This document shows positions 1-64,000 of a DNA stretch of 64,000 nt, piece by piece; positions within the stretch are counted from its first letter, which is position 1, and each line of letters starts with the position of its first letter. This stretch comes from Cellulomonas timonensis. GTDB lineage: Bacteria > Actinomycetota > Actinomycetes > Actinomycetales > Cellulomonadaceae. The notes beneath the pieces are model-generated. The model was not told the DNA's origin and made no database searches. It saw only the letters and a program-made list of their open reading frames with translations. Both the position numbers and the translations under genes were made by a program. Location of the stretch: positions 186,001-250,000 of the forward strand of contig NZ_FCOT01000008.1 in assembly GCF_900046455.1 (NCBI RefSeq), in the 5' to 3' direction.

Positions 1-1
1 G

Positions 2-283
2 CTGGCGCGCGGCACGCTGGGGGCCGTGTTCCGGCTGTTCCGCGAGCGCACAGGCGCTGACGAGCACGCCGCCGAGGGCTTCGTCGCGCAGGGCATGCTC
101 ATCAACGTGCTGCTGATGACCGGCGTCCCCGACCACCTGGGCGAGGACGCCGCCGTCGACGCGCTCGCCGCCTGCGTGCTCGACTCCGCGCCCCGCGACA
201 CCGCGACCCCCCCCTTCGTCCACTGCCCCCCGCCCCCCCCCACCTCCCCCCGCGCAACACCGTCGGCAGCGCCAGATGTGTAA
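2..283 (+). CDS. TetR/AcrR-like regulator, C-terminal fragment (5' partial, 3' end artefactual)
   Basis: The frame is open from the window edge, starting at base 2. Its first ~66 residues (including GMLINVLLMTGVPDHLGED) resemble the all-helical ligand/dimerisation domain that ends TetR/AcrR regulators; the DNA-binding half would lie left of the window. Beyond about base 205 the frame reads mostly Pro/Thr/Ala from C-rich sequence, and its stop (281-283) lies inside a sequencing-adapter copy, so the true C-terminus is not present. A TetR gene is not the usual left neighbour of truB in actinobacteria (infB/rbfA are), which is another hint that the two sides may not be contiguous. The family call rests on resemblance only. 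Confidence 0.5.
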   Translation: MARGTLGAVFRLFRERTGADEHAAEGFVAQGMLINVLLMTGVPDHLGEDAAVDALAACVLDSAPRDTATPPFVHCPPPPPTSPRATPSAAPDV

Positions 284-331
284 AAGACCCCCCCCCCCCC
301 CCCCCCCCCCCGCCCCCCCCCCCGGCCCCCG
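206..331. other. Probable assembly artefact: C homopolymers around an adapter copy
   Basis: From about base 206 the sequence becomes long C runs. Bases 288-311 are 24 consecutive C, followed by one G and 11 more C. An Illumina Nextera adapter copy sits at 261-287. Runs of C/G next to read-through adapter are typical of two-colour sequencing reads that continue past the insert end. Nothing here should be read as biology: not the stop of the left gene, the upstream part of truB, nor a homopolymer switch. Confidence 0.85.
261..287 (+). other. Nextera read-1 transposase adapter sequence
   Basis: Bases 261-271 read CGTCGGCAGCG, 273-282 read CAGATGTGTA and 284-287 read AAGA. These are consecutive pieces of the standard Nextera i5-side adapter, with single mismatches only at 272 and 283, so 25 of 27 positions agree. 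The 273-287 part is the Tn5 mosaic end. The match is from memory of the published oligo and is far too long for chance. Confidence 0.93.
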
Positions 332-349
332 GCGCCCGACGGCCTCGTC

Positions 350-1237
350 GTGGTCGACAAGCCCCAGGGCTGGACCAGCCACGACGTGGTGGCGCGCATG
401 CGCCGGATCGCGGGCACCCGCAAGGTCGGCCACGCCGGCACGCTCGACCCGATGGCCACCGGCGTCCTGGTGCTCGGCGTCGGGAAGGCGACGCGGCTGC
501 TCACCTACGTGGTCGGCGCCGACAAGGAGTACACGGCGACGATCCGGCTCGGCGTGCGGACCACCACGGACGACGCCGAGGGCGAGCTCGTCACGGCTGT
601 CGACGCCGGCGCCGTGGCGCAGGAGGCGGTCCTGGCGGGCATCGCCGCCCTCACCGGGGAGATCCAGCAGGTGCCGAGCTCGGTCAGCGCGATCAAGGTC
701 GACGGCCAGCGGGCCTACGCCCGGGTGCGGGCGGGGGAGCAGGTCGAGCTCGCCGCGCGCCCGGTCACCATCAGCCGCTTCTCGCTCGACGCGATCCGCG
801 CCGTCCCCGCGACGGCCGACGCTCCCGCCGCGCTGGACCTGGACGTGACGGTGGTGTGCTCGTCGGGGACGTACATCCGGGCGCTGGCCCGCGACCTGGG
901 GGAGTCCCTCGGCGTGGGCGGGCACCTCACGGCGCTGCGCCGCACGCGCGTGGGCGGCTACCCGATCGACGGCGCGCGCACGCTCGACGAGCTCGAGGAG
1001 TGGCCCGCGGACGTCCCGCTGGACGTGCTGCCCCTCGCCGACGCCGCCCGGGCGATCCTCCCGGCGCGCGAGCTGACTGCCGCGGAGACCACGGCGTTGT
1101 CGTACGGCAAGCGGATCGAGGTCGCGCCCTCGGACCGGCAGCCGGTGGCGGGGATCTCCCCGGACGGCGAGCTCGTCGCGCTGTTGGAGGCGCGGGGCGC
1201 GCACGCCTGGCCGGTGTTGGTGTTCGCGCCGGCCTGA
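350..1237 (+). CDS. truB: tRNA pseudouridine(55) synthase TruB (N-terminus lost)
   Basis: Converts U55 of the tRNA T-loop to pseudouridine. The signature GHAGTLDPMATGVLVLG is present; its Asp (residue 33 from this GTG) is the catalytic residue of the family. A PUA-like RNA-binding region follows near the C-terminus. Family members begin a little upstream with a PDGLVVVDKPQGWTSHD-type segment. Here APDGLV is visible in frame from base 332, but everything left of that is artefact. GTG at 350 is therefore only the first start codon left, and roughly 5-15 residues are missing. ribF, rpsO and pnp follow in the usual order, interrupted by an antisense NUDIX gene. Confidence 0.93.
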   Translation: MVDKPQGWTSHDVVARMRRIAGTRKVGHAGTLDPMATGVLVLGVGKATRLLTYVVGADKEYTATIRLGVRTTTDDAEGELVTAVDAGAVAQEAVLAGIAALTGEIQQVPSSVSAIKVDGQRAYARVRAGEQVELAARPVTISRFSLDAIRAVPATADAPAALDLDVTVVCSSGTYIRALARDLGESLGVGGHLTALRRTRVGGYPIDGARTLDELEEWPADVPLDVLPLADAARAILPARELTAAETTALSYGKRIEVAPSDRQPVAGISPDGELVALLEARGAHAWPVLVFAPA

Positions 1238-1243
1238 GTGCCG

Positions 1244-1801
1244 TCAGGCGCCGGTGGCCGTGGCGCCGTCAGGCTGCCGTTCGACCAGGAACGCGAGCAC
1301 GGCAGTGAGCGACAGCCCGTCGCCGATGCCGCCGCCGAGCGCCAGCCGGCGGGCCTCCGCGAGCGGCACCCACGCGATGCGCTCCGACTCGCTGGGGTCT
1401 GACGGCGGCCCCTCGTGTGTGGCGCCGTCGGCGGTGAACACGTGGAAGACCTGGTCGCTGAGCCCGTTCGTGGGGTGGTAGTCGAGCAGCGGGGTGATCG
1501 GGCCCGGCCGCCAGCCGGTCTCCTCGAGGGCCTCGCGCGCCGCGGCCTGCGCCGGGGACTCTCCGGCGTCGATCCGGCCCGCGGGGATCTCCCAGCCCCA
1601 GGTGTCGGTGATGAACCGGTGCCGCCACAGCATCAGGAGCCCTCGATCGGGGTCGTGCACGAGCGTGCCCGAGGCGTGCGCGGGCATGCGCACCACGTGG
1701 TGCTCGATCCGGCCGTGGCCGGGGATGTCGACGTCCACCAGCGTCAGGCGCACCCACGGGCTGTCGTAGAGGGTCCGCTCGCCGTGGGTCTGCCATCGCA
1801 T
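1244..1801 (-). CDS. NUDIX hydrolase, ADP-ribose pyrophosphatase-like
   Basis: A 185-residue protein with an intact Nudix box at residues 75-97: G75, E81, R89-E90 and E93-E94-x-G96, matching GX5EX7REUXEEXGU. These Glu residues bind the divalent metal used to cleave nucleoside diphosphate-X compounds. The surrounding fold (WRHRFITDTWGWEIPAG before the box, DQVFHVFTA after) is like the ADP-sugar pyrophosphatase subgroup, but the substrate cannot be fixed from sequence. The gene runs against its neighbours, ends 7 bases from the truB stop and splits truB from ribF. A TAGGGT hexamer lies 6 bases before the ATG, so it is probably leaderless. Confidence 0.85.
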   Translation of the reverse strand: MRWQTHGERTLYDSPWVRLTLVDVDIPGHGRIEHHVVRMPAHASGTLVHDPDRGLLMLWRHRFITDTWGWEIPAGRIDAGESPAQAAAREALEETGWRPGPITPLLDYHPTNGLSDQVFHVFTADGATHEGPPSDPSESERIAWVPLAEARRLALGGGIGDGLSLTAVLAFLVERQPDGATATGA

Positions 1802-1807
1802 CCCCCG

Positions 1808-1813
1808 ACCCTA
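1808..1813 (-). promoter_or_regulatory. -10 element (TAGGGT) of the NUDIX gene
   Basis: TAGGGT on the minus strand, separated from the ATG at 1801 by six bases (CGGGGG). There is no room for a leader, so transcription probably begins at the start codon. No clear -35 is visible. Confidence 0.45.
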
Positions 1814-1947
1814 AGGGTGGCGCCGACCCTGCGACCCCGGCGGGCCGTCCGCGGAGCAGCCCTGTGCGCGGCGCGCCCCCGTGGCCGTGGCAGGCTTTGT
1901 CCTGCCGGGCGCGGAGTGTCGCGCCCCATGAGCCGCGAGGAGCGCAC

Positions 1948-2967
1948 GTGCACCGCTGGACCGAACTCGCCGACGTGCCTGCGGGCTTCGGCCCCTCGGT
2001 CGTGACCATCGGCAACTTCGACGGCGTGCACCGCGGCCACGTCGGCGTCCTGACCAGGATGGTCGCGGACGCCCGGGCCGCTCACGCGCAGGCCGTGGCC
2101 GTGACGTTCTCCCCGCATCCGCAGCTGGTGCACCGCCCCGAGCAGGCGCCCCCGCTGCTGACGGGCGACGTGGACCGGATGGAGCTGCTCGCCGAGACCG
2201 GGCTCGACGCGGTGCTGATGCTCGAGTACACGCTGGACTTCGCTCGCCAGTCGCCCGCCGAGTTCGTCGAGCGCTACCTGGTGGACGCCCTCGGGGCGCG
2301 CACCGTGGTGGTGGGGCGCGACGTCAGGTTCGGGTGGGGCAACGAGGGCGACCTGTCCACGATGGTCGAGTTGGGCGAGCGGTTCGGCTTCGACGTGGAG
2401 GTCATCGAGGACGTCGCCCCCGCGCCGGACGACGCCACCCTCGTGGAGGAGCCGGGGGAGGGGCGCCTCGCCGACCCGCTGCGGCGGCGCTGGTCGTCCA
2501 CCTGGGTCCGCGAGCTGCTCGCCGAGGGCGATGTGCGCCAGGCGGCACGCGTGCTGGGCCGCCCGCACCGGATCCGCGGCGTCGTGGTGCATGGCGACGC
2601 GCGCGGCCGCGAGCTCGGGTTCCCCACCGCCAACCTGGCGCCTGAGGCGACCGGCATGGTGCCCGCCGACGGGGTGTACGCCGGGTGGCTGCGCCGCACG
2701 GACCGGCCGGCCGGCTCGGTGGACAGCGTGCTGCCGGCGGCGATCTCCATCGGCACGAACCCCACCTTCGAAGGGCTGCGCCGGCGCCGTGTGGAGGCCT
2801 ACGTGCTGGACCGCACGGACCTCGACCTGTACGGCGCGGAGGTCGTGCTCGAGCTCGTCGTGCGCCTGCGGCCCACGCTGCGGTTCGAGTCCGTCGACGC
2901 GCTCGTGGCGCAGATGCGCCTGGACGTCGAGCGGGTCCGCGAGGAGCTGGCGGGGGCGGCGTCCTAG
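1948..2967 (+). CDS. ribF: Bifunctional riboflavin kinase / FAD synthetase RibF
   Basis: Makes FMN from riboflavin and then FAD, both with ATP. The N-terminal nucleotidyltransferase domain shows [14 protein letters not shown] (residues ~18-31). The C-terminal flavokinase domain shows [15 protein letters not shown] (~216-230) and the SIGTNPTF segment. GTG at 1948 is chosen because GAGGAG lies just upstream and the domain starts close after it; the frame extends further left without a site. At 339 residues it is normal-sized for actinobacteria. An acidic linker of about 25 residues ([19 protein letters not shown]) lies between the domains. rpsO and pnp follow on the same strand. Confidence 0.95.
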
Positions 2968-3019
2968 GGTCGAGCGCGCCCCGGCGCCACGCGGAGCGGC
3001 TCACCTGGTAACATCGCAG

Positions 3020-3035
3020 GGCCGTCAGAACGGCC
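3020..3035 (+). other. Small hairpin in the rpsO leader
   Basis: GGCCGT (3020-3025) and ACGGCC (3030-3035) form a 6-bp stem with a CAGA loop, 65 bases before the rpsO start. A TAACAT hexamer just upstream (3009-3014) could be a -10. S15 represses its own mRNA in other bacteria, but I cannot show that this hairpin is the site. Confidence 0.3.
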
Positions 3036-3100
3036 GCGGAATGAGAGCGCCCGGGTGGACATGCCCCGGAGCACCGCGCAACGAGTACATCTGGAGAACC

Positions 3101-3370
3101 GTGCCCCTCGACAGTGCCACCAAGCAGTCCATCATGACCGAGTACGCCACCCACGAGGGTGACACCGGCTCCCCCGAGGTCCAGATCGCGATGCTCACGC
3201 AGCGCATCAAGGACCTCACCGAGCACCTCAAGGAGCACAAGCACGACCACCACAGCCGGCGTGGCCTGCTGCTGCTGGTCGGCCAGCGTCGTCGCCTCCT
3301 CGGGTACCTGCAGAAGGTCGACATCAACCGCTACCGCAGCCTGATCGAGCGGCTCGGCCTGCGCCGCTGA
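3101..3370 (+). CDS. rpsO: 30S ribosomal protein S15
   Basis: An 89-residue primary 16S rRNA-binding protein of the small subunit platform, exactly the family length. The sequence is typical throughout: [17 protein letters not shown] near residue 22, the [20 protein letters not shown] core that contacts rRNA, and the C-terminal [12 protein letters not shown]. The GTG start has GGAG six bases upstream. It precedes pnp, the linkage conserved in most bacteria, with a strong hairpin directly after the stop. Confidence 0.98.
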
Positions 3371-3378
3371 CGTTCATG

Positions 3379-3410
3379 ACCAGCCCGGACCCAGGAGGGT
3401 CCGGGCTGGT
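3379..3410 (+). terminator. Strong hairpin after rpsO
   Basis: A perfect 14-bp stem, ACCAGCCCGGACCC (3379-3392) with GGGTCCGGGCTGGT (3397-3410), and an AGGA loop, starting 9 bases after the rpsO stop. There is no U-tract, as is common in actinobacteria. It could be a partial terminator or a double-stranded processing site in a joint rpsO-pnp transcript. Confidence 0.7.
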
Positions 3411-3412
3411 CC

Positions 3413-3441
3413 CGCGTCGGGGCCGGTAGCGCCCCGACGCG
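3413..3441 (+). promoter_or_regulatory. Second hairpin in the pnp leader
   Basis: An 11-bp perfect stem, CGCGTCGGGGC (3413-3423) and GCCCCGACGCG (3431-3441), with a 7-base loop. It lies two bases after the rpsO hairpin and 134 bases before pnp. In E. coli and Streptomyces the rpsO-pnp spacer holds RNase III-cleaved hairpins used for PNPase control. The placement here fits that; the function is inferred. Confidence 0.5.
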
Positions 3442-3574
3442 CAGCACGTGACACCCACTGCGCCGCCCGGCTCGTCCGGTCCTCGGTAGTGGCGTCCGGA
3501 GGAGTCCTCCAGGCGTCTCGATCGAAGACCGCCGTTGCCCCGGCAGGCGCTCGTTCGAGAGAAGGAGGGCACCC

Positions 3575-5806
3575 ATGGAGGGTCCCGAGATCCAGTTCGC
3601 CGAGGCAGTGATCGACAACGGTCGCTTCGGCACCCGCACCATCCGCTTCGAGACCGGCCGCATCGCGCGCCAGGCGGCCGGCGCGGCCGTCGCCTACCTC
3701 GACGGCGAGACCACGCTCCTGTCGGCCACGACGGCCGGCAAGCACCCCAAGGAGCAGTTCGACTTCTTCCCGCTGACGATCGACGTCGAGGAGCGGCAGT
3801 ACGCCGCCGGCAAGATCCCCGGCTCGTTCTTCCGTCGTGAGGGCCGCCCCTCCACCGACGCGATCCTCGCGTGCCGCCTCGTGGACCGCCCGCTGCGCCC
3901 CCTGTTCGTCAAGGGCCTGCGCAACGAGGTCCAGGTCGTCATCACCGTCCTGTCGATCCACCCGGACGACGCGTACGACGTGCTCGCGATCAACGCCGCG
4001 TCGATGTCGACGCAGATCTCCGGCCTGCCGTTCTCCGGCCCGGTGGGCGCTGTCCGCATCGCGCTCGTCGACGGCCAGTGGGTCGCCTTCCCCCGCTACT
4101 CCGAGCGCGAGCGCGCCACGTTCGACATGGTCGTCGCCGGCCGTGTCGTCGGTGACGACGTCGCGATCGCGATGATCGAGGCCGAGGCGCCCGAGGCGTC
4201 CTGGAACCTCATCAAGAACGAGGGCGGCGTGGCCCCCACCGAGGAGGTCGTGGCCGCGGGCCTCGAGGCCTCCAAGCCGTTCATCAAGGTGCTCGTCGAG
4301 GCGCAGCTCGCGCTCGCCTCGAAGGCCGCCAAGGAGACCCAGACGTTCCCGGTCTTCCCCGAGTACCTCCCCGACGCGTACGACGCCGTCGCCGCCCTCG
4401 CCACCGCCCCGCTGGGCGAGGCGCTGAGCATCGCGGACAAGCACGACCGCGAGGAGCGCCTCGACGAGGTCAAGGCCGACGCGATCTCGCGCCTGTCCGC
4501 CACGTTCGAGGGCCGCGAGAAGGAGCTGTCCGCGGCGATCCGCGCGATCACCAAGAAGCTCATCCGCCAGCGCATCCTCACCGATGGCTTCCGCATCGAC
4601 GGCCGTGGCCTGCGCGACATCCGCACGCTCTCGGCCGAGGTCGAGGTGCTGCCCCGCGTGCATGGCTCGGCGATCTTCGAGCGTGGCGAGACGCAGATCC
4701 TCGGCGTGACCACGCTGAACATGCTCCGCATGGAGCAGCAGCTCGACACGCTCTCCCCGGAGACGCGCAAGCGCTACATGCACAACTACAACTTCCCGCC
4801 CTACTCGACGGGTGAGACGGGTCGCGTCGGCTCGCCGAAGCGTCGCGAGATCGGCCACGGCGCCCTCGCCGAGCGCGCGATCATGCCCGTCCTGCCGAGC
4901 CGCGAGGAGTTCCCCTACGCGATCCGCCAGGTCTCCGAGGCGCTGAGCTCGAACGGCTCGACGTCCATGGGCTCGGTCTGCGCCTCGACGCTGTCGCTGC
5001 TCAACGCCGGCGTGCCGCTGCGCGCCCCCGTCGCGGGCATCGCGATGGGCCTCGTCTCCGACACCGTCGACGGTGAGACCCGCTACGCGGCGCTCACCGA
5101 CATCCTCGGCGCCGAGGACGCGTTCGGCGACATGGACTTCAAGGTCGCCGGCACGCGCGAGTTCGTCACCGCGATCCAGCTCGACACCAAGCTCGACGGC
5201 ATCCCCGCCTCGGTGCTCGGCGACGCGCTGACGCAGGCGAAGGAGGCCCGCCTGGCGATCCTCGACGTCATCAACGAGGCGATCGACGTCCCGGACGAGA
5301 TGTCGCCGTTCGCCCCGCGCGTCATCTCGGTGCAGGTCCCGGTCGACAAGATCGGCGAGGTCATCGGGCCGAAGGGCAAGATGATCAACCAGATCCAGGC
5401 GGAGACCGGCGCCGACATCTCCATCGAGGACGACGGCACGGTCTACATCGGCGCCACCGACGGTCCGTCGGCGGAGGCCGCGCGGGCGGCGATCAACGCG
5501 ATCGCCAACCCGCACATGCCGGAGATCGGCGAGCGCTTCGTGGGCACCGTGGTCAAGACCACGACCTTCGGCGCGTTCATCTCGCTCTCGCCGGGCAAGG
5601 ACGGCCTGCTGCACATCTCGCAGATCCGCAAGCTCGTCGGCGGCAAGCGCGTCGAGAACGTCGAGGACGTCCTCAGCGTGGGCCAGAAGGTCCAGGTCGA
5701 GATCGGCGAGATCGACCCGCGCGGCAAGCTGTCGCTGCACGCGGTGATCGACGAGCCCGCCGAGGGCTCCGAGGACGCGGCCGACTCCAGCGCGGCCGAC
5801 GCCTGA
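3575..5806 (+). CDS. pnp: Polyribonucleotide nucleotidyltransferase (PNPase)
   Basis: A phosphorolytic 3'-5' exoribonuclease that can also add tails. Its 743 residues show the full order: first RNase PH-like core (~15-145), helical linker, second RNase PH-like core (~330-545, including the GETQ-type and [13 protein letters not shown] motifs), KH domain ([17 protein letters not shown] from ~598) and S1 domain ([15 protein letters not shown] from ~653). AGAAGGAGGG precedes the ATG. The stop is followed after one base by the GTG of the M16 peptidase, so the two are probably translated from one mRNA. RNase J and RNase Y are also in this window. Confidence 0.98.
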
Positions 5807-5807
5807 C

Positions 5808-7136
5808 GTGCCTCTGGACCTCCCGCTCGTCGGCCCGGGTGAGCCGGGCAGCGAGTTGACCGCCGGGCAGGACAGCGGCGCACATGTGCGTCGTTCCGTT
5901 CTGCCCGGCGGGGTCCGCGTGCTCACCGAGCACATGCCGGGCCTGCGCTCGGCGACGGTGGGCGCCTGGGTCGGGGTGGGCTCGCGCGACGAGCGCGACG
6001 GCCACCACGGCTCGACGCACTTCCTCGAGCACCTGCTCTTCAAGGGCACGACGCGGCGCACCGCGATGGACATCGCCGAGGCCTTCGACGAGGTCGGCGG
6101 CGAGGCCAACGCGGCCACCGGCAAGGAGCACACCTGCTACTACGCGCGGGTGCTCGACTCCGACCTGCCGATGGCCGTGGACGTCATCGCGGACATGGTG
6201 ACCTCCGCACGCCTGGACACCGGCGAGCTCGAGACCGAGCGCGGGGTCATCCTCGAAGAGCTCGCGATGAACGACGACGACCCGAGCGACGTGGTGCACG
6301 AGCTGTTCGCCACTGCCGTGCTCGGGTCCCACCCACTGGGCCGCCCGATCGGCGGCACACCCGACACGATCCGCGCGGTGCCGCGGACGGCCGTCTGGGA
6401 GCACTACCAGGAGCACTACCGCTCCTCCACCCTCGTGGTAACCGCAGCCGGCGGCGTCGACCACGACGCGCTGTGCGCGCAGGTCGCCAAGGCGCTGGCC
6501 GACGGCGGCTGGGACCTCACGGCTCCCCGGCCGGTGGGCCGACGCGACGTCGACTCGCCGACTGACGGCGTGCCCGCCGTGGGCGCCGAGACGACAGTGC
6601 ACCGGGCCACCGAGCAGGCGAACGTCATCATTGGCGGCACCGGCCTGACCGCCACCGACCCGCGCCGCTTCACGCTCTCCGTGTTGAACGCGGTGCTCGG
6701 CGGCGGCATGTCGTCACGGCTCTTCCAGGAGATCCGGGAGAAGCGCGGGCTGGCCTACTCGACGTACTCGTTCGCCTCCGGCCACGCCGACACCGGGATC
6801 TTCGGCCTCTACGCCGGATGCGCCCCGGCGAAGGTGGACCAGGTCGTGGAGCTGCTGGTCTCCGAGTGGGAGCACCTCGCCGACAGCGGGATCACCCAGG
6901 CGGAGCTGGCGCGCTCGGTGGGGCAGCTCTCGGGCAGCCTCGTGCTCGGCATGGAGGACACGGGCTCGCGCATGAGCCGGCTCGGCAAGTCCGAGTTGGT
7001 GCACGGCGAGCTGCTGTCTCTCGACGAGACACTCGAGCGCATCCGCGCGGTGACGGCCGCTGACGTGCAGGAGCTCGCCGCGGAGTTGGCCGCGCGGCCG
7101 CGCTCGATGGTGCGGATCGGCCCGTTCCGCTCCTGA
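5808..7136 (+). CDS. M16 family zinc metallopeptidase (pitrilysin/processing-peptidase type)
   Basis: A 442-residue single-module M16 peptidase. The inverted zinc motif HFLEH (H71, E74, H75) is intact, and the distal Glu ligand lies in ETERGVILEELAMNDDD around residue 150. The second, inactive half carries the family GGGMSSRLFQEIREKRGLAY segment. No signal peptide is visible, so it should be cytoplasmic. It starts with GTG one base after the pnp stop, as in many actinobacteria, and is likely coupled to pnp. The substrate is unknown. Confidence 0.93.
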   Translation: MPLDLPLVGPGEPGSELTAGQDSGAHVRRSVLPGGVRVLTEHMPGLRSATVGAWVGVGSRDERDGHHGSTHFLEHLLFKGTTRRTAMDIAEAFDEVGGEANAATGKEHTCYYARVLDSDLPMAVDVIADMVTSARLDTGELETERGVILEELAMNDDDPSDVVHELFATAVLGSHPLGRPIGGTPDTIRAVPRTAVWEHYQEHYRSSTLVVTAAGGVDHDALCAQVAKALADGGWDLTAPRPVGRRDVDSPTDGVPAVGAETTVHRATEQANVIIGGTGLTATDPRRFTLSVLNAVLGGGMSSRLFQEIREKRGLAYSTYSFASGHADTGIFGLYAGCAPAKVDQVVELLVSEWEHLADSGITQAELARSVGQLSGSLVLGMEDTGSRMSRLGKSELVHGELLSLDETLERIRAVTAADVQELAAELAARPRSMVRIGPFRS

Positions 7137-7178
7137 GGGTCGCCCTGGGCCACGCCGCAGCGCCCTGATCGACGATGA

Positions 7179-9319
<2,141 letters not shown>

Positions 9320-9341
9320 GCCGCGCGCCCTGCGTCACATC

Positions 9342-9382
9342 GGCGCGCGGGCGCCGCGTCGGCTGGGCGCGCGGGCGCCGCG
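9342..9382. repeat. Two direct copies of a 17-base GC element
   Basis: GGCGCGCGGGCGCCGCG occurs at 9342-9358 and again at 9366-9382 (24-base spacing), between the stop codons of two convergent genes. Each copy contains GGCGCC and can fold. It may act as a two-way terminator or be a local duplication. Confidence 0.5.
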
Positions 9383-9384
9383 CG

Positions 9385-9951
9385 TCAGATCGTCGCGCCC
9401 CACAGGTGCTCCGTGACCGTGCGGGCCTCGCCGTCGGGGCCGATGCCCGTGGCGAGCTCGCGCACCGCCTCCTCGGGGCCGAAGCCCGCTGAGGAGAGGA
9501 ACTGCGCGCGGCCCGCGTCGCCGTCGAGCACCCAGGTGCGCGCGTAGGCGGCGCCGTCCTCACGCAGCGTGTCCACCGCGGCGGCCAGGAGCCGCGAGCC
9601 GTGTCCGGAGCGTTGCGCCACGGGGGCCACCTCGAGGGAGACGATCTCGCCGCCGGGCGCCGCGAGCGGCGACTCCTCGGGCGCCGGCAGTGGCGCGATG
9701 GCCGTGAAGCCGACGACGTCCGGGCCCTCGCATGCGACGAGCACCCGGTACCCGGGGCCCGGGGGAGCGGTGATCGCCTGGGCCCAGCGCTCGGCGATGG
9801 CGCCGCCGTCGAGGCTCGCCAGCACCTCCTGCCCGACCTCAGGGGTGTGCGCGGACCGCCACGCGGCCAGCTGGATGTCGGTGATCGCCAGCTCGTCGCC
9901 GGGGATGGCCGGGCGCACCGAGACGTCGGCCTGCTCGCTGAACAGGGCCAT
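9385..9951 (-). CDS. GNAT family N-acetyltransferase
   Basis: A 188-residue protein with the GNAT layout: an N-terminal VRPAIPGDELAITDIQLAAW segment, a central strand ending in SLEVAP, and the acetyl-CoA pyrophosphate loop QRSGHGSRLL (residues 113-122; the R/Q-x-x-G-x-G/A pattern is met). The acceptor substrate cannot be predicted. Its ATG overlaps the stop codon of the upstream YqhA-like gene by one base, so the pair forms a leftward two-gene unit. Confidence 0.85.
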   Translation of the reverse strand: MALFSEQADVSVRPAIPGDELAITDIQLAAWRSAHTPEVGQEVLASLDGGAIAERWAQAITAPPGPGYRVLVACEGPDVVGFTAIAPLPAPEESPLAAPGGEIVSLEVAPVAQRSGHGSRLLAAAVDTLREDGAAYARTWVLDGDAGRAQFLSSAGFGPEEAVRELATGIGPDGEARTVTEHLWGATI

Positions 9952-10637
9952 CAGCGCGTCCCCGTCAAGGCGTAGTCGTCCGGCGCGCGGTTGTCCGCGT
10001 CAACGCCGCCGTCGTGGGCCGTCGCGCTGGGGGTGGCGTCACTGGCGGCGTCGGCAGGCGCCGCCTGAGGGGTCGCCGGGCCCTGCTTGGCGGGGCCGGC
10101 ATGCGCGTGCGAGATCTTGTCGATCCAGGCCAGCGCCATTGCGGAGGCGATGAACGCGAGGTGGATGACGGTCTGCCAGAGCAGCACCTCGGAGCCGTTG
10201 GGCAGCAAGAGGGTGGTCTTGGCCTCGATGAACGTGCGCAGCAGGTGGATCGAGGAGATGCCGATGATCGACATCGCGAGCTTCGTCTTGAGCACGTTCG
10301 CGTTGACGTGGGACAGCCATTCGGGCTGGTCCGGGTGGTCGTCCAGGTTGATGCGGGAGACGAACGTCTCGTAGCCGCCGATGATCACCATGATGAGCAG
10401 GTTGGCGATCATCACCACGTCGACCAGGCCGAGCACGGCCAGCATGATCGACTCCTCGGTGACGCCGCTGATGCCGCTGTGCAGCACGACGTCCGAGAAC
10501 AGGTGCCACAGCTCGATCATGAACTGCCACACGTAGGTCGCCTGCGCCACGATCAGGCCGAGGTACAGAGGCACCTGGAGCCAGCGTGACATGAAGATGA
10601 GAGAGCCGATCGTGGACGTCTGTGTGCGCGTGGCCAA
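9951..10637 (-). CDS. YqhA/UPF0114 family membrane protein
   Basis: A 228-residue inner-membrane protein matching the YqhA family from the first helix (FMSRWLQVPLYLGLIVAQ) through the conserved ETFVSRINLDDHPDQPEWL segment. Four hydrophobic segments are visible (about 15-35, 65-90, 125-145, 160-180). A soluble Ala/Asp-rich tail of about 50 residues is longer than in E. coli YqhA. The start is TTG at 10637, chosen because GGAG lies about 7 bases upstream; no ATG/GTG fits. The function of the family is not established. The GNAT gene follows, overlapping by one base. Confidence 0.85.
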   Translation of the reverse strand: MATRTQTSTIGSLIFMSRWLQVPLYLGLIVAQATYVWQFMIELWHLFSDVVLHSGISGVTEESIMLAVLGLVDVVMIANLLIMVIIGGYETFVSRINLDDHPDQPEWLSHVNANVLKTKLAMSIIGISSIHLLRTFIEAKTTLLLPNGSEVLLWQTVIHLAFIASAMALAWIDKISHAHAGPAKQGPATPQAAPADAASDATPSATAHDGGVDADNRAPDDYALTGTR

Positions 10638-10683
10638 CGGGGTCTCCGGGGTGGGTGCTGCCGACAGGGCCCGCCGAGAGTAT

Positions 10684-10707
10684 CAACAGCACGCCCGCAG
10701 GCTGTTG
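10684..10707. other. Inverted repeat CAACAGC-N10-GCTGTTG
   Basis: Seven-base perfect arms, 10684-10690 and 10701-10707, in the 103-base gap between the azlD stop and the YqhA-like start, both leftward. It could be an operator for the YqhA-like gene or a weak terminator for azlCD. On the minus strand a GATACT hexamer lies next to it. Confidence 0.35.
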
Positions 10708-10740
10708 TCGAGTGACGGAGGTCCCATCGGAGGGCTGGGG

Positions 10741-11064
10741 TCAGGGCATGCCGAGCGCCCGCAGCGCAGCCGCGACGGCTGCGGCGGCGGCCACCACCAC
10801 GATGAACGGCGCCCGCAGCGCGAGGGCGAGGGCGGCGACGGCGAGCGCGGGGAGGCGCGCGTCCACGGTGAGCCCGGGCCCCCCGCCGAAGGCCTGCACG
10901 CCGACGAGGGCGGCGAGCAGCGCGACGGTGACGAGCGACGAGGTGCGCGCGACGCGCGGCTCGGCGAGCCAGTGCTCGGGGACCAGGTGGCCCACGAGCT
11001 TGATCGCGAAGCAGACGGCCCCGGCGGACAGCACCGCGAGCCAGGTCAGCGTGTGCTCGCTCAT
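10741..11064 (-). CDS. azlD: AzlD-family branched-chain amino acid exporter subunit
   Basis: A 107-residue membrane protein with three to four hydrophobic helices ([26 protein letters not shown], and a long Ala/Val-rich stretch near the C-terminus). AzlD is the small partner of AzlC in branched-chain amino acid export. The ATG overlaps the azlC stop by four bases (ATGA), the usual coupling for this pair. The length is typical. No terminator is obvious after it apart from an inverted repeat about 35 bases downstream. Confidence 0.88.
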   Translation of the reverse strand: MSEHTLTWLAVLSAGAVCFAIKLVGHLVPEHWLAEPRVARTSSLVTVALLAALVGVQAFGGGPGLTVDARLPALAVAALALALRAPFIVVVAAAAAVAAALRALGMP

Positions 11065-11771
11065 GCGGCCTCCTGCGCGTCGGGCTGCTGCGGGCCCCGT
11101 CGCCTTCGGATGACGATGGCGAGGGGGGCCGCCGCCAGGACGGGCAGGCCCGAGGGGACGAGCGGGGGGAGCACCAGCGCCACCCCCATCCCCAGCGCCG
11201 CGACGAGCCGCGCGGGGCGGCTGGCGAGCCGCGGCCACAGCAGGGCGAGGAATGCCGCCGCGGCCGCCGCGTCCAGGCCGTAGCGCCTCGGGTCGCCCAG
11301 CGCGTCGCCGAGCAGGGCGCCAGCGAGCGTGAACACGTTCCAGAGCACGAAGATGCCCACGCCCGTCCACCAGAAGGCGGCGCGCGCCGCCTCGGGGGTG
11401 GGCTGCGCCGTCGAGACGGCCGTGGACTCGTCGATGGTCACCTGCGCGGCGAGCGCCCGCCGCCAGCCGCGGGCGCCGGTGAATGGCGCGACGAGCGGCC
11501 CGTAGAGCCCGTTGCGTGCCCCGAGCAGGCTCGCGGCGGCGACGGCGGCCGCCGCAGTGCCGCCGGCGCCGATCACGCCGATGAAGGCGAACTGGGACCC
11601 GCCGGAGAACATCAGCAGGCTGAGCGCCATGGTCTGCGGCAGGTCGAGGCCCGCGGCGACGGACAGCGCGCCGAAGGAGACGGCGTACAGGCCCGTCGCG
11701 AGGGCCACCGACAGCGACTGCTGCACCGCGGCGCGCCGCGCGGCCGCCCGTTCGCCGGGCGCCAGGTCCAC
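11061..11771 (-). CDS. azlC: AzlC-family branched-chain amino acid exporter, large subunit
   Basis: A 236-residue protein with six or more hydrophobic helices and the family segments VSFGALSVAAGLDLPQT and LLMFSGGSQFAFIGV near the N-terminus, then LLGARNGLYGPLVAP. The start is taken as GTG at 11771, five bases after the stop of the aldehyde dehydrogenase gene. No strong ribosome site is visible, so translation probably depends on the upstream gene. With azlD it forms the predicted exporter. The link to an upstream semialdehyde dehydrogenase is positional only. Confidence 0.88.
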   Translation of the reverse strand: MDLAPGERAAARRAAVQQSLSVALATGLYAVSFGALSVAAGLDLPQTMALSLLMFSGGSQFAFIGVIGAGGTAAAAVAAASLLGARNGLYGPLVAPFTGARGWRRALAAQVTIDESTAVSTAQPTPEAARAAFWWTGVGIFVLWNVFTLAGALLGDALGDPRRYGLDAAAAAAFLALLWPRLASRPARLVAALGMGVALVLPPLVPSGLPVLAAAPLAIVIRRRRGPQQPDAQEAA

Positions 11772-11776
11772 GCGGG

Positions 11777-13252
11777 TCAGAGGGCGACGTAGCGGCGCTC
11801 GAGGTACTCCTCGATGCCGGCCTCGCCGCCCTCGCGTCCCAGCCCGGAGCTCTTCACCCCGCCGAACGGCGCGCTCGCGTCCGAGACCATCCCGCGGTTC
11901 ACCCCGAGCATGCCCGTCTCCACCTGCTCTGCCAGCCGCATCACGCGGCCGACGTCCCGGGTGTAGGCGTACGCGACCAGCCCGAACTCGGTGCTGTTCG
12001 CGAGCTCGAGGGCCTCGCGCTCGTCGCCGAACGTGACGATCGGGGCGACGGGCCCGAACGTCTCCTCGCGGATCGCGCGGGCGTCCGGCGACACCCCCGT
12101 CAGCACCGTCGGGTGGAAGAAGTGGCCTGCGCGCTGGGCCCGGTCCCCGCCGACGAGCACCCTCGCCCCGCCGTCGACCGCGTCGGCCACCACGTCGGCG
12201 ACATGGTCGACCGCCGCCGCCTCGATGAGCGGTCCGACGGTGGTCGCGGCGTCGGAGCCGTGCCCGAGCACAAGGCGCTTGAACGCCTCCGTGAGCCCGC
12301 GCGAGAACTCCTCGGCGACCGACTCGTGCACCAGGAAGCGGTTCGCGGCGACGCACGTCTGGCCCGCGTTGCGCATCTTCGCCGCGACGGCGCCCTCCAC
12401 GGCCGCGGGGATGTCCGCGTCCTCGAAGACCAGGAACGGCGCGTTGCCGCCCAGCTCCATCGACGTCCGCAGCACGTTCTGCGCGGCGGCGCGCAGCAGC
12501 ACCCGGCCCACCTCGGTCGAGCCGGTGAAGGAGAGCTTGCGCAGCCGGGGGTCGGCGATCACGGGCGCCGTCAGCTCGCTCGACGACGAGGTGGGCACGA
12601 CGTTGATCACACCCGTCGGCAGGTCGCGGGCCTCGAGCTCGGCGCGCACGATCTCCGCGAAGTAGGAGGTCGTCAGCGGCGTGAGCTGCGCGGGCTTGAC
12701 CACCACCGGGCAGCCGGCCGCCAGGGCCGGGGCGATCTTGCGGGTGATCATCGCGAGCGGGAAGTTCCACGGGGTGATCAGGAGCGCCGGGCCGACCGGC
12801 CGGCTCAGCACGAGCTGGTGGTGGGTGCCCGCGGGCGCGCGGCGGGCCAGGCCGTCGAGGCGCACGGCCTGCTCGGAGTACCAGCGGACGTACTCCGCCG
12901 CGTAGGCGACCTCGGCGCGCGACTCGGCCAGGGGCTTGCCGCCCTCGGCGGTGATCAGGGCCGCGATGTCCTCGGTGCGCGCCACAACCGTCTCGAACAC
13001 GGCGCGCAGCAGCTCGGCGCGGGCGCGGGGCGCGGTCTCGGCCCACGCCTCGGCGGAGTCGGCCGCGGCGCCCAACGCCTCCAGCCCGTCGGCGGGACCG
13101 CCGTCGGCGACGTCGAAGAGCACCTCGGCGGTGGCGGGGTCCTCGACGGCGAAGGTGCGGCCCGTCGAGGACGAGCGGCGCCACGCGCCGCCGATGAGCA
13201 GGCCGGTCGGCACGTGGGCGGCGACCGTGGGCGGCAGGTGAGGCGTGGACAT
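11777..13252 (-). CDS. NAD(P)-dependent aldehyde dehydrogenase, succinate-semialdehyde type
   Basis: A 491-residue complete ALDH. Catalytic residues are in place: N163 in ITPWNFP, E266 in MELGGNAP and nucleophile C300 in NAGQTCVA. KPAQLTP and FTGSTEVGR mark the cofactor site; K186 and the following residues suggest NADP or NAD can be bound. Overall similarity is to GabD-type succinate-semialdehyde dehydrogenases, but the exact substrate is not certain. The ATG lies at 13252. It is the first gene of a leftward unit with azlC and azlD. Confidence 0.85.
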   Translation of the reverse strand: MSTPHLPPTVAAHVPTGLLIGGAWRRSSSTGRTFAVEDPATAEVLFDVADGGPADGLEALGAAADSAEAWAETAPRARAELLRAVFETVVARTEDIAALITAEGGKPLAESRAEVAYAAEYVRWYSEQAVRLDGLARRAPAGTHHQLVLSRPVGPALLITPWNFPLAMITRKIAPALAAGCPVVVKPAQLTPLTTSYFAEIVRAELEARDLPTGVINVVPTSSSSELTAPVIADPRLRKLSFTGSTEVGRVLLRAAAQNVLRTSMELGGNAPFLVFEDADIPAAVEGAVAAKMRNAGQTCVAANRFLVHESVAEEFSRGLTEAFKRLVLGHGSDAATTVGPLIEAAAVDHVADVVADAVDGGARVLVGGDRAQRAGHFFHPTVLTGVSPDARAIREETFGPVAPIVTFGDEREALELANSTEFGLVAYAYTRDVGRVMRLAEQVETGMLGVNRGMVSDASAPFGGVKSSGLGREGGEAGIEEYLERRYVAL

Positions 13253-13358
13253 GCGCCCAGTGTGGCGCGCCGGTCACCGACCTGCACAGGGTGCGCGGCG
13301 ACCGGACCGCATCCGGGGCCCACGGGGAGAAGTGGGCCAGGCTCACGGCATCGACGCC

Positions 13359-13364
13359 TAGCAT
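13359..13364 (+). promoter_or_regulatory. -10 element (TAGCAT) of thyA
   Basis: TAGCAT, six bases before the thyA ATG at 13371. No ribosome site lies between them, as expected for a leaderless mRNA. Confidence 0.45.
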
Positions 13365-13370
13365 GACGCC

Positions 13371-14189
13371 ATGACGTCAGCGGTCGCCTCACCTGTGCCC
13401 ACCCCGTTCGAAGACTTGCTGCGCCTGGTGCTCGAGACCGGGACCCCCAAGTCGGACCGCACCGGCACCGGCACGCGCAGCGTCTTCGGCCACCAGATGC
13501 GCTTCGACCTGTCCCAGGGCTTCCCGCTGGTCACCACCAAGCGCGTCCACCTCAAGTCGATCGCCTACGAGCTGCTGTGGTTCCTGCGCGGCGACTCGAA
13601 CGTGGGCTGGCTGCAGGACCACGGCGTGCGCATCTGGGACGAGTGGGCCGACGAGGACGGCGAGCTCGGCCCGGTGTACGGCGTCCAGTGGCGCTCCTGG
13701 CCGACGCCCGGTGGCGGCCACATCGACCAGATCACGCGCGTCGTCGAGGACCTGCGCCGCGACCCGGACTCGCGCCGGCACATCGTCTCGGCGTGGAACG
13801 TCGCGGAGATCCCGTCGATGGCCCTCGCCCCGTGCCACGCGTTCTTCCAGTTCTACGTCGCCGACGGGCGGCTGTCGTGCCAGCTCTACCAGCGCAGCGC
13901 GGACCTGTTCCTGGGTGTGCCGTTCAACATCGCGTCCTACGCGCTGCTCACGCACATGGTCGCGCAGCAGGCGGGCCTCGAGGTCGGGGACTTCATCTGG
14001 ACCGGCGGCGACTGCCACATCTATGACAACCACGTGGAGCAGGTGCGCGAGCAGCTCACCCGCGAGCCGTACCCGTACCCGACGCTGCGGCTGCGCAAGG
14101 CGCCGTCCATCCTCGAGTACGCGTATGAGGACATCGAGGTGGTGGGTTACCAGCACCACCCCACCATCAAGGCCCCGATCGCGGTCTGA
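13371..14189 (+). CDS. thyA: Thymidylate synthase ThyA
   Basis: Methylates dUMP to dTMP using methylene-tetrahydrofolate, producing dihydrofolate. The 272 residues contain the active-site Cys155 in [13 protein letters not shown], the dUMP-binding [18 protein letters not shown] block and the [11 protein letters not shown]-terminal loop. An N-terminal extension of about 10 residues precedes the usual start. folA begins four bases after its stop, pairing the dihydrofolate producer with the enzyme that recycles it. No thyX is in the window. Confidence 0.97.
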
Positions 14190-14193
14190 GCTG

Positions 14194-14700
14194 ATGAGCC
14201 TCGCCTTGGTCTGGGCCCAGTCGCCCACACGCGTCATCGGCCGTGACGGCGCACTGCCGTGGCGCGTCCCCGAGGACATGGCCCGGTTCCGGGTCCTCAC
14301 CTCGGGAAGCCCGGTGCTCATGGGCCGCGCCACGTGGGAGTCGCTGCCCGAGCGGTTCCGGCCGCTGCCGGGCCGCGAGAACCTCGTCCTGACCCGCAGT
14401 CCGGGATACGTGGCCGACGGCGCCACGGTGGTGACGTCGTTCGCGTCGGCCCTCGACGGGCTCGCCGGACGCGACGCGTGGGTGATCGGCGGCGGGACCG
14501 TGTACTCCGCGGCGATCGAGCACGCCGACCGCCTCGAGGTCACCGAGGTGGACGTGGACGTCGAAGGGGACGCGTTCGCCCCGCGGATCGACCCCGAGGT
14601 GTGGTCTGTGCGGGCCAGCGACCCGCCCGAGGGGTGGCATGCCTCATCCGCCGACGGTGTGCGCTACCGCTTCGTCACGTACGAGCGGGCCGCCCGGTAG
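14194..14700 (+). CDS. folA: Dihydrofolate reductase
   Basis: Reduces dihydrofolate to tetrahydrofolate with NADPH. The 168 residues show VIGRDGALPWRVPEDMARF (folate pocket with the catalytic acidic residue), VLMGRATWESLP (NADPH motif) and WVIGGGTVY (the conserved G-G cofactor loop). The ATG at 14194 lies four bases after the thyA stop, so the two are very likely one transcript. The reading frame is open far upstream inside thyA, but family alignment places the start here. Confidence 0.95.
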   Translation: MSLALVWAQSPTRVIGRDGALPWRVPEDMARFRVLTSGSPVLMGRATWESLPERFRPLPGRENLVLTRSPGYVADGATVVTSFASALDGLAGRDAWVIGGGTVYSAAIEHADRLEVTEVDVDVEGDAFAPRIDPEVWSVRASDPPEGWHASSADGVRYRFVTYERAAR

Positions 14701-14761
14701 CCTCGCGGCGACGTCGTCTCACTCGCGTCGGGCGTGTGCGCGCCGCGTGGGCGAGGGACGG

Positions 14762-14767
14762 TACTTT
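14762..14767 (+). promoter_or_regulatory. -10 element (TACTTT) of dapA
   Basis: TACTTT, six bases before the dapA ATG at 14774. It decides the start, since the frame is open upstream into folA. Confidence 0.5.
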
Positions 14768-14773
14768 GGGCAC

Positions 14774-15694
14774 ATGCCCTACTCCAGGACCCCTGCGCGC
14801 CCGTTCGGCGCGGTGCTCACCGCGATGATCACGCCGATGACAGCCGACGGCGCCCTGGACCTCGAGGCCGCGGCCCGACTGGCCACCGCGCTGGTCGACG
14901 AGGGCGGCCATGACGGCCTGGTGCTCAACGGCACCACCGGCGAGGCCCCCGCCACGCACGCCCCCGAGAAGGCCGACCTCATCGCCGCAGTCGTCGAGGC
15001 CGTGGGCGACCGCGCCGTGGTCGTCGCCGGCGCCGGGTCCAACGACACCCTGCACGCCGTGCGTATGGCCGAGCAGGCGGCGGAGGCCGGGGCGCATGGC
15101 CTGCTCGTCGTGGCCCCGTACTACTCGCGCCCCTCGCAGGAGGGCGTCTACCAGCACGTCCGCATGATCGCGGACTCCACCGAGCTTCCCGTCATGCTCT
15201 ACGACGTGCCCGGCCGCACCGGCGTGCGCTTCGCGCAGCCGACGCTCGACCGCCTGGCCGCGCATGAGCGCGTCGTCGCCATCAAGGACGCCACTGGCGA
15301 CCTCTACGCGGCGGCCACGGCGAGCGAGCGCACCGGCCTGGCCTGGTACTGCGGCGACGACGCGGTGTACCTGGCGATGCTCGCCCACGGGGCCGCCGGC
15401 ACCGTCTCCGTGGTCGGCCACGTCGCGGGCCGTCAGCTCGCGGAGGTCACCGAGGCCTTCGACGCGGGGGACATGGCACGCGCCCTGCGGGTCTTCCGGT
15501 CGATCGCCCCGGCCATCGACGCGCTCAACGGCGCCGGATTCCAGGCCGCCGCCGCGAAGGCGGCAGTCGAGGCGCTCGGCCTCATCCCGAACCGACACAT
15601 GCGGCTGCCCAATGTGGCTGCCTCCGACGAGGACGCGGCAGCGGTGCGCGCAGGGCTGCGCGCAGCGGGCCTGCTGGACGTCGTCCGGAGCTGA
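14774..15694 (+). CDS. dapA: 4-hydroxy-tetrahydrodipicolinate synthase
   Basis: Condenses pyruvate with aspartate semialdehyde, the first committed step to diaminopimelate. The 306 residues carry the Schiff-base Lys171 in VVAIKDATGD, Tyr143 in MLYDVPGRTG, and the LNGTTGEAPATH loop with the Thr pair at 54-55. ATG at 14774 fits the family length. rnj follows after 12 bases, the order seen across actinobacteria. dapB lies 6 kb to the left and dapF 32 kb to the right. Confidence 0.97.
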   Translation: MPYSRTPARPFGAVLTAMITPMTADGALDLEAAARLATALVDEGGHDGLVLNGTTGEAPATHAPEKADLIAAVVEAVGDRAVVVAGAGSNDTLHAVRMAEQAAEAGAHGLLVVAPYYSRPSQEGVYQHVRMIADSTELPVMLYDVPGRTGVRFAQPTLDRLAAHERVVAIKDATGDLYAAATASERTGLAWYCGDDAVYLAMLAHGAAGTVSVVGHVAGRQLAEVTEAFDAGDMARALRVFRSIAPAIDALNGAGFQAAAAKAAVEALGLIPNRHMRLPNVAASDEDAAAVRAGLRAAGLLDVVRS

Positions 15695-15706
15695 CCAGGA
15701 GGGCCC

Positions 15707-17392
15707 ATGAGCCACCCCCATCCCGACCTGAGCCTGCCGCCCGAGCTGCCGAGCGGCGCGCTGCGCATCGTGGCGCTCGGGGGCCTCGGTGAGATCGGCC
15801 GGAACATGGCGGTCTTCGAGTACGAGGGCCGCCTGCTGGTCGTCGACTGCGGCGTGCTGTTCCCCGAGGACCACCAGCCCGGCGTCGACCTGATCCTCCC
15901 GGACTTCGACTACATCCGGGACCGGCTGGACGACATCGAGGCCATCGTCCTCACGCACGGCCACGAGGACCACATCGGCGCTGTGCCGTACCTGCTGCGC
16001 CTGCGCCGGGATATCCCGCTGGTGGGGTCGCAGCTCACCCTCGCGTTCGTCGAGGCCAAGCTCAAGGAGCACAAGATCCCCCCGCTGACCCTCGCGGTCA
16101 GGGAGGGGCAGGTCGAGCAGCTCGGCCCGTTCGAGTGCGAGTTCGTCGCGGTGAACCACTCGATCCCCGATGCCCTGGCCGTGGCGATCCGCACGGGCGC
16201 CGGCACCGTGCTGCACACCGGCGACTTCAAGATGGACCAGCTCCCGCTCGACGGGCGCATCACCGACCTGCGGGCGTTCGCGCGGCTCGGCGAGCGGGGC
16301 GTCGACCTGTTCATGGTCGACTCCACGAACGCCGAGGTGCAGGGCTTCGTGACGCCCGAGCGGGAGATCGGCCCGGTGCTCGACGCGGTCTTCGCCTCGT
16401 CCACGCAGCGCATCGTCGTGGCCTCGTTCGCCTCGCATGTGCACCGCGTGCAGCAGGTCCTCGACGCCGCCGTCGCGCACGGTCGCAAGGTGGCGCTGGT
16501 GGGGCGCTCGATGGTGCGCAACATGACCATCGCGGCCGAGCTCGGCTACTTGCACGTGCCCGAGGGCGTGCTCGTCGACCAGAAGAAGCTCGACACGGTG
16601 CCGGACGAGGAACTGGTGCTGATGTGCACCGGCTCCCAGGGCGAGCCGATGGCCGCGCTGTCCCGGATCGCCACCAACGACCACAAGGTGAGCGTGGGCC
16701 CGGGGGACACGGTGATCCTCGCCTCGTCGCTCATCCCCGGCAACGAGAATGCGGTGTTCCGTGTGATCAACGGCCTGACCCGGCTGGGCGCCCGCGTGGT
16801 GCACTCGGGCAACGCGAAGGTCCACGTGTCCGGCCACGCCAGCGCCGGCGAGCTCCTGTACTGCTACAACATCCTGCGGCCGAAGAACGTCATGCCGGTG
16901 CACGGCGAGGCGCGCCACCTGGTGGCCAACGCGGCGCTGGCCGTCAAGTCGGGCGTCCCCGCGGACCGCGTGGTGCTCGCCGAGGACGGTGTGGTGGTCG
17001 ACCTCGTCGACGGGCGCGCGAGCGTCGTGGGCGCTGTGCCGTGCGGCTACGTGTACGTGGACGGGTCGAGCGTGGGGGAGATCACCGACGCCGAGCTCAA
17101 GGACCGCCGCATCCTGGGCGACGAGGGCTTCATCTCGATCTTCGTGGTGGTGAGCTCCGCCGACGGCAAGGTGCTCGTCGGCCCGCAGATCCACGCGCGG
17201 GGCTTCGCGGAGGACGACGCCGTGTTCGACGACATCCTCCCGGACATCGTGGCGGCCCTCGAGGAGGCCGCGCAGCGGGGCGGGTCGGACACGCACCAGA
17301 TGCAGCAGGTGGTGCGCCGCATCGTGGGGCGCTGGGTCTCGAACCGGCTGCGCAGGCGGCCCATGATCATCCCCGTCGTCGTGGAGGCCTGA
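15707..17392 (+). CDS. rnj: Ribonuclease J
   Basis: A metallo-beta-lactamase/beta-CASP ribonuclease with endonuclease and 5'-3' exonuclease activity in mRNA decay and rRNA maturation. The 561 residues include the metal motif THGHEDHIG (H84, H86, D88, H89), the HTGDFKMDQ motif, the beta-CASP segment and SGHASAGELLYCYNILRP, the C-terminal H-containing motif. AGGAGGGCCC precedes the ATG. It lies 12 bases behind dapA and is likely co-transcribed with it. Together with pnp and rny it gives this genome all three main decay nucleases. Confidence 0.97.
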   Translation: MSHPHPDLSLPPELPSGALRIVALGGLGEIGRNMAVFEYEGRLLVVDCGVLFPEDHQPGVDLILPDFDYIRDRLDDIEAIVLTHGHEDHIGAVPYLLRLRRDIPLVGSQLTLAFVEAKLKEHKIPPLTLAVREGQVEQLGPFECEFVAVNHSIPDALAVAIRTGAGTVLHTGDFKMDQLPLDGRITDLRAFARLGERGVDLFMVDSTNAEVQGFVTPEREIGPVLDAVFASSTQRIVVASFASHVHRVQQVLDAAVAHGRKVALVGRSMVRNMTIAAELGYLHVPEGVLVDQKKLDTVPDEELVLMCTGSQGEPMAALSRIATNDHKVSVGPGDTVILASSLIPGNENAVFRVINGLTRLGARVVHSGNAKVHVSGHASAGELLYCYNILRPKNVMPVHGEARHLVANAALAVKSGVPADRVVLAEDGVVVDLVDGRASVVGAVPCGYVYVDGSSVGEITDAELKDRRILGDEGFISIFVVVSSADGKVLVGPQIHARGFAEDDAVFDDILPDIVAALEEAAQRGGSDTHQMQQVVRRIVGRWVSNRLRRRPMIIPVVVEA

Positions 17393-17469
17393 CCCGGGAC
17401 CCGGCCGTCCCATCCCGACGGGCGCCGCCGACACGCAACCTGCTGCGGCGCGGCGCCCCCTGGCGCGAC

Positions 17470-17475
17470 TAACGT
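17470..17475 (+). promoter_or_regulatory. -10 element (TAACGT) of ftsK
   Basis: TAACGT, seven bases before the ATG at 17483. It favours that ATG over the GTG at 17474, which overlaps the hexamer. Confidence 0.45.
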
Positions 17476-17482
17476 GAGGACC

Positions 17483-20191
17483 ATGGCGACCCGTACGTCC
17501 GCACCCACACCGCGAGGCCGCGGGTCCGCCTCGTCCACCACACAGCGGTCAGGTGGCCGCCCCGCGGCGGCCCGAGGCGGCTCCACCCGGCCCTCCGGGC
17601 GCGCGGCGGCCCCACCCCCGCAGCGCCCCGCACTGCCGTTGCGCATGATCAAGGGCGCCTGGATGGGCGTCGCGCACCTCATCGGCGGCGGCGCGCGCAA
17701 GATGGGGCGCGGCGCGCGGGACCTCGACCCGGCGCACCGCCGCGACGGTCTGGCGTTCACGCTGCTGGGCCTGTCGATCGTCATCGCGGCACGCGAGTGG
17801 TGGGACCTGTCCGGCACGGCGGGCGACGTGGTCCACAACGTCGTCGCGGGCACCTTCGGCCGGGTGGGCGTCGCCGTCCCGGTGGTGCTGCTGGCCATCG
17901 CGATCCGCCTCATGCGCCACCCCGACAAGGGGCAGGCGAACTCCCGCATCGGCATCGGCCTCGCGGCGATCACGCTGGCCGTGTGCGGCCTGGTGCACCT
18001 GTCGGCGGACCTGCCCGCGCCGAGTGGCGGCTACGCGGCCCTGCGCGAGGCCGGCGGGATCGTCGGCTACCTCGTGGGGACGCCGCTGGTCAGCCTGCTG
18101 ACGGCCTACGTCACCGTGCCGCTGCTCGGATTGCTCGCCTTCTTCGGGCTGCTGGTCGTCACGGCGACCCCTGTGCACATGATCGTCCCGCGGCTGCGCG
18201 CGCTGTACGAGCGCCTCACCGGTGGCCGCCACGACGAGGAGGACGCGGAGGACGACGACGCGCCGCTCGTCATCAACGCGGGCCACACCGCGCTGCCCGA
18301 TCCCGAGCCCGAGCCGGCCAAGACGCGCAGGCTGCTGGGACGGGGCCGCAAGGAGCGCGCCGCCGCTGCCGCGCAGGCCGAGCGTGAAAGGCTCGACGGC
18401 TACGTCGGCGACGAGGCGTTCGAGCGGGCCGCGATCATCGCCGCGCGCGGCGATGACGTCGCCGAGGCGGAGGACGAGCCCGCCGCGGAGCCGGACGCCG
18501 TGCCCACCGCCATCATCGACCGGACCCCCGAGCAGACTCCCTCGGCGCCCCGGCCCCGACCCCTCGCCGCGCCGCCCACCGCCGGCGTCCCGCGCGGGGA
18601 GCAGCCGATGCTCGAGGGCGACGTGCTCTACCTGCTGCCCGCCGAGGACGTCCTCGCGAAGGGCCCGCCGCACAAGGTCCGCTCGGCGGCGAACGACCGC
18701 GTCGTGGAGGCGCTGACCACCGTCCTCGACCAGTTCGAGATCGACGCCCAGGTCACCGGCTTCACCCGCGGTCCGACGGTGACGCGGTACGAGGTCGAGC
18801 TCGGCCCGGCGGTGAAGGTCGAGCGGGTCACGGCGCTGTCCAAGAACATCGCCTACGCCGTGGCCAGCGCTGACGTGCGCATCCTCTCGCCGATCCCCGG
18901 CAAGTCCGCGATCGGCATCGAGATCCCGAACACGGACCGCGAGACGGTGTCGCTGGGCGACGTGCTGCGGTCGAGCGCGGCCCGCCGCTCCGAGCACCCC
19001 ATGGTCATTGGCGTCGGCAAGGACGTCGAGGGCGGCTACGTCACGGCCAACCTCGCGAAGATGCCGCACCTGCTCGTCGCCGGCGCCACCGGCGCGGGCA
19101 AGTCGAGCTTCGTGAACTCGATGATCGTCTCGGTGCTGATGCGCGCCACCCCCGACGAGGTGCGCATGGTCCTCGTCGACCCCAAGCGCGTCGAGCTCAC
19201 CGTCTATGAGGGCATCCCGCACCTCATCACGCCCATCATCACCAACCCGAAGAAGGCCGCCGAGGCCCTCGAGTGGGTGGTGCGCGAGATGGAGGCGCGG
19301 TACGACGACCTCGCCATGTTCGGGTTCAAGCACATCGACGACTTCAACGCTGCCGTCCGCGCGGGCAAGGTCAAGCCGCTGCCGGGCTCCGAGCGCAAGA
19401 TCGCGACCTACCCGTACCTCCTGGTCATCGTCGACGAGCTCGCGGACCTGATGATGGTGGCCCCGCGCGACGTCGAGGCCTCCATCCAACGGATCACGCA
19501 GCTCGCCCGCGCGGCCGGCATCCACCTGGTGCTCGCCACCCAGCGGCCCAGCGTCGACGTGGTCACCGGGCTCATCAAGGCCAACGTGCCGTCGCGGCTC
19601 GCGTTCGCGACGTCGTCGCTCACCGACTCGCGCGTGGTGCTCGACCAGCCCGGCGCCGAGAAGCTCATCGGGCAGGGTGACGCGCTGTTCCTGCCGATGG
19701 GCGCGGCCAAGCCGATGCGCACCCAGGGGGCCTGGGTCTCCGAGAGCGAGATCCACGCCGTCGTCGAGCACGTGAAGCAGCAGCTCAAGCCCGCCTACCG
19801 GCAGGACGTGGTCGTCTCGGTGGCCAAGAAGCAGGTGGACGAGGACATCGGCGACGACCTCGACCTGCTGCTGCAGGCCGCCGAGCTCGTCATCACCTCG
19901 CAGTTCGGCTCGACGTCGATGCTGCAGCGCAAGCTGCGGGTCGGCTTCGCGAAGGCCGGGCGCCTGATGGACCTCCTCGAGTCCCGCGAGATCGTGGGGC
20001 CCTCCGAGGGGTCCAAGGCCCGTGAGGTTCTGGTCCAGCCCGACGACCTGCCCGGCACCCTGGCGATGCTGCGCGGCGTGCCGGAGCCTGATCCGGTGGA
20101 CGACGGAGCCCTTCCCGGGGACCCGCCGGTGGCCACCGACTACTTCGACGGCGCAGACGAGGATGAGGAGTCCGGGCGTCGGGGACGCTGA
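17483..20191 (+). CDS. ftsK: DNA translocase FtsK/SpoIIIE
   Basis: A septal DNA pump that clears chromosome termini during division. Of 902 residues, a basic disordered tail (~1-75) is followed by four membrane helices (~90-235), then an acidic linker. Next come the alpha/beta motor domains with Walker [10 protein letters not shown] (~534) and Walker [15 protein letters not shown]. The C-terminal gamma winged helix is [21 protein letters not shown], which in homologues reads polar DNA motifs. The ATG at 17483 is preferred because of the TAACGT hexamer. It ends 8 bases from the convergent CapA-like gene without a visible terminator. Confidence 0.96.
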
Positions 20192-20198
20192 GCCGGGC

Positions 20199-21518
20199 TC
20201 ACGCCACGTCGGTGCGGATCACGACGAGCGGTTCCGGGCCGGTGGGCGTCGTCGGGTCCGTGCGCTCGGAGGCTCCTGTGCCCGCCGCGGCGCGCACGCG
20301 CTCGGCCCGGGTGGCGACCTCGGACGCGCTCAGGGTGGAGGTGCCCTCGGGGATGTCGATGAGCGCGTGCAGGCGATGCCCCGAGCCCCTGTCGACAGTG
20401 GTCGGCGTCCACTCGACGCCCGTGACCCGGGCGGGCCCGGAAGGGATGCCTCGTGCCGGGAAGGCGCCTGTGCTCGTGACGTGCGCGGTCAGCAGCAGTC
20501 CGGACTCGGTTCCCGCCACGCAGCACTCCGCGTCCTGGTTCGAGAGCATGTTGCCGAGCCCGTAGGCGACCCACATCCCGTCGCCGCCAGGGCCGCCCTC
20601 GAGTCGCGCCACGGGTTGCGGCACATGGGCGTGGTGCCCGATCAGCAAGTCCACGACCCCGGAGTCGGCCAGCGCCTGCGCGACCTCCGTCTGCCGGGCC
20701 GTGGGCTCGGTGACGTACTCGACGCAGCAGTGCACGCTCGCCACGACGAGGTCGGCGCCGGCTGAGCGCGCCGCCTGGGCCTGGGCCACCAGGCGCGCGG
20801 TGTCCAGCAGGTCGACCGACCACGGCTTGTCGGCGTCGACAGGCATCCCATTGGTGCCGTAGGTGGCCGCGAGATGCGCCACCGTCAGCCGCTGGCCCGC
20901 GCGCTCCAGGACGTAGAGCTGTGGTTGGGACTGCTCCCACGCGCTGCGAGCGGTGCCCACATGTCCGAGCGCAGCCGCGTCGAGCGCGTCCAGGGTGGCG
21001 GCCACCCCGGCGAAGCCGCGGTCCACCGAGTGGTTCGACGCCGTCGAGCATCCGTCCCAGCCGCCGTCGGCGAGGCCCTGCGCGATCTCCGCAGGGCTCG
21101 CGAACATCGGGTAGCCCGAGGGCTTCGCGCCGTGGGGCGCCACCGGCACCTCCAGGTGGCACAGCGCCAGGTCCGCGCCCCGCACCCACGTGCCGAGAGG
21201 GTCCAGCAGCGGGGCGAAGTCGTAGGAGCCCGAAGACGTGCGGGCGGAGCCGATCACCGGCAGGTGGGGGAGGACGTCGCCCGCGGCGAGGATCGTGAAG
21301 GCCGCGTCGGGGTCTGCGGTGGGGCTCGGCGTGGGCGTCGGGGCGTCAGGGCTGGCGCTCGAGACCGGCCGGATAGCGCCCACCGGTGTCGCCGGGCCTC
21401 GGGGGACGGCCAGCGCGACGGCGGCCAGGGCGATGCCCAGCCCCGCCGCGACGAGTCCGACGAGAGTCCACTGTCGGGGCGCGGGGTGCGTCCGCGCATG
21501 TCGGGTCACGTGGCGCAC
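20199..21518 (-). CDS. CapA-family (PGA_cap) surface metallophosphatase-like protein
   Basis: A 439-residue protein with an N-terminal membrane anchor or signal (about residues 17-40) and a Pro/Thr/Ser-rich spacer (~45-70). The CapA-like calcineurin-fold domain follows: ILAAGDVLPH, DLALCHLEVPV, STASNHSVDRG, VASVHCC and LIGHHAHVPQ. CapA is best known from poly-gamma-glutamate capsules, but the other capsule genes are absent here, so the role is open. The catalytic domain should lie outside the cell. The start is GTG at 21518; an ATG closer in is possible. It converges on ftsK. Confidence 0.85.
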   Translation of the reverse strand: MRHVTRHARTHPAPRQWTLVGLVAAGLGIALAAVALAVPRGPATPVGAIRPVSSASPDAPTPTPSPTADPDAAFTILAAGDVLPHLPVIGSARTSSGSYDFAPLLDPLGTWVRGADLALCHLEVPVAPHGAKPSGYPMFASPAEIAQGLADGGWDGCSTASNHSVDRGFAGVAATLDALDAAALGHVGTARSAWEQSQPQLYVLERAGQRLTVAHLAATYGTNGMPVDADKPWSVDLLDTARLVAQAQAARSAGADLVVASVHCCVEYVTEPTARQTEVAQALADSGVVDLLIGHHAHVPQPVARLEGGPGGDGMWVAYGLGNMLSNQDAECCVAGTESGLLLTAHVTSTGAFPARGIPSGPARVTGVEWTPTTVDRGSGHRLHALIDIPEGTSTLSASEVATRAERVRAAAGTGASERTDPTTPTGPEPLVVIRTDVA

Positions 21519-21595
21519 GCTACCTGCGGATGTGGCCCATTCCGCGCAAGCGGCCCCGGCCCCACGGCGTTGTCCTCGTTCGCAGCAGGGACGTC

Positions 21596-21601
21596 TAGGC
21601 T
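21596..21601 (+). promoter_or_regulatory. -10 element (TAGGCT) of pgsA
   Basis: TAGGCT, six bases before the pgsA GTG at 21608; a leaderless start is likely. Confidence 0.45.
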
Positions 21602-21607
21602 GTCCGA

Positions 21608-22201
21608 GTGGTCGACGTCGTCCCCTCCCGTCTCAATATCGCGAATGCCCTGACCGTCCTGCGGATCGTGCTCGTGCCCTTCCTCGCCTGGTCGCTCCTG
21701 GCCGACGGTGGGCACACGGTCCAATGGCGACTCGTCGCTGCCGCGATCTTCGTCGTGGCGGCCATCACCGACCGGATCGATGGCGACATCGCGCGCCGCT
21801 CCGGCCTGGTCACCGACCTGGGCAAGTTGCTCGACCCCATCGCGGACAAGCTCCTGGTCGGCACCGCGCTGGTGCTCCTGTCCGTGCTGGGCGACCTGCC
21901 GTGGTGGGTGACGGTGATCGTGCTGGTCCGCGAGATCGGCATCACCGTCATGCGGTTCTTCCTGCTGCGCTACCTCGTCCTGCCCGCCTCGCGCGGCGGG
22001 AAGGTCAAGACCGTCCTGCAGTCGGTCGCGCTGGGGCTCTACCTGCTGCCGCTGGACCACCTGCCCGGCTTCGTGCACGCCGTCGCCGCCGTGGTGATGG
22101 GGGCCGCCGTGCTCGTGACAGTGCTGACCGGCCTGGACTATGTGCGGACGGCATGGCAGATCCGGGCCGCCGCCCGGCGCGCGCAACTCCTGGCGCCATG
22201 A
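21608..22201 (+). CDS. pgsA: CDP-alcohol phosphatidyltransferase (PgsA-type)
   Basis: A membrane enzyme transferring a phosphatidyl group from CDP-diacylglycerol, here most like CDP-DAG-glycerol-3-phosphate 3-phosphatidyltransferase. The signature D-G-x2-A-R-x8-G-x3-D-x3-D is present in DRIDGDIARRSGLVTDLGKLLDPIAD (around residues 56-81). Five to six hydrophobic helices span the 197 residues. The GTG start fits the TAGGCT hexamer. cinA overlaps its stop by four bases, and clgR follows: the ftsK-pgsA-cinA-clgR order is widely conserved in actinobacteria. Confidence 0.93.
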   Translation: MVDVVPSRLNIANALTVLRIVLVPFLAWSLLADGGHTVQWRLVAAAIFVVAAITDRIDGDIARRSGLVTDLGKLLDPIADKLLVGTALVLLSVLGDLPWWVTVIVLVREIGITVMRFFLLRYLVLPASRGGKVKTVLQSVALGLYLLPLDHLPGFVHAVAAVVMGAAVLVTVLTGLDYVRTAWQIRAAARRAQLLAP

Positions 22202-22704
22202 CCCGGAGCCCCGGCGCGGCCCCTGGGGTGGCGGGCCCCGCCGCGCGGCTGCTCCTGGCCCTGGAACGCCACGGGTGGACCGTCGCCGTCGCCGAGTCCC
22301 TCACGGGCGGCCTGGTGGCCGCGTCCCTCGTGGACGTCCCCGGCGCCTCACGGGCCCTGCGAGGGGGCATTGTCGCCTACGCCACCGACCTCAAAGCCTC
22401 GCTGCTCGACGTCGACGCCGGACTGCTCGAGGCGCGGGGAGCCGTGGACCCCGACGTCGCGGCGTCGATGGCCGAAGGTGTGCGCCTACGGCTCGCCGCC
22501 GACGTGGGCCTGGCGACCACCGGGGTCGCCGGCCCGGACCCGCAGGACGGGAAGGCTCCGGGCACGGTGTACGTGGCGGTGGCGGGCCCAGGGCTGGCGC
22601 ATGTGGCTCGCGTCGATGTCGCGGGCGACCGCGCCGAGGTGCGCGCCCAGGCGTGCGCCGCCGTGATCGCCCTCGCGCTGGCCCATCTGGACCCGGCCGG
22701 GTGA
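22198..22704 (+). CDS. cinA: CinA-family nicotinamide-nucleotide amidohydrolase
   Basis: A 168-residue C-terminal-type CinA domain, which in homologues deamidates NMN. The motifs VAVAESLTGGLVAASLVDVPGAS and LATTGVAGPDPQDGKAPGTVYVAV are typical. The N-terminal molybdopterin-binding-like domain of long CinA proteins is absent, as is usual in actinobacteria. It starts at an ATG overlapping the pgsA stop (ATGA). clgR follows after a 258-base gap. Confidence 0.92.
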   Translation: MTRSPGAAPGVAGPAARLLLALERHGWTVAVAESLTGGLVAASLVDVPGASRALRGGIVAYATDLKASLLDVDAGLLEARGAVDPDVAASMAEGVRLRLAADVGLATTGVAGPDPQDGKAPGTVYVAVAGPGLAHVARVDVAGDRAEVRAQACAAVIALALAHLDPAG

Positions 22705-22962
22705 ACGTCCGGCATCGGGCGCCCTCGCGGGAACACGCAGGGGGCGGCGTGCGTTGGGAAGGACGTGATGATGAGTACACGACCGCCCGCACGCAGCGTC
22801 TCGGCAGCGCGCAACGCGACGGCGCGTCAGGGCAGCGCAAGGTACGGTGGAAGTCTCCCCATCAGGGGACGGGCCGGCGCCTCGGCAGTCCGGGACACGT
22901 CAGTGGTTGCGGCGAAGGCCGCAGGCAAGGACGAGGAGCTCACAGGGAGAGGGGGGCGCCAG

Positions 22963-23304
22963 ATGGTTGTTCTACGTCGTGAGATCGGCGATGTCCTGCG
23001 CGACGCACGGCAGCGCCAAGGGCGCACCCTACGAGAGGTCTCCTCCGCAGCACGGGTGTCCCTCGGATACCTGAGCGAGGTGGAGCGAGGTCAGAAGGAG
23101 GCGTCGTCGGAGCTGCTCGGCAGCATCTGCGAGGCACTCGACGTGCCGATGTCGTTGGTGCTGCGCGAGGTCAGCGACCGCATCGCGATCGCTGAGGGCC
23201 TGCTGATTCCCGACACCGTCCCGGCCGAGTTCACCGACGTGGTCGGTGGGCACGCGGACGGCAGCTGGGCCCGCGCCCGCGCTGAGCTGGCGCCCATCGG
23301 CTGA
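22963..23304 (+). CDS. clgR: XRE-family regulator ClgR
   Basis: A 113-residue DNA-binding protein with a lambda-type helix-turn-helix in the first ~65 residues ([20 protein letters not shown], then [19 protein letters not shown]). It closely matches actinobacterial ClgR/PopR, which activates clp protease and stress genes and is itself degraded by ClpP. The start is taken at the ATG of [11 protein letters not shown] because GGGAGAGGGGGG lies just upstream; the frame is open ~66 codons further left, but that part is not family-like. The preceding 258 bases hold no other gene; a TACGGT hexamer near 22851 may be its -10. Confidence 0.92.
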
Positions 23305-23321
23305 TCGGCCGACAAGTCAAC

Positions 23322-23363
23322 CGAACGCCGCGATGACCAGGATCCTGGTCATCGCGGCGTTCG
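23322..23363. terminator. 42-bp perfect palindrome, two-way terminator
   Basis: Bases 23322-23342 (starting CGAACGCCGCGATGACC) are the exact reverse complement of 23343-23363, with the centre at GGATCC. It lies between convergent clgR and nei2 and contains the nei2 stop codon (23349-23351). A stem of up to 21 bp in either RNA strand would terminate both genes. No U-tract is present. Confidence 0.8.
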
Positions 23364-24164
23364 CGTGTCCGGGGCCGGTTGGCAGCGCCGGCACCAGAAG
23401 ACGGGACGGGTGAACGGCGCCACGCCCGCCTCGCCCACGGCGATCGGGGCGCCGCAGCGGCGGCAGGGCTGGCCCGCGCGCCCGTGCACCAGCGTGGTGG
23501 CCCCGCGGGCCCGCTCACCCGTGCTGCCCGGCACGGCGGAGGCGATCGAGCGCTGCATCAGCCGGCGGGCCACGCCGAGCAGCCGGGCGGGGTCCTCCAC
23601 CTCGTCGGCCGGGGTCCATGGCCAGAGGCCGAGGGCGAAGAGGCTCTCCGCCAGGTAGATCGTGCCGATTCCCGCGGCCACCCGCTGGTCGAGCAGTACC
23701 TCGCACACCGGCCGCGGGCCGCTGGCGGCCCACCGGCGCAACGCCTCAGGCAGCCCGTCCTGGGGGAAGTCGTCGGCCAGCACGTCCGGGCCCAGGTGGC
23801 CGATCAGGGTGTGCTCGTCGCGCGTGGGCACCACGTCGAGCATCCCGAGGTCCTTGCCCAGGGCCGTCCAGACCTCGTTCCCGAGGAGCGCGCGGACGTC
23901 CGGCCGCCTGCCGGACGCCTCGCGCGATCCGGTGCGCTCGATCGACCAGCGGCCCTCCATGCGCAGATGGGTGTGCAGCGTGCGGCCGTCGTCGAGGCGG
24001 GTGAGCAGGTGCTTCCCGTAGGGGATGTTGGCCAGCACTGTGCGTCCGGTCAGGTCGACGTCCGCCGCGCTGGGCCAGCGCAACTCGGCCCGGGCCAGCG
24101 GTCGCCCGGCGAGCGCCTGGTCGAGCCGCGCAGCGGTGCGGCGGACGATGTCGCCCTCAGGCAT
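23349..24164 (-). CDS. nei2: Fpg/Nei-family DNA glycosylase (Nei2-like)
   Basis: A base-excision enzyme removing oxidised bases and cutting the abasic site. It starts MPEGD, giving the catalytic Pro2 and Glu3 of the family after Met removal. The 271 residues include HTHLRMEGRW and AAGIGTIYLAESLF (the helix-two-turn-helix; the position usually Asn is Thr here). A C-terminal zinc finger has two C-x2-C pairs, CRRC and CRRC, around residues 235-262. Its stop lies within the terminator palindrome. lhr is immediately upstream on the same strand, a common actinobacterial pairing. Confidence 0.92.
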   Translation of the reverse strand: MPEGDIVRRTAARLDQALAGRPLARAELRWPSAADVDLTGRTVLANIPYGKHLLTRLDDGRTLHTHLRMEGRWSIERTGSREASGRRPDVRALLGNEVWTALGKDLGMLDVVPTRDEHTLIGHLGPDVLADDFPQDGLPEALRRWAASGPRPVCEVLLDQRVAAGIGTIYLAESLFALGLWPWTPADEVEDPARLLGVARRLMQRSIASAVPGSTGERARGATTLVHGRAGQPCRRCGAPIAVGEAGVAPFTRPVFWCRRCQPAPDTRTPR

Positions 24165-24224
24165 CAGCCCCCCGATCGGCCGTGCGCGCTGCCTGGCCCG
24201 CGCGCGCCGCGAGCGGTCGCCCGC

Positions 24225-29219
<4,995 letters not shown>

Positions 29220-29299
29220 GCGGCCATTGTCGCCCGCGCCACCGACACGCGCCGACACCCGCGGCGCGCACGGCCTCCTGGGGATGGCACCCTGGAGTC

Positions 29300-29530
29300 G
29301 TGCGCTTACGCGAGTTCTGGCAGCTGGTCGACGAGGTGCTGGGCTCTGCCCATGGCCGTGCGCTCACCCGTGACCTCGTCATCCCCGAGCTGGGCAACCT
29401 GACGCCGGTGCAGGCGCTCGACGACGGTGTGGAGCCGCGCGACGTGTGGCACGCGATGTGCGACGTGCTCGACGTGCCCGAGCCGCAGCGTTGGGGGAGC
29501 GCGCGCCAAGCCCCACCGCGTCGCCGATGA
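29300..29530 (+). CDS. DUF3046 family small protein
   Basis: A 76-residue protein matching DUF3046 (RLREFWQLVDEVLGSAHGRALTRDLVIPELGNLT, then DVWHAMCDVLDVP), a family known only from actinobacteria and usually found beside recA. The function is unknown. Here recA is 3.1 kb away, separated by two genes. The GTG start has GGAG four bases upstream, and a CACCCT hexamer at 29288-29293 might be the -10. The next gene overlaps its stop by four bases. The basic tail SARQAPPRRR is not part of the family domain. Confidence 0.85.
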   Translation: MRLREFWQLVDEVLGSAHGRALTRDLVIPELGNLTPVQALDDGVEPRDVWHAMCDVLDVPEPQRWGSARQAPPRRR

Positions 29531-31614
29531 CTGATCGGCCGAGGGTCCCCGCCCGGACGACGAGCACCGCCCGCAGGTGGGCGCCGACGCTCGCGGACGC
29601 GGGGGATGCCGCCCTCGGCCTGGTCACCACCGCTGCTGGGCTGGGCATCGCCATCGCCTTGGTGGACGGGGTCAGTGCTGACAACCCGTTCGCCGTGCTG
29701 CTGGTGGCCGCCGCGGTGGCCGTGGGCGACCTGCTCCTGCGCGCGCCCCTGCGGCTGTTCGCCCGCCTCGCCGGCGCCATGGGGGCGCTCGTCGCCGGGC
29801 TCGCGGCCCAGGTCGCGGTGCTGTGGCTCGCGCTGCGGCTGGCGCCAGGCGTCGAGCTGGCGTCCGGCTGGTCGGTGGCGCCGGTGCTGCTCCTCACCGC
29901 GCTGGTGATGGCCGTCGGCCGGTGGCTCTGGGGAGTCAACGACAGCGAGTACGTGATCGCCGACGTGCTGCGCCGCGCCCGCGCGCAGGCCCGTCGGCGT
30001 GGCGCCGAGCCTGGCCCCGCCGACGAGCGGGAGCCCGGGCTGCTCGTCGTGCAGCTGGACGGTGTGGGGGCCACGGTGCTGCAGCAGGCGATCGAGGGCG
30101 GGCTGGCCCCGACGCTCGCCCGCTGGATCGACACGGGAAGCCACCAGTCGCGGCAGTGGTGGGCCCGTGTGCCCTCGACCACGCCCGCGAGCCAGGCCGG
30201 GCTGCTGCACGGCGACTCCAGCCAGGTGCCGGCCTTCCGCTGGTGGGACCGCGGGCTGGGCCGGATGGTCGTGACCAACAGCCCTGTCGACGCCGGGCTC
30301 GTGGAGGAGCGCCTGGCCACCGGCAAAGGGCTCCTCGCCGGCGGCGGCGCGGCGATCTCCACGATGTTCTCGGGCGATGCCGCGTCCACCGAGCTCGTGA
30401 TGAGCCGTGCCCGCACTGCTGGCCCCGACGGGAGAGGCGCAGGTCTCGGGCCCGGCGCCTCGTACCTGCTCTTCTTCGCGAGCCCGTTCGTCGCTGCCCG
30501 CGCCGTGGTCCTCAGCGTCGGCGAGATGGTCAAGGAGCTGTACCAGGCGCGGCGGCAGAAGGTGCGCGGGGTCGAGCCCCGGGTGTCGCGCGCGGGCTGG
30601 TACGTGGTGCTGCGCGGAGTGTCGAACGTGCTGCTCCGCGATCTCAACACCTCGCTCGTCGCCCAGCACCTGATGCGCGGCACGCCCACGGTGTTCGTCG
30701 ACCTGGTCGACTACGACGAGATCGCCCACCACGCCGGCCCGACCCGTCCCGAGGCGCTGCGCGCGCTGGAGGGCCTCGACCGGGTGATCGGCGTGCTCGA
30801 GCGCGTGCTGCCCGTGGCACGCCGCGACTATCGCGTGGTGGTGCTCTCCGACCACGGCCAGTCGCTGGGCGCCACGTTCGAGCAGGTCACCGGCCGTAGC
30901 CTGCTCGACACGGTCCGGGCGCTGATGGACGAGCCCGACGCGACGGCCGTCCAGGCCGCCACCGGTGAGGCGTGGGGTCCGGTGAACACGCTCCTGACGT
31001 CGATGTTCGGGCGGTCGGGGAGCGGCCACCCGGTGGTCCTGGGGCCGGACGCCGGCGGCCATGGCGGACGGGCCGACGTCGCCGTCGCGGCCTCGGGCAA
31101 CCTCGGCCTGGTGTGGTTCCCGGGGTCCCCCCGCCGGCTCGTGCTCGAAGAGGTGCAGGCGCGCTGGCCGGGCCTGGCCGCCGGGCTCGCGGCGAGCCCG
31201 GGCATCGGCGCCGTGGTCGTGGACACCGCGACGCGCGGCCTGGTCGCCGTCGGCCCCCGCGGCCTGGTGCTGCTCGAGCAGGACCACGCCCCTGAGGGCG
31301 AGGACCCGCTCGCTCCCATGGGCCCGCGGGCGCGCGCCGACCTGGCCCGCGCCGGACGGCTCGCGCACACCGGGGACCTGCTCCTCGTCTCCCAGGTGGA
31401 GCCCACGGGGCACGTGCACGCCTTCGAAGGGCTAGTGGGGTCGCACGGCGGGCTGGGCGGCGAGCAGAACACCGCGGTGCTGGTGCACCCGGCCGAGCTC
31501 GAGGTCGACGAGGACCTCGTCGAGGACGTCGGCGGCGAGCCGATGATCGTCGGCTCCGAGAACGTGCACGTCCAGTTGGTGCGCTGGGCCGAGCGGCTGG
31601 GGCTGCGGCCATGA
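29527..31614 (+). CDS. Membrane-anchored alkaline phosphatase superfamily hydrolase
   Basis: A 695-residue protein. Residues ~25-135 hold about four hydrophobic helices. The rest is an AlkP/phosphodiesterase-type domain with a full candidate metal and nucleophile set: D178 in VVQLDGVGA, Thr218/219 in VPSTTPASQAG, D397-E398 and H401 in VDYDEIAHHAGP, D442-H443 in LSDHGQSLG, and a late His in VGSHGGLGG. The expected reaction is phosphomonoester or diester hydrolysis at the membrane; the substrate is unknown. Databases often call such proteins phage holin family, which the catalytic motifs do not support. ATGA overlaps couple it to DUF3046 before and the MBL gene after. Confidence 0.75.
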   Translation: MTDRPRVPARTTSTARRWAPTLADAGDAALGLVTTAAGLGIAIALVDGVSADNPFAVLLVAAAVAVGDLLLRAPLRLFARLAGAMGALVAGLAAQVAVLWLALRLAPGVELASGWSVAPVLLLTALVMAVGRWLWGVNDSEYVIADVLRRARAQARRRGAEPGPADEREPGLLVVQLDGVGATVLQQAIEGGLAPTLARWIDTGSHQSRQWWARVPSTTPASQAGLLHGDSSQVPAFRWWDRGLGRMVVTNSPVDAGLVEERLATGKGLLAGGGAAISTMFSGDAASTELVMSRARTAGPDGRGAGLGPGASYLLFFASPFVAARAVVLSVGEMVKELYQARRQKVRGVEPRVSRAGWYVVLRGVSNVLLRDLNTSLVAQHLMRGTPTVFVDLVDYDEIAHHAGPTRPEALRALEGLDRVIGVLERVLPVARRDYRVVVLSDHGQSLGATFEQVTGRSLLDTVRALMDEPDATAVQAATGEAWGPVNTLLTSMFGRSGSGHPVVLGPDAGGHGGRADVAVAASGNLGLVWFPGSPRRLVLEEVQARWPGLAAGLAASPGIGAVVVDTATRGLVAVGPRGLVLLEQDHAPEGEDPLAPMGPRARADLARAGRLAHTGDLLLVSQVEPTGHVHAFEGLVGSHGGLGGEQNTAVLVHPAELEVDEDLVEDVGGEPMIVGSENVHVQLVRWAERLGLRP

Positions 31615-32399
31615 GGCCGGAGACCGGCCTGCGGATCACGTGGCTCGGGCACGCCTCCACCGTGCTCGACCTTGACGGCGCCCGGGTGCTGACCGACCCG
31701 TTGCTGCGGCGCCATGCGGGCCTGCTGCGCCGGCGGGGCGCCGCGCCGCTGGCGACGCGCTGGGAGGACCCGGACGCGGTGCTGGTCTCCCACCTGCACC
31801 ACGACCACGCCGAGCTCGGGTCGTTGCGGCTGGTGCGTGACGCGCCGGTGCTCTCCGCGCCGGCGAATGCCGCCTGGTTGCGGCGCCGGGGAGTCCCGGG
31901 CGCTCGCGGACTGCCCCCTGGGCGGTGGTGGGAGGCGCCGGGCACCGGTGTCCGGGTCCGGACCACGCGGGCGGTGCACGGCGAGCGCCCGATGCCGCAC
32001 CGGCCGAACGCGGCGACGGGGTTCCTGGTCTCGGGCCCCTCCGCCACGGTGTGGTTCGCGGGCGACACTGGCCCGTTCCCGGAGATGGCCGACCTGGCCG
32101 AGGAGGCGGGCCGGCCGATCGACGTCGCGCTCGTCCCGGTGGGCGGGTGGGGGCCGCGGCTGTCCGGCGGCCACCTCGGCCCGGTGGAGGCCGCGCGGGC
32201 GTGCGCGATCGTCGGCGCGTCCTACGCCGTGCCGATCCACTGGGGGACGCTGCACGCGCCAGCCGCGCGAGGGCTGCCCCCGGGATGGATGGAGCGCGCG
32301 GGCCGGGCCTTCGCCGTGGCGCTTGAGCGATGGGCGCCCGGCTGCACGGCGCTGGTGCTGGACCCGGGAGGGTCCGTGGACGTCGCGCCGCACGTCTGA
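31611..32399 (+). CDS. Metallo-beta-lactamase-fold hydrolase (UlaG/RomA-like)
   Basis: A 262-residue protein with the MBL metal motif SHLHHDHAE (H61, H63, D65, H66), a WLGHAST N-terminal strand, WFAGDTGPF (metal-ligand Asp) and a late PIHWGTLH His. This layout is of the UlaG/N-acylphosphatidylethanolamine phospholipase D-like group. A lipid-phosphodiester or lactone substrate is possible but not shown. Its ATG overlaps the stop of the AlkP-like gene, suggesting the two enzymes act in one pathway. recA starts 231 bases downstream. Confidence 0.82.
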   Translation: MRPETGLRITWLGHASTVLDLDGARVLTDPLLRRHAGLLRRRGAAPLATRWEDPDAVLVSHLHHDHAELGSLRLVRDAPVLSAPANAAWLRRRGVPGARGLPPGRWWEAPGTGVRVRTTRAVHGERPMPHRPNAATGFLVSGPSATVWFAGDTGPFPEMADLAEEAGRPIDVALVPVGGWGPRLSGGHLGPVEAARACAIVGASYAVPIHWGTLHAPAARGLPPGWMERAGRAFAVALERWAPGCTALVLDPGGSVDVAPHV

Positions 32400-32429
32400 G
32401 ACGGGGTCGACACGCCCGCGCGCGGCGAC

Positions 32430-32457
32430 TTGTCTCGAACAGATGTTCGGCTACGCT
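32430..32457 (+). promoter_or_regulatory. recA promoter
   Basis: TTGTCT (32430-32435), 16 bases, then TACGCT (32452-32457) form a plausible -35/-10 pair with the LexA box filling the spacer. Transcription would start near 32464, leaving a leader of about 165 bases before recA. Confidence 0.65.
32435..32450. promoter_or_regulatory. LexA operator (SOS box) of recA
   Basis: TCGAACAGATGTTCGG: the CGAAC-N4-GTTCG core is a perfect inverted repeat, the actinobacterial/Gram-positive LexA consensus. It sits between the -35 and -10 hexamers, the best place for repression. Confidence 0.92.
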
Positions 32458-32630
32458 GACGTGGTGAGGTCAAGAGCGTCCTCAGGCACGGCGGGCGGTC
32501 GCCCATCCCACAGCCTGTGGACAGTGCTCAGTCGCATGTCGGTGGTCGGGCATAGCGTCTCTCGCAGTCGACAGACCAGCCCCTATGACGAGCAGCGCGA
32601 CGCTGCCTGAGACAACAAGGTGTGACGAAG

Positions 32631-33671
32631 ATGGCAGCTCCCCAGGACCGCGCGAAGGCTCTCGAGGCCGCGCTCGGACAGATCGACCGGCAGTTCGGCA
32701 AGGGCTCGATCATGCGCCTTGGCGATGACGGCCGCGCCCCCGTCGAGGTGATCCCCACGGGGTCGATCGCCCTCGACATCGCGCTCGGCATCGGCGGCCT
32801 CCCGCGCGGCCGCGTGGTCGAGATCTACGGCCCCGAGTCCTCCGGCAAGACGACAGTGGCGCTGCACGCCGTGGCGAACGCCCAGCGCGCCGGCGGCATC
32901 GCGGCGTTCATCGACGCCGAGCACGCGCTGGACCCGGAGTACGCCAAGAAGCTCGGCGTCGACACCGACGCCCTGCTGGTCTCCCAGCCCGACACCGGCG
33001 AGCAGGCGCTCGAGATCATGGACATGCTGATCCGCTCCGGCGCGATCGACATCGTGGTCATCGACTCCGTCGCCGCGCTCGTGCCCAAGGCCGAGATCGA
33101 GGGCGAGATGGGGGACAGCCACGTCGGCCTCCAGGCCCGGCTCATGTCCCAGGCGCTGCGCAAGATCACCGGCGCCCTCAACGCCTCCGGCACCACGGCG
33201 ATCTTCATCAACCAGCTCCGCGAGAAGATCGGCGTGTTCTTCGGGTCTCCCGAGACCACCACGGGTGGCAAGGCGTTGAAGTTCTACGCCTCGGTGCGCC
33301 TCGACATCCGGCGCATCGAGACCCTCAAGGAGGGCACCGACGCCGTCGGCAACCGCACGCGCGTCAAGGTCGTCAAGAACAAGATGGCGCCGCCGTTCAA
33401 GCAGGCCGAGTTCGACATCATGTACGGCGTCGGCATCTCCCGTGAGGGCAGCCTGATCGACATGGGCGTCGAGCACGGCATCGTGCGCAAGTCCGGCTCC
33501 TGGTTCACCTATGAGGGCGACCAGCTCGGCCAGGGCAAGGAGAACTCGCGGGCGTTCCTGCGCGACAACCCCGACCTGGCCCAGGAGATCGAGAAGAAGA
33601 TCAAGGAGAAGCTGGGCATCGGGGCGGTCGTCGACGCGCCCGCCGAGCCCGGTGGCAAGCCCGGCTTCTGA
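32631..33671 (+). CDS. recA: Recombinase A
   Basis: The strand-exchange ATPase that also triggers LexA self-cleavage. The 346 residues have Walker A GPESSGKT (67-74), Walker [14 protein letters not shown], the L2 loop region [16 protein letters not shown] and the C-terminal domain. No intein is present. ATG at 32631 is preferred to GTG at 32622 because AAGG at 32613-32616 is too close to the latter. A LexA box and promoter lie 180-200 bases upstream. recX follows after 8 bases. Confidence 0.98.
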
Positions 33672-33679
33672 GGTCGGAC

Positions 33680-34255
33680 ATGGCGGGGCGACGACACCGT
33701 GGGGCGGGGGGCCAGGAGCCCCCCGCCCCGGGGCCCGCCTCTGAGGACGCCGAGCCCGACCACGAGCAGGTCGCGCGGGCGATCGCGCTGCGACTGCTCA
33801 CACACTCGGCGCGCAGCAGGGCGCAGCTCGCCGGGGCGATGGCCGCCAGGGACGTGCCCGCCGAGGTCGCCGACGCGGTGCTCGACAGGTTCACCGAGGT
33901 CGGGCTCATCGACGACGAGGAGTACGCGCGCATGCTCGTGCGGACGCGCCATGCCGAACGGGGCCTGTCGCGGCGCGCGATCGGCGTCGAGCTCCGCCGC
34001 CGTGGCATCGACGACGAGGTCGCGGCATCAGCCCTCGACGAGGTGGACGACGAGCAAGAAGCCCAGGCGGCCCGGTCGCTTGTGCGACGGCGCCTCGCGT
34101 CGACGCGAGGACTCGACCCCCAAGTGCGCGCTCGCCGGACCTTCGCCGCCCTGGGGCGCAAGGGATACCCGCCCGGCCTCGTCAGCAGGCTCGTCCGGGA
34201 GGAGCTCGCCACGGAGGGCGCCGACGTCGAGGACGACGACCTGCCCGCCGACTGA
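33680..34255 (+). CDS. recX: Regulatory protein RecX
   Basis: An inhibitor of RecA filaments. The 191 residues have a disordered N-terminus of about 30, then the three-helix repeats of the family (ARAIALRLLTHSARSRAQLAG, DEEYARMLVRTRHAERGLSRRAIGVELRRRGI, and AALGRKGYPPGLVSRLVREEL). An acidic tail ends the protein. It begins eight bases after recA and shares its transcript and SOS control. Confidence 0.94.
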   Translation: MAGRRHRGAGGQEPPAPGPASEDAEPDHEQVARAIALRLLTHSARSRAQLAGAMAARDVPAEVADAVLDRFTEVGLIDDEEYARMLVRTRHAERGLSRRAIGVELRRRGIDDEVAASALDEVDDEQEAQAARSLVRRRLASTRGLDPQVRARRTFAALGRKGYPPGLVSRLVREELATEGADVEDDDLPAD

Positions 34256-34397
34256 CCGGCACGCTCGCACGACGCCGGGCGCATATCGAGGAGTGGGCGA
34301 CTGACCAGCAGCGTCGTCCCGTGGGGGACAATGGCTGCTGACTGGTCGACAACCACCGTGGATGCCGAGACCCGGCCACACAGTCCTGGAGGTGCCC

Positions 34398-35864
34398 GTG
34401 CCGTTCGGTGAGATCGGGATCGTCGTCGCGCTGCTGATCGTGTGCCTCGTCGCGCTCATGCTCGTGCTGATCGCGCGCCGTGAGGCGGCAGCACAGCGTG
34501 AGCAGGCCACGCTCGACGTCGCCGAGATCAAGAACGAGGCACGTGCCCTCCTCGCCGACGCCGAGCGTCGCACCGCGCGTCTGAGCGAGCGCGAGGACGA
34601 GCTCGCCGCCGAGCGGCGCGCGCTCAAGGAGGTCGAGCGCGAGCTGCAGGCGCGGGCGGCTGAGGTCGCGGCCCTGCAGGAGCGGGCCGCGCAGCAGACG
34701 TCGGCCGCGGAGCAGCAGGCGCGAGAGCTGCTCGAGGCCTCCGCCGGGCTCACCACCGACGAGGCGCGCGCCGAGCTTGTGCGCCGGACCGTGGATGCCG
34801 CCACCAACGAGGCCGCAGCGCAGGTCCGGCGCGCCGAGGCGCATGCCCGGCGCACCGCCGAGGCCAAGGCGAAGCGCATTGTCGCCACAGCCGTGCAACG
34901 GGCCGCCGTGGCCACCAGTGCCCAGTCGTCGATCACCGTGCTGAGGCTCCCCTCCGAGGAGATGAAGGGCCGCATCATCGGCAAGGAAGGGCGCAACATC
35001 CGCACCTTCGAGGCGCTCACCGGCGTCAACGTGCTGATCGACGACACCCCCGACTCCGTCGTCCTGTCCTGCTTCGACCCCGAGCGCCGGGAGATCGCGC
35101 AGGTGGCTCTCGAGTCCCTCATGGCCGACGGCCGCATCCACCCGCAGCGCATCGAGGCCGCCTACGCCGAGGCCGTCGCGTCCGCCGACGAGCGGACCCT
35201 CGCCGCAGGCCACGACGCCGCCGAGCGCGCGGGAGTGAGCGGGCTGCCCACCGAGCTCGTGAGCACCATGGGGCGGCTGCGGCTGCGGACGTCCTACGGG
35301 CAGAACGTGCTCGAGCACCTCGTCGAGAGCGCGCTCATCGCCGGCGCCATCGCCGCGGAGGTGGGCGCCGACATCGCCACCGCGCGGCGCGCCGCGTTCC
35401 TGCACGACATCGGCAAGGCGCTCACCGCCGAGCAGTCCGGCGCCCACGCCGCGCTCGGAGCCGAGCTCGCCCGCCGGCACGGCGAGTCTCCCGCTGTGGT
35501 CAACGCCATCGCCGCCCACCATGACGACGTCCCCGTGGAGACCGTCGAGGGCGTGCTCGTGCAGGCAGCGGACGCCGCCTCCGCCGCGCGCCCGGGGGCG
35601 CGCCGGGAGGAGCTCGACCAGTACGTCGAGCGCATGGACAAGCTCGAGCAGCTCGTCACCGCGCACGCCGGCGTCCGGCGCGCGCTCGCCATGTCCGCGG
35701 GCCGCGAGGTGCGCGTCGTGGTCGAGCCCTCCGAGGTCGACGACTACGCACTGCCCCAGCTCGCCGTCGCCATCGCCAAGCACATCGAGGCCGATCTGGC
35801 TTACCCCGGCGAGATCAAGGTGACAGTCGTCCGCGAGATCAGGGCCAGCGCCACCGCTGGTTGA
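34398..35864 (+). CDS. rny: Ribonuclease Y
   Basis: A membrane-anchored endoribonuclease starting mRNA decay. The 488 residues comprise one N-terminal helix (about 7-26), a long charged coiled coil (~28-165, with runs of Arg/Glu/Ala), the KH motif GRIIGKEGRNIRTFE (~193) and the HD domain with FLHDIGKAL (~334) and AAHHDDV. GTG at 34398 is chosen because GGAG sits six bases upstream and the protein then starts directly with the membrane helix; the frame extends 12 codons further. The gene lies between recX and the glu operon. RNase Y is absent from some actinobacteria (for example Streptomyces), so its presence is lineage-informative. Confidence 0.95.
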   Translation: MPFGEIGIVVALLIVCLVALMLVLIARREAAAQREQATLDVAEIKNEARALLADAERRTARLSEREDELAAERRALKEVERELQARAAEVAALQERAAQQTSAAEQQARELLEASAGLTTDEARAELVRRTVDAATNEAAAQVRRAEAHARRTAEAKAKRIVATAVQRAAVATSAQSSITVLRLPSEEMKGRIIGKEGRNIRTFEALTGVNVLIDDTPDSVVLSCFDPERREIAQVALESLMADGRIHPQRIEAAYAEAVASADERTLAAGHDAAERAGVSGLPTELVSTMGRLRLRTSYGQNVLEHLVESALIAGAIAAEVGADIATARRAAFLHDIGKALTAEQSGAHAALGAELARRHGESPAVVNAIAAHHDDVPVETVEGVLVQAADAASAARPGARREELDQYVERMDKLEQLVTAHAGVRRALAMSAGREVRVVVEPSEVDDYALPQLAVAIAKHIEADLAYPGEIKVTVVREIRASATAG

Positions 35865-35920
35865 GTGATGCGCTGACAAACAGATGGCGCTCTGGGGCGC
35901 TGGCCGGTCACGATCCTCCT

Positions 35921-36745
35921 GTGGATGAGCCCCTGACGCCTGACTCGCCGACGCCTACGCGCGGCGCCGTGACTTACGACTTCCGAGGTCGCGTGTTCCT
36001 GGTGACGGGTGTGTCACGTCGCCAGGGGATCGGCGCTGCCATCGCCCGTCAGCTCGCAGCGGCCGGCGCGGACCTGGTGCTCCACTCCTGGGCGCCACAC
36101 GACGTGGAACGCCCGGGGCTCGCGGACCCCGACGGCGCCGCTGCCGTCGCCGCCGAGTGCGAACGCCTTGGTGCGAGAGTCAGGCGCGTCTCGGCGGACC
36201 TCGCCGATCCGTCAGCGCCCTCCCAGGTGATGGCGCAGGCGGTGCGCGAGCACGGCCACGTGGATGGCGTGGTGGCCAACCACGCGCGCGACGGCGGCGG
36301 GACGCTCGAGACGATCGACGCAGCCGAGCTCGACCTGTGCTTCGCCGTCAACGCCCGCGCGACAGCGCTGCTCGTCAAGGAGTTCGCCGCGCAGCACGAC
36401 GGCAGGCCCGGCGGGCGGGCAGTGCTGTTCACCTCAGGGCAGCATCACGGCGGGATGCCCGGCGAACTCCCGTATGTCATCTCCAAGGGCGCCGTCCAGC
36501 AGATGACGGCGAGCCTGGCAGTCCACCTGGCGCCACGCGGCATCACCGTCAACTGCGTCAACCCGGGGCCCACCGACACCGGCTGGGCGGACGACGCCCA
36601 GAAGCGCTGGGTGCGGGAGCGAATGCCGCAGGGCCGATGGGGGACTCCGGAGGACGCGGCGCGGCTCGTCACGTGGCTGCTCTCCGATGACGGGCAGTGG
36701 GTGTGTGGGCAGACCCTCGACTCCGAGGGCGGGTTCGGGCGCTGA
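35921..36745 (+). CDS. Short-chain dehydrogenase/reductase
   Basis: An NAD(P)-dependent oxidoreductase of the classical SDR type. Visible are the cofactor motif VTGVSRRQGIGAAIA (~28-42), VVANHARDGG in place of NNAG, the catalytic Ser in FTSGQHHGG, Y185-x3-K189 in LPYVISKGA and the CVNPGPTDTG loop. The start is uncertain: GTG at 35921 is used, but GTG at 35969 (just before the Rossmann domain) or TTG at 35861 are possible, and none has a good ribosome site. The substrate is unknown. It belongs to the stretch inserted between rny and the glu operon. Confidence 0.82.
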   Translation: MDEPLTPDSPTPTRGAVTYDFRGRVFLVTGVSRRQGIGAAIARQLAAAGADLVLHSWAPHDVERPGLADPDGAAAVAAECERLGARVRRVSADLADPSAPSQVMAQAVREHGHVDGVVANHARDGGGTLETIDAAELDLCFAVNARATALLVKEFAAQHDGRPGGRAVLFTSGQHHGGMPGELPYVISKGAVQQMTASLAVHLAPRGITVNCVNPGPTDTGWADDAQKRWVRERMPQGRWGTPEDAARLVTWLLSDDGQWVCGQTLDSEGGFGR

Positions 36746-36958
36746 CGAGGAGCCGGCCCCGGTGGTCACGCTTCACAGTGACTGAGTCACCGTTCACCCT
36801 AACGGCGGATGTGGCATTCCGGGCGCACACCTACTTTGCTCCCAGGTTCCACACAGCAACGCCTCAGGCCTTGCTCAGGCGCCGCGGGGGGTGACGAGGC
36901 TCTCCGCTCGATGGTGAATGGCACGCGAGTCGTTCACCCGTACGGTCGGGAGCATTCG

Positions 36959-38548
36959 ATGGTTCACCTCGGATCGGACAAGCTCAGGCGAGTAGCCCTC
37001 ACCGCGATCCTGGCCTTGGGGTGGGCCGCGGTCGCCCCCACCGCCTGGGCCTCGCCGGGGGCGACGGGGCAGCCGACAGGCCCAGGTTCAGAGGCGTCCG
37101 CACGCGCGACCGTCGCCCATCAACCCAACCCACGCGCGCACTCGAAGCCCCACTGGGCCCGGCACCGGCACCACCCGCGGCCGCCCGTGATCAACCGTGC
37201 CCCACTCGCCCCCACGAACGTGCAGTTCAGCAACCCGTACGCGCCGTGCGCCAGCGGCCCCGACCGCCCCGCCGTGCGCAGCGCCACCCCGGCAGTCAAC
37301 GCCGCCGTGAGTGATCCCGATGGTGGCAACGTCGCAGCCGAAGTCACCGTCTACGGCGTCGACACCGCCAGTCCAGTCCTCTGGCACGCGACGACCCTGG
37401 GCCAGGGCTCTGGCGCCTCGCACCACGTGACTCTCGGTGGCCTCAGCGATGGAGGCTCGTATCGCATCGAGGTCAAGGGAGTCGACTCCTCGGGCCGGAC
37501 GGGGCCGGCGGTCACCTGTGAGATCGACGTCGACCTGGTGTCGCCTGCCGCGCCCACAGTCATTCCCGTGACCGGGACGTCGCAGCCCGTGTACGCAGCA
37601 GACACAACGGCTGGGGGTGTGGGCCAGACCGGCTCTTTCACCTTCATGAATGGCGGCTCATCCGACGTCACGCACTATCGCTACTCGTTCAACAGTTTTG
37701 CTCTGAGCCACGTGGCGACACCAGAATCGCCCACGATCACCTTCACCCCCACCTCTCCGGGACCGCAGACCCTCGAGTACCAGGCCGTTGACCGGGCGGG
37801 ATGGACGAGCGACGTGCAGGTGCACAGATTCAGCGTCGGATTCCCGGCCACGATCGCCTGGAAGCTGAACGAGGTTGCGGGTGAGACCGCTGCGAGCAGT
37901 GGCCCCGCGGGCGACGTGTACCCCCTGACGGTGAGCGCTTCGATCGCGCGCGGGAACGGTCCACTGGCTGATTTCGACGTCGATAGCAATGACCTTGCGC
38001 TCGTGTTCGCCTCACCCGAGGACACAGCGCGAACGACGGGGGCCGTGACGTCCACCAAGGCCAGCTTCTCCGTCTCCGCCGTCGTGAAGGCGAACACCTC
38101 AGGCGTCATGACCGCAGTCAGCCAGGACGGCGCCACGAGGAGTGGGTTCGAACTCGGCACACGTCCCTGCGCAAGCGGTGACGCGGTGTGCTGGGCGTTC
38201 GCGATGCCCGAGTCAGACTCCCCGGACTCGGCAGTGTCCACAGTCGTCTCGCAGACCGTGGTGGAGCCCGGCAAGTGGGCACTGCTCGCCGGAGTGCACG
38301 ACTCGACCGCAGGCGCCCTCCGGCTCTGGGTGTGCACGATCGGTGAGGACGAGAACGACATGGTGCCGTACCGCTCGGCCGACGTGGCATTGAGTGCCGG
38401 GTGGGACGCCGCTGGGCCCCTGCAGCTCGGGAGGGGGCAAGACGGTGGAGCGGCGATGTGGTCGGGCTCGATCAGCGACCTCAAGGTCGCGAATGGGGTC
38501 ATCACCGATGCGACGGTCAGGCGCGCCTGCAGCTCAGGCACAGCGTGA
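36959..38548 (+). CDS. Secreted protein with Fn3-like and LamG/concanavalin-like regions
   Basis: A 529-residue exported protein. A Sec signal peptide is clear: a charged N-terminus, hydrophobic core ALTAILALGWAAVAP, and probable cleavage after TAWAS (about residue 32). A His/Pro-rich linker (~60-85) follows, then two beta-rich repeats resembling Fn3/Ig folds (about 85-190 and 195-300), then a C-terminal ~220-residue region like a laminin-G/jelly-roll lectin fold (FSVSAVVKAN, AGVHDSTAGALRLWVC, MWSGSISDLKVANGVI). There is no wall-sorting motif or membrane tail. The ATG at 36959 has GGGAG seven bases upstream. Base use looks poorer in GC than the neighbours. The function is unknown. Confidence 0.72.
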   Translation: MVHLGSDKLRRVALTAILALGWAAVAPTAWASPGATGQPTGPGSEASARATVAHQPNPRAHSKPHWARHRHHPRPPVINRAPLAPTNVQFSNPYAPCASGPDRPAVRSATPAVNAAVSDPDGGNVAAEVTVYGVDTASPVLWHATTLGQGSGASHHVTLGGLSDGGSYRIEVKGVDSSGRTGPAVTCEIDVDLVSPAAPTVIPVTGTSQPVYAADTTAGGVGQTGSFTFMNGGSSDVTHYRYSFNSFALSHVATPESPTITFTPTSPGPQTLEYQAVDRAGWTSDVQVHRFSVGFPATIAWKLNEVAGETAASSGPAGDVYPLTVSASIARGNGPLADFDVDSNDLALVFASPEDTARTTGAVTSTKASFSVSAVVKANTSGVMTAVSQDGATRSGFELGTRPCASGDAVCWAFAMPESDSPDSAVSTVVSQTVVEPGKWALLAGVHDSTAGALRLWVCTIGEDENDMVPYRSADVALSAGWDAAGPLQLGRGQDGGAAMWSGSISDLKVANGVITDATVRRACSSGTA

Positions 38549-38718
38549 CAGGTTATTGAGGCTGCCGGAGGGCGCGACTGTGATGTCCATGTTCAATTCG
38601 AACTGCGTGCCGTGAGGATGGCCCGACGCGGTGCCGTGCTCGGGGTCGTGGGCGGGCGTGACAGCGTGGGCGTCGGGATTGTTCTCCACACACATGAGAG
38701 ACGACGTGTCGCTCTGCC

Positions 38719-39597
38719 TTACGGAAGCTGTGTCCCCTTCGTCGCCGCGATCATGCTCGGCGCCTCGGCCTTCGCCCGCCCGCTGGTCCGCCGTCCGAGC
38801 CGCTGCCCGATCCACGGCGCGAGTTTCGTCAGCGCGTAGTTGATGACGATGAAGATCAGGGCGGCGACGGCCAGCGCCTGGAGGATGTTGCCGTTGGCGC
38901 TGCCGAGCGCGCGGGCCTCTTGGAGGAGTTCTCGGTAGGTGATGATGTAGCCGAGCGCTGTGTCTTTGAGGATGACGACGAGTTGGCTGACCAGCGCGGG
39001 GAGCATCGCGATGAGGGCCTGGGGGACCTCGACGGAGCGCAGTGATTGCGAGCGGGTGAGCCCGACGGCGAGGGCGGCTTCGCGTTGGCCGCGGGGGAGT
39101 CCGAAGACGCCGGAGCGGACGAGCTCGGCGAACACGGAGCCGTTGTAGAGGATCAGCGCGGCGACGACGGCGACGAGGGGGTACTCGCTGGGTTCGACCA
39201 GGTTGACTTGGCTGAGGCCGAGCCAGATGAAGATCATCATGAGCAGCACCGGGACGGCGCGGAAGAACTCGACGACGATCCCGCTGATGCTCCGGATGAC
39301 ACGGGACTGCGCGAGGCGCCCGAGGCCGAACAGCAGGCCGAACACCGCGGACCCGATGATGGCGAGACCGGCGGCCTTCAGTGTGTTGACGAGGCCCGGG
39401 AGCAGGAAGTTCTGCCACGCGCTGGCCGTCAGGAACGGCGTCCACAGGGAGGGCGCGAGCTGCCCCTTGGCGCCGAGCTTCGCGAGGACGAGCGCGGCGA
39501 TGCCGGCCACGACGAGCCCGGACGCGATGTTCAGCCACATCATGCGGCGGCGGGTGCGAGGGCCGGGGGCGTCGAACAGGACGCTTTGGGTGCTCAT
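38719..39597 (-). CDS. gluD: Amino acid ABC transporter permease (GluD-like)
   Basis: A 292-residue inner-membrane permease of the polar amino acid family. The MetI-type domain includes FFRAVPVLLMMIFIWLGL and the EAA-loop equivalent REAALAVGLTRSQSLRSVEVPQA, which contacts the ATPase. Five to six membrane helices are visible. It is the last gene of the leftward glu operon and starts at an ATG overlapping the gluC stop (ATGA). Glutamate as substrate is inferred from operon order and C. glutamicum GluABCD similarity. Confidence 0.9.
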   Translation of the reverse strand: MSTQSVLFDAPGPRTRRRMMWLNIASGLVVAGIAALVLAKLGAKGQLAPSLWTPFLTASAWQNFLLPGLVNTLKAAGLAIIGSAVFGLLFGLGRLAQSRVIRSISGIVVEFFRAVPVLLMMIFIWLGLSQVNLVEPSEYPLVAVVAALILYNGSVFAELVRSGVFGLPRGQREAALAVGLTRSQSLRSVEVPQALIAMLPALVSQLVVILKDTALGYIITYRELLQEARALGSANGNILQALAVAALIFIVINYALTKLAPWIGQRLGRRTSGRAKAEAPSMIAATKGTQLP

Positions 39598-40292
39598 CGG
39601 GTTACCGCCAGTCGCCGGGAGAGGGATGTGGTGGCCAGGCCGATCGGGATGACGATGACGACGAACCCCAGGGCGAAGGTGAAGAAGATCGCGAAGATGA
39701 CGTCGGACCGGAACTCGATCATCGTCTTCATGAGCCCGGCGGCCTCGGCGACGGAGCCTGCGGCGGCGACGGTGGAGTTCTTCGCGAGGGCGATGAGCGT
39801 GTTGCCGAGCGGGGCGACGGCGCCCCGGAACGCCTGCGGCAGGATGATCAGCCGCGCTGTCGGCAGGAACCCGAGCCCGATGGCGCGCGCGGCCTCCGCC
39901 TGCCCGATCGGCACGGTGTTGACCCCGGAGCGGAGCGCCTCGCACACGAAGGCGGCGTGGTAGACGGCCAGGCCGAGCACCGCCAGCCGGAAGAAGTTCT
40001 CGTTGAAGTCGCTGGAGAGCACGACGCCGAGCTGGCTCCAGAGCCCGAGCACGCAGAACACGATGATGATCGTCAGGGGCGTGTTGCGGAAGACGTTGAC
40101 GTAGGTGGTGCCGGCCCAGCGCAGGCTCGGCAGGGGCGAGATCCGCATCACGGCCAGCACCGTGCCGATCACCAGGGCGATGATCGCCGCGAAGAAGGTG
40201 AGCTTGATGTTGACCCAGAACGCGGCGGGGACGTCGTACTGGGAGAACAGGGAGAGGAACTGGCTCAGGTAGTCGCCGTCCAGCGGTCTCAC
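39594..40292 (-). CDS. gluC: Amino acid ABC transporter permease (GluC-like)
   Basis: A 232-residue partner permease. It has five helices, NVFRNTPLTIIIVFCVLGLW, and the coupling segment QAEAARAIGLGFLPTARLIILPQAFRG. The start is GTG at 40292; GAGGAG abuts it directly, which is closer than normal, so the true start could differ by a few codons, although no better codon is present before residue 50. A hairpin separates it from gluB upstream. It is translationally coupled to gluD. Confidence 0.9.
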   Translation of the reverse strand: MRPLDGDYLSQFLSLFSQYDVPAAFWVNIKLTFFAAIIALVIGTVLAVMRISPLPSLRWAGTTYVNVFRNTPLTIIIVFCVLGLWSQLGVVLSSDFNENFFRLAVLGLAVYHAAFVCEALRSGVNTVPIGQAEAARAIGLGFLPTARLIILPQAFRGAVAPLGNTLIALAKNSTVAAAGSVAEAAGLMKTMIEFRSDVIFAIFFTFALGFVVIVIPIGLATTSLSRRLAVTR

Positions 40293-40339
40293 CTCCTCGG
40301 GGGGTGGGGGTAGGCGGACTCAGTGCGGGAGCGTGCTGC

Positions 40340-40382
40340 GCCCGTGACGGGGCCGGCCGGTGCGACCGTCCCCGTCACGGGC
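40340..40382 (-). terminator. Hairpin between gluB and gluC
   Basis: A perfect 13-bp stem, GCCCGTGACGGGG (40340-40352) with CCCCGTCACGGGC (40370-40382), 12 bases after the gluB stop, and no U-tract. Such intercistronic hairpins in ABC operons protect the binding-protein mRNA or stop part of the transcription, so that binding protein outnumbers permease. Confidence 0.65.
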
Positions 40383-40393
40383 TCGTGCGAGGG

Positions 40394-41245
40394 TCAGGCG
40401 CAGGCCTGGACCTCCGGCGGGTTGAGCTCCTGGTTGGCCTGGTAACCGGACTCGCCGACGTTCTTGTCGAGGAGCTCCTGCCAGGTGCCGTCCTCGATCA
40501 TCGCGGTGATGGCGTCGTTGATCTGCTGGCAGGTGCTGTTGTCCTGGGGGAGGCCCACGCCGTAGTTCTCCTCGGAGAACGGGTTGCCGACCACCTTCAC
40601 CTTGCCGACGTTGCTGGGCTGGGCGGCCAGGCCGGCGAGGATGATGTCGTCGGTGGTGACCGCGTCGACCGCGCCGGCGGTGAGCGCCGTGACGCACTCG
40701 GCGTACCCGGGCTGCTCGAGCAGGTTCACGCCGGTGGCGTAGGTGTCCTTGATGCGCTGCGCCGACGTGGAGCCCGTCACGGAGCAGAGGTTCTTGCCCT
40801 CGAGGTCCTCGGGCCCGCTGATCGAGTCGTCGTCCTGTGCCACGAGCAGGTCCTGCCCGGCGACGAAGTACGGCCCGGCGAACGCGACAGTCTCCTTGCG
40901 GGCGTCGGTGATCGAGTAGGTCGCGAAGATCATGTCGACCTGGCCGGTGGACAGCAGGTTCTCGCGCTGGGCCGAGGGCGCCTCCACCCAGGTGATCTGG
41001 TCCTCCGAGTAACCAAGCGCCTCCGCGACGTTGCGGGCGACGTCGACGTCGAAGCCGGAGTACTCGTTGCCGTCCTTGAAGCCGAGTCCGGGCTGGTCGT
41101 ACTTGATGCCGATCCGGACTGTCCCGCCTCCGCCGTCGGTCGCGGTGGCCGAGTCGCCTGAGTCGTCGTCGCTTCCGCCACAGGCGGTGAGCAGGAGGGC
41201 GGTCGCGGCGATCGCCGCCACCCCCAGGGGTCGTCTGCGCATCAT
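40394..41245 (-). CDS. gluB: Amino acid ABC transporter substrate-binding lipoprotein (GluB-like)
   Basis: A 283-residue family-3 solute-binding protein. The signal peptide ends in the lipobox LLLTAC (Cys22), so it is a lipid-anchored surface protein, followed by an acidic Ser/Asp linker. The ligand domain shows IGIKYDQPGLGFKDGNEYSGFDVDVARN and MIFATYSITDARKETVAFAGPYF, both typical of glutamate/glutamine binders. ATG at 41245 is preferred (GAGAGG upstream). It lies between gluA and the gluB-gluC hairpin. Confidence 0.92.
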   Translation of the reverse strand: MMRRRPLGVAAIAATALLLTACGGSDDDSGDSATATDGGGGTVRIGIKYDQPGLGFKDGNEYSGFDVDVARNVAEALGYSEDQITWVEAPSAQRENLLSTGQVDMIFATYSITDARKETVAFAGPYFVAGQDLLVAQDDDSISGPEDLEGKNLCSVTGSTSAQRIKDTYATGVNLLEQPGYAECVTALTAGAVDAVTTDDIILAGLAAQPSNVGKVKVVGNPFSEENYGVGLPQDNSTCQQINDAITAMIEDGTWQELLDKNVGESGYQANQELNPPEVQACA

Positions 41246-41307
41246 TCGTTCCTCTCGTTGCGTGGCACCACGGGGTCGTGAGGTCAGGTGCGGGCAGGGC
41301 CCGGGAT

Positions 41308-42117
41308 CTAGTGCGTGAGGATCTTCGATAGGAAGTCGCGGGCCCGGTCGGACCGGGGCGCGGTGAAGAACGTCTCGGGCGTCGCCTCCTCGACGATCTG
41401 TCCGCCGTCCATGAACACCACGCGGTGCGCCGCCTTGCGGGCGAAGCCCATCTCGTGGGTGACGACGATCATCGTCATGCCCTCGCGGGCGAGCGCGACC
41501 ATGACGTCGAGGACCTCGTTGATCATCTCCGGGTCGAGGGCCGACGTCGGCTCGTCGAAGAGCATGACCTTCGGGTTCATCGCCAGCGCTCGGGCGATCG
41601 CGACGCGCTGCTGCTGTCCGCCGGAGAGCTGCGCGGGCAGCTTGTCGGCCTGGTCCGCCACGCCGACCCGCTCGAGCAGCGCCATCGCCTGCTCGCGGGC
41701 CTGCGCGGGCTTCGTGCCCTTGGCCTTGATCGGGCCCAGGGTGACGTTCTCCAGCACCGTCTTGTGCGCGAACAGGTTGAAGGACTGGAACACCATCCCC
41801 ACGTCGGCGCGCAGCCTCGCGAGCTCGCGTCCCTCGGCGGGCAACGGCGCCCCGTCGATGGTGATCGTGCCGGAGTCGATCGTCTCGAGCCGATTGATGG
41901 TGCGGCACAGCGTGGACTTCCCGCTGCCCGACGGCCCGATGACGACCACCACCTCGCCGCGGCTGACGGTCAGGTCGATGCCCTGCAACACGTGCAAGTC
42001 GCCGAAGTGCTTGTCGACGCCGGTGAGCACCACCAGCGGGTCGCCGATGGGGCGCGACGCGTCAGCGGGGACGTCCGAGCTGTCCGGTAAGGCATCGACT
42101 GGGGTTTGCTCTGCCAT
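41308..42117 (-). CDS. gluA: Amino acid ABC transporter ATP-binding protein (GluA-like)
   Basis: A 269-residue ATPase: Walker [11 protein letters not shown]-loop VFQSFNLF, signature [15 protein letters not shown], Walker [15 protein letters not shown] and the H-loop VVTHEM. An N-terminal extension of about 28 acidic residues precedes the family domain. It is the first gene of the operon. A TAAGTT hexamer six bases before the ATG indicates a leaderless transcript, divergent from miaB. Confidence 0.94.
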
Positions 42118-42123
42118 TCGTCG

Positions 42124-42129
42124 AACTTA
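42124..42129 (-). promoter_or_regulatory. -10 element (TAAGTT) of the glu operon
   Basis: TAAGTT on the minus strand with six bases (CGACGA) to the gluA ATG at 42117. It shares a 137-base divergent region with miaB. Confidence 0.45.
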
Positions 42130-42241
42130 GGGGTCATATGTTGCGAGTGCTACCGCTGTAGGTCACGTCCCGGCAACGTTCTGGACATCTGACCCTCATT
42201 GCGACGCCGCAGGTGGCGCGGTTGCCCCGTGTGCGCGGCCT

Positions 42242-42247
42242 TACCCT
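42242..42247 (+). promoter_or_regulatory. -10-like element (TACCCT) of miaB
   Basis: TACCCT, seven bases before the ATG at 42255. The intervening GGAGGGG could instead be a ribosome site, so this is the weakest of the set. Confidence 0.35.
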
Positions 42248-42254
42248 GGAGGGG

Positions 42255-43853
42255 ATGTCCACGACCACGCCTTCTCGCACCGGCGCCCCCGACGCCGACG
42301 TGCGCCGCACGTATCTCGTCAAGACGCTCGGCTGCCAGATGAACGTCCACGACTCCGAGCACATGGCCGGCATGCTCGAGCAGGCCGGCTACGTCGCGGC
42401 GTCCCCGCAGGACGCCGCCGCCGAGGCCGCCGACATCATCGTCATCAACACCTGCGCGGTGCGCGAGAACGCGTCCGACAAGCTCTACGGCAATCTGGGC
42501 CGGCTCGCCGGCGCCAAGCGGTCGCGGCCGGGCATGCAGATCGCCGTGGGCGGCTGCCTGGCCCAGAAGGACCGCGCGGGAATCGTCGAGCGCGCGCCCT
42601 GGGTGGACGTGGTCTTCGGCACGCACAACCTCGACGCCCTGCCGGTGCTGTTGGAGCGCGCCCGGCACAACCAGCGCGCCGAGGTGGAGATCGCCGAGTC
42701 GCTGCAAGTCTTCCCCTCGACACTGCCCACCCGGCGCGAGTCGGTGTACGCGGGCTGGGTGTCGATCAGCGTCGGCTGCAACAACACGTGCACGTTCTGC
42801 ATCGTGCCGCACCTGCGCGGCAAGGAGCGCGACCGTCGGCCGGGGGAGATCCTCGCCGAGGTCGAGGCGCTCGTGGCGCAGGGCGCCGTCGAGGTCACGC
42901 TGCTCGGCCAGAACGTGAACTCCTACGGCGTCGAGTTCGGCGACCGGGGCGCGTTCGCGAAGCTGCTGCGGGCCGCCGGCGCGATCGAGGGCCTGGAACG
43001 GCTGCGCTTCACGTCCCCGCACCCGGCCGCGTTCACCGACGACGTGATCGCGGCGATGACCGAGACCCCCACGGTGATGCCGCAGCTGCACATGCCGCTG
43101 CAGTCCGGCTCCGACCGGGTGCTGCGCGCCATGCGCCGCTCGTACCGCTCGGAGAAGTTCCTGGGCATCCTGGACCGGGTGCGGGCCGCGATGCCCGACG
43201 CGGCGATCACCACCGACATCATCGTGGGCTTCCCCGGCGAGACCGAGGAGGACTTCGCCGAGACGCTGCGCGTCGTCGAGGCGGCGCGCTTCGCGTCGGC
43301 CTTCACGTTCCAGTACTCCCAGCGCCCCGGGACCCCGGCCGCCGACCTGCCCGACCAGCTCTCCAAGGAGGTCGTGCAGGAGCGGTACGAGCGCCTGGTC
43401 GACCTGCAGGACCGCATCGCGCTGGAGGAGAGCCAGGCGCAGGTGGGCCGCACCGTCGAGGTGCTGGTCGCCGAGGCGGAGGGCCGCAAGGACGGGGCGA
43501 CGCACCGCGTGACCGGGCGGGCGGCCGACAACCGCCTCGTGCACCTCGCGTTGCCGCCGGGCCTGTCCGCCGACGACGCGCCCCGTCCGGGCGACCTCGT
43601 GACGGTGACCGTGACCCGGGCCGCGCCGTACCACCTCGTTGCCGACTCCGCGCTGGACGCCGAGCCCCGCTTCGCCGTCCGGCGCACGCGCGCCGGGGAC
43701 GCCTGGGCCGCGCGCGCATCCGGCCAGGAGCCGGAGCATGGCGGCTCGGGCGCCGGCGGATGCGGCACAGGGGGCACTGGGCCCACGGGTCCGGTGACGC
43801 TGGGCCTGCCGACACTGGGCCTGCCGACACTGGGCGCCCCGACGAGGGCCTGA
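42255..43853 (+). CDS. miaB: tRNA-2-methylthio-N6-dimethylallyladenosine synthase MiaB
   Basis: A radical-SAM enzyme adding the 2-methylthio group to i6A37 of tRNA, acting after MiaA, which lies 4 kb downstream. The N-terminal MTTase domain has Cys27, Cys67 and Cys101 for one Fe-S cluster. The radical-SAM motif CNNTCTFC has Cys175, 179 and 182. A TRAM domain follows at ~400-475. The C-terminus carries an unusual ~60-residue tail, Gly-rich and then [15 protein letters not shown], encoded by a short tandem DNA repeat, beyond the family end. At 532 residues it is slightly long for that reason. Confidence 0.96.
43800..43836 (+). repeat. 15-base tandem repeat in the 3' end of miaB
   Basis: The unit CTGGGCCTGCCGACA is repeated twice and followed by a partial, diverging third copy, giving [15 protein letters not shown]. 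In-frame expansion would lengthen the MiaB tail by five residues per unit. Confidence 0.8.
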
Positions 43854-43909
43854 CAGCGCGCCGACTCCGTACGCCTCCCTGAGGAGGCGCAGCTCGTCGA
43901 GCCCGCAGG

Positions 43910-44443
43910 TCAGTCGTTCGGCGCCCCCGGCGGCGGCGCGTCGTCGAGCGGGATCAGCGCGTCCAGCGCCGAGAACATCTGCACCCCGGTGCCGAGCCCG
44001 CACGCCACGAGCTGGGCGACCTGCAGGTCGGTGGCGCCCTGCTCCAGGTCGGCGGAGACCTCGCTGTACAGCGCGAGCAGGCCGTCCTCCTCGCGGACGT
44101 AGACCTTCGGCCAGATCCGCTCGCGGTTCCAGTCGTTGATCGCCAGCGCGACGGCCTTGCGGCGTTCGAGGGGGAGCTGGCGCTGCCAGCGGCCCCGCAC
44201 CTGGAGGATCTCCTCGTGCTCGCCGAGCAGCAGGAACCAGAACCGGTTGCCGTCCCAGGTGCCGGTCAGGTCGCCGTCGTCGTCCACCAGGAACTGGTAG
44301 CCGCGCCCGCGCAGGTAGTCGCCCACGCGCGCCCGGGTCAGCGGGGTGGGGACCTCCACGTCGGAGCGGGAGGTGTGGCGCTTGGCGGGGGAGCGCGTCC
44401 CCAGCACCCGCGAGATCCACGCGCTCAGCGGGCGTGCGCTCAC
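43910..44443 (-). CDS. YbjN-domain protein, paralogue 1
   Basis: A 177-residue protein of the YbjN family (type III secretion chaperone-like fold). Diagnostic segments are FLVDDDGDLTGTWDGNRFWFLLL, EEILQVRGRWQRQLPLE, NDWNRERIWPKVYVRE, YSEVSADLEQGATDLQVAQL and CGLGTGVQMFSALDALIP. A ~30-residue basic N-terminus precedes the domain. It has no catalytic motif; the function is unknown, and E. coli YbjN affects stress and motility genes. GTG at 44443 overlaps the stop of paralogue 2 (GTGA), so the two are coupled. Confidence 0.85.
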   Translation of the reverse strand: MSARPLSAWISRVLGTRSPAKRHTSRSDVEVPTPLTRARVGDYLRGRGYQFLVDDDGDLTGTWDGNRFWFLLLGEHEEILQVRGRWQRQLPLERRKAVALAINDWNRERIWPKVYVREEDGLLALYSEVSADLEQGATDLQVAQLVACGLGTGVQMFSALDALIPLDDAPPPGAPND

Positions 44444-45036
44444 GGCGCCACCCCCGCGGGGTCCGGGTACAGCTCGTCGATCGCGTCGAAGAACATGCTG
44501 CCGGTGCTCAGGCCGCAGAACAGCAGCTGGTTGAGCTGGTCGTCGGTGACCCCGTGCTCGAGGTCGGTGGCGACCTCGGTGATGACGTGGACCATGCCGT
44601 TGTCCCGCACCCGCACGTAGGCCTTGGGCCAGATGCGGTCGGCGTTCCACTCGTTGCAGGCGTCCAGCACCTCCTCGAGGCGCTCGATCGCCACCTCGCG
44701 GTTCCACTGGCCGCGCACCTGCAAGATCTCCGACTCCTCGCCGAACAGGAAGAAGTAGAAGAGCCGTCCGCGCCACAGGCCGCCAAGGTCGCCGTCGCTG
44801 TCGACGAAGTAGCTGAAGTCGTTGCGGACGAACCACTGGGCGATGCGCTCGGTCGTCACAGGTGTGGGGGTGTCGATCACTTGCGCGCCGAGCTCGCGTG
44901 CGAGGAGGTCGGTCACCTGGTCGTGCAGTGCGGCGTGCTCGGCTATCTCGTCGGCGCCACCATCGGGCTCGCGCCGGCCGCTCTCCGGCGGTAGCCCGAG
45001 CCACCGGCTGAGCCGACGGTCCCGGAAGAAACCCAT
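44440..45036 (-). CDS. YbjN-domain protein, paralogue 2
   Basis: 198 residues, the longest of the three because of a charged ~60-residue N-terminus starting MGFFRDRRLSRWLG. The domain repeats the pattern: YFVDSDGDLGGLWRGRLFYFFLFG, SEILQVRGQWNREVAIERL, NEWNADRIWPKAYVR, TEVATDLEHGVTDDQLNQLL and CGLSTGSMFFDAIDELYP. It starts with the same MGFF as paralogue 3, which lies divergently 151 bases away. It is coupled to paralogue 1. The product may form heteromers with its paralogues, as helical chaperone-like domains do (inference). Confidence 0.85.
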   Translation of the reverse strand: MGFFRDRRLSRWLGLPPESGRREPDGGADEIAEHAALHDQVTDLLARELGAQVIDTPTPVTTERIAQWFVRNDFSYFVDSDGDLGGLWRGRLFYFFLFGEESEILQVRGQWNREVAIERLEEVLDACNEWNADRIWPKAYVRVRDNGMVHVITEVATDLEHGVTDDQLNQLLFCGLSTGSMFFDAIDELYPDPAGVAP

Positions 45037-45187
45037 GCCGAAACCCTACCCGTGCTGGGAAGGGGTTCCGCCAGCCCGCGCCCACCGACGCGCGCGGGAC
45101 GTACGGCATGACCGCCGCCGCCGGTTCGGGCTACCCTCGGTCGGCAGCGCGCCCCCGCGCGATTTACGAGACACGAGGTCGTTTGTC

Positions 45188-45694
45188 ATGGGTTTCTTCA
45201 GCAGGCCGGACGTGGATGCCGCGGCATCCGGGCTCGAACCGTTGAGCCACCAGCGCATCATCGAGCGGCTCGAGGCGAAGGGCTTCACCTACGGCGTCGA
45301 CGACGACGGGGACATCGGCGGCCGGTGGGACGACCACGCGTTCTACTTCTTCCTGCTTGGCCGCGACTCCGAGTACCTGCAGGTGCGGGGCCGCTGGGCC
45401 CGTGAGGTCGCGCCGAGCGAGATCGACGCGCTCACGGCCGAGGTCAACGCCTGGAACCTCGACAAGCTGTGGCCCAAGGTCTACGTGCGCGCCGAGGGCG
45501 ACCGTATCGGGGTCTACTCCGAGCACACCGTCGACTACGAGCACGGGGTCAGCGACAGCCAGCTGGAGCTGCACATGGCCTGCGGCATCAGCACCGCGCT
45601 GCAGTTCTTCGCGCACCTCGACTCGCTCTACCCGCAGGCAGTGGCCGACGCCCGCGCACAGCTCGCCGGGCAGGCCGCGGCCCCGACCGCGTAG
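45188..45694 (+). CDS. YbjN-domain protein, paralogue 3
   Basis: 168 residues, divergent from the other two. MGFFSRPDV is followed almost at once by the domain: FTYGVDDDGDIGGRWDDHAFYFFLLG, SEYLQVRGRWAREVAPSEID, NAWNLDKLWPKVYVRAE, YSEHTVDYEHGVSDSQLELHM and CGISTALQFFAHLDSLYP. It is clearly homologous to both neighbours and lacks the long N-terminus. A hydrophilic Ala-rich tail ends it. The ATG at 45188 is supported by the MGFF match with paralogue 2. The divergent 151-base gap should hold both promoters. Confidence 0.85.
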   Translation: MGFFSRPDVDAAASGLEPLSHQRIIERLEAKGFTYGVDDDGDIGGRWDDHAFYFFLLGRDSEYLQVRGRWAREVAPSEIDALTAEVNAWNLDKLWPKVYVRAEGDRIGVYSEHTVDYEHGVSDSQLELHMACGISTALQFFAHLDSLYPQAVADARAQLAGQAAAPTA

Positions 45695-45743
45695 GCGCCC
45701 GGATCGACCGGGGCGGGCGTCCTGGGCGGGCGCCCGGAGCGGC

Positions 45744-45749
45744 TAACGT
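45744..45749 (+). promoter_or_regulatory. -10 element (TAACGT) before the LigB-like gene
   Basis: TAACGT, six bases before the ATG at 45756, marking a likely leaderless start for the LigB-like/miaA unit. Confidence 0.45.
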
Positions 45750-45755
45750 CGGAGC

Positions 45756-46526
45756 ATGTTCGCTGCCGCCGCGCTGGTCCCGGAGACCGCACTGCTCGTC
45801 CCCGGCGCCGCCGGCCGTGCCGACGTCCTGGGGAAGGTGCGGGAGGCTGCGCTGACGGCCCTCGCCCGGGTGCTCGACCAGGCCCCCGACATGGTGGTGG
45901 TAGTCGCCCCGGGGCCCGTCGACCGGGTGCTCGGCGAGGACGCGCGGCCGAGCCTGGCCGCCGCGGGGATCCCCGACGACGCGCTCGGCTGGCGTCCTGC
46001 CCAGAGCGGCCCGGAGTCGGTGGCGGCCGGCCCCGGCGCCAGTGTCGCGCTGCTGCTCCTCGCGGCGGCGGGCTGGCGCGGCCCGACGGCGACGGTCGAG
46101 GTGGGCGGCGGAACGGCTGATCCCGTGCGCCTGCGCGCCCAGGGGGCCGCACTGGCCCGGTCCACGGAGCCCAGCGCCAAGATCGCCCTTGTCGTCGCGG
46201 GGTCGCTCAGCGCAAGGCACGGACACGACGCGCCACTCGCCGAGGACCCGCAGGCGGTGACTGTCGACGCGGAACTGCTGGAGGCGATCGCCGACGCCGG
46301 ACCACAGGCCCGCGCCCTGCTCGCCGGCTCGTCCGCGGAGATGGCCCAGCGGCTGGCGATCAGCCTCTGGGGGCCGATGCAGGTGCTCCTCGGCGCCGCC
46401 GACGCCGCGCCCGTGCCGCCCGGCGCGCCCGACGCGGGTGTCACCGCCGAGGTGCTCATCGCCGACGCGCCACTCGGCGCCCAGTACGTCGTCGCCACAT
46501 GGCTCACCGCGCAGGCCGCCCGATGA
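45756..46526 (+). CDS. Class III extradiol dioxygenase-like (LigB-fold) protein
   Basis: 256 residues. The fold is recognised from the start (AAALVPETALLVPGAAG) and VVVVAPGP, IALVVAGSLSARHGHDAPL and the C-terminal LGAQYVVATWL. The His ligands expected of true ring-cleaving dioxygenases are mostly not evident, apart from RHGHDAP, so an enzymatic role is doubtful. Proteins like it sit just before miaA in many actinobacteria, and here the stop overlaps the miaA ATG. This conserved place suggests a link to tRNA modification or to dapF, but none is known to me. Confidence 0.75.
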   Translation: MFAAAALVPETALLVPGAAGRADVLGKVREAALTALARVLDQAPDMVVVVAPGPVDRVLGEDARPSLAAAGIPDDALGWRPAQSGPESVAAGPGASVALLLLAAAGWRGPTATVEVGGGTADPVRLRAQGAALARSTEPSAKIALVVAGSLSARHGHDAPLAEDPQAVTVDAELLEAIADAGPQARALLAGSSAEMAQRLAISLWGPMQVLLGAADAAPVPPGAPDAGVTAEVLIADAPLGAQYVVATWLTAQAAR

Positions 46527-47488
46527 CCGGCGCCGGGATCGTCGTCGCGATCGTCGGGCCCACCGCGACAGGCAAGTCGGACCTCGGGCTGGCGCTCGCG
46601 GAGCGGCTCGACGGCGAGATCGTCAACACGGACTCGATGCAGCTCTACCGGGGGATGGACATCGGGACGGCCAAGCTCACGCCGGCCGAGCGCCGGGGCA
46701 TCCCCCACCATCAGATCGACGTCCTCGACCCGCTCGACGACGCCTCGGTGGCGGACTACCAGCGCGAGGCCCGCGGGGACCTGCGCGCCATCACCGCGCG
46801 GGGCCGCAGGGCTGTCGCCGTGGGCGGGTCGGGGCTGTACGTGCGCGCGCTGTTCGACCATATGGACTTCCCGGGCACCGACCCGCTGGTGCGGGCGCGG
46901 CTCGAGGAGCGGGTCGAGGCGGAGGGGTCGCGCGCGCTGCATGCCGAGCTCGCACAGCTGGACCCGCGCGCGGCCGAGGGCATCGGGCCCCGCAACGCCC
47001 GTCGCGTGGTCCGCGCGCTCGAGGTGATCGAGCTCACGGGCCGGCCCTACTCGGCGAGCCTCCCGCAGCATGTGTACGAGGTGCCGGCCGTGCAGATCGG
47101 GCTGGACTGCGACCGCGCGGTGCTGGACGCCCGGGTCGAGGCGCGCGTGGACCGCATGTGGGAGGCGGGCCTCGTGGACGAGGTCGAGGCCCTCGCGGCG
47201 CACGGCTTCGGCCGGACAGCCGCCCGCGCCGTCGGCTATGCCGAGACGCTCGCGCTGCTGGCCGGCGAGCTCGACGAGGCGGGGGCGCGCGGGGCCATCG
47301 CGGCGGGCACCCGGCGCCTGGCCCGCAAGCAGATGGGGTGGTTCGGCCGCGACCCCCGCGTGCATTGGCTCGACGCGCAGGACCCGGACCTCGTGGAGCG
47401 CGCCCTGGGGCTGGTCGCGGCCGCAGACGCGGGCCGGCTGCAGCCGCCCACGGCGGACCCGGCGCCGCGTCGTAGTCTGGGCTCATGA
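46523..47488 (+). CDS. miaA: tRNA dimethylallyltransferase MiaA
   Basis: Transfers a dimethylallyl group to A37 of tRNAs reading U-starting codons, making the substrate for MiaB. The 321 residues have the P-loop GPTATGKSD (11-19), NTDSMQLYRGMDIGTAK (substrate loop), RNARRVVRALEV and the C-terminal KQMGWFGRD tRNA-contact segment. ATG at 46523 overlaps the upstream stop; the frame is open eight codons further. dapF starts within its last codons. Confidence 0.96.
   Translation: MTGAGIVVAIVGPTATGKSDLGLALAERLDGEIVNTDSMQLYRGMDIGTAKLTPAERRGIPHHQIDVLDPLDDASVADYQREARGDLRAITARGRRAVAVGGSGLYVRALFDHMDFPGTDPLVRARLEERVEAEGSRALHAELAQLDPRAAEGIGPRNARRVVRALEVIELTGRPYSASLPQHVYEVPAVQIGLDCDRAVLDARVEARVDRMWEAGLVDEVEALAAHGFGRTAARAVGYAETLALLAGELDEAGARGAIAAGTRRLARKQMGWFGRDPRVHWLDAQDPDLVERALGLVAAADAGRLQPPTADPAPRRSLGS
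47473..47478 (+). promoter_or_regulatory. -10 element (TAGTCT) of dapF, inside miaA
   Basis: TAGTCT, six bases before the dapF ATG. It lies in the last codons of miaA and would give dapF its own leaderless transcript as well as read-through. Confidence 0.45.
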
Positions 47489-48459
47489 CCAGCCCGGCCA
47501 CCGACCTCGCCTCGACCGGCGCCGCCCCTGCGACGCTCGCGGTCACCAAGGGGCACGGCACGCAGAACGACTTCGTGCTCCTCGACGACCGCGACGGCGC
47601 CCTGGAGCTCACCGACTCGCTCGTGCGTGCGCTCGCGGACCGTCGGGCCGGTGTCGGTGGCGACGGCGTGATCCGCCTCGTCGCGAGCGCGGCGCTGCCC
47701 GACGGCGCCCCCAGCCTCGCGCAGGACCCGCGCGCGCAGTGGTTCATGGACTACCGCAACGGCGACGGGTCGATCGCGGAGATGTGCGGCAACGGGGTGC
47801 GCGTCTTCGCCGCCTACCTGGTGAGCCTGCAGTTGTGGGACCCGGCCGAGGGCGACTTGGTGATCGGGACCCGCGCCGGGGTGCGCCATGTGCGCCGCGA
47901 GGCCGCCCCCGGCGCGCCCGGCGGCGTCTGGTACGCCGTCGACATGGGCACGTGGACGCTTCCGGGCGGCGCTGCCGCCCAGGCGGCGGGCTTCGATGCC
48001 GAGGTCGTCGTCTCCGGCCTCGAGGTGGCTCGTCCCGCGTTGAGCGTCGACGTCGGCAACCCGCACACCGTGCTGGCGCTCGCGGGGGAGGGCGAGCTGG
48101 AGGCGGTGGACCTGACCCGTGCGCCCGCGGTGGCCCCGCAGCCGCCGCACGGCACCAACGTGGAGCTCGTCGTCCCGCTCGGCGAGAGCACGGCGCCGGA
48201 CGGCACGATCGTCGGGCGCGTGCGGATGCGCGTCCATGAGCGCGGGGTGGGGGAGACCCGATCCTGCGGCACTGGCGCCTGCGCGGCCGCGCTGGCGGTG
48301 CGCACGTGGGCCGGCGCAGGGGCCCCGGACGTGTGGCTGGTCGACGTGCCGGGCGGCACGGTGCGGGTGCGGCTGTTGGACGGCGGACGCGTGGAGCTCG
48401 CGGGGCCCGCGGTGCTGATCGCCCACGCCGAGGTCGACCTGGCCGCGCTGGGCGGATGA
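47485..48459 (+). CDS. dapF: Diaminopimelate epimerase
   Basis: Converts L,L- to meso-diaminopimelate for lysine and peptidoglycan. The 324 residues carry both catalytic Cys: C101 in EMCGNGVRV and C261 in RSCGTGAC. KGHGTQNDFVLLDD opens the first pseudo-symmetric half. An N-terminal extension of about 18 residues precedes it. It overlaps miaA and the following thioredoxin-like gene by four bases each. The reductively controlled Cys pair makes the thioredoxin neighbour interesting, though not proven relevant. Confidence 0.97.
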   Translation: MTSPATDLASTGAAPATLAVTKGHGTQNDFVLLDDRDGALELTDSLVRALADRRAGVGGDGVIRLVASAALPDGAPSLAQDPRAQWFMDYRNGDGSIAEMCGNGVRVFAAYLVSLQLWDPAEGDLVIGTRAGVRHVRREAAPGAPGGVWYAVDMGTWTLPGGAAAQAAGFDAEVVVSGLEVARPALSVDVGNPHTVLALAGEGELEAVDLTRAPAVAPQPPHGTNVELVVPLGESTAPDGTIVGRVRMRVHERGVGETRSCGTGACAAALAVRTWAGAGAPDVWLVDVPGGTVRVRLLDGGRVELAGPAVLIAHAEVDLAALGG

Positions 48460-48806
48460 CGGCGGGGCGGATGACGACGCTGACGAGCGGGGACCTCGGG
48501 CAGCCGCTCGGACGACGGGCCACGTTCGTGCAGCTCTCGAGCGCGTTCTGCCTGCCGTGCCGGGCGGCCCGCCGCGTGCTCGAGCTCGTCGCGGGCGAGC
48601 AGGAGGGCGTCGCCCACATCGAGCTGGACGTCGGCGAGCACCTCGACCTGGGCGAGCGGCTCGACGTCCGCTCCACCCCGACGGTCCTCGTCCTGGACGC
48701 CGACGGTGTGGAGCGGGTGCGGGCGACCGGCGCCCCGACGCTCGCGCAAGCGCGGGCAGCACTGGCCCGCGTGATCGGCGGCCTGGAGCGCCCGAGCTCA
48801 GCGTGA
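48456..48806 (+). CDS. Thioredoxin-fold protein
   Basis: A 116-residue protein with an active-site pair FCLPCR (C32, C35), an LPC variant of the usual CGPC, preceded by FVQLSSA and followed by ELDVGEHLDLGERLDVRSTPTVLVLD, including the cis-Pro (STPT). It is thus likely a thiol-disulfide protein of the cytoplasm, as no signal peptide is seen. The ATG at 48456 overlaps the dapF stop; a second ATG at 48471 is possible. The 3' end overlaps the convergent methyltransferase gene by nine bases. Confidence 0.85.
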   Translation: MTAGRMTTLTSGDLGQPLGRRATFVQLSSAFCLPCRAARRVLELVAGEQEGVAHIELDVGEHLDLGERLDVRSTPTVLVLDADGVERVRATGAPTLAQARAALARVIGGLERPSSA

Positions 48807-49412
48807 GGTGACGCGCAGCACCCGGAAGCCCTTGGCGCTCGCGACACGCTCGATCGCGGCGCCGTCCCCGAGCTGTTCCGCGAGCCAGCGTTGCAACGAG
48901 TCCGCCCCGAGGTTCTTGCCGACCACGAGATGCGCTTGCGCGCCGGGGGCCAGCCGGGGCATCCAGCGCAGCAGCAGCGAGTGCAGCGCCTCCTTGCCGA
49001 CCCGGATCGGCGGGTTCGACCAGATCGCCGCGAACGCCACGTCGTCGGGGACGTCGTCGGGCAGGACGGCGCGCACGTTCTCCAGCCCGAGCCGCTCGGC
49101 GTTGCGCCGCACCAGGTCCAGCGCGCGCTCGTTCACGTCCACCGCCCACACACGCGTCCCGGGCGACTCCAGGGCCATTGACAGCGCCACCGGGCCCCAC
49201 CCGCACCCCAGGTCGAGCAGGTCGCCCGCGGCGGGGGCCGCGGGGACGGTGCGCAGCAGCACCTCGGTGCCGAGGTCGACGTGGTCGGGGGAGAAGACGC
49301 CACCGGCGGTCTCCACCTCGACATCGCGGCCGGCCAGATGGACGGCGAGGGTGCGGCGCTCCTCGGGCGAGGCCGGGTGGGCGGTGAAGTAGTGGTCGTT
49401 CCCTGTCACCAC
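48798..49412 (-). CDS. Class I SAM methyltransferase (RsmC-like small subunit methylase)
   Basis: 204 residues with SAM motif LLDLGCGWGPVALSMAL (~65-81), acidic motif VWAVDVNERAL and the catalytic SNPPIRVG (132-139). The N-P-P-I/F motif marks base-amino methylases, and the layout (HYFTAHPAS..., ...VFSPDHVDLGTEVLL) matches the C-terminal domain of RsmC/RlmG (guanine N2 of rRNA). The N-terminal pseudo-domain of E. coli RsmC is absent, as is common in actinobacteria. The gene is convergent with the thioredoxin-like gene and overlaps it by nine bases. Confidence 0.87.
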   Translation of the reverse strand: MVTGNDHYFTAHPASPEERRTLAVHLAGRDVEVETAGGVFSPDHVDLGTEVLLRTVPAAPAAGDLLDLGCGWGPVALSMALESPGTRVWAVDVNERALDLVRRNAERLGLENVRAVLPDDVPDDVAFAAIWSNPPIRVGKEALHSLLLRWMPRLAPGAQAHLVVGKNLGADSLQRWLAEQLGDGAAIERVASAKGFRVLRVTSR

Positions 49413-49598
49413 CCGACCCTATCCGGGCGTGCTGGGTCTGGATGCGCGGGGATCGTCCACCCGCGGCCTTAGCCCGCAGCGAATAGCGTCGCAATCGCTC
49501 CCCGAGGCGTGTCACCCTGGACACGTCGCCGGAGGATCCGGCGGAGCGTCGTCCGCGGGCTTCCCCGCGCCGACGCGGGCACGGACGAGAGGCCACGT

Positions 49599-51152
49599 GT
49601 GAACGACCCGCAGCACCCCATGACGCGCCAAGACGAGAACAATGAGGTCGTCTTGCCACGCAGCGCTCAAGAGGTGGCGGACGACGTGGTGGCCCGTGTG
49701 CTCGCGCGCGCCGGCACCGCCCGCCACGACGGCGGCACCATCCACTCGACCTACGACGGCGACCAGCTCGAGCTCGAGGAGCGCACATCGCTGCGGCGAG
49801 TCGCCGGGCTGTCCACCGAGCTCGAGGACGTCACCGAGGTCGAGTACCGGCAGTTGCGCCTGGAGCGCGTGGTGCTCGTCGGCATCTGGGGCGCCCCGTC
49901 CTCCGAGGAGGGCGCCACCACCGCCGAGGAGGCTGAGATCTCGCTGCGCGAGCTCGCGGCGCTCGCGGAGACCGCCGGGTCCGAGGTGCTCGACGGGCTC
50001 CTGCAGCGTCGTCGCAACCCGGACCCCGGCACATTCCTCGGCTCGGGCAAGGCCGCCGAGCTCGCCACCGTCGTCGCCGCCAACGGGGCTGACACTGTCA
50101 TCGTCGACGCCGAGCTCGCCCCGTCGCAGCGCAGGGCCCTGGAGGACGTGGTCCGCGTCAAGGTGATCGACAGGACCGCGCTGATCCTCGACATCTTCGC
50201 CCAGCACGCCAAGTCCCGTGAGGGCAAGGCGCAGGTCGAGCTCGCGCAGCTCGAGTACCTGCTGCCACGGCTGCGTGGCTGGGGCGAGTCGATGTCCCGC
50301 CAGGCCGGTGGGCAGGTCGGCGGCGCGGGAGCCGGGATGGGCTCGCGTGGCCCCGGTGAGACGAAGATCGAGCTCGACCGCCGTCGCATCCGCGACCGCA
50401 TGGCCAAGCTGCGCCGCGAGATCGCGGCCATGGAGCCCGCGCGCGCCACCAAGCGCGCGAACCGCAAGCGCCACGCGATCCCCTCGGTGGCGATCGCCGG
50501 GTACACCAACGCCGGCAAGTCCTCGCTGCTCAACCGGCTCACCGGCGCCGGGGTGCTCGTGGAGAACGCGCTGTTCGCCACGCTCGACCCGACGGTCCGG
50601 CGCGCCGAGGCCGCCGACGGGCGCGTGTTCACCCTCACCGACACGGTCGGCTTCGTGCGCTCCCTGCCGCACCAGCTCGTCGAGGCGTTCCGCTCCAGCC
50701 TCGAGGAGGTCGCGGACGCCGACCTCGTACTGCACGTGGTCGACGCCTCGCACCCCGACCCCGAGGGGCAGATCGCGGCGGTCCGCCACGTCTTCGCGGA
50801 CATCCCCGGCGCCATGGACGTGCCGGAGATCATCGTGCTGAACAAGGCCGACCTGGCCGAGCCGGAGGTCGTGGCGCGGCTGCGCTCGCGGGAGCCGGGC
50901 GCCATCGTCGTCTCGGCGCACACGGGCGAGGGTATCGACGCGCTGCAGGAGCTCATCGCCGACCAGCTGCCCCGGCCTGGGGTGACCGTCGACGTGGTGA
51001 TCCCCTACGACCGAGGCGACCTGGTCAACCGGGTGCACCTGCACGGTGAGATCGACTCGGAGGAGCACACCCCGGCGGGAACGGCCCTACGCGGCCGGGT
51101 GGACGAGTCGCTGGCCGCCGAGCTCACCGCCGCGGCGGTGCGCGCGGGCTGA
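49599..51152 (+). CDS. hflX: GTPase HflX
   Basis: A ribosome-splitting stress GTPase. Of 517 residues, the N-terminal HflX domain carries RRNPDPGTFLGSGKAAELA, and a coiled region follows (GGAGAGMGSRGPGETKIELDRRRIRDR). The G domain has G1 GYTNAGKSS (~301), G3 DTVGF and G4 NKAD. GTG at 49599 is chosen for GAGAGG six bases upstream; ATG at 49620 and a frame open to 49509 are alternatives. The long N-terminus (~75 residues before the domain) is usual in actinobacteria. A dinG-like gene follows after 30 bases. Confidence 0.95.
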   Translation: MNDPQHPMTRQDENNEVVLPRSAQEVADDVVARVLARAGTARHDGGTIHSTYDGDQLELEERTSLRRVAGLSTELEDVTEVEYRQLRLERVVLVGIWGAPSSEEGATTAEEAEISLRELAALAETAGSEVLDGLLQRRRNPDPGTFLGSGKAAELATVVAANGADTVIVDAELAPSQRRALEDVVRVKVIDRTALILDIFAQHAKSREGKAQVELAQLEYLLPRLRGWGESMSRQAGGQVGGAGAGMGSRGPGETKIELDRRRIRDRMAKLRREIAAMEPARATKRANRKRHAIPSVAIAGYTNAGKSSLLNRLTGAGVLVENALFATLDPTVRRAEAADGRVFTLTDTVGFVRSLPHQLVEAFRSSLEEVADADLVLHVVDASHPDPEGQIAAVRHVFADIPGAMDVPEIIVLNKADLAEPEVVARLRSREPGAIVVSAHTGEGIDALQELIADQLPRPGVTVDVVIPYDRGDLVNRVHLHGEIDSEEHTPAGTALRGRVDESLAAELTAAAVRAG

Positions 51153-51170
51153 GGCGTCAGACCCGGCGAC

Positions 51171-51176
51171 TAGGCT
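51171..51176 (+). promoter_or_regulatory. -10 element (TAGGCT) of the dinG-like gene
   Basis: TAGGCT, six bases before GTG at 51183. The alternative GTG at 51177 abuts the hexamer and could not be in the transcript, so this site decides the start. Confidence 0.5.
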
Positions 51177-51182
51177 GTGGCG

Positions 51183-53354
51183 GTGCCTTTGCCTGCCGCT
51201 GTGTCTGTGGACGAGCTCCTGGACCTCGCGGTCGGGGCCCTCGGGGGATCCCCGCGCGAGGGCCAGCAGAAGATGGCGCGCGTCGTCGCGACGACCATCG
51301 AGGCGGGCGAGCACCTGCTGGTGCAGGCCGGCACCGGCACCGGGAAGTCCCTCGGGTACCTGGTGCCCGCGGTCCGCCACGCGGTGCTGGAGGACGAGCG
51401 GGTCATCGTGTCCACCGCCACCCTGGCGCTGCAACGCCAGGTGATCACACGCGACCTGCCCCTGGTGGCCGACGCGTTGGCGCCACGGCTCCCGAGGCCG
51501 CCCCGCATCGCCCTGCTCAAGGGCTGGCACAACTACCTCTGCGTGCACAAGATCGCCGGCGGCTATCCGGCCGACGAGCCGGGCACGCTGTTCGACCTGG
51601 GCGATCACGCGGGCGCCGTGGACCACCCGGCGCCCGAGCCGGGGGAGGCCCGCACCCGAGGCGGCCGCCCCGCCGGCGAGGACCTGGGCGCGCAGGTGGT
51701 GCGGCTGCGCGAGTGGGCCGAGGAGACGGACACCGGCGACCGCGACGACCTGGTCCCCGGCGTCAGCGAGCGGGCCTGGCGGCAGGTGTCCGTGACGTCG
51801 CTGGAGTGCCTGGGCGGCAAGTGCCCCATGCTCTCCGAGTGTTTCCCCGAGCGTGCCCGCGGCCTGGCCCGCGAGGCGGATGTGGTCGTGACCAACCACG
51901 CGATGCTCGGGATCGCGGCCTCCGGCTCCCCGAATGTGCTCCCCGAGCACGAGGTGCTGATCGTCGATGAGGCCCACGAGCTCACCGACCGGGTCACCGC
52001 GCAGGCCACCGGTGAGCTGTCGGTGGGGACCATCGAGCACGCCGGACGCCTCGCGCGCCGGCACGGCGGCCTGTCCACCGCGGACCTCGACGCGGCGAGC
52101 CTGGCACTGGGCGCCGTGCTCATGGAGCTCCCCGAGGGACGGTTCCCCGACGGGCTGCCCCCGGCCGCGCTCGACGCCGTGGGCGCCGTGCGGGACGCGG
52201 CCCGCACGCTGCTGTCGCACCTGAAGCCCGAGGGGACCCCCGCGCAGGCGGTGGGCCGCTCATCCGGCGGGTCGCCCGACGGCGGCATGAAGATGGCGGT
52301 GTCCGCGATGCTCACGCTCTTCGAGACGGCCGAGCGGATGGCCGGCGACGCCGAGGAGAACCGCCACACGGTGCTCTGGTGCTCGCGCGGCGACGGGACT
52401 GCGCGGGGCGGCACGATGACCCGGTTGCACGCGGCCCCGCTGGCCGTGAACGGGCTCATCCGCACGAACCTGTTCTCCGGACGCTCGGCCGTGCTGACGT
52501 CGGCGACCCTCGCGCTGGGCGGCTCGTTCTCCTCGGTGGCGCGGTCCGTGGGCCTCGAGACTCAGACCGGCGCCGAGCCGACCGGCCCCGAGCGCCTCAC
52601 CAGCACCGCCGCGACCCCGCGCACCGGGACGGCGAAGCCCAAGGATCCCGCCACCCCCGCCTGGCACGGGCTGGACGTCGGCAGCCCGTTCGACTACGCC
52701 CGCCAGGGCATCCTCTACATCGCCCGACCCCTGCCGCCCCCGGGCCGCGAGCCCGCCACCGACGCCCAGCTCGACGAGATTGCCGAGCTCATCACCGCCG
52801 CCGGCGGCCGCACCCTGGGCCTGTTCTCCTCCCGGCGCGCGGCCGACGCCGTCGCCGAGGCGATGCGCGAACGTCTCGACGTGCCGGTGCTGGCCCAGGG
52901 CGACGACCAGCTCCCCACCCTGGTGCGGGAGTTCGCCGCGGACGATCGGGCGTGCCTGTTCGGCACCTTGTCGCTGTGGCAGGGCGTCGACGTGCCCGGG
53001 CCCGCCTGCCAGCTCGTGCTCATCGACCGGATCCCGTTCCCGCGGCCGGACGACCCGGTGCGCTCGGCGCGGTCCGACGCCGTCGCGGCTGCCGGCGGCA
53101 ACGGCTTCATGTCTGTCTCGGCGACCCATGCGGCGCTGCTGCTGGCCCAGGGCGCCGGGCGCCTCATCCGCTCGACGTCGGATCGCGGCGTCGTGGCGAT
53201 GCTGGACCCACGGCTCGCCACGGCGCGCTACGGCGAGTTCCTGGCCCGCTCGCTGCCGGGGTTCTGGCGCACCACCGACCGCGAGGTCGCGCTCGCGGCC
53301 CTGCGTCGTCTCGACGCAGCCGCTCCCGTCACCAATTCCTCCAGCACGAACTAG
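51183..53354 (+). CDS. DinG/XPD-type Fe-S ATP-dependent DNA helicase
   Basis: An SF2 helicase of 723 residues with Walker A QAGTGTGKS (48-56), DEAH (262-265, IVDEAHEL) and C-terminal motif QGAGRLIRS. Four Cys between motifs I and II (C120 in HNYLC; C209, C214, C220 in LECLGGKCPMLSEC) form the expected 4Fe-4S site that opens duplex DNA. Homologues resolve replication-blocking structures. GTG at 51183 is set by the -10 element. No LexA box precedes it, unlike E. coli dinG. Confidence 0.93.
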   Translation: MPLPAAVSVDELLDLAVGALGGSPREGQQKMARVVATTIEAGEHLLVQAGTGTGKSLGYLVPAVRHAVLEDERVIVSTATLALQRQVITRDLPLVADALAPRLPRPPRIALLKGWHNYLCVHKIAGGYPADEPGTLFDLGDHAGAVDHPAPEPGEARTRGGRPAGEDLGAQVVRLREWAEETDTGDRDDLVPGVSERAWRQVSVTSLECLGGKCPMLSECFPERARGLAREADVVVTNHAMLGIAASGSPNVLPEHEVLIVDEAHELTDRVTAQATGELSVGTIEHAGRLARRHGGLSTADLDAASLALGAVLMELPEGRFPDGLPPAALDAVGAVRDAARTLLSHLKPEGTPAQAVGRSSGGSPDGGMKMAVSAMLTLFETAERMAGDAEENRHTVLWCSRGDGTARGGTMTRLHAAPLAVNGLIRTNLFSGRSAVLTSATLALGGSFSSVARSVGLETQTGAEPTGPERLTSTAATPRTGTAKPKDPATPAWHGLDVGSPFDYARQGILYIARPLPPPGREPATDAQLDEIAELITAAGGRTLGLFSSRRAADAVAEAMRERLDVPVLAQGDDQLPTLVREFAADDRACLFGTLSLWQGVDVPGPACQLVLIDRIPFPRPDDPVRSARSDAVAAAGGNGFMSVSATHAALLLAQGAGRLIRSTSDRGVVAMLDPRLATARYGEFLARSLPGFWRTTDREVALAALRRLDAAAPVTNSSSTN

Positions 53355-54422
<1,068 letters not shown>

Positions 54423-54456
54423 CCCGCAGCGCGCGTCTCACCGGCACGCGCTCCGC

Positions 54457-54732
54457 TCAGTGCGAGCGGAGCGCGTCGACCAGCTCGTCCTTGCGCATGG
54501 TGGACCGGCCCGCGATGCCCAGCTCGGCCGCGCGTCGGCGGAGATCGCCGACGGTCCAGTCCTCAAACGATCCGGACTCCCCGCCCTTGCGGCCGACCTC
54601 GCCGCGCGAGCTGTCGGCTGCCGCGTTCGCGATGCGCGCCGACTTCTCCTTGCTGTTCCCCTCGTCGCGGAGCCGCTCGTAGAGCTCCTTGTCCTTGACG
54701 CGGGGACCGGGGTCCCGAAAACGGCCAGGCAT
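54457..54732 (-). CDS. Small Rho-N/SAP-like domain protein
   Basis: 91 residues. The first half is highly charged (KDKELYERLRDEGNSKEKSARIAN); the last ~40 residues (WTVGDLRRRAAELGIAGRSTMRKDELVDAL) are a Rho N-terminal or SAP-like helix-extended-helix fold that usually binds nucleic acid. Such plasmid-stabilisation-like or Rho-N proteins are common in actinobacteria with no assigned role. ATG at 54732 follows GGAGACGAG; the frame is open 20 codons more upstream without a site. It lies between ldh (convergent) and lexA (same strand, 78 bases upstream). Confidence 0.8.
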   Translation of the reverse strand: MPGRFRDPGPRVKDKELYERLRDEGNSKEKSARIANAAADSSRGEVGRKGGESGSFEDWTVGDLRRRAAELGIAGRSTMRKDELVDALRSH

Positions 54733-54810
54733 CTCGTCTCCACCCTCTCGACGTGGTCCAGTGCTGAGCGGCCAGCGTCGCGCACGCGCCACTGCGGCGC
54801 ACCTCGGGGG

Positions 54811-55605
54811 TCAGAGGCTGCGCAGCACGCTCACGACGCGGCCCAGCACCTGGGCCTGGTCGCCGAGGATCGGGGCGTACGCCGAGTTGTGGGGCAGCAG
54901 CCACACGTGGCCATCCGCCCGCTTGAAGGTCTTCACGGTGGCCTCGCCGTCGATCATCGCCGCCACGATCTGGCCGTTCTCGGCGACGGGCTGCCGGCGG
55001 ACCACGACCCAGTCGCCGTCGCAGATCGCCGCGTCGATCATGGAGTCGCCCGCGACCTTGAGCAGGAAGAGCTCCCCGTCGCCCACGAGCTGGCGGGGAA
55101 GCGGGAACACGTCCTCGACGACCTGCTCGGCGAGGATCGGCCCGCCTGCGGCGATCCGGCCGACGAGCGGCACGTACGTGGGAACCGGGGCGGCCTCCTC
55201 GGAGCCTGTGGCGCCCATGACGGGACCCGCCGACGGGGCGGCCCAGCGCTGGACGCCGCGTGAGTCGTCCCGCTGGACGACCTCGATGGCCCGGGGGCGG
55301 TTGGGGTCGCGGCGCAGGTAGCCCTTGCGCTCGAGCGAGGTGAGCTGGTGCTTGACGCTCGACGGGCTGGTCAGCCCGACGGCCTCGCCGATCTCGCGCA
55401 TGCTCGGCGGGTAGCCGCGTGACTCCACGGCGGCGCGGACCGTCTCCAGCACGAGCCGTTGCCGGGGCGTGAGCTCGTCGGAGGGCGCCTCGATGTCCGG
55501 CTCTCCGACCACGGCGAGCGCGACATCGCCGTCCTGCCGTGCGGAGCGTGCCGCGGCGCCGCCTCGTGCGAGGTCTTCTTCGACCGTGTTGCCGTCGCTG
55601 CCCAC
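54811..55605 (-). CDS. lexA: LexA repressor
   Basis: The SOS repressor. Of 264 residues, an N-terminal extension (~1-43) precedes the winged helix ([20 protein letters not shown] to EVVQR, with [20 protein letters not shown] as recognition helices). A linker follows, then the S24 peptidase domain with cleavage bond A153-G154 in RIAAGGPI, nucleophile Ser188 in AGDSMIDA and Lys225 in ATVKTF. The GTG start has AGGAGG seven bases upstream. A LexA box overlaps its own promoter. Divergent from a LysM protein, then nrdR, as in mycobacteria (Rv2720-Rv2719c-Rv2718c). Confidence 0.97.
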
Positions 55606-55705
55606 CGTTGGCCTCCTGAGGTCTCGTCACTCTCCCGCGAAGCCGCCGTTGGGCCGAACGGGTTCCCGTGTCAGCGCCTCGTGATGGTCTATCGCCTGCT
55701 GCGCC

Positions 55706-55734
55706 AGCCTAGGGGAGCAGGGCCGTTCGATCAA
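55706..55734 (-). promoter_or_regulatory. lexA promoter
   Basis: On the minus strand TTGATC (55734-55729), 17 bases, then TAGGCT (55711-55706). Transcription would start near 55699, giving a leader of about 93 bases. The LexA box overlaps the -35. Confidence 0.65.
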
Positions 55735-55746
55735 ACATTTGTTCGA
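55731..55746. promoter_or_regulatory. LexA operator of lexA
   Basis: TCAAACATTTGTTCGA, one mismatch (third base, A for G) to TCGAAC-N4-GTTCGA. It covers the -35 of the lexA promoter and fits autoregulation. Confidence 0.85.
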
Positions 55747-55798
55747 GCGAGTCTCGACATCTTGGGCGGCGAGGTGGTAGACATCGCACAAGCGTTCG

Positions 55799-55814
55799 AC
55801 GAACAGGTGTTCGA
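55799..55814. promoter_or_regulatory. LexA operator of the LysM gene
   Basis: ACGAACAGGTGTTCGA: the CGAAC-N4-GTTCG core is perfect. It lies 18 bases before the LysM-protein ATG and 52 bases from the lexA box, so the divergent genes each have their own operator. Confidence 0.9.
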
Positions 55815-55831
55815 TCAGAGAGGAGCCGACG

Positions 55832-56323
55832 ATGAGCACGATGGCGATCGGCCCAGCCGCGAACCATGGCGGAGCCGTGGTCATCCCCTTCCCGGCCCGC
55901 CGCCCGCAGGTGTCGGCCCATGCGTCGGCACGCCGCCCGCAGGCCGCCGCCCCGCAGCGCCCGCATGCTGCCCGGGCGCGGCAGCAGCCCGCTGACGCCG
56001 CCGCTCGCCAGCGACGCCCTGAGTCGGCCGCCCCGTTGCGGCTGACGGCCCGCGGCCGTCGTGTGGTCGCGCTGCTGTCACTGGTGCTCGTCAGCGCCTT
56101 CGCCCTCATCGGCACGAAGGCCGTGGCGGGAGGGCCGGCGCGCGCCCTCGAGGTCGAGACGTACACGGTGGCCGCGGGTGACACGCTCTGGGAGCTGGCG
56201 GCGCAGATCGCCGCGCCGGGGGAGGACGTGCGAGACGTGATCATGGAGCTGGTCGAGCTCAATGGCGGGGGTGGGGCCGGCCTCACGGCGGGCCAGCGGA
56301 TCCTCCTCCCGGTGGAGCGCTGA
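55832..56323 (+). CDS. LysM membrane protein, probable SOS cell-division suppressor
   Basis: 163 residues: a basic Ala/Pro/Arg-rich cytoplasmic N-terminus (~1-75), one membrane helix (~78-98, [22 protein letters not shown]), and an external LysM domain (~110-161, [17 protein letters not shown] ... [13 protein letters not shown]) that binds peptidoglycan. The ATG has GAGAGGAG upstream. Position (divergent from lexA, before nrdR), LexA box and layout match Rv2719c, DivS and YneA, which halt septation during DNA damage. The function is therefore inferred from family and context, not shown. Confidence 0.85.
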
Positions 56324-56484
56324 CGCGCCTCACAGCCACCTGCCTTGCAGGTCGAGGACTCGACGTCATAGGTTCTTTGCTGGCGTCTGTCAATGGCGCC
56401 GTGATGCCGTGCTCCAGCGCGGCACATCGTCGAACCGGTCCTCTGCCGCCACCAGGCGGTGGGCGAGCTGGTGAGGAGCCTCCT

Positions 56485-56988
56485 GTGCACTGCCCGTTCT
56501 GTCGCCACGCGGACTCGCGCGTGGTCGACTCGCGCACCTCGGATGACGGCGCATCCATCCGTCGTCGCCGCCAGTGCCCCGAGTGCAACCGCAGGTTCTC
56601 CACGGTGGAGACCGCGAGCCTGTCCGTGGTCAAGCGCTCGGGCGTCACCGAGCCGTTCAGTCGCGAGAAGGTCGTCAACGGCGTCCGCAAGGCCTGCCAG
56701 GGCCGGCCGGTCAGCGATGACGACCTCGCCCTGCTCGCCCAGCGCGTCGAGGAGACGATCCGCGCGAGCGGCACCGCCGAGCTCGACGCCTATGAGATCG
56801 GCCTCACCATCCTGGGCCCGCTGCGCGAGCTCGACGAGGTCGCCTACCTGCGGTTCGCCAGCGTCTACCAGGCCTTCAACTCGCTCGAGGATTTCGAGGC
56901 CGCCATCACGGTGCTGCGCGCCGAGCGCGACGTCGCGCTCGATGAGGCGCGGCCCTCGGATGACGAGGCCCGGTCGGAGCAGGGCTGA
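56485..56988 (+). CDS. nrdR: Transcriptional repressor NrdR
   Basis: An ATP/dATP-sensing repressor of ribonucleotide reductase genes. 167 residues: N-terminal zinc ribbon with C3, C6, C31 and C34 ([34 protein letters not shown]), then an ATP-cone domain (~49-140, [23 protein letters not shown]). GTG at 56485 is chosen because the zinc ribbon begins at residue 3 and GAGGAG lies seven bases upstream. No nrd genes or NrdR boxes are in the window. A hairpin follows 15 bases after the stop. Confidence 0.95.
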
Positions 56989-57002
56989 CCCCGCTGGAGT
57001 GA

Positions 57003-57027
57003 CCTGAGCAGGCCTGGCCTGCTCGGG
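57003..57027 (+). terminator. Hairpin after nrdR
   Basis: CCTGAGCAGGCC (57003-57014) pairs with GGCCTGCTCGGG (57016-57027), including one G-U pair, 15 bases after the nrdR stop. Probable terminator without a U-tract. Confidence 0.6.
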
Positions 57028-57068
57028 TCAGGCTGTGGGCGTGGCCCGAGCGGCTCAGCACAGCACAA

Positions 57069-57108
57069 GGCCCGACCGCGTCAGCGTGTGGCATGACGCG
57101 ATCGGGCC
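57069..57108 (-). terminator. Hairpin after fadD
   Basis: GGCCCGACCGCGTCA (57069-57083) and TGACGCGATCGGGCC (57094-57108) form a 15-bp stem with one mismatch and a 10-base loop, 18 bases beyond the fadD stop. With the nrdR hairpin it separates two convergent genes. Confidence 0.65.
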
Positions 57109-57126
57109 AGTGCGAAGCACCCGGGG

Positions 57127-58824
57127 TCAGGCGCGGGCGAGGACCTGGTCCCGCACCACGCGGCGCAGCACCTTCCCGATCTGCGAGCGGGGCAGGTCGG
57201 CCACGATCACGATCTCGCGGGGCACTGCATAGCGGGCGAGACGCTGCTCGCACCACTCCCGCACCGCGGCGAGGTCGATGACGGGCGAGTTGGTGTCGTC
57301 GAGCACGACTGCCGCGACGACCTTCTCGCCCATGTCCCCGCCGGGGACACCCACCACTGCGACGTCCGCGACGCCGGGCATCGAGCGCAGGTGGCTCTCG
57401 ACCTGCGACGGGTACACCTTGAACCCGCCGGTGACGATCATCTCCTTGATGCGGTCCACCAGCGTCGCGAACCCGTGCTCGTCGACCACGACGACGTCGC
57501 CGGTGCGGAGCCACCCGCCCGGCAGGAGCTGGTCGGCGGTCTCGTCCGGGCGGTTCCAGTAGCCGCTGAACACCTGCGGCCCGCGGATGAGCAACTCGCC
57601 GCGCTCTCCGGGCGCGACGTCGACGGCTGGGTCCTCCTGGTCGACCACGCGGATGTCCGTGCTGGGGAACGGCAGGCCGAGCGCGCCGGGCCGGCGCTCC
57701 GCGTTGCACGGGTTGCCCAGGGCCACCGGGCTGGTCTCGGTGAGGCCGTAGCCCTCGATGAGCAGTCCGCCGGTGAGCCGCTCCCATCGATCGGCTGTGG
57801 CGCCGGAGATCGGCATGGCGCCTGCCAGCGAGATGCGGATGCTGCTGAGGTCGGCCCCGGTCTTCTCGGCGAGCGCGGCCAGCCGGTCGAACATGGGCGC
57901 GACGCCGGGCAGGAAGGTGGCGGGGCGGCGTCGCTGCGCGGCGAGGACCGACGCGGGGTCGAACTTGCCGAAGGCGACCAACGTGGCGCCGATGCGGGCG
58001 GCGAACGTGAGGCACAGGGTGAGCCCGAAGGCGTGGAAGAACGGCAGGACGCCGTAGATCGTCTCGGTCCCGTCCTCGAACTGGGTCCAGGCAGCGCCCT
58101 GGAGGGCGTTCGACCCCAGCGAGCGATGCGTGAGGATCGCGCCCTTGGGGGTGCCGGTGGTGCCGCCGGTGTACTGGATGGTGGCGATGTCGTCGACCGA
58201 GGCGGGCGCGTGCGACGCGGGCAACGGCTGGGCCTCGGCGATGAGACGGTGCCATTCGAGCGCGCCGGCCGGCACTGGCCCGCGCAGGGCGGCGCGCTGC
58301 TTGCGGGCGGCGGGGACGGGGAGCGTGAGGGCGAACCGCTTGACGCGGGGCAGATCGCGGGTGAGGTCGACGGCGATCAGGTGCCGGAGCTGCGTGTTCT
58401 GCTGCACCTCGGCGACCCGGGCGGCCGTCGGCTCCCAGCAGATGGCGGCGATGGCTCCGGAGTCGGCGAGCTGGTGCTCGAGCTCGGAGGCGGAGTAGGT
58501 GGGGTTGTGCTCGACGACCACAGCGCCCAGGCGCAGCACGGCCCAGAAGGCGACCACGTGGGCGTGGCAGTTCGGCAGGGCGATGGCGACGCGGTCGCCG
58601 CGCTGGACGCCGAGGGCGAGCAGCGCTCCCGCGGCGTGTTCCACTTCGTCGAGGAGCTCGCGGTAGGTCGTCGTCTGGCCTTCGAAGTCGACCGCCACAC
58701 GGTCCGGGAAGCGCTGGGCGGCGCGTTCGAGGCTGGCAGTCAGCGGCTCGTCGGGAATGTCGATCTTCGGGGGCACGCCGGTCGGGTAGGACGCGAGCCA
58801 GGGGTGTCCGAGGGTTGATTCCAC
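57127..58824 (-). CDS. Long-chain fatty-acid-CoA ligase (FadD-type)
   Basis: Activates a carboxylic acid as acyl-AMP and then acyl-CoA. 565 residues with the P-loop TIQYTGGTTGTPKGA (~214-228), GYGLTETSP, the GWLRTGDVV motif and a C-terminal Lys in SQIGKVLRR. Chain length is not determinable. GTG at 58824 is placed by a TACGAT hexamer six bases upstream and by homologue length; the frame is open 25 codons more. A near-perfect inverted repeat covers the promoter, implying control by a TetR-like repressor not encoded nearby. Confidence 0.9.
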   Translation of the reverse strand: MESTLGHPWLASYPTGVPPKIDIPDEPLTASLERAAQRFPDRVAVDFEGQTTTYRELLDEVEHAAGALLALGVQRGDRVAIALPNCHAHVVAFWAVLRLGAVVVEHNPTYSASELEHQLADSGAIAAICWEPTAARVAEVQQNTQLRHLIAVDLTRDLPRVKRFALTLPVPAARKQRAALRGPVPAGALEWHRLIAEAQPLPASHAPASVDDIATIQYTGGTTGTPKGAILTHRSLGSNALQGAAWTQFEDGTETIYGVLPFFHAFGLTLCLTFAARIGATLVAFGKFDPASVLAAQRRRPATFLPGVAPMFDRLAALAEKTGADLSSIRISLAGAMPISGATADRWERLTGGLLIEGYGLTETSPVALGNPCNAERRPGALGLPFPSTDIRVVDQEDPAVDVAPGERGELLIRGPQVFSGYWNRPDETADQLLPGGWLRTGDVVVVDEHGFATLVDRIKEMIVTGGFKVYPSQVESHLRSMPGVADVAVVGVPGGDMGEKVVAAVVLDDTNSPVIDLAAVREWCEQRLARYAVPREIVIVADLPRSQIGKVLRRVVRDQVLARA

Positions 58825-58830
58825 CAGCCC

Positions 58831-58836
58831 ATCGTA
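58831..58836 (-). promoter_or_regulatory. -10 element (TACGAT) of fadD
   Basis: TACGAT on the minus strand with six bases (GGGCTG) to the GTG at 58824. It touches the upstream operator-like repeat. Confidence 0.5.
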
Positions 58837-58855
58837 ACCTACGCTTCCGTAAGTT
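58836..58855. promoter_or_regulatory. Operator-like inverted repeat before fadD
   Basis: AACCTACG-CTTC-CGTAAGTT: arms match in 7 of 8 positions. This A/T-rich motif in a GC-rich genome is of the TTACG-N4-CGTAA type bound by TetR-family fatty-acid regulators. It begins at the -10 and extends upstream, so binding should block RNA polymerase. Confidence 0.65.
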
Positions 58856-58908
58856 ACTAGAGAGTAGGTAGCGGCTTCACATATGCCCCACACTGTCAAG
58901 GCGCGGAG

Positions 58909-59958
58909 TCACAGGTCGCTCGAACGTGGGCCCCACAGGTTCACGCCGGCGTCGACGGCGTCGGCGTCGATCGCCTCGAGCTCGGCCTCGGCCAGCGGCG
59001 GGCCGCCGAGCGCGGCCACATTCTCCTCGAGCTGGGCAGGGGTGCGGGCCCCGAGCACGACAGTCGTCACGCGCGGATCGCGCAGCGCCCACAAGATCGC
59101 GAGCTGCGCCAGGGACTGTCCGCGCGCACGCGCGACGACGTCGAGCGCGAGGACATGGGCCAAGTTCTCCTCGCTCAGGTAGGAGGCGCGCAATGGCCCG
59201 CCGCGGGCGGCCCTGGAGTCCGCGGGCACCCCCGTGAGGTAGCGGTCGGTGAGCATCCCCTGCGCCAGTGGCGAGAACGCGGCGACGCCGAGCCCGCCCT
59301 GCGCCGCGACGTCGAGCAGCGACCTGCCGTCCGCCGCCGGGTCAGGGCGCTCGATCCACCGGTTGAGCATCGAGTAGGAGGGCTGGCACACCGTGAGCCT
59401 GACCCCGAGGTCCCGGGCCACGTCGAGTGCCTGCGCGGTGCGCGCCGCGGAGTACGAGGAGATGCCCACGGCTCGCGCGCGTCCCGACGCGAGCGCGGAG
59501 CCGAGCGCCCCGATCGTCTCCTCCAAGGGTGTGCGCGGGTCGAACCGGTGGCTGTAGAACACGTCGATGTGGTCCAGCCCGAGGCGCCGCAGCGACTGGT
59601 CGAGCGAGGCGAGCAGGTACTTGCGCGAGCCGTGCTCCCCATACGGCCCAGGCCACTGCCGGTATCCGGCCTTAGTCGTGAGGACGAGCTCGTCGCGGCG
59701 GGAGGCGAGGTCGCGGGCGAGCAGCCTGCCCATGGTGAGCTCCGCGGCGCCCGGTGGCGGGCCGTAGTTGTTCGCGAGGTCCAGGTGCGTGACGCCGAGC
59801 TCGACCGCCCGGAGCACCAGGGCCCGCTGGGCGTCGAACGGCGTCGACGCCCCGAAGTTCTGCCACAGGCCGAGCGTCACGACCGGCAGCCACAGGCCGC
59901 TGTCGCCGCACCTGCGCAGGGGGACCGGGCCAGGGGCGAGCGGCGGCGCGTCGTGCAT
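58909..59958 (-). CDS. Aldo/keto reductase
   Basis: An NADPH-dependent carbonyl reductase of 349 residues with the AKR tetrad D60, Y65 (HLDLANNYG), K96 (LTTKAGYRQW) and H137 (VFYSHRFD). The GEHGSRKYLLASLDQSLRRLGLDHIDVF segment resembles the YghZ/AKR14 group (glyceraldehyde-3-phosphate or methylglyoxal reductases). ATG at 59958 with a TACCGT hexamer seven bases upstream. fadD follows 85 bases downstream on the same strand with its own promoter. The substrate is inferred only at group level. Confidence 0.87.
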   Translation of the reverse strand: MHDAPPLAPGPVPLRRCGDSGLWLPVVTLGLWQNFGASTPFDAQRALVLRAVELGVTHLDLANNYGPPPGAAELTMGRLLARDLASRRDELVLTTKAGYRQWPGPYGEHGSRKYLLASLDQSLRRLGLDHIDVFYSHRFDPRTPLEETIGALGSALASGRARAVGISSYSAARTAQALDVARDLGVRLTVCQPSYSMLNRWIERPDPAADGRSLLDVAAQGGLGVAAFSPLAQGMLTDRYLTGVPADSRAARGGPLRASYLSEENLAHVLALDVVARARGQSLAQLAILWALRDPRVTTVVLGARTPAQLEENVAALGGPPLAEAELEAIDADAVDAGVNLWGPRSSDL

Positions 59959-59965
59959 ACGTCCG

Positions 59966-59971
59966 ACGGTA
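59966..59971 (-). promoter_or_regulatory. -10 element (TACCGT) of the aldo/keto reductase gene
   Basis: TACCGT on the minus strand, seven bases before the ATG at 59958. Confidence 0.4.
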
Positions 59972-60162
59972 GCCGGATCCGCGCCGCACCGGCTGCGACG
60001 ACCCGTGACGACCCGCCCTGCGCGGGCGTCGGCGGATGCCGGGAGGCCGACGCGGGGCAATGCGTTGGCATTCGGCGCGGATGTCGGCAAGGCTGGACGG
60101 GCGGCGCCACGGAACCCCGATCGCCGCCGGACCACAGGCAGTACCCACGAGGAGGCACCGCG

Positions 60163-60360
60163 ATGGCGCAGAACGACGACAGGGCGACCACACCAGCGGC
60201 GTCCGAGGACGCCAAGGCGAAGTTCCGCGAGGCGCTCGACCGGAAGAAGGCGGCACAGCACCGCTCGGCGGACGGCTCGACGAACACAGGCGCCGTGCAC
60301 AGCTCCGAGACCGCGGGCCCGGTGCAGCGTCAGTTCCGGCGCAAGTCCGGCTCGGCGTGA
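60163..60360 (+). CDS. DUF5302 family small protein
   Basis: A 65-residue, very hydrophilic, probably disordered protein (KAKFREALDRKKAAQHRSADG, QRQFRRKSGSA) matching the actinobacterial DUF5302 family. The function is unknown; the Lys/Arg content would allow nucleic-acid or ribosome contact, which is speculation. The ATG has GAGGAGG at a good distance. A 39-base palindrome follows, separating it from serA. Confidence 0.8.
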   Translation: MAQNDDRATTPAASEDAKAKFREALDRKKAAQHRSADGSTNTGAVHSSETAGPVQRQFRRKSGSA

Positions 60361-60417
60361 CCGCTCACGCCTCTCGGGCCGCAGGCTGATCCACGCCGAC
60401 GGCTCGCGCGAGACACA

Positions 60418-60456
60418 ACGGCGATGGCCGGGACACAGTGTCCCGGCCATCGCCGT
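60418..60456. terminator. 39-base perfect palindrome, two-way terminator
   Basis: ACGGCGATGGCCGGGACAC (60418-60436) and its exact complement at 60438-60456 flank a single A. It sits between convergent DUF5302 and serA genes, ending 38 bases before the serA stop. Like the clgR/nei2 palindrome it has a 19-21 bp stem with almost no loop in the DNA. Confidence 0.8.
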
Positions 60457-60493
60457 CTGTCTGCGGGGGCCGCTGTCAGCGACCGTCAGCGGC

Positions 60494-61693
60494 TCAGGTC
60501 AGCAGGCGCAGCCGCACCGACTCGGGGCGCGAGGCGAGGGCCTCGACCACTGCGGGGTCGACAGCGGCGCCGGCGTCGGTGACGACGTAGCCGATCTCGC
60601 CACGCGTCGACAGCAGCTGGCCCTCGATGTTGACGCCGTGCTCGGCGAGCGTCGCGTTGACCGCCGCCAGCACGCCCGGCACGTTGCGGTGCAGGTAGGC
60701 GAGACGGTGGGCGTCCGGGCGCCGGTCCAGGGCCACGTTGGGCAGGTTGACGCTCAGCGTGGTCGAGCCGGTGGCGAGGTAGTCGCGCAGCTTGTTCGAG
60801 ACGAACTGGCCGATGGCCTCCTGCGCCTCCTCGGTGGACCCGCCGGTGTGGGGGGTGAGGATGACGTTCGGCAGCCCACGCAGCTCGGACTCGAACGGGT
60901 CGCCCTTGCGCTTGGGCTCCTCGGGGAAGACGTCCACGGCCGCGCCGCTGACATGGCCGGAGACGACGGCGTCGCGCAACGCGGCGTAGTCGACCACGAA
61001 GCCGCGCGAGAGGTTGAGGAACACCGCGCCCGGGCGCATCGCCGCGAACTGCTTCTCGCCGAAGAGGCCGGCGTTCCCGCCGCGCCCGTCGACGTGCAGG
61101 GTGACGATGTCGGCGACTTCGAGCACCTCGTCCAGGGACGCGGCCCGGCGCGCGTTGCCCAGCGCCAGCTTCTCGGAGGTGTCGTAGAAGACCACCGACA
61201 TGCCCAGGTTCTCGGCGAGGACCGACAGCTGGGTGCCGATGTTGCCGTAGCCGACGATGCCGAGCGTCCGGCCGCGGACCTCGTGCGCGCCCGTCGCCGA
61301 CTTGTTCCACACCCCGTCGTGCATGGAGCGGTCGAACTCGGTGAGGCGGCGGGTGAGGGCGATGATCTCCGCGATCGCCACCTCGACCACCGAGCGCGTG
61401 TTCGAGAAGGGCGCGTTGAACGTCGCCACGCCGCGCGACGCGGCGGCCGCCAGGTCGATCTGGTTGGTGCCGATGCAGTAGGCCCCGATCGCCACGAGGT
61501 CGGGGGCCTGCTCGAGCACCGCCGCGGAGACGTGCGTCTTGGACCGGATGCCGAGGATGTGGACACCCTGGAGCGCCTCGACGAGCTCGGACTCGTCCAG
61601 GGCGCCGGTGCGGGTGGTCACCTCGAACCCGGCGTCTTCGAGGATCGACTTGGCCTGGGGATGGAGGTTCTCAAGGAGAAGGGCGCGCAGCAC
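60494..61693 (-). CDS. serA: D-3-phosphoglycerate dehydrogenase
   Basis: Begins serine synthesis by oxidising 3-phosphoglycerate with NAD. 399 residues: nucleotide motif VGYGNIGTQL (147-156), catalytic Arg in RSVVEVAIAE or SRGFVVD segments, Glu in VFPEEP and His in LTPHTGGST. A C-terminal ACT domain (~325-399, HRNVPGVLAAVNATLAEHGVNIEGQ) gives serine feedback. It is the short E. coli-like form, not the long mycobacterial form with an extra domain. GTG at 61693 fits homologue length; a frame 12 codons longer exists. Confidence 0.95.
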   Translation of the reverse strand: MLRALLLENLHPQAKSILEDAGFEVTTRTGALDESELVEALQGVHILGIRSKTHVSAAVLEQAPDLVAIGAYCIGTNQIDLAAAASRGVATFNAPFSNTRSVVEVAIAEIIALTRRLTEFDRSMHDGVWNKSATGAHEVRGRTLGIVGYGNIGTQLSVLAENLGMSVVFYDTSEKLALGNARRAASLDEVLEVADIVTLHVDGRGGNAGLFGEKQFAAMRPGAVFLNLSRGFVVDYAALRDAVVSGHVSGAAVDVFPEEPKRKGDPFESELRGLPNVILTPHTGGSTEEAQEAIGQFVSNKLRDYLATGSTTLSVNLPNVALDRRPDAHRLAYLHRNVPGVLAAVNATLAEHGVNIEGQLLSTRGEIGYVVTDAGAAVDPAVVEALASRPESVRLRLLT

Positions 61694-61790
61694 GCCCCTA
61701 TGGTGCGCCTCCGCGCCGCGAGACCCCAAGCCGGTCCCGTCCCTCGGACACGGACGGCCGGCTCTCGGCCGCGCGGCGGGCGGACGGCGC

Positions 61791-63998
61791 TCAGGCCGGA
61801 TCGGAGACCAGGCCAGCGGGGAGCGGCGCGCTGTGGAGCACGCGCAGCGCGCGTGTGGGGCGCGTCATCGCCACGTACAAATCACCCGCGCTGGCCGCCA
61901 GGACCTGCGACGGCTCCAGCAGCACCACGACGTCGAACTCCAGGCCCTTGCTCTCGCGTGGGGTGAGCAAGGACACGGGGGCGTCGAGGGTGGCGCCCCC
62001 GGCGCCGGTCACGCGCGGGCCCAGCGCCTCGGCGAGGCCGCGCGCGCGCAGGGCCTCGCCCGCCTCCGCCAGCAGCCCGGGCTCGCCGACCACCGCCACG
62101 CGCCCACCCGACGCGCCCGCCGCGAGCTCGTCGACCCAGTGGCGCACATGCCGGGCCGCCGCGTCGGCGAGGTCGGCGCGTGGCACGCGCTCGACAGCCA
62201 GGGCCCCAGGCACGCGGCGCGCCGACGTCAGCGGGCTCACCGGCAGGCCGGCCGCCACGGCGACGCGCTGCGCGGCATCGGCCACCTCGGCGGGCGTGCG
62301 GTAGTTGACCGTCAACTCGGACAGCCGCCACGACGAGCGCAGCAGCGGGTCGAGCATCGTCTGCCAGCTGCGCGCCCCTGCCGTCGAGCTCGTCTGCGCG
62401 ACGTCGCCGACGATGGTCATCGACCGGGTCGGCACCCGGCGCAGCAGCATCCGCCACGCCATGGAGGACAGCTCCTGAGCCTCGTCGACCACCACATGGC
62501 CGTACGTCCACGTCCGGTCGGCGGCGGCGCGCTCGGCGGTGGTCAGGCGGGGGCCCGTGGCGGCGAACCGGTCTGCGAGCATCTCGGCGGAGACCAGGCC
62601 GTCGCTCCCGCTGGACTGCAGCACCCGGCGCGCGTAGTCGAGCTCCGCGTCGCGGCGCACGGCGTCCGCCCGGGCCTGGGCGCGGGCCGCCTGGTCGTCC
62701 TCACCGAGCAGCTCCGCGGCCTCGTCGAGCAGCGGGACGTCCGCGGCGGTCCAGTCGGCGTCGGGGGAGCGCTGCAGGAGGCGGCGCTCGTGCCTGGACA
62801 ACTCGGGCGCCGCCGCGTCGAGCCGGTGCGGCTTGCTGAACAAGTCGCGCACCAGGCCCTGCGGGGTGAGCGGCATCCACGCCAGGTTGAGGGCGATCCG
62901 CACCTCGCGTGTCGTGCGCAGCTCCTCGACGATCTCCGCGCGGTCCTCGGGCGCCAGCGGCGACCCGAGCTGCGCGATGTACTGGTCGGCGAGGCGCGAG
63001 AGCATGTCCCGCACGAACGACGTGCGGGCCAGGTTGTGGGGGCGGTTGCCGCGCCGCGCGCGGGCGATGGCCGACGCGACGTGCGACGGCTCGACGACGA
63101 CGATCCGGCCGTCCACCGAGATCTCGGTGGCCTCGCGGGGCGTCCGCTCACGCTGGCGCACCGCGCGCTCGATGATGCGGGCCCACACGGCGCGGCCCTT
63201 GATCTCGCTCACCCGGTCGTCCTCGACGCCGGGCGCGACGACGCCTGGGAACAGCTCCGCGATGGTGGACGTGACCACGCCGGTCTCCCCGAGCGAGGGG
63301 AGCACCTGGTCGATGTAGCGCAGGAACGTCCGGCTGGGGCCGACGAGCAGCACCCCGGAGCGCTCGAGCAGGCGCCGGTGGGCGTACAGCAGGTAGGCGG
63401 CGCGGTGCAGGGCCACAGCCGTCTTGCCGGTGCCAGGCCCGCCCTGCACCACGAGGGAGCCCTGCAGCTCCGAGCGGATGATCGCGTCCTGCTCCGCCTG
63501 GATCGTGGCGACGATGTCCGCCATGTGCCCCGTGCGCCCGGCGGCCAGCGACGCCAGCAGCGCGCCCTCGCCGGACAGGCTCGCCACGGACACCGTGCCG
63601 TCGGCGTCCTCGGCGAGGTGGTCCAGGTCCAGCACCTCGTCCTCGACACCGGTGACCGAGCGGCCCCGCGTCACCAGGTGCCGTCGCCGCACCACGTCGT
63701 CCGGCCGCGCCGCCGTCGCGCGGTAGAAGGCCTGCGCCGCGGGCGCGCGCCAGTCCGTGAGCATCGAGGCGTGCTCCTCGTCCGTCAGCCCGATGCGCCC
63801 GATGTAGCGGCGCGCGCCGTCGGTGAGGTCGAGCCGGCCGAAGGCCAGGCGCTCCTCCACCGACTCGAGCTGGGCGAGCCGGTCCTCGTAGAGCGTCGCG
63901 AAGGCGTCGCGCTCGCTGCGGTTCTGCGGTGAGCCCGAGGGGCCGTGCCGCCGGACGTCCACCAGTCGTTCGCGGGTCTGGTCCCGGAGGGCGTCCAA
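61791..63998 (-). CDS. HelD-like UvrD/Rep-family helicase (5' partial at window end)
   Basis: 735 residues from the window edge: a charged N-terminal coiled region (DAFATLYEDRLAQLESVEERLAFGRLDL), Walker A VVQGGPGTGKTAVALHRAAYLLY (~183-205), DEAQELSS (motif II) and the C-terminal LLTPRESKGLEFDVVVL (motif V). The pattern GRIGLTDEEH...DWRAPAAQAFYRATAA is characteristic of HelD/HelR proteins, which bind RNA polymerase and recycle stalled enzyme; some confer rifampicin tolerance. The true start lies beyond base 64000, probably about 20-40 residues upstream. TTG at 63998 is only the first usable codon. Confidence 0.88.
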   Translation of the reverse strand: MDALRDQTRERLVDVRRHGPSGSPQNRSERDAFATLYEDRLAQLESVEERLAFGRLDLTDGARRYIGRIGLTDEEHASMLTDWRAPAAQAFYRATAARPDDVVRRRHLVTRGRSVTGVEDEVLDLDHLAEDADGTVSVASLSGEGALLASLAAGRTGHMADIVATIQAEQDAIIRSELQGSLVVQGGPGTGKTAVALHRAAYLLYAHRRLLERSGVLLVGPSRTFLRYIDQVLPSLGETGVVTSTIAELFPGVVAPGVEDDRVSEIKGRAVWARIIERAVRQRERTPREATEISVDGRIVVVEPSHVASAIARARRGNRPHNLARTSFVRDMLSRLADQYIAQLGSPLAPEDRAEIVEELRTTREVRIALNLAWMPLTPQGLVRDLFSKPHRLDAAAPELSRHERRLLQRSPDADWTAADVPLLDEAAELLGEDDQAARAQARADAVRRDAELDYARRVLQSSGSDGLVSAEMLADRFAATGPRLTTAERAAADRTWTYGHVVVDEAQELSSMAWRMLLRRVPTRSMTIVGDVAQTSSTAGARSWQTMLDPLLRSSWRLSELTVNYRTPAEVADAAQRVAVAAGLPVSPLTSARRVPGALAVERVPRADLADAAARHVRHWVDELAAGASGGRVAVVGEPGLLAEAGEALRARGLAEALGPRVTGAGGATLDAPVSLLTPRESKGLEFDVVVLLEPSQVLAASAGDLYVAMTRPTRALRVLHSAPLPAGLVSDPA

Positions 63999-64000
63999 CC

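Follow-up and report, generated by a model that had tools for sequence, protein, structure and literature searches.

Nextera kits use a Tn5 transposase that recognises the mosaic end. When Nextera reads run through into adapter, the insert is succeeded, in the direction of reading, by the mosaic end, the read-1 tail, the index and P5. The same succession is found upstream of truB in Cellulomonas timonensis, within the 64-kb stretch of DNA analysed here (the window). In contrast to usual Nextera contamination, the adapters of this assembly are mostly degraded and lie within contigs: 42 of the 43 adapter rows have over 9 kb to the nearest contig end, and the exception comes within 54 bases of where the small contig C1 ends. 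The surrounding chromosome is comparable with the rbfA-MFS-TetR-truB order of Cellulomonas and relatives, the genes, their order and their strands agreeing to either side of the adapter. However, adapter and failed base calls take the place of the TetR stop and the truB start here, whereas in the locus L038 of a relative this stop and start share a GTGA overlap (read by eye). Adapter, index and P5-like tail succeed one another as expected and in the proper orientation, the index recurs elsewhere, and the flanks are co-linear with relatives. With a probability of about 97%, the element is a sequencing and assembly artefact, in which a contig end consisting of adapter read-through was probably joined to its correct neighbour TetR. 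It is no real biological feature and has some value as a data-quality note.

Layout of the adapter site upstream of truB

A preliminary description of the window reported an embedded adapter flanked by C runs of up to 24 bases, and both observations are reproduced. The Nextera read-1 oligo is identical to window positions 261–287 at 25 of 27 positions, while the next best site in the 64-kb window scores 17/27 on each strand. With the i5 construct searched against the whole genome, BLAST gives the site an E value of 5.7e-6. The C runs are found at 233–241 (9 bases), 288–311 (24 bases) and 313–323 (11 bases), and no other run of at least 9 of any base is present in the window. Read on the minus strand and leaving truB, poly-G is followed by the adapter (down to 260), the index (252–259) and a G-rich tail (222–251). 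The features are as follows.

1–204, plus strand: genuine chromosomal sequence coding for the C-terminal part of a TetR-family regulator (blastn to C. cellasea ET82, L094, 90.5%; PF00440 in the full ORF, L017:9651-10280)
205–221, no strand: unassigned junk or low-quality stretch, left edge approximate (no L094 alignment across 205–300)
222–251, minus strand: P5 flow-cell oligo from read-through, letters mostly turned to G (P5 comparison and shuffles)
252–259, minus strand: 8-base i5 index TGTTGCGC (6/8 against TCTTACGC at other sites)
260–292, minus strand: degraded Nextera i5 (read-1) adapter with its Tn5 mosaic end, source of the TAA closing the TetR ORF (oligo match, BLAST); the right edge 292 is a hand count from the oligo length, 288–292 being lost within the C run
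293–322, plus strand: probable insert end, unreadable at 293–310 and degraded at 311–322, at the position of truB codons 3–12 in L038 (register counted by hand, assuming that the C run kept its length)
323–349, plus strand: truB codons 13–21 (L038 numbering), in frame and legible, the true start codon being lost upstream (L038 comparison)
350–1237, plus strand: truB (tRNA pseudouridine synthase B), N-terminally short version of the ORF list (PF01509, PF09142, PF16198)

Both differences between the focal index and the index of the other sites are changes to G. All six non-G letters of the tail fit P5 with one extra G, against 3 of 5 without it, and 10 of 20000 shuffled P5 sequences equal this fit under the same freedom. 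The dependence of the P5 agreement on one inserted G counts against the artefact account. Among the substitutions at the site, 11 of 12 are to G on the read strand, which is C on the plus strand.

Gene order and gene ends at the junction

Comparison by blastn with C. cellasea ET82 (L094) gives a 3.9-kb block (90.5%) that ends at window position 204 and a 1.2-kb block (90.4%) that starts at about 301, an approximate edge because 301 is still inside the C run. Both blocks have the same strand and are separated by 32 bases in ET82 and by 96 here. In the present assembly, rbfA is found at C8:183583-183891, in an ORF ending about 2.2 kb before the adapter. A gene named by eye as infB is upstream of rbfA, and an MFS transporter on the minus strand and TetR are situated between rbfA and truB. 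Of 80 truB loci, 22 have the order rbfA-MFS-TetR-truB, 13 have rbfA directly before truB, and 45 make up the rest; 14 of the 80 show no rbfA within the DNA compared. Thus the order proposed in the preliminary description as a check, rbfA then truB, is seen directly in the 13 loci, but 22 carry MFS and TetR in between. The longer TetR protein is matched in 23 of the 80 loci, and its C-terminal 70 residues alone in 3 of 24 relatives' truB loci.

The preliminary description further suggested that the adapter might falsely join two unrelated contigs, and that the local gene order would then be unsafe to use. Adapter and C runs are indeed placed exactly at the join, and the nearest relative has no adapter sequence there. 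Such a chimeric contig is nevertheless very improbable, as ET82 carries the flanks side by side and equally oriented, rbfA is just upstream, and the complete four-gene order is kept in the relatives counted above. Because of this co-linearity and these 22 loci, we consider that the TetR and truB sides belong together. Judged from sequence comparison, the gene order at this site can be trusted, the gene ends cannot.

A real Tn5-type insertion, or an engineered construct in the living genome, would also bring a mosaic end with it, the end being the one that the Tn5 transposase of the kits recognises. But here a library index and a P5-like tail follow the mosaic end, and i5 and i7 constructs are both present, in dozens of places. 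No transposon body is found between the aligned flanks at the focal site; the 96 bases are mostly adapter, index and P5, and there is therefore too little room for a transposon. We regard an insertion as having a negligible chance of being the right explanation.

Under the artefact reading, 96 bases of adapter and failed calls stand in place of a short real stretch. Relatives are free of the element, with an ordinary GTGA junction in L038 and the 32 bases between the blocks in L094. The effect on the gene ends agrees with the preliminary description, which placed the stop of the left gene inside the adapter and left truB without a natural start. The TetR ORF (2–283 in the window) terminates at TAA 281–283, within the adapter. 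The truB frame is open back to this same TAA, and no start-type codon follows until GTG 350, which falls in the conserved VVDKP region. In L038, truB starts 21 codons upstream of the equivalent of GTG 350 (read by eye), and this start is absent here. Counted by hand against L038, the window codons from 323 are in register with truB codon 13 onward, 311–322 resembles degraded codons 9–12, and codons 1–8 fall within the C run or the adapter. The last TetR codons with the stop, and the truB start with roughly the first 8–12 codons, are thus missing. The TetR C-terminus and the truB N-terminus as assembled are false, and the local gene order is usable.

Adapters in the rest of the assembly

The assembly (G000) has 4,057,828 bases in 13 contigs. 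The Tn5 mosaic end (20 bases, at most 3 mismatches) gives 31 matches in the genome and 0 with a reversed-pattern control. None has fewer than 2 mismatches, and the focal site, with too many mismatches, is not among the 31. Natural low-complexity, GC-rich DNA that resembles an adapter by chance might be imagined in a window of 73% GC, but this count against its control, the 25 matching positions where the next best place has 17, and the only runs of 9 or more in 64 kb leave it next to no likelihood.

In BLAST with the full constructs, 31 i5 rows (E ≤ 0.0204, focal site included) and 12 i7 rows (E ≤ 7.9e-4) are found. Besides the focal site, the assembly therefore holds at least 42 adapter rows (30 i5 and 12 i7), e.g. 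at C11:29024, C12:390347, C13:201290, C13:990718 and C11:534582; these lists are incomplete, C10:37916 being among the mosaic-end matches and absent from the i5 rows. The i5 index TCTTACGC is exact in 6 of the 31 i5 rows, all eight letters being visible in 27 of the 31, and the i7 index AGGCAGAA is exact in 6 of the 12 i7 rows, one of them a repeat reading of its neighbour. Both index sequences were added to the query constructs after being seen in raw sites, which slightly biases the BLAST and index counts towards them. Because the rows share one index pair, which we take to be Nextera XT S517 and N703, one sequencing library is indicated as the source.

At raw sites elsewhere, adapter, index and P5 follow each other in cleaner letters than at the focal site. 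For example, 61 bases of the i5 construct are matched at 95% at C11:29024, and two i5 rows reach 98% over 45 and 40 bases. At C11:534582-534628, 47 of 47 bases of the i7 construct are present, undegraded. The surrounding stretch C11:534427-534651 (L086) contains three i7 adapter matches within 225 bases, this exact one being undegraded adapter inside a contig.

Over the 43 rows, 2227 letters are aligned and 312 of them substituted, with C in 153 cases, G in 72, T in 59 and A in 28. The row C11:534631 was re-aligned to its neighbour C11:534582 (separate places in BLAST), so that one adapter, without substitutions, is counted twice. This error spectrum suggests a general failure of read tails. 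A two-colour 'dark G' cause is weakened and not established, because 11 of 12 substitutions are to G at the focal site but only 72 of 312 genome-wide, with 153 to C.

At 3 of the 43 rows, the sequence flanking the adapter on one side is repeated directly after it (41/41, 28/28, and 98 columns at 77%), so that both sides belong to one locus at these rows. Weaker flank repeats at C9:138810, C12:215280 and the focal site were not counted as overlap; at the focal site the self-overlap scores 18.0 against a shuffle maximum of 16.5, and is a weak similarity of 44 columns (77%) beside the adapter in G-rich stretches. Also not counted were the repeats at C13:232632 (42 columns, 86%) and at C13:380743/380861 (94% over 160 bases), the latter looking natural.

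In comparisons with other genomes, C11:29024 is spanned by one unbroken alignment row each time, 5.6 kb long (88%) with the same-genus genome G006 and 5.3 kb long (81%) with G005. C8:292227 (L018, about 6167–6318) is co-linear with the single-contig genome G005, and its flanks are on different contigs in G006. The gap between the flanking matches at C8:292227 is about 700 bases in G005 versus about 150 here, and real sequence therefore seems to be missing. The region of two further adapter sites (L026) is largely not conserved in G005 and G006. A false join is shown at none of the three sites compared with relatives (focal, C11:29024 and C8:292227). The sequence at dozens of other places in the assembly is suspect.

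In L074 (C13:380743-380938), i5 and i7 adapters are found between the two 160-base stretches that are 94% alike. These repeats are presumably natural lipoyl domains, and the linker of this gene may be false.

Proposed origin and occurrence in other genomes

We propose that a Nextera fragment ended within the first truB codons. A read running leftwards from truB would have left the insert at its end and continued through i5 adapter, index and P5 oligo, with failed calls recorded as G in the read and hence as C on the plus strand. Being degraded, this tail may have escaped adapter trimming, and the read would have formed a contig end at a GC-rich spot that was probably poorly covered. The contig end would then have been joined to its true neighbour TetR by gap closing or scaffolding. 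Tails mostly too degraded for trimming would account for the minimum of 2 mismatches among the mosaic-end matches. However, the exact 47-base i7 piece and the i5 rows at 98% are also in the assembly, and escape from trimming therefore needs more than base-call failure.

The mosaic end is absent from all 6 congeners searched. With at most 3 mismatches it is found in 5 of the 99 genomes searched as relatives, and the 20-base adapter end (at most 2 mismatches) in 20 of the 394 genomes sampled from the class, both counts including the present genome; the reversed control gives 0 among the matches listed. In several other positive genomes, many of the matches listed start no further than 130 bases into a contig, and interior copies may therefore be less usual among these genomes. 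Mostly degraded adapters that evade trimming and screening inside the contigs of species-representative genomes, keeping gene order intact and silently corrupting gene ends, through missing starts and spurious stops, at dozens of sites in each affected genome, could be commoner than is appreciated; we advance this tentatively, at a little under even odds.

The completeness (99.98%) and contamination (0.47%) scores of the present assembly gave no sign of the adapters, while a mismatch-tolerant scan with a reversed-pattern control detects them quickly. G052, a genome of the same family, has 87 mosaic-end matches, 44 forward and 43 reverse. Unlike in the present assembly, the 40 matches listed for G052 are all exact and 20 of them are at contig bases 19–38 (e.g. 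G052:C24:19-38), which are contig-end adapters.
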